Shown piece by piece: positions 1 through 63,467 of a stretch of DNA of 63,467 nt. Position numbers and translations under genes: made by a program. The notes under the pieces were generated by a model. That model did not search any database and was not told the DNA's origin. It was given only the letters and a program-made list of their open reading frames with translations. Source of the stretch: Symmetrospora coprosmae (Eukaryota > Basidiomycota > Cystobasidiomycetes > Symmetrosporaceae); NCBI GenBank assembly GCA_008802785.1, contig VUYT01000055.1, forward strand, positions 1 through 63,467, written 5' to 3'. Each line of letters begins with the position of its first letter. Within the stretch, counting starts at the first letter, position 1.

Positions 1-2789
1 GCGAGCAGGCTGGCCGGAAGCTCGGCCGTGTCGTCGCCCTGAATCAGTTCGCGAAGTTCCGCTAGAGGCCAGAGGGTCGCTACCCAGTGCTGACCTCGTC
101 TTGCAGCCATCTCCTCCACCGCTGCCCATCCATCAGCGTTTCTGGCGCACCTATCCACGCTTGTGCACAGCACGAGCGCGTCGGAGTACTCCTCCTTGTC
201 CAGGGCAGCAGCAACGGGGCTATCTGCCGCCGCAGCCCAGATGCCCGTGTTCTCTAGCTCGACTTTATAGACCTCCGCTCCATTGTCGAGCGCAGTTTCA
301 GCGAGGTAGTTACTGAAGGTGGCCTGTCGCACGATGCTGTTCGCACTGACATCGCTAGTCCGCGCCAGAAGCACAATGCGACTGACGCCCTTCCGTTTGA
401 CAAAGTCGGCCAGCCAGGATTGGATGGGGACGAGCGACGCGGGCTCCAGAGCGAGTAGGCGGTCGACGAGACGAGTCGAGGCGGTATAGAAGCCCGTCTC
501 ATGTGCCAAAGTCAACGCGCATGAGACTGTCAGGTCGATGAGCGCAGCATCGGGCCCGCTCAGGTCTCTCCACTTCCTCAACCCGCTCTGACTGCTGTCT
601 GCCTCCTCTTCAAGGCCGTCGAGCGCCTCTAGGACATCTGGGCCCGGTCCAACCGCTCGGTCCGGAACTCCGCGCACCAGTACCGTCGCTCCCACCCTCC
701 TAGCCTCGCTCCTGATGTAGTCTCGATCCACAGGATGACGTCCGAGTCTGTCCGGGTTGCTAGCGAGGATGAGTGTGCCGCGAGGAGCCTCACGGAAGAG
801 ATGCGTGATGGCGGCCCGGTCTCTCGCCTGGTGAGCGCTTGATGAGCAGCACTCTACGACGACGAGGATGCGGCCTACATTGCTGAAGTCGGGCGCGATG
901 CAGTCGGGTAGGTTCGCGAGAATAGAGAGGAGCTGTCGGGCTACCGTAGTCGACCTCCTGTCTCGCCCGTCATCGTCCGAAGTCCGCGCGTAGATGACGA
1001 GTAGGGGTATATAGGGGAGGGGCGAAGGAGACGGAGAAGGAGATGGAGGTGACACTGTTACGGTCTCGATCTCTCTCTTCGGGCGCTGCGCGACGGTAGG
1101 CGCCATCACGCCATCGCGGAAACTGAGAGCCAGCTTGCCGTCGTCCCGAAAGATGCGGCCGGCGCCCAACTTGATCCTGAAGGCGCCCTTGACGCTGATC
1201 TTGTACCCATACGTCATCTCCCAGAAGCTTCTGATGACGCTGACTGCGTCTTCCACCTTCCCAGTCGCTGCTACGACAGTCGCTGCTACGAGGTCCGCTG
1301 GAACGAAGATCCAGGGACCCTGCTTATTGACTGTCTCGTTGACTAGAATAAGCCGATGCCTGGTGGGAGAGGAGGTGGTGACGCAATCGTGCGTGAGAGT
1401 GTCGGGCCCGCGGAGCGAGAGAGCAACGATAGAGTCGTCTTTTGACAGACGAAGCTGGCTCTCGCGATAGGTGCGTGTTCCAGTCTTTGCCGATCGGTGA
1501 GCATTGGCTGCGTGTCCAATAGCTCCACCACTGGCGCACATATTCCTCTCGAATGCCTGAGTGAATGGCTCTTCGCCGTTCCATGCCTTCAAAGTCGAGC
1601 AGAATGTCTCGCGGAGCTGGACCGGGCTGCTTCCAGTTGAAGCGATGAAGGTGAAGATGAAAATTGCGAACTTGCGCGTGTCGTCGGCACTCAAGGTGCG
1701 AGCCATTGTCTGTGCGGAGGAAGGTGCGCAATGCTGCTTCTCCTTCACCTCGATGAGGATCTCCAGCGGAGCGCTGCGGGCGAGCTCCTCGAGGCTGGTG
1801 TTCTGGCTGAACATGCGCGATCCTACGTGCCTGTCCGTTCTCAGGTACTGCCAGACCGAGAGTATACCTGCACCGAACCAACGGAACCGGATAATATTGT
1901 CGTTCCGAGCGAGATCCTTGATTCCCGTCACTCTGCCCAGTGACGCTTCGACCGCCGCGACTACGTCACCGTGCGCATCCGACTTCCCCACGAGCAGGTC
2001 GAAAGCTCGCGTGATGCATGGTGTCGCGAGCGTATCAGAAGGTGAGCTCGGATGGAGCGAAAGCCCGTCCGAGACGGTGAGGATGCCGCGGAGCGCGCCC
2101 AAGAGATCTTGGGCAGGCGGAAGATGCGGAGACGCGCGATGGCCTGCACTGCTACTTCCGGAAGTGGCGAGAGGAGGGCGCTCTGCGACCGGAATATGCG
2201 GTGTCGGCTTCGAACGTGATGCCGTTACTGAAGGCCGGCTGCGCTTCTCCGGCGGCAGAAAGGCGGATCCGGATTCGGATCGACGCTTTGTGGGGGTCTG
2301 ATACAGTATAACGGAGATCTCCTGATTAGTCTAGAACCGCTATTCGGGATTTGTGCGACTCACGCTCTTTGCAGGCGAAACTGGTGCTAGTGGGTCAGGC
2401 GACACCGACGACACCAGGGACGCCAGTCCTCCCTGCCATAGCTTGTCATTGGCGAGCTTGAGCTGCTCCACGAGCAACAGAGCTTGTCGGACGGGGATCC
2501 ACGTCCCTCGCATCTCCTTGGGCACGGAGACGTAGAGCTGGTGGTATCGATTGATGCCGGTGAGCTTGCTCCAGTCCACAGAGGCTTCTTGCAGGTCGGT
2601 GAGGCGTAGCATGATGCCATCTCGCTCAAAGTAGTCGAACGAGATGCTCTTCTTGCCTCGCGTGGCCTTGACGGTCATCCTCTGGAGCGTCACGGATCCA
2701 GTCTGACCGTCCGCATCCTCCCCGGCGCATCTGAATGCGATAACCTCGCATACCTCTGCTTGATCACGCGCAATGGTGAACGCTGCCAT
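1..2789 (-). CDS. KilA-N/APSES-like protein with two tandem serine-recombinase-like domains (3' end outside window)
   Basis: Two exons are visible. Exon 1 (2789-2364) encodes residues 1-142. A 66-base intron (2298-2363, GTGAGT donor, CTAAT branch, CAG acceptor) is followed by an open frame from 2297 to the window edge, giving at least 907 residues without a stop. Residues about 35-112 resemble KilA-N/APSES DNA-binding folds, including the hallmark GTWIP (95-99). A basic TPTKRR...EKRSR stretch (143-163) looks like a nuclear signal. Residues about 200-545 are unrecognised. At about 570-690 a resolvase-type catalytic domain shows YARTS (R580, S582), Q597, R636 and DRLGR (658-662). A second copy at about 780-890 shows LARTS (R788, S790), RQ (799-800) and DRCARN (857-862). 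Family knowledge: such residues form the active site of serine recombinases; KilA-N/APSES domains bind DNA. I infer a DNA-binding recombinase or a regulator derived from one. The C-terminus is not visible. Base composition does not stand out from its neighbours. Confidence 0.8.
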
Positions 2790-3390
2790 GTCTTCTCACC
2801 CTTTTCGTATGTGAGCGGGTTGGGCATCCCGGAAGACGGACTGCCCCGGAGACGGCATCAAACGCCCTCGGCCTACATTCCAGTGCTGCGGGAGCACAAG
2901 CCAATTCATTGCATCTTCATCATCTTCAGCAGCCTTCGAGTACAAGGTCAGACGCTCTTCCGCTATTCCGTTGTTTGGCATCACAGCCATCCCGTGCCAG
3001 CGTCTTCATCCTGCAGATCCGCAAGTCTTGCTCTAGCATTCTTGGAAGAGAGCACGCATCTCTCAGGGTCATCTTGCGCAACATGCGCCCTCGATGCGCC
3101 ATCTTGCCTTTCTTTCGGACATGTTGCGCAGAGTCTGAGCTTGAGGTCGTCCGGCGCAGGCTTTTGCTAGGAACGTCAATGAAGGATGCATCATTGGTGA
3201 CATCTCTGCCGCCCTGTCAGGATCAATGGGTGTACTCGAACCACCTTGCCGCCTCCCCGTCCGTCGCCTCTGCTGCTGCCGCTACTGCTGCTCTTGCCCA
3301 TCCGGATTGCCGTCCTTCATCGGCAGATGTGGATGCCTCTTTGCCCTGCTGCTGCATCCCGTCGCAGCTCCAACTGCCTGCCAACTGCTC
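2790..3390. promoter_or_regulatory. Shared upstream region between the recombinase-like gene and TRS85
   Basis: About 600 bases separate two divergent start codons. Several short open frames cross it on both strands, but none joins in frame by good splice sites to either gene or shows a recognisable domain. I read it as a bidirectional promoter and 5' UTR region. No specific regulatory motif could be assigned. Confidence 0.4.
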
Positions 3391-6300
3391 ATGGCATCAT
3401 CGGACCAGCGGCCACCCTTGGCTCCACCGTTCATCGCGTCTGCACTGCGCCCGCAGATTGCCATCTATGCTTCACCGGATGTCGACGAGCTGGCAAGGGC
3501 GAACGGCCTCGAGAACCTGGCTCAGCTGCTAAAGCCATGGGAAGGGAGCGTCGAGAGGGGTGAGTCCATTGCAGTGTGATAGGCTGTCTATGCGCACGAA
3601 GTATGCATGCGCATGCTAATGTACTCCGCCGTCTCGTTGCCCGAAGTCAACCTGCGCACGTCGGGCTTCGTCCAGCACACGGTCCCCGTACTGCCCCTCC
3701 TCCTCGACGACTCGCGCGACCTCGTCCACACGGATCTCGACGCCCTCTTCCTAGATAACCTCACCACATCTGTCGAGAAGCGCGTCCCGCAATGGCTCGA
3801 CGGAATGCAGGAGCTCGATGTCGGCGAGGGAGGGGACCATGATCTTTGGCAGGAGGGTGAGTGAGCCCGGAGCCGTCTGCATGAGCAGTACGTGATGCGA
3901 GACGCCGCAAGGGCTCACGCTCGACCATTATCCTCGTTTCAGGAACCATCGAGGAGCTTACACCCTGGTACGCCTTCTACCGAGACCTCCTGCTGAACAA
4001 GCGGCCTCGCACCGAATACGAGACCTTCGGACACCCTGTGGCTTGTGAGCCTGCCTGCTCCTCAAGAACTCCGATACCTGCATGCTGATGTGCGCGGTCC
4101 CAGGCATCATCGCCGTCTCGACCTCCTCCCCAGAACCGCTCAACGCCTTTGCCGCGCTCTACGACGAGACCTCGCCCGAGCGGCTGTTCCGCGACAAGCC
4201 CTGGGTCGACCCCGGCGTGCTGCGTTACTACGTGCTCGTGCACGATCTGAGCACGGGTTCAGCAGAAGAGTGGCAGCCCCTCCTCGAAGACGTGCGCCGC
4301 GCATACGGCGTGCACTGCGGCTTCCTCGCCCTCAACGCCGAGGCGGCCCAGAAGGACATTCCAGACTCGGCCTACACGGACCGCTCGCAGCGCCCAAAGC
4401 CGAAAGCCGACGATTTCAGCGAGCACTGGCGCGAGATCCTCGACTCGCCCAAACGACCCAGCAGGTCGGCCTTCTCGTCACATGCCAATTTGCAGCAGCT
4501 CGGTCAACAGACCGCAGAGCAGGGGAAAGACTCGCCTGACGAACCGGGGAGGAACTTGGGAGAAGAAGACGTACGCCGCATCAAGGCTTTCCTGCGCGAG
4601 TTCACAGTGCAGAGCCTCGTGCCGTGGATGGAGCGATCCGTGTCCCAGACCAATGAGCAGGTGCCTTACACATTTCGCTTCGTTCGGCGATATGCTAAAA
4701 ATTCACTGACGACTGCGCTCTGTGATAGCTCGCCGCCAATCGAAAAGGCATTGCTGCACGGCTGTTCAGCGTAGGCCGGCGGTACTTTGGCTCGCGACCC
4801 GCTTCGCCAGGTCCAGGCGGAGCAGGCGGACCCGCCTACGACCCTATCAAGGGCATGTCAGTCTGGTCGGACCGCCTGTTGTGTAGGCCTCTCGCTGACT
4901 ATACGCCTAACTACCTCTCATCCCAGATATCCGTATCAGACACAAGAAGCGCAGACCCGGCGGCTCGCAGATTTCGCCTTTATGATCTCGGACTTCCGCC
5001 TCGCGTCAGCCATGTACGAAATCTGTCGCAAGGACTTTATGAACGACAAAGCCTGGCGATACTACGCATCGGCGTCGGTGCGCTTCTCCAGCACTCTTGT
5101 TCTGTGTAGGCGCTGAGCGAGCTGACATTTGGCTCCCACAGCGCATGGCTGGCTTGACGGGACTGCTGCTGTCGACGCTGCCCGGCACGGCAACGATAGA
5201 CGCGGATCACTACCTCGACCAAGCTGGCTCAGCATCACCGCCCGGTACCACCCCACTGGACGAGCTGCGCGCCATCTGCATGTACTATGAGCTGTATCGG
5301 ACGCTCGGCGATTGGCGACGAGCATCTCTGGGACTTCTGAGATCAGCGGGCGACGTACGAATCCCCTTCTGACCTTGACCGTGCTTTCTTTCCCGGCTGA
5401 TGAGCACGATGGACTGCCTCCGCAGATCGAGGAATTGCCCAGTGCCATCATGCTCGAGCAGGCTGCAATGGCTGTCCTCCACCTGGAACAACCCGCTCGC
5501 CGGCGCTTCGCCCTCCTCATGACCATCGCATCGCACCGCTATCAAAAGACAGGGAGCAAGGCCTTAGCCCGCCGGTGCGGCCTGCAGGCTCTGTCGATCT
5601 ATCCGCGGCAGGCTACGTCCGTCTCCGGGCAGACCTGGGCAGCGGCGCGCAACCATCTTGAGCACGCCCTAGGCCGGCAAGCGTACAATACGGGGCAGTC
5701 CGAGCAGGCCATCCAGCATTTCGTCCGCCTCCTCGCAAAGCACGATATTGCTGCAGAGACGCCCTTCACTGCCGAGAATGGCGCGACGGATGACAGCGGC
5801 AGCGGCCAGTCGGACGAGAGTTTCCTGGACGACTTCAAGCTGGCGTGGGATCTGCTCGGCGAGCGGGCAGACGAGGTCGCGCGCGAGCTGGACCTCGCGC
5901 TCCCGGGCCCTGTCTTCGACGTCCAGGCAACCACGATCGTCACGACGGCGCAGAACGTCGATGCTCAGGACCCTGCTATCAGAATACTGGAAGCGCAGTT
6001 CCTGGAGCGCGGATATCCGTACTCGCATAGTAGAGGCAGAGTGCGAAAGGCGCCCGCATCCTTGCTGCCAGATTCAACCGTGAAGAGCTTGATCGTGGAC
6101 GGTGAGGCAGTCACGCATTCATCAAGTAGACGTCGAATGCTGAAGGTGTTCCAATCCAATGTTCACAGACACCTTCCATGTCACCCTTGTCGCCAAGAAC
6201 AGCCTGGGCACGTCATACACCCTGCGCGGCATCCGCTTGGCCTTCGAGGCCGATGGCGACGCTGCCATCGTGGAAGCGGACGTGCTTGGAGATAGGACGA

Positions 6301-8383
6301 TACCGCCTCGCAGCGTTGCACAGGTGGGTGCCAGCCGACATCGCGAATAACGTAGTACCGGATTGACAGTTTCTGTCCCGCCGCTATTCGCCCGCAGATA
6401 CCGATCAAGGTGCGCGCTCTACAGGCAGGGACTTGCAGGCTACGCTCCGTCAGGTTCCGATACAACGGCTTGCTGCAATGCACAGAATTGCTGGAGAAGC
6501 GAGGCAGACGGCTCTTTGGCAACAAAGCCGAGATGGTCACCCCGACATACTCATTGGACGATAGCTTGACGATCAAAGTGCGCGCTGCTGTGCCAGTGCT
6601 GCAAGTGGAGCAGTGCTCCCTTCCCGCTCAATGTCTGGCGGGCGAGGTGGCCCTGGCGACGCTTTCAATGCGGAATGCGGGGACCCGCCCAATGGGAGAC
6701 CTCAGAGTCTTGTGCAGCCATCCAGCTTACATCAGCCACCTGCAGTCGGGAACGGACCTGTATGCCGCCGGCAAGCAGAGCGATACGCTTCGGCTCGGCA
6801 ACAACATCCGGCACACGACACCGCATACAGTGCTGCCACAAGGGCAGGTATTGGCAGCTGGCGAGACCACCGCATTACATATCGCATATCGCGGTGATGA
6901 TACGGGCATGCACGAAATTTCCTGGCTCTTCGTTTACACCGAGCCAGTGGGTGCAGTCCACCAAGGTTCGTCTGTATACGCGACCGCTGATGCTGAACGG
7001 ACCATCACTACAGGACGCAGATCTCGTACAAGAGTACACATCACAGTACAACCACACTCTGGAAGTTCTACCTTCGTTGGTCATTCGTCCGCAGATATGG
7101 ACTTCCATGGAGACGTCCGGGCCCGCCATCTGTCTCGACATCGACAATCCGCAGCTGGGAGAAGAAGTCGAGATCGCGCAAGTGTCAGCCGTATCGGCTC
7201 AATGGCGCATTGGACAGACCCTCGAAAACCGCAGGTAAGCATCATCGCCCCCTCAGAGTGGCGAGGACTGGTGTTGACCTGAGGCGTGCGGCCCGCCTCC
7301 CAGCATTCCATCTGGACAAGCCGTCTCGCTGCGCTTGCCCTTACAACATGCGCCTTCTGCACAAGATCCAGCAGCAGTCTGGAAGCTTGCACTCACCCAG
7401 CTCGACCTATTGCTCGCGGGACGGGACCTAGAGACGGGCAAGCCCGCCGATATCGATGTACACATCAGTCAGGGTCTAGCGGTACGGCTCTGGCATGTCT
7501 CGGTGGGTTACGGCTGTCACTGTCACTGACACGCGTCGTGCCTGCAGTCCGACAATGCGTTCAATCTGGGAGAAGGAGTCCTGCATGAACAGTTCCTATC
7601 TACCCGAGCCAATCTTCGCATCCAGGCACTCCAGGGTCAGTTTCCGACAATGGAGCCAGACCTATTCCCTCGCATCTTTCCCCTCTTCACGCCGGGCACC
7701 CTGGACCTTCTCGTTTTCTGGCGACTGAAAGCCTCAGGAAGGATGGGCCATCACTACATTGCCGACTTGCCCATCGGCTCGCTCGAGAATGTGGCAGAGC
7801 AGCTCCTGGAGAAGGCAGGCGAGACGCTTGGCGGACGCTACGAGGAGAGCCAGCGCGACCGGGCCGTCATCATCGACAGCATTGCTCAAAGCGAAACGGG
7901 CGTCGATCATTGTCCTGTGCTGGTTACGCAGACGGTGCCTTTGCACGGCGAGGTTTCTGCGTGAGTTGGTCTGCTTGCATATGCCATAAGAGCGCTCTGA
8001 TCAGGCTTAGGCGTTCCTTTCGCACATGCAGCTCTGTCAAGAGCGTCTTCCACCTGCAGAATACCAGCACGCACGAAGTGCAGTGCGTGCTTGAGCTGCT
8101 CGGTCCGAACGGGACCGGCCTTGAGCGCGAATAGTAGGTACTTCCGCAGTGGCACCCTTTTCCTCACGCTGATACCTTTCATCGTTACAGCGCGCCCGTT
8201 CAATGGATCGGCAAGCAAGTACATCGGAGAACCCTGACGCCCGGAGCTACTGCCGATGTCCTCGCCATTTTCCGTTCTAGCAGTGCTGGATGTCGAGATG
8301 CCGGAAGCTGGCTCCTCGACATCACTCGTCCGGGCAAACAGTGGACAGTCAGCGGCGAGCAGAGACTGCATCTGGCCGGATAA
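3391..8383 (+). CDS. TRS85: TRAPP complex subunit Trs85/TRAPPC8-like
   Basis: A long gene with roughly a dozen short introns. The chosen start (3391) begins MASSDQRPP; exon 1 ends at 3559 and exon 2 opens at 3647, giving a join that reads SVERVNLRTSGF. The N-terminal part carries the pattern of the family (IAIYASPDVDELA, LLKPWEGSVERV, then LYDETSPERLF and FLREFTVQSLVPWMERSVS). The middle is a helical repeat region (about 4850-5850). The C-terminal half is the beta-rich region of TRAPPC8 (FHVTLVAKNSLGTSYTLRGI, then LSMRNAGTRPMG). The stop is at 8381-8383. Family knowledge: Trs85 is the TRAPPIII-specific subunit that directs the Rab1/Ypt1 exchange factor to autophagy and Golgi membranes. Its 3' end faces REV3 across about 145 bases. 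The product identity is firm; individual internal exon ends were not all resolved. Confidence 0.85.
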
Positions 8384-8527
8384 CAGAGTGCGAAGCGACG
8401 ACTCTCTTGCAAGCCTTGGTGCTCACCCGAGTGCAATGACAGTATGACGACACTTTTCGGACATTGCACGGGAGCAAGAACAAGCAGCTACAGACCACAT
8501 CCACTGCACAGCAAGACACTGGGGTAT

Positions 8528-11500
8528 TTAAAGGATGATATAAGGGTCTTTCTGCTTCTGCGAGACCTTCTCGACATCGGCAAACACGGTCGACACGTCC
8601 TCGAGTTCTCGGTTGACCTTGATGCGGGAGTAGAGGGTCGGGCAGTCGATCGAGTCGCACGCATCAACCTCAGATGCAGGGAGAGAGGTGCACGTCGCGC
8701 AAACGGATGCGACGGCTTGGACGCGCTCTTCGACGCGCTTCCGTCGGGTCTGAGCGGTCAGGTTGGTCCCGACGGGATCGGCCATGCAGTCCGAGCACAG
8801 CTTGGCGGCTGCAAAGACGTCAGTCAGGGTTGATGTTGTGTAGCATAGACAGCTTAGACGGAGCAGACCTACTGCTTGGCTTCTTGCCACCACAAATGGG
8901 GCAAGTCAAAGAGCCGAAATGCTGGTCCACTCGCACACGAGTGGTGTCAGTCTGTTGGCCAGGCTTGCCAAGCAGCTTGCGGCGAGGCGTAGTGTTGTAC
9001 CACTCTTGCACATCGACGCCGACCAGGTTGAAGAGTCGATTGAGCGCTTTGACAACTCGCCCGATGTAGTGTGCATCGTCCAGCTCGTTACCTCTATTCA
9101 GCAGAATGGCCGCGGTCAGCAGATGCAAGGAGGGCAAGCAGTATGACTAGCGTACCCATTGGAGAGGAACTCCTCAGGCGTCAGGGCCCGATGCGCCTGT
9201 TGCAATTGAGGGCCGTCCAGCCCCTTCGAGATCACGTATGGCACCCGCTCGCCGTACAAGGCTTCTGTGCGAGGATCTGTCAACATGCGCCGAGCTGTGA
9301 CGACTGCACCTGGAGGCGGCGTGCCCTTTTCGCTGAAGATCAACAGCGTTAGATGGCGACGCTTGCAGTGGCCAGATTGTGCGGACACACTGACGAATAG
9401 CTGCCCATCTTCACCTCCTTGGCATAGATGAAGTCTTGGGCAGAAGCTCGGTTCTGCATGATGCGAGAAAACTGCTGCTGGACGTAGAGCTTGACCGATG
9501 ACAAATCGGCGGAGCGGAACATGAGTCTGCACAATGCCGTCAGCAGGGCCCATTTGAGTGCAGGCAGGGCAAATTTCGTTCTCACTTGATGCAAGTCTCG
9601 AGCATCTTCTGCATGGCTGGAAAGCCATCTCGGCGGACAGTCTCGATGCCCTACGCCCGGAATTGCCATCAGCGTTGAGACTACAGATCGAGCATACCGC
9701 GACCAACCTTCGCATCGAAGACGGGCTCTACATCCTTTTGACTTTCGTACTTGAAGCCGACGTAGCGCTTCTTGGCAAGCAAAAAGCATGGCAGGTACAC
9801 CTTTTCGAATTTGAGCTTGACTGGCTTAGGGTTGAGCTTGGTGATGGTGTCGGCGATGTCGTTTCCGATCTTGAAGGCTTCGTCCTTCGTCTTGCCAGGG
9901 AGGTGCACGAAGAGGGAGTCTGTATCGCCGTAGCGAACAATCGCACCCCAGTCAGGACGGCTCTCGATGGTGTGCTTCGCCTGTCCGGGGTAGGAGGCCC
10001 GTCAGCTGGCACTTCGCTAGTCTCCGAGCTGCTGCCAAGACGCACCCGCTCAAGCGTCTCTCGGCCAGTCTGCACGATGGCATCGGCCACCTCCACACAA
10101 GGCATGCGACCAGAAAACGTAGCAGATGTGTATCCATACGTGACGTTGGCTATGAATTTCAGGCCAAGTTGGCGCGCGTTGAGCAGCTTAAATAGTGCCT
10201 GGAAGAGGAGCCGGCAATTAGTACGAGCTGACCGATTGGCATATCGGCTTGACCTACGTTATCGTCCGCCTTGACGAGCTTCATGCTCTTCTTAATCATG
10301 ACACGGGTGTCCAGAATCTCCGTTAACATCTTGGAGATGAGGCTTCGGCGGATACCGGGCTTGAGGAACATCATGCCATTGGGCGATACTGCGGGACAGA
10401 ACGCTCCAGCTCCGCCAATGTGTAAGACACGAATGCATGCTAGTGCACTTACTGGTAATGTGGTCCTTGAGGAGCGTCAGCGTTCCCTTCTGGATGGCCA
10501 GTGAGGCCGTTCCAAGCCGATTCGTGCCCATGAACTCCTTGATTCGCCCGAGGCACGTCGAATAGCACAGGTTGTAGGCGATCATCACCGAAGGGTAGAG
10601 CGACTGAAAGTCGAAGACGAGCACTGGGCTGCTGTAGAAGCCAGACTCTGGCTCGAGGATGAGCGGCATGCACTCGGCTGCATTCTGCCTGCCGACCTGT
10701 GGTGATGAGACGCAAGCTCAGTACAACGTTTTCGGTCATAGATGCAATGGAGTAGACTCACGTCCTCTCGCGAGGGCGACGGCAGCATGAAGTTCTCCGG
10801 CTTGCTAATCTTGAACATGACCGACTCGACCTTGAATTGCGAGCCTCGCGTCAGGACTGAGTGGAAATCGACACCGAAGACGCGGGCGAATTCGGCATTG
10901 CGCGAAACGATCTCGGCTTCTTCCAATAGCTCGATGACAAGCTGCGCTCGCAGCATGCGATACTGCAGAACACGTCGCACCAGGTGAGGGTAGCCCGAAA
11001 GAAACCACGAGGTGAGCGTGCTGTGCGAGAAGCGAGGCACTCTGCCAATAGTCGGCGCGTCAGCTACCACGTCTCAAAGTAGGAGAGCAGTTCAGAGCTC
11101 ACCTCTGTCGAAGCAGGTGGAAGACCACGTTCTCGAACGAGTACATGCACAGGTTGATATCTGACTTGAGCAGTCGCCAGACAGGCAGGACGTGCCGGCC
11201 AGTGATTTTTAGCGTGGAACCCTTGGAGTAGCCCCATCTATCGTCGTTCTTGGAGCCGCGCTTTCCGGTCGACTGCGACCTGACCCTGCTGAGCTCTGTG
11301 ACGATGTCGAAGCCGGGGACTGGATCGGGCACGGACGATCAGAGCTGTGCTTTCTGCTTCGTGGGAGGTCATGTACTTACAGACTTCGTCCACTCGCTCG
11401 ACGAAGTAGCCCCAGCTGTCCTTGAGAACATCAAAGCCCGTAAAGATCTCTGGGTCCCACTCTCGCACTCGGTCGACGAGCGCATTGACAAGCTCGAGCT

Positions 11501-14500
11501 CGTCTTCAACGATGTCGATCGTGTAGCGCGACAGGCCCATTCTGCGGAGGTTGAGCTCGATGCCATCGTGGTTGCTCGTTTCGTAGTTCAGGGCGATCAA
11601 ACCACAGTGGGTCCCCTCTTTACGACCATTGTCTGGAATGTGGTCATCCTCGTTCTGCAAGCAGTAGAAGATGGCCTGAATGGGGTCCTGGGCGGGATCA
11701 GGTAGCAGCTCGCCTCGCGTGTTGACTGTCTCTTTGTGTCAGCCTGGCATGCGCTGTTCCGACCCAAGACTTCAGTGCTCACTGTGCAGCTCGATGGCAA
11801 GAGAGGACATGTGCTCCTTCTCCTTGACGACGGCATTCGACGCCTTGACTTGTGCATACTTGGCTCCATACGGGTTGGCCTGAGTTGGACCTTGAACTTG
11901 CGACTTCTGGATCCACTGCGTGTCCATGATGAGAGCCTTGCCTTTCCTATCCACTTTCGGAGCCTGAACGGTAGTTGTGTCTTCCTGTCCCTCCTTCCAC
12001 CCGAGGATAGCGCTACGCTTAGGTAACGGGACAGCGTATTGCCAGCGCTTAAAGCAGACTGGCGCGGCAGGTATGGACAAACGGTCCTTTGAGCGTGCAG
12101 CGTGCTCGAACTCCGGCAGGAAGCGGTCGGCATCGCTGCGGTGCAGGTATCGTCTGCCAGCCCATTCGAACGTATATGCTGGTAGATCCGTGGGATTCGA
12201 CCAGTAGGCATCCTGGTAGATCTTGTGCGGCAGTCGATGGTTGTCGAGGTCGAGCAGGATCTCATACAGCGTAGGAGCAGAGACCGAGAGGCGATAGGTG
12301 CGTCGTTCGCCGTGCGGCGCCTGACTGCTGCTTGGAAGCTTGTGCGAGCTCGGCCAGCTGGACGATGGAGTGAGCGTGATGATTGCAGCGTGGTCGGGCA
12401 TTGCAGCTTCGTTGGCCTCACTACCTACCAAGGCTCCCTCGAATCGGTTGCTTTCCTGCCCGTTGGGTTGCAGCATGACCTCTGGAGAGGCCGAAAGCTC
12501 TGCATCGTCTCGGCTATCCTCCTCGTCCTCCTCCCAGCCGTCTCCCTGTTCCTCTTCCTCAGCCTCGGCATCCGAGCTGTTGCCTCCATCGCGCTCTGAG
12601 AGAATGCTTGCGAAGCGCACATTGCGCGGCAGGTCCGGTCTCAGCCCAGTCTCGCTCTCTCCAGCTTGGCCAGGGTGCTGAACATGGTGGCCATTAACCT
12701 GGAAAGATCGCGTTGGAGAGTTAGATAGGTCGAGATTTATGTTATGATCCTCCTCGGGAGGCATGTCCGTTTTGCTGGCACTTCTAGCGGTTTGACCTGC
12801 AGCGAGATGTTGTCCCTGCGAGACGGGAAGGTCCAGACTGTCGGGCAATGGTGGCGAGGTGTCCGGCGACGCGGGTGGAGGACTGCCCACGAGCTGGGTC
12901 GGCAAATCCGCCAGAGACTCTGGCGCTTGCTCGCTTTCCGCGCTCGAAGTGGCATCCGAGCTCTCCATGTGAGCGATTGGAGGTTGAGCGGCCTCTGCAG
13001 AGCTGAGGACGATATGCATGCGTGCCTCTCCGTTCCTGTGGGCCCAGGCTCCCACTTCGTCCTCGCTCTCCGACGACGAGTAGCTGTAGCTCCGGCGCGC
13101 CTTCTTGCTGGCAGGTCCGTCCTCCTCGGCCCGGTGGTGCTTCGCGCCATTCTGCGGAAGTGCTTTATCGACGTTCGGCTCCTTCGCCTTTGGCTTCGCC
13201 CTTGCCTTTACCTGCGGCTGAAGCATTCCCTGCAACACCGTCCTGCCGTGCTCGCCAATGGCATGGAAGCCGATCATCTGTTCCTCGCGGTTCTTCTTTG
13301 CTCGCGACTCGGCCACAAAGTTTGGGTTGACGACGGCATTCCTGAGCTTCGACTTTGCGGGCGAGAAGTAGTTCTTCTTGGCTGGCGAGGGCCGCTTCGA
13401 GAGGCTCGCGCTAAGCGCAGGGACACTCGTACTTGTGGCCTTGTTGACCGGGGCGGGAGTTGCCCGCAATTTGAAGGGACTGACCTTCTCTGGCGAAATA
13501 TCGGCATGCTTGCGCTTCTGCGGCGAGTAAACACCCGATGCCCAGCGCGACTGCGATGGTGCAGGTCGATCTTCCGGCACAAGATCAGGTCTACGATCCA
13601 TAATGGCCTTCTCGGGGGAGCTGTCATCAAGAAGCCCGTCGCTATCGAGATCCAGTTGACTGTACGTGTTGCTCGATGATCAGCTCGTTTCGGGGATCAA
13701 GGAGACGCATTTGAAGCTCACCTCAGATCTCCGAACCCAGCTTGGCGGAGCAGCTCTCTCTGCTTGCTCGCTTCGGAAAGCGGAGGGGCTGCGGCAGTTC
13801 TAAGATCCGCAACTGGTGTGCCAGCCCTCGACGTGGCGACGGGATCGCCATCGACGAGCCTCGATGCCGGTGTCATGGCAGGCAAGCCATTCGGCGCGAG
13901 AATAGGTGGCGAGCTCCGGAGGTCCATGTCCTGCCCTGCTCCCAGGTATTCTGGTTCTGGCTCACCGAGCGGCATGAGCTGGTCCAGAAGCGCAAGGTCC
14001 GGGTCGACGTCCTCCATCGCTACATCGCGGTATAGCGCCAGATCCTCTTCGTCTTGTTCTCGACCCTCTGTTGCCGCTGATGCTTCGCGACTGCCTTCTG
14101 TAACCGGCGCATGCTCGTCCTCGCCGACTGAGGCGCGCTCTTTGCTTTCGGCAGTCGTGCTGCGCCGCGGCGGGCCAGGCCGCTGAGCCCCCATCGGCGC
14201 GTTCTGATCTCGGTAGATACCGGCGGCCTGCATCTCCTCCGACAACTCCCGCGCCGCTTCGATGCTCTCCAGTGCTTCCTGTCGGCTGACACCCGGCTTG
14301 CGGGCAAGGTTCTTCGCCCGCTCCTCTACGGCCCGCTTGTCCTCCTCGACAGCGAGCTCCTCCTCATCAGACTGCTCATTCACCTCGTCCACGCCGAAGT
14401 CGTTGTCGACTCGCGCGTCCAGCATGGCGTCCTCACTTTCCGCCCGGAGCAGCTGCGCCTGTCCTTCTTTGGTCCTCAGCCGAGCGAGGTACCTCGGATC

Positions 14501-16162
14501 TACCTCTGGCTCCGTCGTCTCTTCGCGCTTGGTCGCGCCTGTCCCCGCGCCAGCCGCAGTCCCACCCATGACTCCGCCTCTGATACCCCATGCGCCAAAA
14601 GGGTTCCCACGCGCCTCGTCCCGCTCCATCGTCTCCTCAAACAGCGCCTCCACACTCTGAAAGCTCGTCTGGATCTTCTCCATCCACCCGCCTTTCTTCT
14701 CCTTACGCGCAAACGTCTCGAATGCTGGCTCTGGCTTGTTCGGGTACTGCACGGCGTACGCCGCTCGATCCTTCTCGAGCAAAGCGGCAAAGTACGCTGC
14801 GTTCTCATCGAAGCTCTTCCATGGCGGCTGGAGGCCAATACCGAACATGCGCGCGTCTGGGTCGTTCGGGTCGACAACGCCTGTCCCTGCGCCAGCTGGA
14901 GCTGAGCGGGTTCCGGCAGTGAGGCCGCCGAGCAGGAGATCGCCCGCGCTGTTTTCGCTGACTTCCATCGGCCCGTCCAGCCCATTCTGCTGCCGACGGC
15001 GCTTCTCATCCTCCCACAACTCGCGGACGGAGTGGACGAACTTGTAGTCGTCCGGGATGGGCCGATGCAGGTATTCGGTAAAGTCGGCGTGCAAGTTGCG
15101 TTCGGAGATCAGGTGCCGGTTCAGGATCCACGAGACATGAATGTCGAACTCGAGCTCGGAGTGCGAGACTTTGGCTGGGGAAGCCTCGGTATTCTCGTAC
15201 AGCATTGGCGGCGGGATGGTCGAGCGAGTGTAGATCATAGGCTTCCTTCGCGGCATGATGGTGACATTCGCGTCCGTCTGCGCAGCCATCGGTTGTTCGG
15301 CCCCTCCACCGCCGCTACTTGCATCCGAGAAGTCGGCCGACGAGCCAACACTTGCCGACTCCTCGACCGGCTCTCTGAACTTGGCTTTCGAGATGTCGAC
15401 CCATCCGCAGCCGTACAAGTTGGCATCCAGCATGAACTGGAGCAGGTACGGGATGTGCGCCTCGTACACGATGAACTGCTTCCTGAGGATGGCGCCCGAG
15501 CGGAGGTGCGTCGAGAGACGAGTCATGAACTTGGGATCGAGTACGTAGATCTTCAGGAAGTAGCGGTAGCCGACGTGGAAGCCGTAGAATGGCACGGCCT
15601 TGACGGGGACGATGAAGGCGACGAAGCACGACTTGGCCGGGTCCTTCCGGCCAAGCGAGGCAGCCATGCATTCGTTGATGGCGCGCGCGAGGCGCTTGAT
15701 GTACGAATGGATGGCATCCGGCGATACGGCGCCCTCGTACTCCACGTACACGTACGGCAGGACGCCGTGTACGTGGACGCAGCAGCGCTGCCCGGCCTCT
15801 GTCGCGCCAAAGATGCGGATCTCCGGGACACGATCGATGGTGAATGATGCAGACTTGCTGGACGTGAATGGCACCTTGCGCGCAGGGATGAATGGCGTGC
15901 TGTCGTCCTCTGCGGTGGGCGGAGGAGGGAGGTCCAGCGGCGAAGACTGGACCGTGTCGATGTACGTCAGGCGGAAGCGGAGGAAGGGCTCCTCAACATG
16001 GGTCGGGGCTGAGAACGAGGTGTGTCCATCTGTTCCTTCATCTCCTGCTGTTGTATGCGTCTCGGCGTTGACACCATCCTGTCCAGCTCCATTCCCATTG
16101 CTCTCAAACCCGGACGAGGCGGCCAACGCAGCTCGCTCCCGTTCTCCGCCGTAGTCCGTCAT
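8528..16162 (-). CDS. REV3: DNA polymerase zeta catalytic subunit
   Basis: Multi-exon B-family polymerase of about 2,000 residues. The N-terminal exon holds the Rev3-type region ([47 protein letters not shown]). A low-complexity linker follows, then the inactive-exonuclease region (SLAIELH joined to [25 protein letters not shown]). Polymerase motif A ([10 protein letters not shown]) lies near 10578-10616 and motif C (YGDTDS) near 9915-9932. The C-terminus has paired CxxC motifs (CPIC, CSDC, CATC, and the CDSIDC pair); in this family they hold zinc and a 4Fe-4S cluster and bind Rev7/Pol31-type partners. It performs error-prone translesion synthesis in the nucleus. Exon 1 joins the next exon as GDLR to SQLDLDSDG around 13650-13730. 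I chose the ATG at 16162 (MTDYGGER); the frame stays open upstream to an ATG at 16384, so 74 extra residues cannot be excluded. It is divergent from HSP104. Confidence 0.93.
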
Positions 16163-16646
16163 AGCATGGCGGCCGTCACAAGACTGATGCAAGGCATGCA
16201 ATCGCCGGGCAAGCTGATATCTCGAATGGACCTGAAGAGACCCGCTTATGACCTCCGTCCCTAGCCTGCTCCATGGTACGCCGCCACGCGATAGGGCGCC
16301 GAACGCTGCAAACACGAGTTTGACCCCGAGTAGGGCACTACGGTACAAGAGTAGCCTATTCTTGTATGCTCTTACACCACTCAAGTAAGCCCATACAGCG
16401 TTTGTGGACCTTCTATGCGCTTGCGAATGACCCTCCCTCCGACCCGAGTCACGTGCAGCTCTCCCTGATGCGGAGACTCTCGCTCAAAGAGGTCGCAACG
16501 CTGCATTGTAAACAGCAATACGAGCTGCTAGATGGAGCTGTGCATGCTGTGGACCATGTTTCAGATGGTCCGACTATTTGCGCGCCACCCCTGTTCCGAT
16601 TCGGAGATAATGGAAGCCGGCGGAGCTTGCCAGGGCCGTCTCGGTC

Positions 16647-16656
16647 TTTCTGGAAG
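16647..16656. promoter_or_regulatory. Candidate heat-shock element upstream of HSP104
   Basis: The bases at 16648-16655 read TTCTGGAA, two perfectly inverted nTTCn/nGAAn units, the core unit bound by heat-shock factor Hsf1. It lies about 130 bases before the HSP104 ATG and about 28 bases before a TATA box. Further imperfect TTC/GAA units occur at 16593-16615. Identity is inferred from motif and position next to a classic Hsf1 target. Confidence 0.55.
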
Positions 16657-16682
16657 CGCCTGAGGACTACGAGGCCGACATC

Positions 16683-16688
16683 TATATA
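16683..16688 (+). promoter_or_regulatory. TATA box of HSP104
   Basis: TATATA in the context CTATATAGG, about 96 bases upstream of the HSP104 start codon and just downstream of the candidate heat-shock element. Stress-inducible fungal genes commonly carry TATA boxes; this spacing fits transcription starting around 16710-16730. Confidence 0.5.
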
Positions 16689-16783
16689 GGGTCACCTCTC
16701 TCACGCCTTCCTTCGCTCCTTCGACATACCAAACGCGTTTCAGTCTACCACAAAGACGCATACACAATCGCACAACCTTACGA

Positions 16784-19700
16784 ATGGCAGCGAACTGGAA
16801 GTTCAGTGAGTTGGGATCGCCCGCGCAGACATGTCCAAAGCTCGAGCGAGGTCTGACGAGATTGTACCGAACCCACTCTCTACAGCCGAAGCAGCAGAGA
16901 AAGTCATCTCAGCCGCGCAGAACCTCGCGCGCGAGAACAGCAATTCCATCGTCGCGCCCGCCCACATCGCGTCGGCTCTCCTCGACGACGACCCGACCAG
17001 TACATCTAACGGGAACGGGACATCCACCTCGACTGGCGCTCCGTCCCTATTCCGAAATGTCCTCGAGAAAGCCGGAGCAGACGTGCAGTCTGTCGCGCGC
17101 GGCGTACAAAAGCTAGTCGTCCGTCTGCCGAGCCAGGATCCACCTCCGGACGAGATCTCTTTCGGCGGGCCGGCGCTCCGCATCCTCCGAGACGCACAGA
17201 AGACGAGCAAAGAAGGTGGAGACACATTTATCGGCACGGTCCACCTCGTCCAGGCCCTCCTCAGCGACCCGCAGCTCCTCAAGATCACGACCGACGCCGG
17301 CTGTACAGCCGAGAGCATCAAGCAGGCCGTGGCGAATGTGCGAGCCGGCAAGAAGGTCGACAGCAAGTCCGCAGAAGAAGGTTTCGAGGCGCTCAAGAAG
17401 TACTGTACGGACCTGACCGCCCTCGCCAGGGAGGGCAAGCTGGATCCCGTCATCGCGCGGGAGGACGAACTCCGCCGGGTGATTAGGGTTCTGTCGAGGA
17501 GGACAAAGTCAAACCCGGTCCTTATCGGTGAAGCAGGTGTCGGAAAGACCGCAGTAGCAGAGCTATTAGCACAAAGAATCGTCGATAGGGACGTGCCGGT
17601 AAATTTGCTCGGGACACTGTACTCGCTGGATATGGGCGCCCTCATGGCCGGCGCGAGCTACAAGGGCCAGTACGAAGAGCGCGTCAAATCCGTCATCGAT
17701 GAGCTCGAGGCTGCCGACAATGCCATCCTCTTCGTCGACGAGATGCACTTACTACTCGCCGGCAAGGATTCAGGAGGTGGCATGGACGCAGCGAATCTGC
17801 TAAAGGTGAGATAGGATTCCCCACCCCGTGCTGTCTGCAGTTTTCGGTCGGAGCTGATGCTGACTCTGGCATGCGCTCCCATATCAGCCCGCACTCGCAC
17901 GAGGCAAGCTTCGCGTCATTGGAGCTACAGTAAGTGTCATCTCTCTGGCTCATGCCGCCGGACCCATTCAAGCCGCCGGAGTCAGTGCTGAAATCGCTCT
18001 ATCTGCTTCGTAGACATTGGCGGAGTACAGGAAGTACATCGAGAAAGATCTGGCCCTTACGAGGCGTTTTGCTGAAGTCCAGGTGCTAGAGCCTGACGTG
18101 CCCAGCACCATTTCGATCCTGCGAGGTAAGTGAGGACGACGATATGCTAACAAAGGTCTCTGCTAATCCGACATCTGTCCGAACGCAGGCATCCGGGAGA
18201 AGTACGAGCTCCACCACGGAGTCGCCATTGCCGATGCGGCGCTTGTGCAGGCAGCACAGCTCGCTCATCGCTACCTGACGCAGCGCAAACTTCCAGACTC
18301 CGCAATCGATCTCGTCGATGAGGCGTGCGCAGCTGTTCGCGTGGCGCGAGACTCGCAGCCCGAAGCTATCGACGTACTCCAGAGAACCCGGACGCAGCTC
18401 GACATCGAGATCCACGCCCTCGAGCGCGAACACGAGAAGGCCAAGAACGACACCGACATTTCCGACCGACTCGAGGCTGCGCGCACTGCACGCCGTAAAG
18501 TCGATGACGAGCTCGATCCGCTCGAAGCCGAGTACAACGCGCTCAAGAGCCGGGCAGATGACATCCAGGCCGTGCGCGAGAAGATCGAGTCACTCCGAAA
18601 CAAGGCAGACCGCGCGGAGCGCGAGAATGACATTGCCACGGCGTCGGATATTAGGTACTATAGCGTACCCGACCAGCTTGCAAAGCTCGAGAAACTTGAG
18701 GCCCTCAAAAAGTCCGAAGATGCCTCAAGAGGAAGCATTCTCGGCAGCGACGAGGTCAACGCAGAGGCTATTGCGGAGATCGTCTCGCGCTGGACTGGCA
18801 TTCCCGCGTCTTCGCTCAAGCAAAGCGAGAGGGAGAAGCTTCTTAAGATGGAGAAGATTATCTCGCGCGAGGTTATCGGCCAACCGCAGGCTGTCAAGGC
18901 TGTTGCGAATGCGATTCGACTTTCGAGGTCCGGTCTTTCCAACCCAAACAGACGTGAGTGTACCGCCCTTGTGCCAGGAGGAATCTGAAACTGACTCTAT
19001 TCTCTCCGTGTCCTCACAGCAACCGGATCTTTCCTGTTCGCAGGCTCAAGTGGTACAGGAAAAACTTTACTCGCCAAATCGCTCGCAAAATTCCTCTTTA
19101 ACGACGAGGCTGCCATGGTGCGCATCGATGCTTCCGAGTTCAGCGAGAAACACTCGGTCAGCAAGCTCTTGGGCGCGCCTCCTGGTTATATAGGCCACGA
19201 TGAAGGGGGAGTTCTCACCGAGGCTGTCCGACGCAAGCCCTACTGCGTCATCCTTGTCGACGAGCTCGAGAAGGCCTGCCGGGAGTTCCAGACTCTCTTC
19301 CTTGGCATCCTCGACGACGGAAGAGCCACAAGCTCTGCAGGTGTAACTGTGGACTTCAAGAACACCATTATCATCATGACTACCAATCTGGGCTCATCCG
19401 CTCTCAATGACCTTCCGGCCGATGCCAACATCACGCCCGAGGTCGAAGAGAAGGTCCAGGATGCCATCCGAGCGTTCCTGCTTCCAGAGTTCCTGAACCG
19501 GATCGACAGCATCTGTGTCTTCTCGCGACTGGGCCAGAAGCAAATCATCCGCATTGTCGAAGTCCGCCTCACCGAGGTGCAGAAGCGGCTCGACGAGCGC
19601 AAGATCAAGCTCGAGGTGGATGACGATGCGAAGCGTTGGCTTGGCGCGGCAGGGTATAATCCAGCCTATGGAGCTCGGCCCCTCAATCGTATGATCCAGT

Positions 19701-19891
19701 CAGAGCTCCTCAACCCGCTGTCGAAGCTCCTGCTCAACGATCGCATCAGGGACGGCGAGACGGTACACGTCACGGCCGACTTCCAGGCGAACAGGCTTGT
19801 CATTAAGCCCAATCATGCGAGTGCAGTGCCGGAGGACGAGGAGATGGATGTTGACCTCGAGGAGCTGGACGAGGTGGGTGAGATGCGCTGA
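16784..19891 (+). CDS. HSP104: Hsp104/ClpB-type protein disaggregase
   Basis: Six exons fit exactly: 16784-16805, 16886-17805, 17888-17929, 18014-18125, 18189-18953 and 19020-19891, giving 910 residues (yeast Hsp104 has 908). The start MAANWKF joins [12 protein letters not shown] of the Clp N-domain. A nearby ATG at 16831 lies inside intron 1. NBD1 has Walker A GEAGVGKT, Walker B ILFVDE and [12 protein letters not shown] coiled-coil middle domain follows (about 18380-18640). NBD2 has Walker A GSSGTGKT, pore loop GYIG, Walker [11 protein letters not shown] and the NRID sensor region. The tail is acidic ([19 protein letters not shown]). The protein is a cytosolic AAA+ hexamer that threads aggregated proteins, working with Hsp70, and gives heat tolerance. 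NBD1 pore loop 1 reads SYKG. Heat induction is suggested by the upstream element. Confidence 0.96.
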
Positions 19892-20321
19892 ACGAGTGCG
19901 AGAGGCCATCAGTCTGACGCGCCATGCCGTTCCAACAGGAAGATCTCGACTAGGTCAGCGAGTCCGTCGCTCAAGCATGTGTCAGCCTCGAAGCCGGATG
20001 ACGGTATTCCGCACAAGAGGATCAGGCTCGAATAGATGCCGGGGGTACATGTGGTAGCAGAGCAGGTGGCGTCAGTAAAAAGGCAGTGCCGTAGTGCCTT
20101 TCGTTGTATACATAGCAGGCCCTTACACCTTCGCAACCCACTCCTGGGTGGTCTCCCTGTCCTTACGGGATGTCCCCAGGTATAGCCATATATGGCCAGC
20201 TGGCCAGTGGACTCGCCCGAGTTAGCCCTGGATTCGGGTTGTCTCCCCTCCGAGCGCCGCAAAGTCAGACGTACGTCCGGATACGTTACAATCTTCGTCT
20301 TTGCACCCTCACGCACACACA
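19892..20321. other. Intergenic: HSP104 3' side and F-box gene 5' side
   Basis: About 430 bases without a supported gene. The short frames here lack domains and splice logic. It must contain the HSP104 terminator and the promoter of the F-box gene, but no specific motif could be assigned. Confidence 0.4.
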
Positions 20322-21442
20322 ATGTTCCCGAACGAGGATATCAAGGTTGCCGTTCTGCCTTTCCTGGAGCTGAAGGACCTGAAGAACCTGTCCTTGGTCT
20401 CACGCGATTGGAGGAAGAGGACGTGAGCGACGCCTCACTCGCGGACCACTCATCGTACGCCCGCTCACCTCGACTGATCCGTTCAATTGCCGCTCGAGTG
20501 TCCTCATGTTACAGTCTTCCCGCGATCTACGCCAATGCCACCATCAACCTGACCTCGCCCGACGATCATCGCTTCGCCCACTTCCCACAGCTCAGGGCGT
20601 CTGGCCTCTCCCATCACGTTCGGAATCTCATCGCAATGGTCCAAGTCAAACATACAGACTCAGACGACCACACACCGCACGAGCAGGGATCCGTGGTCGT
20701 GGCCTATGAGCAGGCCGCACACGCCATTCGCGCCTATTGCCCGGACGGAATCCTCCGACTGTGTCCTCTCCTGCAAAGGCTCTTTCTCGATTGTGCCCAC
20801 TCGACACCTACCTTCATCCGGACAGTGCTGGATGCTCTCCTTCCCATCGAACGAGCGATCCATGATGGCGTCTCGAAGGTCGGCCTCGACATTCTTCTGA
20901 TCGGAGACGATTTCGAGCAAATCGATCTCGACACCGGCTTCGCCACGCGGATTCCACGATTTTCAGTTCTCCACCTCGCACAGTACAGAGTCGGTCTCAA
21001 CAGCCTCATGCCGTTGAGTGCGGGAAGCATTTTGACCAAGCTCACCATCGAAGACCTCATTCTGCCCGAGTCTGACTACGCCAGGCGGGATGGAGGCCAG
21101 CTGCAGGGAAAGTCACTTCTTCTACCTGCTCTCCGCATCTTGCGATGCGTTTCGAGATCAGAAGACACCTTCTTCGACTCGCTCAACACACACGCTGCGC
21201 TGGTCGCAGCGATGGAGACACCCAAGCTTACCAGCCTTGCGTACACCAAAGACGATTTCGACTCGGACGCACGGTCATTCGGTGACATGGACGAGCACTG
21301 GATGGACGTTCTCAATGAGCTTTACAGCGATTGCATTCTCCCTACTGCCTGCCCCCTCCTGCGCGATGTCGTTTTCTTCGATCTCGAGGGCAGCGTTACG
21401 CATGGCCGCGGCAAGCCCAGCCTCTCGTTCGGAGACTGGTGA
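20322..21442 (+). CDS. F-box protein
   Basis: Two exons, 20322-20422 and 20515-21442, joined across a 92-base intron (GTGAGC donor, ACAG acceptor). The start was chosen because the first 34 residues form an F-box: MFPNEDIKVAVLPFLELKDL followed by KNLSLVSRDWRKR. The join reads RTLPAIYANATINLTSP, a typical continuation after fungal F-boxes. The rest, about 300 residues, has leucine-rich character (RLCPLLQRLFLDCAHSTP, LTKLTIEDLILPES) but no clear repeat count. Family knowledge: F-box proteins bind Skp1 and present substrates to SCF ubiquitin ligases. The substrate cannot be told from the sequence. Lineage-expanded F-box/LRR proteins of this kind are common in basidiomycetes. Confidence 0.75.
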
Positions 21443-21963
21443 GCCAGGGGACTGCCGTGAAGGCGGCCGTCCTTGATGTCGACCATGGCTTAAAGCCAGC
21501 CGGCCTGAAAGTTAGGGACGTTGACGAGGACACTGAAAGCTCAGTCAGCTCGGAGACTGAAGGCTCCCTTAGCTCGGAGACTGAAGGACAGTAAGATGGA
21601 AGCAAAGAGCACGCGGGCACGCGATCGCGAGCAGAATGGGCAAGATGAATCGGTCTGCGTATCCTCTTCTGCAGCTAAGGAAAAACGAGAGTGACAATAT
21701 CCAGACACTGTGACTGGCTGAACAGATAATGGGGATGTATGACAAGCTCACGGCTCAAGCGGCTTCGCGGTTGGACTTTCGAATCCAGAGCTTATGGACT
21801 GCCAGCACTCTAACCACTCTGCTCTGCACGGTGTACTGGTACAAGTGGTGTCTGGCAGTTGCTCAGAAGCGGCTCTACATATAGGGCTACAAGGTGGCAA
21901 GAGTGTAGAGTGTAAACCGAAGGGACCCTGCAGAAACAAGCGAGAGAACAAGCGAAGGACGGC
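21443..21963. other. Intergenic between the F-box gene and the bZIP gene (convergent)
   Basis: About 520 bases between two convergent stop codons. A tRNA-like stretch (21750-21835, minus) has an A-box-like GTGGTTAG and a B-box-like GATTCGAAA, but does not fold into a normal cloverleaf. A short direct repeat (CAGCTCGGAGACTGAAGG) lies just upstream at about 21545-21590. No gene is supported. Confidence 0.35.
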
Positions 21964-24747
21964 TCAGAACGGCTGATTCGACTTGGCGTTCGTATTCGCG
22001 TTCGCTCCGGCGTTCTCTGCAAGGTACTGGTTGTAGAGCTTGAGCGTCTGCTCGTCCTCATTGATGGACTTCTGCAGCTGCTGCCGGGCCATCTGTCGGC
22101 ACATTCAAGCAAGAATCAGCACGCGCTCCACGTACTCGACGAAGACGAGACAAGGCACGCACCTCCTTGCACGACGCCTTCATGAGCATCTCGTCGCACA
22201 GCCCGTCGACATCCACATCATGCGGGACCTGCGATTTCGGCCATGCGCACGCCATGCCAAAGCTGCCCGCGGGAACACCAGGGGTCGCGTTCGTTGCCGG
22301 ACTGGGCGATTTCGACTTGCGAGCGCCGGCCAGCCCGCCCCACGTCTCGTTCTGCATGTTGAGGAGCTTGCCCATGTCGTCCCTTTCTCGCTCCGCCTCG
22401 GCCCGGTCGACGGGCCGCCCTTCCTTGGCCTGCTTCTCCATGTGCAGGTTGCCCATGACGTGCCCGATCAGCGGGTGCTGGTAGCTGATGGGGTGCGGGA
22501 AGACGTCTGCGATGCTCCCGCTGCCGAGCGGGGGCACCCTGCTTGCCCCTGCGCCTGCGCCCCCAGATGCAGACACGGACGAGGACGACGCAGATCGGTG
22601 CGCGCCCATGCTCGTATTTGGCGAATTGGCGGACGACACGCTCGCGCTCGCGCTGGTCGAGGCGCGAGTGGGGACGGACGAAGACGACGTCGTGCTGTCG
22701 GTGCGGAAGTACGGCTGCTGCTGGGCGGTACCGCTGCTACCGTCGACCCCACCCCCGCTGAGAGCCGGCGGCGACGCGACGAGGAAATCGCTAAAGTCGA
22801 CAAGCTCGCTCTTGACGCCCGGACTGGGCCCGCCAAACCCGGCAAACTGGCCTGGCGAAGCCCCCGCACCGGTGCCCGCATTCTCGGCGTCAAAGCTGGC
22901 AAAGAGGGGATCGCGGTAATTCATCATGTCGAACACCGAGCTGGGCGTCGTTGCCATGTTGCCCGGGCTGAAGAAGGAGCTCGATCGCGATGCGTTCCTA
23001 TTACCGCTCCCGTTCGCGTTCGCAGCATCGAAAGCAGTGTCTGACGCCGAGAAGGACGTCTTTGAGTTCTGCTGCTGCTGGTGCTGGTACCCGAGCAAGG
23101 CAGGATTCGTCTGTCCTGCAAAGGCGTTGCCCGCGAGGCTTGCAAATGACAGAGTGCCTGCGTTGTTGCTGCCATTCCCGCTGTAACTGTTATTGAACAG
23201 GAACGGCATGGCCGAGCCGGGAGTAGCTGGGAACGCCGCGTCAGACGGGTCCGAGCTCGCGCCGGAGGAGCACGTCGACGTCTCTGGCGAGTCGGCCGCG
23301 GCGCCGTTGTTGCTGCTCGCGCGCTGCTGCACCTGCGCGGGGAGGGTAGCAGGGCGCGAGGGCGCCTGCTGCTGCTTCTGCTGTGTGGTGCCAGCGGGCG
23401 ACGCGGACGACGCAGCAGGGGAGAAGCTCGAAAGAAACGACGCAAACGCCGCAGCGTCGTTGCTGGGCACCGCGCCCGCGCTACCCGCCCCGCTTGCGCT
23501 TGCGCTTGCGGGACTGCTCCCGGCATTACCAGCGCCCGTGTACTGGTCCCACGGAAAGACGAGTCCTGCCTTCTGCGCCTCGGAGATGTTGGTCACGCTC
23601 GGCGGGATAGCCTGCGGGATCTCGGTGCCGAACGCGGAGGCGTTCCACATCCAGTCGTCCATCCCTCCCGAGCCCGATCCAGACCCAAACCCGCCGCCAC
23701 TGCTGGTCCCGCTGCTGCTGTTCCCGCTGCTGTGGGTCTCCGCGCCGTGGATGAGCGCAGGGACCTGCGAAGGCGGGGCGGGCTGCGCGGGCGTCGAGAG
23801 GAAGGCGAGGATGTCCTGGTCGGACGAGAAGGAGGCCGGGGCATTGTCCGCGTTTGCATTTGGGTTGTTGGAGGACGTGCTGGAGGAGAGGTTGGCGGGC
23901 ATCGAGAACGTGAAGCTGGACTGTGGAGCGGAGGCAGACGACTGAGCTCCGCCGGCGCCCGATCCCTGCTGCTGCAGCCGGCTGTTTTCGTCCTGCAGAC
24001 GCTGCACGAGCTCGCGCAGGTCTGTGCCACGATAGCAGCCGCCGGGAACTGCGTGAGCCGCTCTGCATATAACCACACTCGGGTTTGGTCTGACGCGCTA
24101 GCCGGACTCACTCTGGTTCTCCGACATCTGATCCTCGTTGATCTTGTTGAGCCCTTCAATCTTGTCTTCAAGGTCCTTGAGAACGCGCTCCTTGCGCTCG
24201 CGGAATGCGCGCTGAGCGTTCCTGTTCTGCTCTTTGCGCTTGTCGGTGGTGGACGTCTTCTTCTTGCTGCTGCCCGAGGAGGTTGTCGCATCCGGGGGTG
24301 ATTCTGATTTCGGCGTTAGCGGGCGGGCGTCAGTTCGAAGGATCGTCGCGGGGGTCAGTCGGGCTGCTGTACACACACTCGATGAGGCAAGAAAGACCCA
24401 CCGGATCGCTGCTGGTCAGCGTGCGAGTGCTGCGCCTGTCCATTGCTCCCTGGTGAGCGCTGCGAGGCTGCTGGGGTGGAGCCGGAGGCAGAGGCAGAGC
24501 CGGAAGACGACTGCCTCCTGCTGTCCTTGAGCGCGGCGGTTGTGTCGATCTCGGCGTTGCTCGCGGGTCCTTTCCGCTTGTTATTGGGCTTGTCTGTGCT
24601 GCTCATGTTGCTATCCCCGCTCTGTGCGGCGAGGAAGTCCTGCAGGCGCTGGAGGTAGGCCTGGGACGTCTGGTTTGCATTGCCAAATACGGGAGGGGCC
24701 CAGCTGGAGTGGGGGAACAGACAAGGCATATCCGAGTCAGCATCCAT
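21964..24747 (-). CDS. YAP1: Yap1/Pap1-type bZIP oxidative-stress transcription factor
   Basis: Start MDADSDMP at 24747. The basic region (RNAQRAFRERKERVLKDLE, about 24130-24240) carries the Q-x3-AQxxFR signature of fungal AP-1 proteins. With the intron spliced to an acceptor just before CTGCGCGAG, the zipper keeps a heptad register (LEDKIEG, LNKINED, QMSENQN, LRELVQR, LQDENSR). A long Ser/Ala/Gln/Gly-rich middle follows. The C-terminal cysteine-rich domain reads DVDVDGLCDEMLMKASCKE, matching the Yap1 c-CRD that overlaps the Crm1 export signal. The last exon continues MARQQLQKSINEDEQTLKLY and stops at 21964-21966. Family knowledge: peroxide forms disulfides that hide the export signal, so the factor stays nuclear and activates thioredoxin and detoxification genes. 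Two C-terminal cysteines are visible where yeast has three; the n-CRD is less clear (STCSSG). Confidence 0.9.
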
Positions 24748-25321
24748 CGCCGTTGTTGTTGTCGTCGCTGTCGCTGTCGCTGTTGTCCTCCATTGCCATT
24801 GCCCGTCCCATCCCATCCCATCCCTCGTCGTCACCCTTCGGCACGGCCACGCTAGCGCGCAAAGCGGCGTCGCAGCGCAGCGGATGGGCTTGGGGAGGGC
24901 AGGATAGCACGGCACAGGACAGCGACGACGAGAGAGAGACCACATTGACCCACCTGACGTTCGACATTGCGCCTCCTGCCCTGTACCGGTGTCGCTATTC
25001 TAGCTGGATCCGCCCCTCTCTCGTCTCTCTCTCTTCTCCCTGGCCCTCGCTGTCACTCCCTCCCTCGTACGGACAGACAGGCAGATCCCGCTGATGGATG
25101 TGCTGCTGCTGCTGCTGCTGCTTCTGTTACGATACTGCTCCTATTCCTCCTTCTCCTGGCTGCGTGCGCTATCCGCCTGTGCGAGTCGGAGAGAGAAAGA
25201 GCCAATCCATCCATGCACGAGGAAAGCTGAATCAGCCCAGACCTCGATAGACCCTCTGGGACAACATATATTGCAATGCAATGCATGCGCACACAGATCC
25301 AACACTCGCTCGCTCGCTCGC
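24748..25321. other. Intergenic upstream of YAP1-like gene
   Basis: About 570 bases containing simple sequence: imperfect GTC/GTT/GCT triplets just upstream of the bZIP ATG (about 24750-24790), pyrimidine-rich CTCT tracts (about 25018-25050), a CTG run (25101-25123) and a CGCT run (about 25304-25323). The 5' UTR and promoter of the bZIP gene and the 3' side of the methyltransferase must lie here. No other gene is supported. Confidence 0.4.
25101..25123. repeat. CTG trinucleotide microsatellite
   Basis: About seven consecutive CTG units outside any supported coding sequence. It may be part of the bZIP gene 5' region. Confidence 0.8.
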
Positions 25322-26368
25322 TCACAGCAACCTCGCCGAGAAACGCAGCCGCACATACATGAGCGCCCACTGCCCGTACCCTTGCTCCCGGGTCGCAAGG
25401 GGACCCATGCCCGGGTGCCGGTGGTCCACCTCGCTGCGCCGCACAACCTCCTGCATGACCCTGTCCGCAGTCGCGTCGTCCATCGACGAGAGCCACGTAG
25501 GCCGCACAAACGTCTCGAGCCACCCGTACAGGTCCGTCGGGAGCGGGGTGAGGCGCGGGGTGAGCGAGGCATGGTCCATCGTGAAGCCTTCTGCCTCGAG
25601 GAGCTGGCGGGAAGACACACACTCGAACATCATCAGCGCTGCTTCCTCCTCCTTCTGTGCGCAGTGCAGTGCCAGACCCACCTCCTTGTACTGCTCCGCC
25701 GTGGGATAGTAGAACGGGTCGAGCTCGGCCGCGTTCTCGACGCCCATCTCCTCGAGCACCTTGTACACGTTCCCGCGCACGCCCACGGCATTCATGAACC
25801 CGCCCAGCTCGCCCACGAACCGTCCTCCCTTCTCCTTCAATGCGCGCTTGGCCCCGCGAATCACGCCGGACGGGTCCCGCTTGCACCAGTGCAGCGTCGC
25901 GGACGTAAAGACGGCGTCGAACGAGTGCGCCAGCTCGGGCTCGGCCTCGGGAAGAGCGAGGTCCTGGATGTCGCACTTCCACAGGCGCGGCGCCAGGTCT
26001 GGGAAATCTGAAGCTGCGGCGTCGAGCTGCGGGCGGTTGGGACTGCATCTCATCAGCCGGCTTGCGTCAAGCGTACTGTATGGGGACCGCGCGCGCACCA
26101 TCTTCTGATTCGAGTCGACGCCCCACACGCAGCCATCCTTCTGCCTTGCAGAGCCTGATTGACCGTGGTCGCCATCCCGCACGAACGCGTCAAGTCGGGC
26201 CGTGAGCTCCCCGCTGCCACACCCGAAATCGAGGATGCGCTCGCCCGGCTGCGCGTCGAGCAGGGCCAGGACGGGCGCAGTGTATGCGTCGCTGTAGACG
26301 AACGACGCGTTCTTGCTGTACACGGCAGGGGTGTGGGCGGTGAGGTTGGAGGCGTATGTGGAAGACAT
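25322..26368 (-). CDS. SAM-dependent methyltransferase (class I, type-11/trans-aconitate-methyltransferase-like)
   Basis: A single uninterrupted exon of 348 residues. The start MSSTYASNLTAH (26368) was preferred over an in-frame upstream ATG because YSKNASFVYSDAYTAPVLAL is the usual N-terminal approach to the fold. Motif I is ILDFGCGSGELTARL (SAM binding). VWGVDSNQKMVRAR supplies the acidic residue of motif II. FDAVFTSATLHWCKRDP is the motif IV/V region. The C-terminal third (FVGELGGFMNAVGVRGNVYK, LYGWLETFVRPTW) matches small-molecule methyltransferases of this group. Substrate is unknown; the closest functional label is trans-aconitate or a related small carboxylate. It is probably cytosolic, with no targeting signal seen. 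It is divergent from the kinesin gene across about 390 bases. Confidence 0.85.
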   Translation of the reverse strand: MSSTYASNLTAHTPAVYSKNASFVYSDAYTAPVLALLDAQPGERILDFGCGSGELTARLDAFVRDGDHGQSGSARQKDGCVWGVDSNQKMVRARSPYSTLDASRLMRCSPNRPQLDAAASDFPDLAPRLWKCDIQDLALPEAEPELAHSFDAVFTSATLHWCKRDPSGVIRGAKRALKEKGGRFVGELGGFMNAVGVRGNVYKVLEEMGVENAAELDPFYYPTAEQYKEVGLALHCAQKEEEAALMMFECVSSRQLLEAEGFTMDHASLTPRLTPLPTDLYGWLETFVRPTWLSSMDDATADRVMQEVVRRSEVDHRHPGMGPLATREQGYGQWALMYVRLRFSARLL

Positions 26369-26759
26369 GGTGGACTGCAGTGGATGAAACTGGAGTGTGA
26401 TGAGGAAAAGAGGAGAGAGCGCGTCAGTCTTCAGTGATCTCGAATATAAGAGCCAGTGCGAACTCGAAGAAGCCATCGCAATCCACTCTGCGCGCCATCG
26501 ATGGTGTGTCACTCCGGGTCTCACCGTCCGTCCGAGACCGGGTCAGACGGAGGAGGAGACCGATCAAGCGATTTGCCACTGATGCGATCGGGACAGCTCG
26601 GAGCTGATCCGATCTTCGGCACTCTTCCGACTGTTGTTCTCTTGCTGACCTCATCCCGCTGGTGGTGCACGCGACTACTCTGCTCCGTTTGCCACTCGCG
26701 CACTTCGCTAGGATTGTCGAGTACCGTAGGGCATAGCAGGATACGGGGCACAGGGAGAG

Positions 26760-29700
26760 ATGAGGCCCATGACACCCTCCAGCAGGCGGACAGGGACAGG
26801 GGCAAGGACAGGGACAGGGACAGCCGTGTCGCCCTCGCCGCGCAGTGCAGCAAAGAAGTCAACATCTAGCAGAGCAGGCGCAGTCCCAGTCCCACCACTG
26901 CCACGGATGCCCTCGCTCGCAGGCCTCAACACCAAGCTCGCACAGGCATCTCAGAGGCTTAGCAGCACCGACCCCATGTCGACAGTCGCAGGCAAGAAGA
27001 CGCCGTCGAAGCAGCGCTTCAGGGAGCCGCGCTCGTCTGCCGATGAACGGGATCCCAGCACGGCAAACAGCACAGAGGACGAGGAGGAGGAGGATGGCGA
27101 GCAGGAAGATGAGAGCATCTTTGGAGGCGGAGGACGCAGCAGTGTAGCGGGGAGAGCGTCGACGAGCAGCGGCGTGCGCTCCAGCCATCTGCAGGGTTCG
27201 AGGGCGTCAACACCGGGAGCAGCACCGCCGAGGCCTCGAAGCAAGTCCTCCAACGAACTATCACAGCAACAGCAGCAGAACATATGCGTCTGCATCAGGT
27301 GCGGATGCCTATTCCCCTCCGTTGGTCCTGCTTTGGCTGAAGCTCGTCTCGTCTGCGGCCTTCCGTGCCCCCGCGCGCAGGATACGCCCATCCGCGCCTG
27401 GCGCAGGCGAAGAGACGGCACCCATATGGACGCTCGACGAGCCCAACGGAGGCATCAAGCTGTCCGAGCACCATCCCACCTCGAGCAAACGCGGCGGGCC
27501 TGGCACGAGCAGCGAATCGGACGCGTACGACTTCCGCTTCGACAGCCTGCTCCTGCCCCCACACCCGACAGCGGCACTGTACGATGCGCGCATCAGCTCC
27601 ATCGTCCGCGCTGCGATGGAGGGGTACAACGGCACCGTGTTCTCGTACGGGCAGACTGGGTCCGGGAAAACACACACGATGATGGGCGACGACGACGAGC
27701 CGGGCATCATCCCGCAGGCCGTCTCCGAGGTGTTTGAGTACATCCGCGCCGACCCGGGCCGCGAGTACCTGCTGCGGATCAGCTACCTCGAGATATACAA
27801 TGAAAACCTGCACGACCTCCTCGCAACGCCTGCTTCATCGTCATCGTCATCGTCATCGTCCGCATCGGCATCCCAGCCTGGCGCGGGGGCAAGCTCGGGC
27901 GGGGCAAAGGGCAAGGAGCGCGAGCTGCGCCTCCTCGAGGACAAGGAGAAAGGCCGCATCGTCGTCGCAAACCTCACCGAAGAGGTCATCAGCAACGGGA
28001 AAGACGTGCACGACGCACTCGCCCGCGGAGACGCCGCGCGACACGTCGCGGGGACAGACTGGAACATGCGGAGCTCGCGCAGTCACTGCGTCTTCTCGAT
28101 GGTGCGTGCCTCGCTCCCCTCTCGCAGTCCAGAACCTGTACCATGTGCGCTCACTGAAGCAACTCGTGCTACCTCCATGCAACTTCGCAGATCATCGAGT
28201 CGAGACCCAAGACGGCCGTCTTCGATACCCTGAGCTCGTCCGCCTCGACCGACACCGAGCTCGCATACGCCGCGCCCTCGCCTCCTCCATCCACCGCAAC
28301 TGCCACTGCGAGTGCCTCGCGGGAGATGCGCGTGTCACAGCTGAACCTCATCGACCTCGCCGGGTCCGAGCGCGCAACGTCGCAGGAGGACCGGCGCAAG
28401 GAGGGCGCATTCATCAACAGAAGCTTGCTCTACCTTGGCACGGTCATGCAGAAGCTCGCAGAGGGCAAGAGCGGGGCAGAGCACATACCCTACCGGGACA
28501 GCAAGCTGACGAGGTGCGTCTCCTCTTCCCGCCTCCTCCCTGCCGGGACCCGCACTGAGAACGCAGCGGACATGCCGATGACAAGCGACCGACTGACCGG
28601 TGCGATGCACACAGACTCCTGCAGACGTCGCTGTCCGGCAACGCGCGCATTGCCATCATCTGCACCATCTCGCCCGAAGCGCGCCACGGCGTCGAGTCGG
28701 TCAGCACGCTCAAGTTTGCCGCGCGCGCCAGCAAGATCACGACGCGCGCAGAGAGAGGCGTCATCCAAGACGCGTCGAGCGCGCTCCTCGCGAAGTACGA
28801 ACAGGACATTGCGGACCTCAAAGCCGAGCTTGCGCGCAAAGAGGGCAATTCTGCCCCTGAAGGGCCCGCGCCAGGACCAGCGCACGCTTCGCTGGACGAC
28901 AGCGACGCACTCGACGCAGAGAGGGAGCGCCGCGAGCGCGCAGAGATCGAGGCAGACGCGCTCAAGCGCGAGTGCCAAGCGCTAAAGGACCAGATCGAGC
29001 GCCTCTCGAGCCAGGTCGTGACTGCACACTCGGCGTCCCAGCCTGTCCCCGCTACCCCGCACACGGAGCGTAGCAGCCCTGGCTATGGCGGCATCGGGAT
29101 GGGCGACGCGTCTTCCGGGCGGCCAATGGGCCCCAGAGGCGCACGTCGGCTCTCGGAGCTCGCATTCGGCGTTGGCACACCGTTGGGCAAGCTCAAAGGC
29201 GCCAGAGGCTCCGCGCGCAGCTTCAGCAGCAACCTCGAGGCCGTCAAGAGCCCGAGCATGCTCAGTCTTGGCTTCGGCGAGGGCGAGCCTGGCACCGGCA
29301 CTTCCGCCGCTGCGGAAGCCGAAATCAAGGAGAAAGAAGAGCGCATCGCGAGCCTGCAGGCGGAGCTCGCCGACGCGCGCATCCAGTGCACCACGACGGA
29401 CGCAGAGGCGGTGGAGCTGCGCGAGCGCATCGAGACGCTCCAGACTGAGCTCATCCACGTGCACGAAAAGATGCAGGCGGCCGTCACGGAGAAGGACGCT
29501 TTCATCCAGGAGGCGGGCGAGCAGGCCTCGGCTGCCATGCGCCTTCAGCGGCAACTTGAGGCGCTGTCTGCCAAGTCGTCCGAAACGTCGTTCGAGCAGC
29601 ACGAGGCCCATGCAGCGCTGCTTGCCGAAGTCGCCGAGCTGAAGGAGACGCTGCAAAGGGAGCAGGCGGTCAACAAGGATAAGATCGAGACTGTCCGGAC

Positions 29701-31324
29701 GCGAGCAAGAGATCTGGAGCTTCAGGTGGCGGCTAAGGAGGCGCGGGTGCTCGATCTGGAGGAAAGACTTTCGTCGAGCAACGCAGAGAGCGCAAGCAGG
29801 CTCTTTGCGCTGCAGGCTGAGCGCGACGACCTTGCGGCGCAAGTGGCGAGGCTCAGTCAGGAGCTCGACGGCAAGAAGCGGGATGCAGCCAATCTGCAGA
29901 CGCAGCTTGACGAGGCGGACATTGCTTTCGAGAAGCTTGAGGGCACGCAGGCCGCTTCGCAAGCGCAGCTTCAGCGGCAGGCGGCCGACGCAGAATCAAA
30001 GCTGGTCTCAGTGGCGAACGAGGCAAGGGCCAGGCAGCAGGAACTCGCTGCTGAGCTGCAAGCTGCGAACGCAGGCACGGCTACCGTGCGGCGCACAGCA
30101 GGAGAAGACCAGGCTGCTTCCGCGGCGGCACTTCAGAAGGCCCAAGCGACTATCGCCGACCGCGACGCAAGCATTGCGATGCTGCGCGAGGAGCTTGAGC
30201 GCAAGCAGGCTGCACGCTCCCGGTCCGAGGCGGCCATCAAGGCGGCCAACGCGCCTCCGGACTACGCCTCGCTGCAGGCCAAGATCGCAGCCGTCTCTGG
30301 CAGGTCGAGCAGCTCTACATCCGCCCCTACCGCACCCCTGTCGACTTCGGTCAATGGCAAGAAGCACGCAGAAGAGGTGGCGGCCCTCAAGGCAGACTTG
30401 GAGGCCAGCAGGGTGCAAGGCCGGCAGCAGGAGAGAGAGGCGCAAGCAGCCCTCGGGCAGAAAGACGGTCAGATCGAGGGGCTCCTCCGCGAGATGGCAG
30501 CATGGCGCGAGGTGGGTTCCACATGCGCGCCTGAAAAGCGCTACAGCGACAGTGCTACGATGTGCTGACGCCTTGTCATTACTGTTTGAACGGGCCGCAG
30601 CGCGTCGAACTGCAGGCAAAGCTGCTGGACGAATTCCAGACCGGCGGCAGCATGTCGACACACCCGTCGCAGGAGGAGCTAGACGACAAGCTCGCCTCAC
30701 TTTCGCTGGCGCCAAAGGCTGCGCGTGTCCCTGCGCTCGCACCTGCACCTGCACCTGCGGCCTTCTCCGCAACAGCAGCGCGGTCCACCCGCCCGCAGTC
30801 GGTGCAGGCCGTCTCCGCCCGCCCGCCATTCGGCGCATTGGGCGCGCACGCTCCGCAGGCGACCCAGCTCTCGCACGGCAAGTCCGCCTCGCTCAACTAC
30901 GGCAGCTACCTCAAGTCGTCCAGCCGGCCGGGCACGCCGACGCGCAAAGATAGCAAACACGCATACAACAGCCTCTTTGCCACGCCAGAGCCGCTCCCTA
31001 CACCACCGGGAATTGCAGAGCTCCGCAAGAGTCGCAGGGTGACGATCGAGCAGGACCTCGAGATGCTGCGGGAGGGCGGGAGGGCTGGGAGATCCAAGTG
31101 AGTGCCTTGAACACTTTCAGAGCCGCCGGAGCGGTAACAGCAGCAGCGGCGGCGGCGCGTGCAGGGTGAGTTGATTCTTCTCCCGTGCTTTGTCTCCCAG
31201 GTCTATCCTGCTCTCGCCGAGGAGCGAGCGGACGAGGCAGGAGCATGACGCGGAGAATATGCGGACGTGGTCGCCCATGCGCTCCAAAAAGGGCAGCGCC
31301 GACTCGTACCACTCTGTGTACTGA
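26760..31324 (+). CDS. Kinesin motor protein, probably kinesin-7 (CENP-E/Kip2-like)
   Basis: Exon 1 (26760-27298) encodes a basic, proline/serine-rich leader of about 170 residues. It joins exon 2 (27381) to give [16 protein letters not shown], the motor's first strand. Motor hallmarks: [16 protein letters not shown] (P-loop), [13 protein letters not shown] (switch I) and [20 protein letters not shown] (switch II). These are followed by [20 protein letters not shown] and [18 protein letters not shown]. Poly-serine encoded by ATCGTC repeats interrupts the motor near 27830-27870. A long coiled coil follows (about 29300-30500). A final exon, 31201-31324, is supported by good splice sites at 31098-31200 and ends [10 protein letters not shown]; reading through the donor instead would stop at 31101. 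Family knowledge: kinesin-7 motors walk to microtubule plus ends and act in dynein delivery or spindle work. Subfamily assignment is moderate; kinesin identity is certain. Confidence 0.93.
27830..27870 (+). repeat. TCATCG hexamer repeat coding for poly-serine
   Basis: Tandem TCATCG units inside the kinesin motor exon, encoding an uninterrupted serine run between LLATPAS and ASASQPG. It lies in a surface-loop position after [11 protein letters not shown], so it can vary in length without breaking the fold. Confidence 0.8.
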
Positions 31325-31572
31325 GTGCATGTGGGCACGGTTGCCGCAGCATTTCTGAGCCGAGTGAGCACTTCTTATCAGAGGCAGGACCGGGTCAATT
31401 GTCTCAAGTCAGTTCAGGTCAAAAGCAGTGCAGTACCATAGTCGTTGTACATCCCCACGTGAAGATTCTCCCGGTTGTTCGCGTAGCTCGACGGCCGTGC
31501 TGCACTTCCGCTGCGCATGCAGCGCGGTTGTTGTTGTCTGACGTGCGTGCGAACGACATGTCTGCGTATGCA

Positions 31573-33382
31573 TCACAATGCAATGTCCTCCCCGAGCTCC
31601 TCCTTGAGCGCCCAGCGGACTCCAGCCTGCGTGACGGAAGGGGTAGGTGCGGGCACGTCAGCGCGCTCTCGCAACGAGACACGACCAGACCGGGACCGAG
31701 TTGGCCAATGCTCTCGGCAATGGCAGGCACGCACATAAACGTCCGACTGCACCGTCGTTGCGGGGTGGATGTGGTGGTTGTCCTTGCCGCGGAACACGCC
31801 CGTCCGGACAAGCTGTAGGCCGCGATTAGCAGGGGGCCAAGCAGCAGGGGTTCAGCTGGAATGGCGCAGAGAGTGAACACCAGGGAGAAGCAAGAGCGCA
31901 CGATAGTTGAAAATCCTGCCGCGTTGCCGCCTGCAATATCGGATTCGGGGTTGTCGCCGAGCTGGGGGCGCGTGTGTGGAGCAGGGAGCAAAGGCATTCG
32001 GCATGGGGCCTGGCGCAGCGGGCAAACAGGCAGGCAGGCAGGCGAGGCGGGCGCCATGCCACACCAAGCGTAGAAAAGCAGACTTACCATGAACGTGCAC
32101 CCGAGCTTCTGCACCTCGTGGCTGCCGGGTGGCAGGATTTCTGGGTGGTTCGCCTGTGCCAGCAGTAGCCGTTCGGCGTGTTCGTACGTCAGCTTCGTTG
32201 GCTTACCTCCCGTGGTGGCCTGTAGCTCCTGCCCCGTCGTGCGCTTCCACACTGCGCGGAAGGCCTCCTGGAACGCGCCCTGGCCGTAGCGAGGCTCCGG
32301 GTAGTCGTTGCCCTGTGCGAATCATTCGCGCCAATCCAGCTCAGCCCAGCCTAAGGGCATCTCGAGGGAGAGAGATGCAATGCAAGAAGGGGACAGGCGC
32401 ACCCAGAGGAGATCCGGGTTGCTGAAGAAGACGGGTATCCGCTGCGTCCACAGCTCGGTGTCGTCATGCGCGTCGAGGTCCTTCCATTTCCCGAGCGTCC
32501 CGTCCGGCGAAGCGAGGACGTCCGTCATGATTTGCGTGTCAAACCCCCAGTCCCTGCTATCGTGAAAGACAAATATGGCCTTGAAGGGTACTTTTGCGAA
32601 ATCGACGTCCTGCACGATGCTGCCCGTCTCGAGATCGTGCGCCGTGATTTTGCGGAAGGGCCAGAGTGCAGGCTGCCAGTGCAGGAGGTCGCGCGGGGTG
32701 TAGGCTCGCTTGAAGCCGTACGAGCGTGCGACCTGCCGACACTTGTCGCCGTTCCCACCGACGACGAGGATGGCCTCGTCTGCGTAATTCTTGGCGTGCT
32801 CGCGGAACGGAGTGTGCGCCTGGATGAGCTGCGCGGTGGATATTTCGACGCCGAGCTCTTTGCTCAGCTTGACGCAGCGCTCTTCTTCGGTGATGCCGCC
32901 GCCGTTCGTGCAGAGGATGAAGGGAAAGCGGCGGTTCTGCTTGTTGTCGCCAGAGAGCAGCTCGAGGGCCTGGGTGGTATCGCGGTGAGCCAAGAGCGGG
33001 GACGAATGTGACCGGAGAGAACGTGCGTGTCCTACCTTTCTCCCTTCTGGAAGCACCTTCTGGCCGACCTTGAGTACGCCGTCTGAGACATGTATGCGCG
33101 CTCAGCCTTGCAATCGAAGGAACCGGGAGGACCCGCGTTTACGATTCGCGCACCGATATCAAAGATGAAAGCGGGCGCGACCTTGTTGTTCGTCGTTGTC
33201 GTCGTCGTCGTCGTCGTCGAATGTGCACGCCGGGATATCCAAGTGGCGGAGCATGCCCATCTCCGAGGCCGACATGGAAGCGGACGCCCCTGAAACGCGC
33301 AGCGGGATGCTATGGGCCCTGCATTGGATGTGGATCTCGATGCGGACGCGGATCTTGATGCAGATGCAGAGAGTGCAGCCAT
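31573..33382 (-). CDS. HDHD5/CECR5-like HAD-superfamily hydrolase, mitochondrial
   Basis: The start at 33382 gives an Arg/Ser/Ala-rich, acid-poor leader (MAALSASASRSASAS onward) typical of mitochondrial presequences, then a poly-Thr run. Splicing joins APAFIFDI to DGVLKVGQKVLPEGRK, restoring HAD motif I as DIDGVL. Later blocks are FILCTNGGGITEEER (motif II region), IQAHTPFREHAKNYADEAIL, AIFVFHDSRDWGFDTQ and IPVFFSNPDLLW. They are followed by GAFQEAFRAVWKRTTG and MVGDNPESDIAGG (motif IV), with the final exon reading EAVRWALKEELGEDIAL, stop at 31573. Family knowledge: yeast YKR070W and human CECR5/HDHD5 belong here; they are mitochondrial and of unknown substrate. Several introns separate the C-terminal exons; the MVGDNPESD block is flanked by two. 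Confidence 0.85.
33191..33219. repeat. GTC trinucleotide repeat (poly-Thr in the HAD protein)
   Basis: Tandem GTC/GTT units on the plus strand. Read on the minus strand they encode about eight threonines between the putative mitochondrial leader and the HAD domain, where mature-protein linkers tolerate length change. Confidence 0.75.
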
Positions 33383-33520
33383 GGTGGATTTCGATGAGGT
33401 TGGTCGGAGAACTGGAAGAGCTCTCCCGTGTCTACGTAGGTCTCCCTCTCTCCACTTCGCCGCGGACACCACGCGGGTTCTCGCATAGCAGAGCATAGCA
33501 TAGCACAGCACAGCACAGCT

Positions 33521-36028
33521 ATGGACGGACACGGACACGGCCACGGCCATGGCAGCCGGCAGGGCAATGGCAGCAGTGGAGCATCGTCCTCCATCGCAGT
33601 CAGCGCAATCCCGCCGCGTCTCCAGCAGCAGCAGCAGCCGCAGCAGCCGCAGCAACAGCAACGTGACAACCGAGATAGCAACGAGCCCACCATGGCGCAG
33701 CTGCTTGCACAGTCGCCTGCGCGCGCTCACGCTCACAGTGACGCTGTACAACTGGCAAACGGAGGAGGAGGGACGGGCATCAACAGCTGGAGGAAAGGCC
33801 AAGGGTTCAAGGCATGGGAGACGGAACTGCTTAGGAGCAGCGAGGTGAAGCGCAAGGCGGATGTCGCTCAGCTGTGTGCGTGCCGCCATTTATGATGCTG
33901 CTGCTGCTGCTGCTATTGCTCTGGTGCGAGCGAGCGAGCGAGCTGATGGCTGCGACTCCGACTCCGACGACGACGACGCGTCGATGGACCCACGATATCA
34001 CAACAGACTTCCTCGAGTGGGTCGCCATGTTCGAGGAATGCGACACAGGCCAATGCCAGAATCTGACACACACAGTCACCCGCAGCTACTACTTTGACCT
34101 CATCTCGTACGTCGGCGCGCGAAGGAGACGTCTCCAGCTCTTCAAGGACGATGCCGCAAAGCGCCAGGTCAGATGCGACTGACGACCGATGGCAGGCGTC
34201 AACACAGCCGCAAAGACTGATTGATGGCTGCCGCATACTTGTCTCGTTCGCCAGCTCACGGGCGAGCCCCTCCAGCGCGACTGGACGACCTACACAGGGC
34301 GCGAGCGCGCCCTCCTCCGCAAGCGCCGGACAAAGCTCCGCCTCGACGCGTTCCACATCATCGTCCAGGTCGGGCAGGGCGGGTACGGCGAGGTCTTCCT
34401 CGCGAGGAAAAAGGACACGCAGGAGGTCGTCGCCCTCAAGAAGATGCGCAAACGCACCCTCGCCAAAATGGACGAGATCAGGCACGTCCTCGTCGAGCGG
34501 GATATCCTCACGGCCACAAAGACGCCGTGGCTCGTCGGCCTGCTCTACGCTTTCCAGGATCCGGCCTACATCTACCTGTGCATGGTGCGCCGACCACTCG
34601 CATTACACGCATTGAGCCTGAGCCTGACCTGACCTGACCTGACCTCGCCACAACAGGAGTACGTGCCCGGAGGCGACTTCCGGACCCTCCTGAACAACTC
34701 GGGCGTCCTGAAGGAAGAGCACGCCCGGTTCTACATTTCCGAGATGTTTTGCTCTGTCGACGCGCTCCACAAGCTGGGCTACATCCACCGCGACCTGAAG
34801 CCCGAGAACTTCCTCATCGACAAGAGCGGACACATCAAGCTCACCGACTTTGGGCTTGCTGCGGGGGCACTGAACCCGGGCAAGATTGCCTCGATGAAGA
34901 GCAAGGTCAGCATTGGCCGCTCCTCTCTATGATGCATCCGATTAGGGAGGCTTAGCATGGCTAATGCCCGCACACAGCTCGAAGAAGCCAAAGACACGGA
35001 CCTCGTCTACCGCTCCACCAAGGACCTCAAGGACATGTACCGCAGCATCCGCAAGACCGAGCCCCGCACCGCAGACTCGATCGTCGGTTCGCCCGACTAC
35101 ATGGCCATTGAATGCATGAAGGGGCAGAACTACTCGTTCAGCGTTGACTACTGGTCGCTGGGGTGCATCCTCTTCGAGTGCGTCGAGCTCTTCAAAGCAT
35201 GTCTGCTTTGACAGTAAGGATGTGCGCGCAGACTAACGCTGCGGTCCTCTGCTGGGCAGATTCCTCGCGGGCTTCCCGCCATTCTCCGGCGCCTCGCCCG
35301 AGGAGACGTGGGCGAACCTCAAGAGCTGGCACAAGACGCTGCGCCGCCCGCACTACGATCGCCCCGAGGACCAGATCTTCAACCTGTCGGACAACGGCTG
35401 GTCCGCCATCGTGCAGTGGGTGTCCTCTTGTCCTTGCTCACCCTTCGCCGCGCGCAGCGAGCTGATACAGGGCGCCGGCCAGCCTTATTGCCGACAAGTC
35501 GCGGCGGCACTCGACTCTCGACGACATCAAGCAGCATCCCTTTTACGCCGGCATACCCTGGGACACCCTACGCGACTCGCCTGCGCCCTTCATTCCCGCG
35601 CTCGACAGCGAGATTGACACTGGCTACTTTGACAATTTCGAGGACCCTGCTGTACGTCGATCCGCCCTTGCCCGTTGCTCCGTTCCTCTCCGCAGCTGAC
35701 GCACTAGACTCTGTGCGTTTGTATTTGCGTGTGCGTTGCCGGACGCTTCGCTTGCAGGACCTCGCAAAGTACGCCGAGGTGCACGCGAAGGCCAAGAATG
35801 TGGCGGCGGTCCAGGAAAAGGACGAGCCGTTTGGCCGCGGCGTCTGGGTCGGCTTTACCTACAAGCCGCGCGGCAAGGCTATCGACGAGGAGGTGGGCGA
35901 TCCAGCCTTGACATACTGATTGGTGCGATGGCCGAGCTGACGATATCCGCGGGCTTGGACTTGCGCAGATTCTCGGACGGCGTGCAGCTGCTGCCGAGGA
36001 TGAAGAAGTCATGCACGTCATGTTCTGA
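33521..36028 (+). CDS. DBF2: Dbf2/Sid2-type NDR-family protein kinase
   Basis: Exon 1 (33521-33875) has a His/Gly- and Gln-rich leader and the start of the Mob-binding region ([20 protein letters not shown]). A 10-base microexon (34007-34016) bridges exon 1 to exon 3 (34086 on), giving [20 protein letters not shown], the conserved Mob1-binding helix. The kinase domain has [25 protein letters not shown], the DFG motif and activation-loop [12 protein letters not shown] after the NDR-type insert ([19 protein letters not shown]). The C-terminal hydrophobic motif is VWVGFTYKP. The last exon ends EEVMHVMF at 36028. Family knowledge: with Mob1 this kinase executes the mitotic exit/septation initiation pathway at spindle poles and the division site. 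Phosphorylation of the activation-loop Ser/Thr and of the Thr in GFTYKP is the known control. It is divergent from the HAD gene across only about 140 bases. Confidence 0.92.
34007..34016 (+). other. 10-nt microexon of the Dbf2-type kinase
   Basis: The bases ACTTCCTCGA are flanked by an upstream acceptor (CAACAG) and a downstream donor (GTGGGT). They supply the frame shift needed between exon 1 (355 nt, phase 1) and exon 3 (starting CTACTAC at 34086). The resulting residues, YFLD at the joins, match the invariant YFLDYYFDL-type block of the family. Flanking introns would be 131 and 69 bases. Confidence 0.8.
34625..34644 (+). repeat. TGACC pentamer repeat inside a kinase intron
   Basis: Four TGACC units just upstream of the CAACAG acceptor of the kinase intron. 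Each unit contains CTGAC or TGACC, close to the fungal branch-site consensus, so several alternative branch points may exist. Confidence 0.6.
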
Positions 36029-36198
36029 ATCCGCGCCGAGTCGGACCTCTTTTCATCAGCTTCCTTCCTGTCCGACCTGTATCGCCCCGGTTCCCTCCTT
36101 GTTGTCCATAGCTCCGTCTGGCTCTTGCTGTCTGTGTACGCTCTTCACGACATGTGCATCGATGTTGTACAACGACAACAACTCTGCGCCACGCAAAG

Positions 36199-37114
36199 CT
36201 ATTCATCACTGACTGCAGCCGCCCAGAGTGCCCTCTCCACTCTGCACGGCGTCCACATCTCGTTGTCCGCACTCTCATCCGACTCCCTCGCCTCGCGCTT
36301 CAGCTTGCCATTCAGCTCCAGCGCCTTTTTCGCGCAAGCTTCGCGCAACCGCTTCCAGCTTGCCAGTGTGTAATCGAGCTTGTCTGCCTTGCCCACGACC
36401 CCGAACGCGCGCATGGCCTCGTCCGACAAGAAAGGGCAGGCACCACCGCTACACCCGAAGGAGAGGATAGCGCTGGCGGTGGCGGGGCCGATACCCTTCA
36501 GCGAGGTGAGGGTCTCGAGCGCCTGCACCAGTCACAGCGTGGTCAGTCTGGGGAAGCGAGAATGAACGTGCGGAACTCACAGATGAGAGGTCTCTCCCGG
36601 CTCGCGAAAAGGCCGAGGCCGTGACGTCTTCGACCTCGATAGCGTTCAGGGCGTTCGCGTAGCGCATCAAAGGCCTGGCGGCATGGAAGGTTTGGCCATC
36701 GCTCTTGAGTATGCGCATGTAAGGCCCGTCTCACCTGAATTTGCCTCGCTGAAGGACGCGTGCGTGCGAAGCCGCGGGGCACGAAGATGGCTGCGACTCA
36801 GCTCAAAGCTCCCAATTGATCCGCTCCGGCACTGAACGGCATAATGAGCACACCGTAATCTTCCACTCGACGATCTTGCACACTTCCTCCTTGGTCAAGT
36901 ACCCATCCGGCCGCTTGTTGGCCCCACTGCTGTCAGTCGCGAGGCGCGCCTCGAGCCGAGTTGGGATGTCGTCTCGGACGAACTCGTCGAGCGCAACTAG
37001 CTTGGCGCGCCGCTTGCCAGTTTTGCTGTGCGCGAGGATGCGCTCGTCATACGATGCATAGGCAGCGGTCCAGTCCGCGAGCGAGGAGGATGCAGCGAGG
37101 TCTGACATTGGCAA
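36199..37114 (-). CDS. Helix-hairpin-helix protein, fungal family of unknown function
   Basis: Exon 1 (37114-36854) begins MPMSDLAASSSLADWTAAY; the ATG at 37108 is an alternative start. It ends KEEVCKIVEWKIT. A 14-base microexon (36735-36748) encodes RGKF plus two bases of Arg. The next exon starts at 36674 with PLMRYANALNAIEVEDV. A later exon reads ALETLTSLKGIGPATASAIL, a helix-hairpin-helix of the DNA-glycosylase type, then GACPFLSDEAMRAFGVVGKA. The stop is at 36199. Family knowledge: this arrangement (VEWK, RGKFRP, LKGVGPATASAIL) is widespread in fungi as an uncharacterised HhH protein that lacks the catalytic domain of HhH-GPD glycosylases. I infer nucleic-acid binding; no enzyme activity is shown. 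Confidence 0.8.
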
Positions 37115-37279
37115 TGTTGCCCGGAGGCGAAAAGCCGGGGATGCGCCGCGAAACCGGTAGGGAAGGCAAGCGCTACAATGCTACAGTAAACAGATAACCA
37201 TCTCGGAAATCGAAAGCTGGCATGTACATGAAACGAAGGGGTATGAGTCTAACACTGTACTTCGCGGCAGATGGCACGC

Positions 37280-39084
37280 TCAGGGGATTGGCGAGGGTAG
37301 CGGCACTGCTCCGCCTATCTGCACTTCACTCGATGGCAAGTCCTCCAAGACTTTGATAGGATCAGGCAGGCTCTGCGGCATACCCTGCCCAGACTTTGTG
37401 AAAGAGTATCGAGTGGAGAAGGACGTGCTGAACGAGGTGCGCTGTATCGACTTCTGCCGGGTGACTGCAGGCTTCGTGACGGCGGCCGATGGTGCCAAGC
37501 CAGAAGTGCTTGATGTTGACGGTGTTGGCGGAGCTGGCGAAGAAGAGGACGGAGAGGACGCTGTGCCAACTGAAGCAGCAGGATTGCCAAAGACGTACTG
37601 CTCCCCCTTCTTCCGGTTCGTGACGCCATACCCCGCCAGCTTGACGGTATCAAAGCCGACCTTGCCCGTGCTGGCATCCTTGACGTATTTGTACGCCTCA
37701 TCCTCCCCAAGCGCGTCGTAGCATTCGAGCGTGACGGATTTGACGACTAATTCGAATGTTCGGTTGCGCGCAATGTAGCGCGGGTTCTCCCAGTTGATGG
37801 CCCCGCCCGCCCATGTCTTGGTTCCTTCCGCGGCGGCCTCGCCCCCGGGCCAGATGCTCATCTGCATGTACATGGGCAGCTCGGGGATGTGCTTCTGCGC
37901 GGAAGTGACGGTACGCAAATCTTGCCCATTGTATCCCCATGTGAGCTTGTCTTTCTTCCAGTCGACGGAGTCTGACGAGTCATGTCGAGTACGAATGGTC
38001 AGGATGCGTACTGGACCGTCTTGCTGTGGCTCTCCGTTCACTCACATGTAGCGAATCCCGTCGAGGTGTCGGACGGGACTTCGTGGCTCTTGCTGCTTGC
38101 AATGTAGTCGCTAATGGCGAAGGCGGTCAGCTTCAGCCATTGCGAGTCTGATCTGTCGCGAGAGCTTGGCTCACTAGAAGACATTGCTCTGGAAGGAAGT
38201 AAGATCAGATCCGACAAACTCGATCTGTTTCGGTAAACAGCGGATAGGGAATTCAGCATATGCTCGAAGCACAATAGCCACGCCTCCGAGACTGACATCG
38301 ACCTCTTCTGTCGTGTCGCCCATCAGGACAGCCGCAGTGACGACACCGCCACTCCACGCCGTCTGCATCTCGACCGTCATCTTCCCATAATGCATCGCCC
38401 GCGTTGCAGATAGCTTCGTCCCGATCTTATCGTCTTTGAGAGTAAGAACGACGCCGTCGGTCACATTGCGGATCTCCCCTGTGCAGGATGAAATCACCGC
38501 AAGAGCCAGGTCAGTATCTGCCATCTGCCACTCGCCGTGACGCACAGGCCGTTCGCGCATGGTGAGGCCTCTCACCAGTGTCGACGATAAAGTCGATACT
38601 GTGCGGATCGACCGCCTTGTACTGGTCCTTGCCGACTATTCGGGCGTTACCTTCGGTACCGAACGTATACTGAAGCGATTAGGCGTGGACAGGTCAGCCT
38701 GGTCTTGCCCCGTGTGGCTTCCCGGTGTTCGGCCGCCTACCGTCTTCGGCTGGCACCCGGGCAAAGGGTAGCACGACTCGACGTTGTACGAGAGGAGAGG
38801 GTTGCAGCCGGCTGATGCGTCGTTGCGAAAGCGGTGGAATTAGTCCCAAGTGGTGACTCGCTATCAAGCCTCAGGGCAGACTCACAAGAACAGTGCGAAG
38901 CTCCGTTACCGCAGTACCCGTATCTCGAGCAGCAGTGCGACGCCTTGCTGCAGACTGCGAACCCATTCAAGGGGCCGCACATGCCATCTGTGCTATTGCC
39001 AGCCTCTGCGCCAAGGATTGACAGGCAGATGTAGCTGATGGCGCTCAGCAGGGCGAGCGAGGTGATGCCTTGACCTCGGGACAT
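37280..39084 (-). CDS. CRH1: Crh-type GH16 transglycosylase with CBM18 chitin-binding domain
   Basis: The start at 39084 (MSRGQGITSLALLSAISYICL) gives a clear signal peptide. A CBM18 chitin-binding module follows (CGPLNGFAVCSKASHCCSRY, then GYCGNGASHC). The GH16 catalytic motif is split by a 72-base intron (38225-38296); spliced it reads TTEEVDIEFVGSDLTSFQSN, with the ExDxE nucleophile and acid/base pair intact. The next exon has MQMSIWPGGEAAAEGTKTW AGGAINW-type sequence, as in Crh1/Utr2. The C-terminus is Ser/Thr-rich and ends GGAVPLPSPIP. I do not see a strong GPI-anchor signal, so it may be secreted or wall-trapped rather than anchored. Family knowledge: these enzymes transfer chitin chains onto beta-1,6-glucan in the cell wall. 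PCM1, which feeds chitin synthesis, lies directly upstream on the same strand. Confidence 0.9.
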
Positions 39085-39666
39085 GATTGCAGAGTCGACT
39101 TTCGTGAAAGAGCAGATGACAGGACAGAGATGAAGGGAACGAGGTAGAAGCTGGTCAAGCGAGTGTATAGGGAAGAGAGGACGACAGTTCGAGCAGGAGA
39201 GAGGACGGAGGTTACGGTGAGTCAGGGATGAGATGGGGACGAGGTTGCCCAGGATGGGACGGACAGCCAGGAGGGTCAGTCGACTCGAGGCGAAGGGAGA
39301 TAGCGAGATGCATTGTGCGATTGCTTCCAGCAGCTCTTTGGTCATGACGGTGCTCGGGCATGAAAGGGCAGCTTTGGCTCTTATGCCCGGCCGAGATGCG
39401 ATTTGAGCTTAACGAGGATTATAGCCGAGGGCTGAGCCCGCCAAGGCCCGGCACCAGCGCTATCAGGGTCAACCGAGTTCCATACAGAAAGGGCTTTCGC
39501 GGTGCCCAGGCTGGCCTGCCAGGCGAGTTCCGTTTTTGTTTTGTCGAGGTGCGAAGGCCTACGTGCTACATTGTGCTTAAAGACTGGACGAACGAACGAT
39601 GCTGCGGGCGTGAACTGCTCCTGCATGACTGTTGTGCTTGATGAGGCCGACTGCGTGTAGGATGAC
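39085..39666. other. Intergenic: 5' region of the Crh-type gene
   Basis: About 580 bases between the PCM1 stop and the Crh-type start, both on the minus strand. An open frame on the plus strand (39360-39641) has no domain or splice support. I see no further gene. Confidence 0.4.
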
Positions 39667-41716
39667 CTAGGCGAACTCGGCCGGGCGCTGACCGAGGCCT
39701 GCCTGGTCGAAGACGAGACCGGACACTTTGAAGGCTAGCTCTGCGTACCGATAGGACACGCCAACATCAGCTCGATGCTAACCATTCTAAGACCAGGCAC
39801 GCGCAGGCTCACCGTCCGCCTCTGCGCGCGTGGCAGCCTCTGCGTACACCCTGACGCAGTCCTCCGTCCCGCTCGGACGAACAAAGCTCCTCCCCTTCTT
39901 GTATTTTGCGACTGTCGCGTCAATCTTCGCCTGCAGTCCCGCTGGCGCCACGAGGACGCGCTCCGCGTCTTGCGTAGCGAACGCGCCTCGGTCGGCGACA
40001 AGGACCTTGACGAGGCGGTTGGGGAGGTCCGTGTACGCCGCGTCCCACTCCTTGGGCCCGTAGCCTCTGTGCAGCAGGATGGTCTCGACCAGCAGCAGGT
40101 CCGAGAGCGCGTCGCCCACAGTCTGGTTGATGAGCTCGGTCAGCGCTGACAAGTTCGCGAGCGCGTTCTGCTGGTTCGGCGTCGACGGGGTTGCCGATGC
40201 GATCTGCGCGAGGGCCTCGGGCGAGAAGATGACGGTGCCGTGTCCGTTTGCTTCGAAGTAGACGCCAATGTCGTACCGCTCGGCTGCGTGGTGCAGGTAT
40301 TTGACCCCAGTTGGCACGCACGCGACTGGCACTTTCTGCGAGTACCGAAATAATCGACGTTCAGTATATCATAGTACCATCACCAGTGTAATCAGGCAAA
40401 AACGAGGAGACCCACGAGCGTGTTTACGAGGTAGTTGGTCGAGCTGCCGTTCGCATAAGCCGTCTGCACGACGCCGACCTCGAGCTCGAGCCCGGCATTC
40501 TTGACAAGATCAATGAGGAACATGGCAGCGAGTCCTGCAATCTTGTCGCCGTCGAGGAGCTTGAACGCGCCCTCGGCATTTGCAAAGTAAAAGACGATGC
40601 GGTCCGCGTCGCCATCGAGGGATGAGTAGCGGCCTTTGCCTGGGTGGAGCGTCATGCCCGGCGGGGCCTTCTGCTGCGTCTTGACAAAGTCTGCGCCGCA
40701 CGCGCTGTTGAGCACGCCCGGGGTGGCCGTGTCGTCCTTGACGATGCGGAGGTCGAGCTTGCCGCCGAGCGTCTGGACCTTCTCGACGAGCAGGCGAAGC
40801 TTTGGCGCGCCTACGCCGTTGGCGCAGTCGACGACCATGGGGAAGCCTGGCCCGCCGACGTGCGTTTTGCCCTTTGACAGGGTGATGTAGGCGCGCGCGA
40901 GCTTGTCGTAGTACCCGTCCTCGCTGGGTGAGCCGTAGACCTCGGGCGTGCCCTGCGTGTTGATGGCGCGGACGAGGTAGTGCAGCTGTGGGGTGGTGAC
41001 GAGGCCCGCAGGGAACGTCTTGCCCTCACTCCCTGCCAGCGCAGCGAGGCCATCCTCCAACGCGGCAACCAATGCTGGGCAAGAAGGGCGTGTGTCGTGC
41101 CCGTACACGACGAGCGAGGGCTGGGCGAGGTCGATCCTGTACGTCGCAATGAGCGATTTCAGGCTGTCGATGAGCGCGTCGGGAGTGACTGCGTTGGCGA
41201 GGAGGGTTGCAGATGCCTCCCATGACGCCTCGAGCATCTCCCCGCGTGGGTCAACGAGCTTGACGCCGTTGTCCTGGCCAGGGTGGGCCGGCCCAAACAA
41301 TTTGGGTCAGCTTCTACCGGGGTACAGCAAGCGATACAGCTACAGCAGAGAGCTGTATAGTCCCCTATGAGAAGCGCACCTGCTCTGGGTTGTGGCTTGC
41401 CGTGACCATGACGCCGACTGCCTTTCCGCCCTGTTTCTTGCTGCGCAGGACGGCGAGGAGGCCGACGCGGAAGAGGACGCTGTCGAGCTTGTCGGCGCTG
41501 TTGGGGGCGGGCATGGCATTGCACATTGAGCTCAGCATCCCTGCTTGCCGACTCTACCGGAACAGCCCGACAATGAAGAGAGGCTCACCGCATCCTGAAC
41601 CCGGCGGTGCCATACTGGTACGCGATGGACGTGTCTGGGCGGGGATGGCGCTCGGATGCTGCTGTGATGCTGTCGGCGGTCTCGTGCGACAGCGTTGACG
41701 TCGATGTGGAGGCCAT
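39667..41716 (-). CDS. PCM1: Phosphoacetylglucosamine mutase (AGM1/PCM1)
   Basis: The start at 41716 begins [16 protein letters not shown]; the N-terminal exon ends [13 protein letters not shown]. The next exons give [20 protein letters not shown] and [11 protein letters not shown], containing the phosphoserine loop. DGDADR (about 40600) is the metal loop, YFEANGHG (about 40250) the sugar-binding loop, and [15 protein letters not shown] (about 39860) the phosphate-binding loop. The last exon, after an intron near 39690-39812, reads [15 protein letters not shown] and stops at 39667-39669. All four functional loops of the phosphohexomutase fold are intact. Reaction: interconverts GlcNAc-6-P and GlcNAc-1-P in the cytosol on the way to UDP-GlcNAc, needed for chitin, N-glycans and GPI anchors. 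It is divergent from the TTL-like gene across about 170 bases. Confidence 0.95.
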
Positions 41717-41884
41717 GATGGTGTTTGATCTTGGTGGGAAAGAGAGGAGAGGAGAGGAGAGGATCCCCCATAGGTAGGTAAGGGCCCAGGCACCGGCCAA
41801 GGGTGAAAATAGGGGTACGACACGTTCGCGGGACACGACGGAGACGCCTTGGACGGCTTTGGATAGCAAATTGACCACAGACTG

Positions 41885-43573
41885 ATGAGACTGATGAGCA
41901 TGACCGCGTCCATCCCTCGCTCCGCTCTCGTCATCTATCCCGAGTCCGAGCGATACACGAGCGATGCGCTGCAGAAGGCCTTCAAGGCCGTCCTCCCAGG
42001 CTGGACCATCTCTACATCCCGCAACGACAAAGCTGGCAGCGATGGTGCTCCCGCCTCTCTGCAGTTCTGCGACTACGACGCGATAGACTGGGATGACGCG
42101 TCAAGAAGCGACACCCTCGTCAACGCCTACATGCTGCGCAAGGTGGGGCGGCGGCCGCCTCACCGCGACTTGTCAACGCGGTCTACACGCTTGTCCGGAC
42201 CCTGGCTGACCCGATGAGCATGCAGGCCCTCATCCGCAAATCCTACCTCTGCGTCACCGTCCGCCACCACCTCGCCAAACACCCCACGTCCCTCCTGCGC
42301 ACCTGCGTCCCGCAAACATACCCATTCGAGATTTCGCACGCAGACGAGCTGGACGAGCTCTTCTACGACGAGCTGTACGACCTCGCTCAGGCGCTCGACG
42401 AAGACCAGGACAAGGAGAGTGAAGAGAGGAGATGGTGGATCGTCAAGCCGGCCATGACAGACAAAGGGCAGGGGATCCGCCTGTTTGACTCGAAGGACGG
42501 ACTGCAGCGCATATTCGAGAGCTTCGAGGACGACGAGAGCGATGACGAGGAAGGAGAAGGCCACGGCGGGACGGGGCACGAAGAGGAGGCACAATCCACC
42601 AAAGTGTCTCTTTCTCACATGCGAGACTGGGTGATACAGGTGCGTTTGGGCGACAGCTGCTTCACCATGCTATGACTGGCAGCCGACGACACCGCATGCA
42701 GGAATACATTGCGAGTCCACTGCTCATAGACCCGTTGGAGAGCCCAGACTCGTACGATCTGCGTGGCCGCAAGTTCCACCTGCGCGTCTACGTCCTGGCC
42801 GTCGGTGCCCTGCAGTGCGTCGGACCTACCCTCGCTATCGGAGACACCGCAGCAAGCTCATTGCTTGAGTTTCTGTCATTGACAGAGTCTATGTCTACAC
42901 GGACATACTCGCTCTGTTTGCTAGCAGACCCTACACCCCGCCTACATCAAGAGCAGCTGACGAAGATGACAAGTGCGACGAGGATTCCGAACTGCTTGAC
43001 CTGGCCGCACACCTCACCAACACGTGCCTTCAGAGCTCGGCAGAAGCAGAGAGCAGCGTCTTCCTGCTCTCCGATCTGGTCGGCAAGCGACTCCTCTTGC
43101 CAAGCGCCGGCACTTTGCCAGAACCGGAGCGGCAGCGCGGAGCGGGCGCCCGACTCACCTCAGCGCAGGTGGACGCGGCTGTAGCTCGGATAGGGGAGGT
43201 AGTGGGCGAGACGTTCCGCGCGGGACTGGGCATGCCAAACCATTTCTCAGTCGCCGAGAACGGGTTCGAGGTGTTTGGGCTGGACTTCCTCCTCTCTGTG
43301 CCGAAGCCGGACGAAGGAGGGGAAGAACGCAGCAAGCTGGGCGTGCATCTGCTCGAGGTTAATGCGTGTCCGGACTTTAAGCAGTCCGGTGCGGCCCTGC
43401 ACGGCGTCATTGGGAGGTTGTTCGAAGGGGTGCTCGAGCTGGCCGTCAAGCCGTTCTTTGAGCGGGGGGAGCCTGACCGGGAGCGGCCAGCAGAGTGGCC
43501 GGTCGGGGAGCGTAGGGGCTGTTGGATCAAGTGCTGCGATGAGAGCGTTGTCAGGAATGCCAGGCCGTGGTGA
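41885..43573 (+). CDS. Tubulin-tyrosine-ligase-like (TTL domain) protein
   Basis: Three ATGs are possible in frame (41885, 41894, 41900); the first is given. Splicing yields YMLRK-ALIRKSYLCVTVRHH, then RRWWIVKPAMTDKGQGIRLF (ATP-grasp), DWVIQ-EYIASPLLIDP, GRKFHLRVYVLAVGALQ-VYV and YTDILALFASRPY. Later blocks are DLAAHLTNTCLQ and GLDFLLSVPKPDE...GVHLLEVNACPDFKQSG, the metal-binding end of TTL domains. The stop follows VVRNARPW at 43573. Four exons fit. Family knowledge: TTL-fold enzymes ligate amino acids to protein tails; yeast Pby1 is a related fungal member found in P-bodies. No SurE domain is present here, so this is the TTL-only form. Substrate is unknown. Confidence 0.85.
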
Positions 43574-43605
43574 CCCCGTCTATGTCCTGTCCTGTCCTGT
43601 CCTAA

Positions 43606-44516
43606 CAGCGATTCGGATCCGGACGACTATGACTACGAGCCAGCGCCGTCACCGACCATGTCGGACCTCGATTTGATTAATGACGACAGCGATATTTCGG
43701 AAGGGTCGAGCAGTGACGACTCGGAGGATCTTTCCGAATCGAGCCAGGCCATGAGTAGCGAGGACGAGGACGATCGCATCGAGAGAAAGAAAAGACAGGG
43801 AGCAGACCGTCAGGCTGCAGAGGGCAAGCACGTCGCCAAGAAACGTCGGATGCGAGTGCACCGTTGATACGCTAGGTTGAATTAGTACTGACTCTGTTCG
43901 CATCACCAGAGCAACCTCTGGGGACGAAGAAGACGACAACGATTCCGACGTAGCTGTGTTAGTGTCTGCCAGTAGGCATGTGCGAGTCGAGACCACACAG
44001 GCCCATTCCGTAGCACCAGATTCAAGTGAGATGCTGTCAGCCACGTCGACCACGAGGACCTCGCTACCAACTGGTGCGGCTAGCCCACCAAACCCAGTCA
44101 CATCTCCGGATGACGCCTCCGGGGCTGGTCGGGCTGCCCGTACGCAAGCCCCTGCGGAGGATCTCCTGCTGCCCGCCGCATTAGCTCTTCTGACCGCGCT
44201 GAAAGAAGAGGAGGCTGTAGCTGCGGCACGGAAGGAGGAACGAGTGAGCGCGGCAGTATCAGAAGCTACGGCGGAGACGTCAGGAAACAGTCAGTCGATG
44301 GCTGCGCATACGGAGAGTCTCAGTTACAACGCTCAAGTCATGGTCAATGGCGGCGTCCTCTCCCAAATCCCGGGATTGCATCTCGAGGGGGACGATGCCA
44401 TCAACAACTTCTGCGATCTGCTGCAGGCAAGCGTTAATCAAAAGTCGGAAGGGGGCGATTGGCCGTCAGCGGTGGTCATCGCAAAATGTATTGTAGATTG
44501 TTGGCCGGAGCCTTAG
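43606..44516 (+). CDS. Acidic low-complexity hypothetical protein
   Basis: An open region starting after a TCCTAACAG acceptor-like site encodes DSDPDDYDYEPAPSPTMSDL and a Ser/Asp/Glu-rich stretch, then a basic patch (ERKKRQGADRQ...KKRRMR). The frame closes at 43867. A second open stretch (about 43911-44516) in another frame is Ala/Ser/Glu-rich and ends SAVVIAKCIVDCWPEP. They may be one gene with an intron near 43860-43910, but no single donor/acceptor pair I tried is fully convincing. The ATG could be 43658. It could also be an alternative C-terminal extension of the TTL-like gene, since a 39-base intron-like stretch (GTGACC...TAACAG) sits at the TTL stop. No domain is recognised. An acidic-then-basic layout is seen in nuclear proteins. 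Confidence 0.35.
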
Positions 44517-44814
44517 TCTGTGCAGTCAGATGCTAGGACGTGCCTAGACGCCCATCAGGATGGAGGGAGATGCTTCAAGGACATCGGAGAGAGGGCCATA
44601 AGAGAATGGACATGCAGAGCAATGCAGACGGCTCCACTGCGACCAGCCAGGACTGAGGATCCGCGCTGTGGTTCAGCAATTGCGTTGGATCATGATCGTC
44701 TGCCTCCTCGTTGTGCTGGGCGTTGATGAATCGTTCAGAAGCCAACCTGTGCCTCATCCCCGTCCTCGTCGGCTCTTCCTCAGACCCACCCACCCAGACG
44801 ACCACACCACCACA

Positions 44815-45198
44815 ATGTCTGAACCACGAGCGTCCGTCGAGGAGTACAAGGGTGCGCGCAGGTCGCAGCTGAACACCATCGATGCACCACCACCGCTGAC
44901 GCTCTCTCTGTGCATTCAGCCGTCATGGACGCGCGCGAGGCAAAGCTCCGGTCCGACTGGGTCAAGGTGATGGAGGCCAGGCTCGTCAGGGAGGAGCTCG
45001 CGAAATGCTGGAGGGAGGAAGGCGTAAACCACTACCAGTCGTGCCACGCCCTCAGCGAAAAGTACATTGACATGATCCGGACGCACAGGGTGGGTCGCGT
45101 CTCGTCGTCTTCCGAGGGCAATGGCAATGGAGGTGGGCTGATGCGGGTCCGTCATTGCGCAGGTCACTGGATACAGGAAGCTCGACTACACGTCCTAG
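44815..45198 (+). CDS. NADH:ubiquinone oxidoreductase NDUFB10-type subunit (fungal 12 kDa)
   Basis: Three small exons: MSEPRASVEEYK, then AVMDAREAKLRSDWVKVMEA and RLVREELAKCWREEGVNHYQ through DMIRTHR, then VTGYRKLDYTS with stop at 45196-45198. Introns have GTGCGC and GTGGGT donors and CAG acceptors. The product is about 80 residues, the size of the fungal subunit. Family knowledge: this is a supernumerary subunit of mitochondrial complex I membrane arm, facing the intermembrane space, with conserved cysteines here as AKCWREEGVNHYQSC. No cleavable presequence is seen, as usual for this subunit. Confidence 0.85.
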
Positions 45199-45859
45199 GA
45201 CCCTTCAACCGGACAGTGGACCCCTTCTCTCTGCATAATTTCCTTCTGTCTGTCCCTCTCTCTCCCCCGTCCCGCGTGTCCAATGTACCACCAGCACATC
45301 CGCCGCAAGGAGGTGAATAGACACCCAGCCATCTAGTCCAATCTGCAAATGCAGCCGCGTCTGGACAGACTGACGCGAGCCTTACCTCTGGCCCCTGCTC
45401 ACGCTTGGGCGCTGGTGGGAGGTCTTTGCCAGCCATGGGCTCGCTCGCTGCTCTCGTGCCGAAGCACCGCAGCACGCCACAAAAGGACTGCGACGGCAAC
45501 GATGGTCGCGTGACTCACACAGCATCCGCAAGAGCTCATGCGCACCACTGTACCAGCTGCTCCCCGTCCATGTGCCCCTAAGGCTGTGAAGGGGAAGGGC
45601 AGATGCCGCTCCCCTTGGACAGCCTCCACCAAAGCGCTCCGAGTCCCTCCTTTGACGTACTTCTGCCTGGTCTGCTCCGAACTATGTGCCACTCCCCAAA
45701 GTGGGCAGATGCAGCTTGTGTGCGCTGATCTTGCGACGGCCGCCTCTCTCCTTCACTCCACTCCGTAAACGTCCCTCTGCATCGGTGCATCTATGCCATC
45801 TGTCCCTGCTTCATCTCACACAATTCGCATACCAGTTGAAGCTGCCGAACGCCCTTGCC
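45199..45859. other. Intergenic region after the complex I subunit
   Basis: About 660 bases. Two minus-strand open frames (45164-45499 and 45399-45692) include a Cys-rich piece, but linking them needs a 31-base intron and gives no recognisable protein. I treat the stretch as the 3' region of the complex I gene plus the promoter of the next gene. Confidence 0.35.
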
Positions 45860-46809
45860 ATGTCCAGGACTCCCTCGAGGTCCGCCGAAGCAACGCCTGG
45901 ACAGCGACGGGTGGGCAGCTCCGCCAGACCCCTCTCGCAATCACCTGGACCATCCCCTGCACGTCCGCAAGGAAGCAACGCCGCCAAGCCTCCTTCGCCC
46001 TCTCCGTCCATCAAAGCTCAAGCAGAATGGGCCAAGAAGGAGCTCGAGGAACGGGCCGACGAATGGACCCAGGAGTGCCGGAAGAGGATCAGCACGTGCT
46101 GGTCTTTCGCGATGCTCCGGCGCGAGTGCAAGCTTCTCGAGAAGCAGCTACAGGAGCGCGCGACCCAGCCTGGATGGCATGATCCTTCCTACCCGAATCG
46201 CTTCCGCGACATCGTCTGGGCAGCCTTCTCGACGCGCAAAGCGCGGATTACGAAGGCTCTGGCGCACGAGAATGCCGTCCCATACGCCAGATGGGCACCG
46301 TGGCCGCTTTACCCCAGCGATCCGCTGAATAAGCGCCTGGTACAGGCAGCCTCTTCCGGAGGAGCGCCGGAAGGGCAAGTCTCGGCAGGCTCTGCCAGTG
46401 TCGTGAAGGCCAAGAGCGCCTCACCCGCTCCGTCCTCTTCACCGAAGCCCGCAGCCGGAGATAGGGCCAGGCAACCTCGCCCTGCGTCCCGCGCTCAATT
46501 CCGCTCGCCATCGAGCTACAGAAGCCTAGAACCTGGACTCTCAGTTGAGCAAGGGTCGGACACAACTCGGAGAACCTGACGTACAGCATGTTGCGCCAGC
46601 TTGCCGACCCAAAGCGGGCCACCGAGTCGCGCCGTGCCGAATCGCCCCCGGCCTGGCGGGAGAGGTCGCCTAGCCCTCCCCCTATCCGGGCTCCGCATGC
46701 TCAAGCTACACCTGCCGCAGCTGCGCCCCCTGGCAGGGTCGTTCACACAGGCCTGTCGGCGCTGGTGCGAGGTGCCGTCACTAAGCTTCATGGACCACAC
46801 AGCCAGTAG
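45860..46809 (+). CDS. Lineage-specific hypothetical protein, tandem copy A (frame interrupted near 3' end)
   Basis: The ATG at 45860 opens MSRTPSRSAEATPGQRR, a Ser/Pro/Arg-rich leader. A charged helical core follows (WAKKELEERADEWTQECRKR, LLEKQLQERATQPGW, FRDIVWAAFSTRKARITKAL), with the landmark RWAPWPLYPSDPLNKR. The first frame closes at 46579. The following frame (to 46809) carries GHNSENLTYSMLRQLADPKR, clearly matching GHNSRNLTSSLLGRLTDPRR of copy B at 48560-48630. So copy A either suffered a frameshift or gained a roughly 32-base intron (46555-46586) that restores MLRQLADPKR. No known domain. The core resembles a coiled coil. Function unknown. Confidence 0.5.
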
Positions 46810-47315
46810 CGTGCGGGCATTTTATTCTCGGCGAGGCGATAGACGTACTCCCATAGATAGCGCTCGAAAGATCCCTGCCGGGGAGCCGATGTACTGCTTG
46901 TGCGTTTCAAGGCAAATCTCTGACGTCTGCACATGCTTCCTAACGAGGTGTGCAGCGGCCGTTTCTGCTGCATTGTACCCGTGGCGACCGACAGATCAGA
47001 CGGCTGCGACCGAACTCCCTTTCCAGGTCATCCGATTTATACAACCATCTGGTCCATGGAGAGCGCGGCAGGACAGGGCACCGAATGTTCTTTCTCGCTT
47101 GTCGTGAATAGTGCCCGTACTCATCGTGCTAAAACATCGCGGTCATTACAGGCAGGAGCAGAACCGCATCCGGCCGTCAGCTAGGCAGCCGAGCATGACG
47201 GGAGCGGATATGCGGATTCCGCGGCACAGTCAAAGCGACCGCTGCAGGTCATCGGGCCCGTGACAGGGCCTGACCATCACGGAGGCAGAGGAGGCTGCAA
47301 GCGGACAGCAGCGCA
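46810..47315. other. Intergenic between tandem copies A and B
   Basis: About 500 bases without a supported gene. The open frames crossing it continue the out-of-frame shadows of copy A. No motif assigned. Confidence 0.35.
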
Positions 47316-48733
47316 ATGTCGTCGTCCACCCAACGCACCTCCAAGCTCGCCTCTTCTAGACACGGCAAGCTCCAAAGCAGGGGGGACTTGCCGGCTGTCT
47401 ACGCCAACTCCTCCGCCTCCAGGAGCACATCCGTTGCATCGGGCACCGGGCGTTCAGCATCTCAAACATCGACTGCCGCTACGTCCGTCTCGTCGGTCGT
47501 GGACTCTAAAGCGCCTGGAGCGCGAATGTCCACCTCAAGAGCCATGACTCCGCGCTCGCTCCGGTCCTCGAAACAGCCTGCGCCTTTTGATGAAAAGAAG
47601 TGGAGCACGAGCGTCCGTCGGCAGTACATGGCAGCTAATACTGTGGCCTGTCTTGTGCCAGTAGTCGCAAAATTCCGGCACATCGTGGCGCAGAACGCGC
47701 ATTGGGCCAATTCATACAACTGGGAGGCACCTCCAACGCGATGCAGGCGCTGTCTACCCTTGAACGCGTACAAAAAGAGCTCTAGAAGCAGTGGTGCGGA
47801 AGACTATACGAGCTCGACCGGACACATGCGGGCATTGACGCCGGTCTTGCGAGACTGTCGGACTTGGCTGGTCCCTTTGCCGCCTGCGACAAGGCACTCA
47901 GGAGTGCTCAAGTGGCTGGGCTCCGCATGAGCTGCCTCCAGACTGCACGGGATATGGCCAACTTGTCCCGTCAGCGCCTCGGTCTGCCTCTCCAGCCTAC
48001 GGCGACCCCTGCCGGTGACAGACCGACGCCAGCGGACATTGTCGCGCGGCGCAAGCGCATCAAAGCCTGGACAGTGCGATGCAAGAAGGCGTTCAAGGGT
48101 TGTCGGACGTTTATGGAGCTAGGACAGCAGTGCCTTGCGCTCGAAAAAGAATGTAAGGCGTTACAGCGCGAGCACCCCGATGCTCGGAGACCCAATTATG
48201 CGCGCGACATCCTCTGGGGCGAATTCTCAGAGCGCAAGGGCCAGCTCAAGCAGCGTCTCGGTGTTCCGGGCAATCCCAACGATTGGGACCCTAACATGGA
48301 ATGGGCACCTTGGCATCTCTACAGCAGCAAGCCCCTAGATTTGAGCAAGGCCACCTTTGCGCAACCTGGTGCGCCTGCAAGACCGAGCGTCGACCCTGCT
48401 GGGCTCGCTGGCTCGTCCAAGCCATCTCCGTCGACGCAGAAGCCTGCTCTTGCCCATTCTGCCTCCTCTTCTCCAGTCGGTATACAGAACAGCTCGAAGT
48501 CCCGCTCTGCCAGCAGCACGGTGGGCCTGTTGGCATTGACAGGAGTATCAGATCTGGTCGGTCATAACTCCAGAAACCTCACAAGCAGCCTGCTTGGCCG
48601 CCTCACAGACCCCAGGCGTGCGCAGGATTCACGGCGTGCTCCAACGCCAGGCCCCGATGCAAACATGTATCGAGGTCGCCACTACCCGCTTATAGAGGAG
48701 GACTACGAGCGGGAGACGAGTGCATCTCCTTAG
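47316..48733 (+). CDS. Lineage-specific hypothetical protein, tandem copy B
   Basis: Two overlapping open stretches in different frames: 47316 onward (MSSSTQRTSKLASSRHGKLQ, Ser/Thr-rich, then KKWSTSVRRQYMAANTV) and the second frame to 48733 (RRKRIKAWTVRCKKAFKGCR, LALEKECKALQREHPDARRP, NYARDILWGEFSERKGQLKQ, MEWAPWHLYSSKPLDLSK). Joining them needs an intron around 47660-47785; an acceptor CTCTAG precedes KQWCGRLYELDRTHAG, but the donor is unclear, so a frameshift is also possible. It shares with copy A the order: RDI(V/L)W-(A/G)-x-FS-x-RK, WAPWxLY, and the GHNSxNL...LxDPxRA tail. Function unknown; found as a tandem pair. Confidence 0.5.
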
Positions 48734-49014
48734 ATTATGCGTCCATCCTTGTATATCTGCTAGCTCTCTACCTGACTGCAACTATCGCGCAGACTATGAA
48801 ACGCGTCGGACTTGGACAAGTTGCACCGATGCCCTATTGCCGGACAATGTGCTCCAAGCGAAGCTGGCATGCGTGGGCTCGTCCCCGAAGGTTCGACGAG
48901 CGTCAGCAGTACGATGGCTTACTTGAAAGAAGCGTAGTCGGAAGGCAGCAAGCCAGCCTCTGCCGATCCGGACTTGTCCTTCGACGAACTCCCAAATCCT
49001 TGCCATCTGCCAGC

Positions 49015-50055
49015 ATGATTGGACCCGCACGACCAGGTCAGACCGGCACATCTGCATCGGGGTCGTCTGCGCAGGACATCGGACCGACAATACCAGCCCA
49101 TCTCCAGAAGCGGCTCGAGGATGCCGAGGAGGAGGGCGACGATGATGACGGATACGCACCAGCGCTGCCTCCATCGATGGCAGGCCGGACCGTGCAAGGC
49201 CCCGTGCTCCCCTCTCGCGCACCACAAGCAGAAGCGGACTCCGAGTCGGATTCGGACGATGATGTTGGGCCTGCGCCTCCGCCCGCCGAAGGGACGTCCG
49301 GTCTCGCTTTGAGCGCAGCGGAGGAGTTCCGTCTTCGAGAGAAGCGGCAGGCCGCAGACGAGGCTGAGAAGGTCCGCTTAGCGGGCTTGAAGCCAAAGCG
49401 CGAGGACTGGATGCTTGTGCCGCCGGAAGCGATGGACTTGCTCAGCAGCACGGATCCGACAAAACTCAAAGCGCGCGGGTTCGCCCAGAGCACGCGGAAA
49501 GGCGGCGGCGCGGGCGAGAAGGCGTCGGAGGAGGCGCGTTCGCTGTGGACAGAGACACCGCAGGAGCGTGCGCAGCGGCTTGACGACGAAGTCATGGGCA
49601 AGCGGAAGCGCGTGGAGAATGCCGCAAAGCAGGAGACGGACGCCGAGCGGGCGGCGCGGCGGCAGCGGGAAGCAAGAGACGCAGACATGCGAGCGCAGGT
49701 ACAGGCGTACAACGTGAGTACTACTACTCTTCATAGGGTTTGGGGAAGTGTGCCTGATCAGCGTTTCCGACGCGTACATGGCGTCGCTTAGACCGCCACC
49801 TCGCGCTCAGAGAGCCTTGTTGATGCGCATGCGTCGCGGAAAGGCAAGGAGGCTGAGGAACGGGCGAGCAAGAAGTCAAAATCGAAGCATCGCAAATCTT
49901 CGCGCTCACCATCTCCACCGGCACCTGCTTTCTGGGACCGAGAAAAGGCGATGTCGGTCGGCGGGCGATTGATGGAGGACGGCAAGCGCAAGGACGTCAT
50001 TGGAAGCTCGGGGACAAATCTGTCCAGCAAGTTCGGCGGCGGGACCTTCTTGTGA
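49015..50055 (+). CDS. GPALPP-motif protein (DUF3752 family)
   Basis: Two exons: 49015 to about 49713, intron, then ATSRSESLVDAHASRKGKEA to the stop at 50055. The start MIGPARPGQTG was chosen because the GPALPP-type repeats begin there: IGPARPG, IGPTIPAHLQKR, APALPPSMAGRT, VGPAPPPAEG. The DUF3752 part is KREDWMLVPPEAMDLLSSTD through LWTETPQERAQRLDDEVMGK. The C-terminus ends SGTNLSSKFGGGTFL, the usual DUF3752 ending. Family knowledge: human GPALPP1 belongs here; linked to nuclear/RNA-processing factors but not defined biochemically. An Asp/Glu-rich stretch separates the motifs. Confidence 0.85.
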
Positions 50056-50225
50056 CACGGTAGTCGCTGCAATGCAGGTGGCTGGAGCGAGGGCGGACGA
50101 ACCGCTATTCGCGCTCAGCACGTCCTATGCTGGGATGGAGAAGGAGCGTTTGCAAACAGTCCGTCCGCGTTGAAGTGAATTGATGAGATTCTATTGACAT
50201 GCGATATGCGAGAAAGCTGAACAGA

Positions 50226-53200
50226 CTACGAAGGGTATTCCTCGATGATGAGGCGGAAGGATGGAACGGCCGGGATGGCCTCAGCGGCAGGCTCGCCAGC
50301 ATCGGGAAGACAGCCAGAATCACTGATGGCTCGGCTACGAACGACCAAACTCTTGCTCTTGCCAGGCTCTGCTGCCGTCGTCCTCGTACGCGAGCGCTCA
50401 GACCGGCACGGGCTGGAGGGAGCGGGTTTGCGCCTCCGCTTCGAGCTGGCGATGCTTGCAGAATCGAGTGGCGAGACGGCGCGGCCTGTCCCTGACACGT
50501 CTGAATCGATGGACTCCCTTGACACGTCCGAGTCTGTAGACGAGGCTGCTTCTTTGTCTGGCAGCGACCCCCTGGACGACTCTGATTCCGACGCCCGCGA
50601 AGATGTAGACGAGGACAGTGGATTTGACACCGTATCGGACTTCGCCGAAGCCGTCGTGGACGACGCGAGGGATGCGCTCCGCCCGTGCGAAGGGAACCAG
50701 TCGTCCTCATCTGCAAGCTGCGTGGCGTCGAGGTGCTCGAGAAGCTGCAGGACAAACTTCTGCTCGATCCGCGCGTGCTGAAAAACGGTAGAGATGGAAG
50801 AAGAGGCGAAGCCGAGCGTTGCCGCTGGAGCCGGCCGGAAGAGCGTCGGCGTGAAGATCATAGCGAGCGAAGAGGCGGTGATCATGGTGTGCCTCATCAC
50901 GGCATCCTGGGTGAAGATCTGAAGGCTGTACGGCGATGAAAACGGAGGTCAGACGCACTCGTCAATCATGTTCAATGCAGGCGGCTTCTCACAAGTTGAT
51001 GACGAAGGCGATGATTCGTCTGTTCAGGCTGGGCAATCGCTGGATGATGGCTATGACCCTGTAGGAATGGCAAGGTCGGCCGTGTATACAGGCCAACCGG
51101 TGTTACCATACGAAACTCACCTGGTCGCATCTTCTGCTGAATCCATGCACTCGTCGTACCACTGCAATGGGATGAGTGGCTGCAGAAGCTCCCGCAGCCA
51201 GAGCTTGAACAGGCTCGCAGCAATGTGCGGGTCTTCGAAGCCAGTGAAGGAGTATCGGCCCTGATCAATGCAGATCTTGAACTCGGTCACCCTTTCGGAG
51301 TCTCCGGCAGTCCGGAAGATGCCAGGCGTTCGGAGCCCTCCCAATGCCATGATGCCCTGTGACGCAGATCCAAGGGGCAAATCAGCAGGACGGCCGATGC
51401 GCTCCTTAGACGTCTCACTCACGTCTGCCAGGAATGGCAAGATGATGGGTATCTTTGCATCGGGGTATGCTTCGCTTTGAAGACTCATGATTCGATGGAG
51501 CGTCTCGCCGAATACGCTCGGCTGGAAGGCGCCCTCGCTTGCTGCGCGGACCTCGAAAAGCGAGGGCGTCTTTCCCCTCGGGCCCTTCACGATGCGCTGA
51601 TCAAGCTGCATCAGTGCGTATCTGGCAATGATGCCGAGGCGGCTCTGCGGAGCGGCCCGCTTCTTGTCAACCAGGAAGGCACGCAATGTCGGCTCGAGGA
51701 GCGGTGATGGTGGGAAGGTCGCAAGCAGCACTTGGAGCAGCTGCCAGCCGCGATACACGCTGACGGCCGACGGGTTGTCGGTCAGCTGGCACAGGAGCTG
51801 CACGTATATTTCGTCACGGAGGGTGGCATCGTCCTCGTTGGTAGCAGTAGTGGCGAGGCGAGGTGAGGCCGGAGGCGACATTGTCGATCTTGCTATTGCT
51901 GTAGACGCGGAGAGAGGGGATGCGCTATTGATGCCGATGCTGAGTATGCGCTGTGCTTCAAAAGTCGTGCTATTGTCCCATGGCGAGGGCGAGTTCACGT
52001 CTTCGAGCGATACTCGGACGACGCTGTCCGCGCGTACGCGGTCGCCCATGACGTGCTGCAGGTGCGTGAAGCACTGTAGTGCATCCCATCGTTCAGACTT
52101 TGGTAGATCCAAGAAAGGCGCTTCGAGGTCGCCCTGCGTAATAGCAGCGTTTCCATCAGCCGCTGCAATCGATAATGAGGCGGGAAGGTTGCAGTCAGTG
52201 TGCAGGGGCGTAACTCACAGCTTGCCACTTGAGTACTTCCCTAATAGAGGATGTCTTGCGGAAGAGGGTCGTCTTGCGCTTCTTGGTCAGCGCAAAGTGC
52301 TGCTCAGCGTAACTAGCGAGCGTGAAGGTCTGGCTCTCTGATTGTGTCGGTATCGGCATGGGAGAGATCCCTCCAGAGGCGGACTGCACCATGCCCGAGC
52401 TGCATGGCACTTCTGCAGGTGAGGACAGATGGGGCTTGGATATAGCGGTTGATGAGGCCGCCCGCTGCGCCGGGTTTGGTGGCAACTCGGCTACTACGTG
52501 GTGAAAGTCAGCTCAAAGAGCGTAGTATCGCACGGGGCCGAGCAGAGGCACTCACCAGATACCGTCTCGAGTGCAGAGACAGACACTGAACGCTTTCCAA
52601 AAGTCATGCTCCTCCAGCCAGTAGCAGCTCCTGGAGATCCCAATGGAGGTGCACTATCCGTCCTGTTGCTTGCCGTGGAAACAGCAACCGGGGAGATTGA
52701 CGCCGACGGTCGTGCCTGAGCGGGCACCTCAGATGTTGAAGGAACGGAGACCAGACCTTCGTGCGCAATGGGAACGCTGCCCGTGAAGAAGTCGGAGAAG
52801 CGCTTCATGCCAGCGGCAATAGGCGAGGATGTCTTGAGATGCGCAGAGGGCGAAAGACATGTACTTGGAGTGCCTGGAATATGCTGGCCCATCGCTGTGG
52901 GCTGCGTCTGTGACGATCCATCTTGCGCGGGCGGCAGTGCAGCAGCGGCGAGCACCGGTGTGACAGGCTCGAAAGCCTCTCCAAGCCCGATCTTCGACTT
53001 CCTCTTGCGGATCCGGAGGGGCGCGACGAAGCGCGCAGCGGCCGAGACAGCCGTTCCTGGTCCCATGCCACCGGCTTTCGGCGAGCACCCTGCGCCGTGC
53101 GTGTCCTTCTGCGCCTCTTCGTGCACGTCAAGCACGGCGAGGCCGCCGTACGCCAGGTCCGTGTAGTCGTCGTGGCTGCTGTCGGCCCATACGGTGGAGG

Positions 53201-54723
53201 CGAATGTCGCGCTCGCGGACGTGCTGTCGACATGCGAGAGGTGGGGCGTGTCGAGCGGGCTGGACGGCGCAGACGACGCGGTCGCCCACGATCTGGCCGA
53301 ACCGACGGTTGTATCGCTCTGCAGCGCCGCCGGCATGCCCGACGTTGAGCGGGAAGACGTCACCGGTGACGTTGATGGAGAGTAGTCTGCCTGATGCGGG
53401 CCGGAGCTCCCGCCCTGAGAGGCGAGAACGTCCAATGCCAGCTGTCCGGACAAGGAAGGCCGTACATGCCTCCACGCCACCGTCCGCGTCGGGCCGGTAG
53501 TCGCACTGTCATCCGACAAGCCAGAGCTGCTTGAAAACGGCACAGCGGTGATAGCGCTGTCGTCGGCGAACGTCCGGCTGGCGACATCGCCAAGCGAGAG
53601 GTCGGACATGTCGCGCTGAGGAAGTTTGACCATGGCTGGGAAAGACGTGTCTGTAGCCAACGTCGAGCTCGACATGTCCGCCTCCTCGGATGCATGCCTA
53701 TCTCCTTTGCTGCGCCGGGTGCTCTTTCCCTTGCCGCTGCTGCTCCTCTGTCTGCGCTCCGCGTCACTAGCTTTCCGGCTGTCCTCACGACCGCGTCGGC
53801 CTTCTGGCTTCGAAGATCCCGGCGACGTAGGCAATGCCCTCATCGTCCTCGCCGTGCTAGCCGTCATCAGCTGCAGTACAGCCAGCGACAAGGGATCGCG
53901 ACTGAGCTCGCCTTCGTCGAGTTCGAGCGAGCGCTTGGCGAGCATCTCGAAGCTGTCGCTCGAGGCTAGGTCCGCCGCCGGTTCTGTGGACGGAGCAGCT
54001 GGTGGAGTGATGGGTGTGTCGATCGACATGAGTGAGAAGCGCTTGCCCTTCGAGAAGCGCTGTCGACAAGCCAGCAAGACGCGTTAGTCGAGCTCCGCAA
54101 GAGTGGAGAATGCAAGCGGGCGGGTCGACGCACCTGGACCGCCTTGAGCGGAATGACGAAGCCGTCTGTTGGCTTGTACCAGCGAGTCTCGTTGGTCAGG
54201 GTGTGAAAATAGTACGGGAGGTTGTGCTCGTCGGACCATAGCTCGTACCACTCGCCATCTGCCGATCGTGGCAGGACGAGGGTCCCTGGAGGGAGCTGCC
54301 ACTTGCGCTCGCCCGTGGTAGGGTTGGCGTAGAATGCTGCGAGGTGCAGCACAGTCTTGACATCAGCCAGGAACTCAGAAGAAAGGGCATGCAGGAGAGC
54401 TTCCTGCACTCACTCTCGCCATCTTCGTCGAGTAGCGTGATCCAGAAGCTTTTTGCCCAGTCCGTGACGGCCATTGATGTGGAAGCTCGCGAGGTGGACG
54501 CTGTCGATGCGAGTGAGGTGACGGTGCGCGACCTGTCTCTTCGTGGTCGCCGAGAAGGCTGCCGGTGCGATGAGCCGGTGGCGGGGGATCCTCCTTCGAG
54601 CGCTTCTAGGGCCAGACGTCGCGAAGCAGAGGAGGAGGAGCTCGCGGTTGACGGCATGGCTGCTGTTTGCGACGCGGCCGGTCCAGTATAGGCCCGCTGG
54701 TGCTGTTTGTGCTGCGCTGTCAA
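50226..54723 (-). CDS. WW-MyTH4-RhoGAP protein (ARHGAP39/Vilse-like)
   Basis: The start is 54723 (MTAQHKQHQRAYTG) or the internal ATG at 54657. A first WW domain is split by an intron: WAKSFWITLLDEDGE joins TFYANPTTGERKWQLP. A second WW follows (EWYELWSDEHNLPYYFHTLT NETRW). A long Ser-rich linker (about 52500-54060) precedes a MyTH4 domain (LRDEIYVQLLCQLTDNPSAV; YRGWQLLQVLLATFPPS). The RhoGAP domain has the arginine finger in LRTPGIFRTAGDSERV, and AASLFKLWLRELLQPLIPLQ. Later exons encode TQDAVMRHTMITASSLAMIF and FVLQLLEHLDATQLADEDDW, then a Ser/Glu-rich tail, stop at 50226. Family knowledge: this architecture is ARHGAP39/Vilse, a GAP for Rho/Rac/Cdc42 GTPases. It likely shapes polarised growth. 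Its 3' end faces the GPALPP gene across about 170 bases. Confidence 0.88.
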
Positions 54724-56338
54724 AGTTGTTTGTTGTGGTGGTGGTGCGGCCTTCCCAGTCCCGACCCCGGTCGCGAACGAACGCTCACGGTCCCAGGCCA
54801 GGACGGCCTCAACAACGCAGTATCGTGAGTTTCAGCGATAGCAGCCCCACGTCAATGTCGTCGCGGTGAGTCGCATGGCAAATAACCGTACAGTAAGCAG
54901 CGTCAGTGCGCTGTCATTCAGTTCAGTCATCAGCGCTAGTCTTGGGACCTCCTGTCCCGCCCGCTGTGACCCGCAGCCTGGTGGATCCGTTCGCCCCGCG
55001 CGGTCGGGGCGAGTGGGCGCACTTTGACGGAGAGCAAGGGTCGCGCTTTTGTGCAGAGCTGCAGACCGCCGTCCATGCTCGTAATATTCTGCTATGCGCA
55101 TCTCGCCACGGATTGGGTCTCTGCCCAAGCTGTGTCTCCCTCTTCCTCTTCGTATACTACAGATCCTCATCTTCGACCTCCGCACGGCGCAAACAAGCGG
55201 GGACGACGAGACCCGCATCGTTGGAATGAAGAACCGCACAACTGGTGCTGGCGCCTATCTTCGAGTCTGTTCTTTGCAATGCTCTCTGCTGCCCATCTGC
55301 GACGCCTGACCCTGACTCCGAGCCCATCCCCCTGGCCCAAGACGGCTAAGCAGCGAAACTGACCCGACCATCACTCGTCCTCCCTAACATCAACCTCTCC
55401 TCTCCTCTCGCATCCCTATGTCATCTCGTCGCTCATCTACTACCGTATCTGACAGAGGCACTGCCAAGGTCGCATCCCGAAAGCCTCAGCACGCGCAAGG
55501 CCCTGAAAGGGTAAAGACTCCACCGTCGATGGTCAGACTGGACCACCTCATCGGCTGCTGCAGATGCAGCAGAGGACATGCGCTTCCCGAGAGTAAGTGT
55601 ATCCGGGGAGAGCGGTGAACAGTCGTCTGGGATGCCGACGCCTTTCCAACGTCCGCCGAAAGGCACGGAACACTACCCCTTTATTACGGGTCCTCTCACA
55701 TTCAGCGCGATCTCACGGAACACACAAGCCGCGTTCCCAGGACCATCCAGCTTGTCTGGCAGCTGCAATCCCGCCGCTTCATGATTTCCGTTTCAGATAC
55801 AAGACGTATTTGCCCAAATAATCGCGCCACAAGCTATCGCCAAGACTGGTAAGGCGTTTGCAGGATGCGGAAGAAGGTCGAGCGGTGCTTCCAGCTCAGG
55901 GAAGGAGACCGGCTGGCCGGGATGAGTGGGCCCGGGGAAAGCGTTTGTGCGTCGACCAGCACTCGGGCAAGCCACCGCAGGGTCGACGGGGACCTCCCTG
56001 ACGTGGTTGAACGGCGGGCGCTAACGCGTTGCCAGGAGCGGAGACAGAGCTCGCACTGCATGGATGTGGATGCTGGTTGGCCGGAGAGCAGACGCTCGCA
56101 GATTGGAAGGTCCGGGACGTCCTGTCTCCACCACAAGTTTGCTGCGGGGCACTCCCAGAACGACCCGCTCTGCAGACGCAGCATTTTGTATAGTACTGTA
56201 GTGTGTGATGCAGCGCCTCTGCGCTTCCGTGATATCGAATCTTAGGCCTCATCGCCGCAGCCGTCACTGTCTCATAGACGTGGGCTGTCCCGCAATACGC
56301 AGCGTCTCTTCCTCACACGCATCCACCACCAATACACG
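54724..56338. other. Gene-poor stretch between the RhoGAP gene and a small Cys-rich gene
   Basis: About 1.6 kb. A plus-strand frame at 55418-55618 (MSSRRSSTTVSDRGTAKVAS) starts well and meets a GTAAGT donor, but no downstream exon could be joined with confidence. Other frames lack domains. It holds the RhoGAP gene promoter. A short unrecognised gene here cannot be excluded. Confidence 0.3.
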
Positions 56339-56865
56339 ATGGCTTCCTCATACACCGCTGCCGACCGCCGCAACAGCCAGATGTCGCCCACCTCGTCGCG
56401 CCAGAAGGGCAAAGGCAACTCCCCTCTGTATCGCTTCCCGAAAGCGCGCAGTCTGAGCTCATCGTCGACCGACAGCTCGGCGAGCGCCACGAGCACGGAT
56501 GCAACTAGCGTTGACGGCTCAAGCTCGGACGACGGGATGCTCGACAAGGCGCAGCTTGATCGCGAGCTGAACGCGCTCCACGACATCCGCAGCACCTGGT
56601 CAGTCCCGTCCACTCCACTTTGCAGCCCTGACATCTCCACGTGGTGTCACTGCGCCTGACTCGGCTGACCAAGCATCTGCTGAATTGCAGCATCGGCGAG
56701 AAATACTGCAGATGCATGCACTGCTACAAGAACACCATGGGAGACTTTGTCTTTGAGACGCAGGAGGAGTTTGAAGTCTACTTTGACGCGCTCAAGGAGG
56801 CCATGGCAGCGGCGGGTGGCAAGGCGCCTGCTCTGCACTGCCATGTCGATGCGGGGACGCATTGA
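56339..56865 (+). CDS. Small Cys-rich hypothetical protein
   Basis: Two exons: MASSYTAADRRNSQMSPTSS, a Ser/Thr-rich stretch and LDRELNALHDIRST, then an intron (GTCAGT donor, TTGCAG acceptor, about 56600-56690). Exon 2 reads CIGEKYCRCMHCYKNTMGDF, VFETQEEFEVYFDALKEAMA and ALHCHVDAGTH, stop at 56865. The join creates a compact cysteine cluster CxxxxxCxCxxC that could hold a metal. Length is about 145 residues. I do not recognise the family. The helical LDRELNALHDIR segment precedes the cluster. Confidence 0.6.
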
Positions 56866-57816
56866 CACTCTGCGCACCTGAGCACGCGCGAACGCCCCAT
56901 GCTATCCTGCATCTCAGCCTTGATCAGGCAGGGGACCATGCGCAGAGCACGGTGAACGAGATAGTCTGATCATCCGTGACGCCGCTACGCCGCCGAACAC
57001 TTTCTTGCTCTCTGAAGGAGACGCGAATGACTTGTAGCTTATGGCCTTCTACATCATAACTGCCGTACCTTCCCGTGGAAAGTATCTGCGGTCCGTTAGC
57101 GCGAGATCAAAGATGAAGCCATCGCTGTTGAAACTCCGTTGCTAGGCCAAGACGCCCGGGGACAAGCTATCGATACAGAAGCAGTTGCTATCTGTTGTTC
57201 CCTCTTTGAGACGGTCGCGTGAGCTAGCGTGCGAGCGAGAGAGGGAAAACCCAGACAGCCCCGATGGGATGGGAGAGAGAAAGAGAGTAAAAGAACATGC
57301 GGCGAGCGTCTGGAAAGATCGCTGTAGCGGTCAAACGGTAGCGGTATCGCACACCGTAGCCTTACAAGGCTGACCGGTTGGTGATGCGAGAAAAGGAGTT
57401 GGTGTTGCGACGATGGCGGCAAATCGCTCAAACCGCGAAGGCGAGCTTGCCTGTGCTGGGAAGCTGAAGAAGGCGTGCTGTGGAGCAGCGGCAGTAAAGA
57501 TACAGGTATTTGTTGGATAGAATTGACGAAATCGAGAGAATGAGAGCGTTGGAAGGGTCGTGCGCCGTGGTGAGCGCGTGTCTGTGGTCGTGCCGCAAGA
57601 AAGGGCTGTTTTTGGCTGCTTCTCAGGAGGACGATCGTGCGTCCACGCGTACAGATCCTGAGGCGGCAAGTAAGCACCTGGTATCGGAACCGAGGTATCG
57701 TCGTCCTTGCGTTTCAACGGAGGCATGGCCGACTGTCACAGGCGGCTTTTGGGATCCTGAATCGAGTGCGTTGCGTGTCGTCGTAATGCTCGGACGTGTA
57801 GAATGGCATCCGACTA
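56866..57816. other. Intergenic between convergent small Cys-rich gene and HMG-box gene
   Basis: About 950 bases. Frames on both strands are uninterpretable and shared with no neighbour by splicing. It should hold both 3' UTRs. Nothing further seen. Confidence 0.35.
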
Positions 57817-60800
57817 TTATCTCCTGCGATCTTGGTGAGTGCTGTTCTCGCCCTTGTGTGTTGTCGGGCTATATGTGTGAAAGGAAGACTGTCCCACCGA
57901 GCGAGGAGCCTGGCGGGGCAGATTGAGCGAGTCGATGGGCGGCAGGTATGGCGTACGCTGTGGTGCTTGTGCATGCGCGCGTGCGTGCCCAGGCAACGGG
58001 CTGTGGGCCAGCACGCTCGGCGGAGTAGCGGATGCCAACTCAGCAGATGCTGACGCGTGAAGCAGCTGTCCATGCCGCTGGCGGTGATCAGCGTTGACGC
58101 GCTCAGCAGCAGCGTGCGTGTGGCCGAGCGGGACGAGTGGATTCACGGGCGGCAGCTTGAATCTGTCAGGCTGCTTGGCCGCCTGCCTCTGCGCCCGTGC
58201 CTGCGCCTCTTTCTCCGCTGGGGTCCGCTCGGCCTTCTTGCGCCTCTGATCCGCCCGCACAGGCTTCGATGATGCGTGCTCGACCGTCTCGCCGGACCCG
58301 CCTACCATCCCGTATCGCCGCGCATCGCCAGTCGACGCTGCATGTGCTGTGCTGTCCGGTACATGGAACTGCAAAGGCGGAGCGGGCATGCTTGGCGGAT
58401 AGCGGATTGTACTGTGCGCCGGCTGGATGTGAGCATGAGCTTGAGTGGATCGGGGAGGCGGTGTGTGTTCGGCTGAAGCCCACGGCGTCAGCCCGTCATG
58501 GAAAGACTCGTACGCGCTCCGCTTCGACTCGAAGAACTCGGTATGCGGTGCCGGTCCCGTACTCGCCGAAGCAGATGTGCGAGAGGTCCTGGTTGTCACC
58601 GGCGTACGGTAGCTATAGGCAGGCTGCTCGCCTGCTCGGGTGGGCGGAGACCAGATGGCGTAGTTGGGTGAAGTGCCGTACTGCGTTGCCGATGGCAATA
58701 TGAAAGACGCGGATGCAGGAAGGGCGGGCGTGTCGGGCGTAATGTACGAGGGATAATGGGTAGGAGCCGGACCTTGCTGCGGCGGTGAGAAGGAAGGGGG
58801 ATATGGTGATGTTGAGGCTGACGGTGCTGTTACAGGAGTCGGCCGCATATCACCCCTGCTGCTGGTATGCCTGGAAGTGTCATAGTGCTGCGGCAGGTTC
58901 AGGGCGGCGCCAAAGGCAGGTCGAGACCACGGATCCACTGGCTCGGGCTTTGGACCGATGGTACCCCTAACAGCGGTTTTTGCGGCGGGGTGACCGTTTG
59001 CAAACTCTTGCGATACGTTCCCCTCCTGCTGGTATAATTGTCGCTGATCATCCTGCTGGCGCTCGATGTAGTGCTGATCGTGCCGCTTCTGCCGGGAAGC
59101 ATCGCCTTGCTGCCTTTGCTCGTACTGTCTGGGCGCTTGCAGCTGATGACGCTGGTAGGGATTCTGCTCTCGTTGGTGCTGCTCCTGTTCCCACGGCTGC
59201 TGATCTCGTGATTGCTGATCTCGAGGGCGCTCCGCAGTCTGCCGGTCCTCTCGGTCCCCTCCGTGCCGCTCGGTAATCTGTGTCGCCGGCATGGGCGGCA
59301 GTGTCCAGCTCGATTCGTCCTGCGTCCGCGCATGGTGTTCGGGCTCGCCTCTGCCCAAAGAGACGTCCGTCGACCCAGCTTGACCACGGTGCTGCTTTCC
59401 GGTCGTACCTAGATCCTGAAATACAGACGGTACTAGCAGCGGACCTCCCTGACTGGCGTCTTGCGCTGCAGATAGGTCATTATAGTCCAGGTAGCCCGAA
59501 GGACTGTGCGAAGCGTCGTGAGCGAGTTCAGACTGTGGCGCAGGGGGCGGGCTGAAGATGTTGAATGCTGGAGGCTGGCTGGACCTGCCGTTGCTGTTGA
59601 TAGTGACCTCGTTTGGCGGCCTGCGCGCAACGCTGCTCGTGCTGTAGCCCTTGAGTGGCGAGTCTCCTTCGACGTCCAGGCTCCCGGACGCGCGCGAAGC
59701 ATCGAGGTCCATAGCGGACGTCAACGGTCCCAGGAGTGCAGCGGGGCTGTGCGCGTCGAGCGAGCTGCCAGACGAGGCGGTGCTCGCATTGAGATCAGCG
59801 CCGAGGCGACGCATCGATGGCTCGGAGAATGGCGGGCCCAGAGGAGGAGGCATGGCCGGCGGCGGGGAGGGCGACATCCCGGGTGGGTAGGCAGCGCCAG
59901 AAGTCGAAGGGGCTGTGCGGGAGCGCGCTCGTGTGCGCATGTACGGCGACGGGGACTGGCGAACGTGCGCGCAGTGGTGCGCCTGGCTGAGGCCCATCCT
60001 CATCCCGGCGCCTTCATGCGTGTAGCTGGTGCTCCCGCTCGCACTCGTATTGACGCTCCCGCTGCTCGAGCCGGCGCTGCTCGCTGAGCCAGGCGTCGTT
60101 GCGCGCCGGCTGTGGCTCCGCCCTCGTCCGCGTCCAGCTTTCCTCGCGCCGTTCGCCCGGCGTGTGTAAACGTAGTCTGGGTGCATCTGCCATGGGCCAG
60201 ACGGCACGGCGACGCTCACCAGCAATCAGCGTTCTGCGGCTATCACCAGCGCATGCTCCAGAAAGCAAACACGTGACGTGGACATAGGAGGGCGCACCTG
60301 GTGGAAGTTCCGCTTGACGACTTTTGCATCGTCCTGGAAGCGCTGCTTCTGCTCTTGCGGCAGTTGCTTCCATTCTTGCGCAAGGAGCTTGGCGACCTCT
60401 GCGACTTTCATCCTGGGGTTTTCATCCTGGAGGGTCGGCCGGCGGAAGCGCGAGTAGATCATGAAGCTGTTGAGTGGGCGCTTAGGCGTGCCTGCGCGCA
60501 TGAGCGGGATACATAGTCAGCAGATCAGACCTATCACTTGGCTGCATGGGAGAGTGACCCACCATTCAGGTGCAGTTTTTGCCGGAGCAGAGGATTCGTC
60601 TCGACCTCGCTCGAGTATGACGAATCGCTCGTGTGTCCCGCTGTTGCGGGGCTCGGTCGAGGCAGGGCGAAGAGCGACGAGTCGAGGTAGGGCAGTGCAG
60701 CCTTATCGGGCGTATACTGTTGGTGCTGCTCATGCTGCTGCTGCTGCTGTGATGACGGACCGGCATAGGCTGCGAACCCGAGCGTCGTGTCGGAGGCTGG

Positions 60801-61170
60801 CTGCCCGTGCCTGCTTGCTGGCGTTGACTGAGGCAGCATGTGATGAAGCGGTAGCCCGCTGTCGGACGAGTAAGAGTAGTACGCCTCGTCCGAGCTGCTG
60901 CTGGATGCGGTCGCTGCCGTCAAGAGGCGCGGCAGGTGCGGGCGCGACGAAAGGCCTGCTGCGAGGTGGGAATTCGCTTGAGGTCAGCGTCGCTTCGCGT
61001 CCAGCATGGCAAGCACGCGGGAGGACAGAGGGAGGAAACTCACCTTCTGCAGATGCACTGAAGGGGTCGTCCTGGCTGTAGGAGGGTTGCTGCTGTGTGA
61101 AGGGATCATGACCTGCGGATCCATCTGGACGTGCGAAGGGCGCTGCTGAAGAGTCGATGTCGTACGGCAT
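57817..61170 (-). CDS. HMG-box (SOX/MATA-type) transcription factor
   Basis: The start MPYDIDSSAAPFARPDG (61170) leads into a Gln/Ser-rich N-terminus over two or three exons (EANSHLAAGLSSRPHL join; SSSDEAYYSYSSDSGLPLHH). The HMG box, in an exon near 60310-60500, reads KRPLNSFMIYSRFRRPTLQD, ENPRMKVAEVAKLLAQEWKQ and LPQEQKQRFQDDAKVVKRNF. An intron then joins HQ to MHPDYVYTRRANGARK, completing the SOX-type box. The C-terminal 790 residues are disordered, with Pro/Ser and a strongly Gln-rich stretch (QHQREQNPYQRHQLQAPRQY). The frame ends ENSTHQDRRR at 57817. Family knowledge: fungal relatives regulate mating (Prf1-type), hypoxia (Rox1) or stress; which one this is cannot be said. Confidence 0.88.
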
Positions 61171-62090
61171 GGTAGTTTCATGAGTGACGAAGGAGTGAGA
61201 GAGAGTGAAGAAGAGGACAGAGTCGTCTTGATACAGTGACTGTACGTGAGCGTGCCAGGCTGCACGCCAGCGGACGGACTCGACGGAAACGGAAACGGAA
61301 GCTCAGCAAGGAGAAGAGTGGACGAGTCTGAGTGTGCGGGAGGTGGAGAATGGAGATTGGGCAGTGATGGCCTTGTCCTTGGTGGTCGCCGAACTGTTTG
61401 TTCGCCGTTCGCCCTGCAAAAGCGTCTCCGGCTTTTGTGCTGCAGAATGAGCCAGCGACGCCCAGTCTCGCAGCGAGGAGATGAGAAGCGATGCGATGCT
61501 GCGATGCGACGATGCGATGAATGCACGTCAGATATTGGTATGGAAGGAAGGCGCATCAGCATCAGTGAACGAGGTCTGCCATGTCGCCATCATTCGCCCT
61601 CTCCGTCGACGGACGTGACATCTTCGTACGCTCTCCCGCTCCGCCCGTCGTCTCACATGCCAATGCCGGATAGCCCGGATGGGTCCGCAGTGGCAGCAGA
61701 CTGCACGCTGCTATGCTGCATCGATGGTCCTGGATGGGGCACTGTCAAGCGGAAGGAGACCAAGAGCCCGGCGGCGTCGTGGTCGTGGTCGTGGTCGTGG
61801 TCGTCGTCGTCGTCGACTGCCTATACGCAGGTCTCCCTCTCACCACGCCCATCTTTGACAGCCTGACGGGACTGACGAGCAGAGCACTCGCACTCGCACG
61901 CGCACTCGCACGCACACACGCATATTCACAGCCGTCTGCTCTACTTCCCAGCATACTGTTACATCCTGTCCTTAGCAGAAAGCGTCATACGTGCCACTCC
62001 GGGTATCTGCAGAACTCCGACCTCGCCGGGATACCCCTCTATCGCCGAAAAGCATACAGTCAGCTCCCACACACGACCATCCAGCTCCAC
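61171..62090. promoter_or_regulatory. Shared upstream region of the HMG-box and histidine-phosphatase genes
   Basis: About 920 bases between divergent starts. It contains GCGATG repeats (61485-61520), a GTCGTG/GTCGTC tract (61775-61816), alternating CGCACTCGCACG repeats (about 61888-61920) and an AAACGG triplet repeat (about 61285). It is probably a bidirectional promoter; the large open frames crossing it are repeat-driven. Confidence 0.4.
61775..61816. repeat. GTCGTG/GTCGTC microsatellite
   Basis: Tandem GTCGTG units that grade into pure GTC units, in the divergent intergenic region upstream of the histidine-phosphatase gene. Confidence 0.8.
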
Positions 62091-63272
62091 ATGCCCCTCG
62101 AGACCATCTACATTGCGAGGCATGGCTTCCGCCAAGGGTTCAACGTCCCAAAGAGTGGGTGGCGCACAGAGCGCCGCGCATGATAATGGCATCCACTGAC
62201 GCCTGTGAACGATTCCCCGCGGCAGGCCCCACCGGGACACGGAGAGACCCGCCGCTCACTGCTCTCGGGCAGGAGCAGGCGCGCGAGCTCGCGGCGCACT
62301 TTGTCGACCAAGGAATCGAGATTGACAGTGAGTGCGGACCAACGTCTCCAAATCGCAGCCGCCCGAGGTGGCTGCAGAATGCGGAATCATAGACAAACGC
62401 TAACGCGTTGAATTGCCAGTGATCTACAGCTCGCCGTGGTAGTGAGTTTCGCGCCCGCATCACTCGCTGCTCATCGCTGCGGGAAGCCTGCTCAGGCTGA
62501 CGCGGAATGTCCTCGCCCGACCCAACCCCCATCCGCACAGCAGATGTCTCCAGACGGCAAGCTACACCGCTGAAAGGTTAGGCAAGCCTGTACATGTCGA
62601 GTTCGGGATTGCGTGAGTCCTTCCCGCCTGCCCATCCTGCCCAGGCTCAATTCAGCGGATGTCCGACTGATCAGATCTTCTCTACATTCTTCTCCGCATC
62701 TCAGCGAGTTCTTCCAGACAGTCATCCCTGGCACGGGCCTGCATCCCCGCCCGCCATCCGCCAGAGTGCTCAAGGAGAATTTCCCGCTCATCGACCTCGA
62801 GACGCACTCTTCTGCGCCCCTGCTGGTCGCGCCGCAGACGGGCGAGTCGTTCCAAGGGATCCACGACCGCGCGCGCACCTTCCTCGGCCTGCTCGCTGCG
62901 CACCTGCGCGCAAAGCACCCGGAGGTGCGCAGCGTGCTGCTCGTCAGCCACGCGGCGACGGTCATTGCGCTCGGGAGGGCGCTCACGGGGGACACGGCGC
63001 AGAAGCGCGAGGTGCGCGCGGGGACGTGCTCGCTCTCGAGCTACCGGCGCGTCGGAGGGGCCGAGGGTGAACTGGGAGAGTGGGAGTGTCTCCTGAACGG
63101 CGACACGAGCTTTTTGAAAGGAGGCGAGCAGCGCAACTGGCACTTTGGGATGGAGGAGGAGATGGAGGAGGAAGGGATTGCAGAGCTCGTTGAGGAGACG
63201 GTGGTGCATATCGTCGAGGCTGTCGAGGGTGCTGTCGAGGGTGCAGTCGAGGGCGTGAAGTCGCGGCTGTGA
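62091..63272 (+). CDS. Histidine phosphatase superfamily protein (phosphoglycerate-mutase fold, Tfc7-like branch)
   Basis: Exon 1 (from 62091) encodes MPLETIYIARHGFRQGFNV, with the catalytic RHG motif right after the first strand. Splicing gives PTGTRRDPPLTALGQEQARE (the PPLT..G block), EIDS-VIYSSPWYR-CLQTAS YTAERLG-type sequence, and, after another intron, LSEFFQTVIPGTGLHPRPPS. The second catalytic histidine lies in VRSVLLVSHAATVIALGRAL. The ending GDTSFLKGGEQRNWHFGMEE resembles fungal relatives of the TFIIIC tau55 N-terminal domain. The C-terminus carries GAVEGAVEG repeats. The stop is at 63270-63272. Role: probable phosphatase or a non-catalytic TFIIIC-related protein; the substrate is not shown. 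At least five exons. Confidence 0.8.
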
Positions 63273-63440
63273 AGGAGCGCAAGCGCACTCGCCTGCCTTC
63301 ACTGCGCAACGCCTGCGGATCTCCTGCTCCGGACACCCCAGGCCTTCCTTCCACTGGAGCAGTATGCGATGCACTGTCCGTCAGGCCCATTGACGATCAT
63401 CCCGCACTCCCGCAGTCACTCACTGCACTGCACTGCATGG

Positions 63441-63467
63441 CCTCCCTCCCTCCCTCCCTCCCTCCCT
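63441..63467. repeat. TCCC tetranucleotide repeat at the window end
   Basis: Tandem CCTC/TCCC units continuing to the last base. It is not the TTAGGG-type fungal telomere repeat, so the window end is arbitrary, not a chromosome end. Confidence 0.85.

Follow-up and report, generated by a model that had tools for sequence, protein, structure and literature searches.

What kind of protein is encoded at the left end of this Symmetrospora coprosmae contig, where a large reading frame carries motifs of serine recombinases, and is it an enzyme that the fungus keeps for its own use? Serine recombinases work as dimers and tetramers; a serine attacks the DNA and arginines hold the phosphate. To our knowledge, such enzymes have seldom been reported in eukaryotic nuclei. 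An initial examination of the letters and their translations (the sequence-only reading) proposed a gene that fuses a KilA-N/APSES domain to two tandem serine-recombinase domains. The window analysed here comprises contig C50 (63,467 bp) from end to end, one of 77 contigs that make up a genome of 20.05 Mb.

The frame lies on the minus strand at the left end of the contig, and its first in-frame ATG is found at position 2789. Exon 1 (2364-2789, minus strand) encodes residues 1-142, which comprise a putative N-terminal DNA-binding region. It is followed by a predicted intron of 66 nt (2298-2363, minus strand) with the borders GTGAGT...CAG and, by eye, a CTAAT branch-point-like stretch; reading through the intron meets a stop. 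Exon 2 (3-2297, minus strand; residues 143-907, 765 aa) is open at the contig end, i.e. the spliced product of 907 residues reaches base 3 without a stop codon. Since the window is the entire contig and the frame runs off its end, the sequence lacks the C-terminus of this protein. The proposal of one spliced frame of at least 907 residues holds as a gene model, with the splice predicted. By eye, long low-complexity stretches separate the individual regions of the protein.

Judged by its short introns and its genes, the contig is an ordinary eukaryotic chromosome of fungal type. A plus-strand frame at 4049-4771 matches TRAPPC-Trs85 in Pfam (E 3e-35); this TRS85 gene appears by eye to start at about 3390, head to head with the recombinase gene and some 600 bases away from it. 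Pfam matches were obtained for 8 of 20 further window frames scanned, and the domains comprise DNA polymerase delta/zeta N-terminal domains, an AAA lid domain, methyltransferase, kinesin, GH16, phosphoacetylglucosamine mutase, DUF3752 and MyTH4-RhoGAP. GC3 amounts to 0.72 in exon 1 and 0.68 in exon 2, and it ranges from 0.67 to 0.77 in four other frames of the window. The eukaryotic setting and the neighbour-like GC3 speak against contamination and against a very recent arrival. Searching the genome at both the protein and the DNA level revealed no second copy of exon 1, exon 2 or bases 78-3400. As far as can be read from the assembly, this is a single-copy gene of a fungal nuclear chromosome, with a predicted splice. 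One could argue that a gene located at a contig end, exactly where the assembly breaks, results from contamination or misassembly and that the frame is no fungal gene. However, the intron has good splice sites, GC3 is that of the neighbours, TRS85 and other eukaryotic genes share the same contig, and scans for bacterial, plasmid, phage or viral relatives yielded none, which leaves this reading a practically negligible probability.

Both motif sets that had been noticed are borne out in the translation. Block 1 has R580-T-S582, RQ at 596-597 and D658-R-L-G-R662, and block 2 has R788-T-S790, RQ at 799-800 and D857-R-C-A-R861, with serine-to-D spacings of 76 and 67 residues, respectively. When the protein was shuffled 20,000 times, a strict pattern (two hydrophobic residues, R-x-S, RQ and DR-x-x-R within range) never occurred in two copies and occurred in one copy in 48 shuffles; for a looser pattern the corresponding numbers were 73 and 1,742. 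Among the 311 window ORFs of at least 100 aa, this gene's included, five have the looser pattern, and only the present gene among these five has the strict one. It is important to note that both patterns were composed after the motifs had been seen; therefore, the independent tests (profiles, relative and fold) weigh more. Independent of the patterns is the finding that a relative, P0003, carries the block-1 motifs.

Block 1 (666-1013, minus strand; residues 571-686) was analysed by several profile methods. The check that had been suggested, residues 570-690 against the Pfam Resolvase profile (PF00239), turned out positive when the block was scanned within exon 2, where it scores 24.3 bits, just above the curated cut-off of 23.3; the C-terminal 449 aa of exon 2 reach 26.4 bits. 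The 121-aa block-1 piece alone (22.1 bits) and the relative P0003 (17.5 bits) stay below this cut-off, as does block 1 in a six-frame scan of the genome (20.4 bits, E 0.005, at a relaxed threshold). At the default threshold the genome scan did not pick up block 1, and with E up to 10 it returned no match besides block 1, one candidate having been scored. A profile built from block 1 and P0003 and run against all PDB sequences (E up to 10) retrieved five distinct sequences, all of which are gamma-delta/Tn3 resolvases. The best E of 0.56 is weak alone; the three printed alignments line up the positions of R45 and of D67-R71. An hhalign comparison of the single block-1 sequence with 29 prokaryotic serine recombinases gave 28.1, a score that none of 300 shuffles reached. 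Of these 29 sequences, 24 remained when 116 hits were clustered at 75% identity, and five are weaker hits that were added. A full-length resolvase profile scored P0003 and block 1 lower than the catalytic-domain profile did. Fold matches of block 1 include serine recombinases; the predicted model is of low confidence, and some Rossmann-like matches are tied with them in Z.

The alignment allowed us to assign the active-site residues. In the gamma-delta numbering, for which we take the residues and their roles to be those of R8, S10, Q19, S39, R45, D67, R68 and R71, hhalign places R580, S582, Q597, S627, R636, D658, R659 and R662 on these positions in the same order. A MAFFT alignment with gamma-delta concurs, except that Q597 and S627 are displaced by two to three columns. 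Block 1 therefore has the active-site set R8, S10, Q19, R45, D67, R68 and R71, with Q597 on Q19 in hhalign and two columns off in MAFFT. S582, the predicted nucleophile, is encoded by the codon at 978-980 (minus strand). With a Pfam score just over the cut-off, the fold matches and a conserved relative, the serine-recombinase identity that had been proposed for block 1 is upheld, and its designation as the catalytic domain of a diverged serine recombinase, with an active site that looks complete, is well supported by sequence comparison.

The relative P0003 (348 aa) is the only one retrieved and stems from a single 40-kb ENA contig (E 5e-58, 48% identity; 41% when the alignment is extended to 341 columns). 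Its parts occur in the same order as here: pre-domain, block 1, linker and the start of block 2. Identical positions are most frequent in block 1 (66 of 116) and rarer in the preceding part (33 of 103) and the linker (37 of 97), and the block-1 active-site residues are identical. P0003 breaks off shortly behind the initial R-T-S of block 2; our guess is that it ends at an intron. Two protein searches yielded no relative of 421-1339 aa, and a third one found P0003; each search scored about 7,600-8,000 candidates with words in common, so that distant relatives may escape. Scans of prokaryotic and viral collections, i.e. viral contigs, bacterial and archaeal genomes and phages, gave no relative; the plasmid scan gave one chance hit (E 6), PADLOC gave nothing, and PHROGs only matches with E 0.15-0.3. 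The linker itself (390-665, minus strand; residues 687-778) is without a Pfam match and shares the stretch LAHExGFYTxSxRxVDRxLxLEP with the relative.

The conservation of these residues bears on the question of whether the protein is still an enzyme. Instead, it could be domesticated and catalytically silent, acting in DNA binding or regulation and using the recombinase fold as a dimerisation or scaffold domain. Such a role would fit the lack of an R45 equivalent in block 2 (see below) and the long low-complexity stretches between the regions. It would also fit that no E-helix or C-terminal DNA-binding domain is recognised by Pfam after block 1, in a protein whose C-terminus is missing; by eye, the linker is unlike an E-helix. 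However, the serine, R580, R636, R659, R662 and Q597 are kept in two proteins that are 41-48% identical, and the loss of some of them would be expected in a silent protein. We thus consider this scenario distinctly unlikely.

Block 2 (39-389, minus strand; residues 779-895) decides whether the chain holds two recombinase domains. When aligned with block 1 it scores 21.7, and the best of 300 shuffles reaches 20.0; in the comparison with the bacterial resolvases, its score is attained by 24 of 300 shuffles. Pfam found no match in the C-terminal 188-aa piece. Block 2 is predicted, with low confidence, as alternating strands and helices, and the folds that it matches are lobes of a generic Rossmann-like type from binding proteins and receptors. 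R788, S790, the RQ pair (with Q800), D857, R858 and R861 are present, but the active-site set is incomplete, as there is no equivalent of R45, the aligned position reading S. The idea of two tandem recombinase domains is therefore sustained in one part: block 2 beats 300 of 300 shuffles in its similarity to block 1, whereas its match to resolvases is not significant, Pfam is silent and the R45 equivalent is absent. We have held back from calling block 2 a proven resolvase because of the missing Pfam match, the 24 equal-scoring shuffles and the generic fold matches. Its resemblance to block 1 suggests that it is probably a degenerate duplicate of that block, and a tandem arrangement of two serine-recombinase domains is moderately supported. 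We discounted the overall top Foldseek hits, periplasmic binding proteins, because what matches there is a pair of Rossmann-like lobes, and the query TM-score is at most 0.27 in the 50 listed rows; VIA-align rows of this kind that span both blocks have an rmsd of about 8 to 11 A.

From the generic lobes matched by block 2, together with the low-confidence model and the many Rossmann-like matches of block 1, some of them tied in Z with recombinases, one might suspect that the blocks represent another Rossmann-like or Toprim-like domain in which the recombinase motifs are coincidental. One of the two members in the block-1 alignment also matches Toprim_4 weakly (E 0.2), which points in the same direction. 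Yet the specific matches of block 1 in Pfam, among PDB sequences and by fold are serine recombinases, and the catalytic residues are in place, which renders such a coincidence very improbable.

The N-terminal region had been read as a KilA-N/APSES domain. The sole APSES-like stretch standing out in exon 1 is GTWIP at residues 95-99 (2493-2507, minus strand). In hhalign, an 18-residue stretch at this motif scores 22.3, the best of 200 shuffles reaching 19.4. With our KilA-N profile, which comprises nine of ten bacterial loci (one with an internal stop was dropped, and two of the nine are identical in sequence), 14 of 2,000 shuffles scored higher than exon 1. The same number (14 of 2,000) was obtained with an APSES profile of three sequences, and 53 of 2,000 with both combined. 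No match of exon 1 was found in Pfam or NCBIfam with E up to 5, and the only one in PHROGs was to a family of unknown function (E 0.3). A hand-written KilA-N motif pair is missing from exon 1; this pair is present in only 4 of 12 true domains. The single-sequence structure model of exon 1 has a pLDDT of 37.4. In a sensitivity control, the APSES and KilA-N profiles hardly detected each other (E 0.001); because of this, a diverged KilA-N/APSES domain in exon 1 is possible. What stands of the earlier claim is thus the GTWIP motif and a faint profile signal, but not a match in Pfam or NCBIfam. Lacking a curated-profile match and with a faint signal against our own profiles, KilA-N/APSES was not accepted as a firm assignment. 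Like the fungal APSES/KilA-N regulators, the protein has a GTWIP-type stretch and a faint profile signal; unlike them, its exon 1 is without a Pfam or NCBIfam match, and clear APSES genes occur at other loci of the genome. These are located at C29:9856-10418 and C20:252027-252332. One genomic APSES gene is Mbp1-like and seems to be split by introns within the APSES domain.

At the broken end of the gene, the first 77 bases of the window (1-77) are identical to the start of contig C65 (819,728 bp), and past base 77 the contigs differ. This 77-mer, at which the assembly breaks, was found in no contig other than C50 and C65. Exactly 77 shared bases look like a de Bruijn assembly overlap at k = 77; therefore, the sequence beyond the contig end would be present at least twice, or there would be an inverted repeat between C50 and C65. 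From the 77-mer, C65 runs on into a class-II DAHP synthase gene. If a repeat were inserted in the gene at the 77-mer, the last 25 residues of the protein would belong to the repeat. A comparison of terminal repeats had been recommended; for bases 1-4000, a stretch in which one end of the gene is missing, it gave a partial answer, as the inverted repeats amount to two short internal pairs of 16-17 nt. None of 22 other window frames scanned has a TnpB-like Pfam match, the far side of the gene being missing from the contig.

These data are relevant for the scenario in which the protein is the recombinase of an IS607-like mobile element that is present in few copies and still moves in fungi, with N-terminal DNA binding and no need for terminal repeats. 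The block-1 active site looks intact, the assembly breaks within the gene at a 77-mer beyond which we infer at least two copies or an inverted repeat, and a precedent exists in Saccharomyces kluyveri, where one of six IS607-type loci is polymorphic between strains (PMC2715888). On the other hand, neither exon nor bases 78-3400 have a second copy in the genome, the inverted repeats are limited to the two internal pairs, with one gene end missing, the codon usage resembles that of the neighbours, and the gene contains an intron. A mobile element thus seems unlikely, and a kept host enzyme is favoured over both the mobile element and the scaffold.

How does the protein compare with known systems? 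In large serine integrases of the phiC31 type, recombinase and zinc-ribbon domains come after the catalytic domain. In the present protein the catalytic domain is not N-terminal, and Pfam finds no recombinase or zinc-ribbon domain in the sequence at hand, which lacks the C-terminus. It differs from gamma-delta/Tn3 resolvases and DNA invertases in that no E-helix or C-terminal helix-turn-helix is recognised, in insertions after R-x-S and before the SSS...DR motif, and in the tandem arrangement within a large protein. IS607-type TnpA has its DNA-binding domain before the catalytic one, described as an 'inverted domain order' (PMC4058570). The rarity in eukaryotic nuclei that had been assumed needs to be qualified, since the yeast S. 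kluyveri already has IS607-type serine recombinases. They are 237-254 aa long and occur in six copies with a mean dN/dS of 0.19, and the serine has been lost in two members (PMC2715888); some Fanzor2 elements likewise bear such recombinases (PMC3627910). Whereas these S. kluyveri proteins have one catalytic domain, the protein described here is at least 907 aa long, is encoded by a single-copy, spliced gene and has, besides its conserved linker, what is probably a second domain. Block 1 is accordingly assigned to the serine recombinases, and the protein is assigned neither to KilA-N/APSES nor to IS607 transposons. No protein of this layout (serine recombinase, tandem or fused, fungal or with KilA-N) was found in one open-access library of papers, mostly judged by title, in line with the remark that no such fungal protein has been described. 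Hence, a fungal serine recombinase as such is already known, but the architecture appears new.

With somewhat better than even confidence, we lean towards a long-resident fungal gene that is kept by selection and codes for a block-1 serine recombinase with a complete-looking site, a conserved linker and a probable degenerate block 2. In this enzyme, the N-terminal region may bind or position DNA like the N-terminal DNA-binding domain of IS607-type TnpA, in an order inverted relative to resolvases. S582 would attack the DNA backbone, with R580, R636, R659 and R662 around the phosphate, to give a 5'-phosphoserine link. Block 2 might pair with block 1 inside the same chain, which would then resemble a recombinase dimer that is fully equipped at one of its sites; for two blocks per chain, such an internal pseudo-dimer, complete at one active site, would be the simplest reading. 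The gene most probably goes back to a prokaryotic or viral serine recombinase that was acquired long ago, and it would now be under selection. More tentatively, and with considerable doubt, one may envisage a fungal-specific family of single-chain tandem recombinases with an N-terminal DNA-binding region, recruited by the host for programmed nuclear DNA cutting or rearrangement. Should a conserved, single-copy, spliced gene with an intact active site be borne out, it would imply that some fungi retain a bacterial-style enzyme that cuts and rejoins DNA for purposes of their own, or that they harbour a mobile element not yet described. The fusion of a catalytic domain to a degenerate sister would represent a natural test of work-sharing in recombinase dimers; were the protein a silent scaffold instead, it would illustrate the reuse of the recombinase fold.

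Elsewhere in the window, long minus-strand frames without a Pfam match are found at 57820-60225 (802 aa), 22061-24097 (679 aa) and 11775-13679 (635 aa). The right end of the contig (63441-63467) is a CCTC simple repeat, which is the likely reason for the break on that side.
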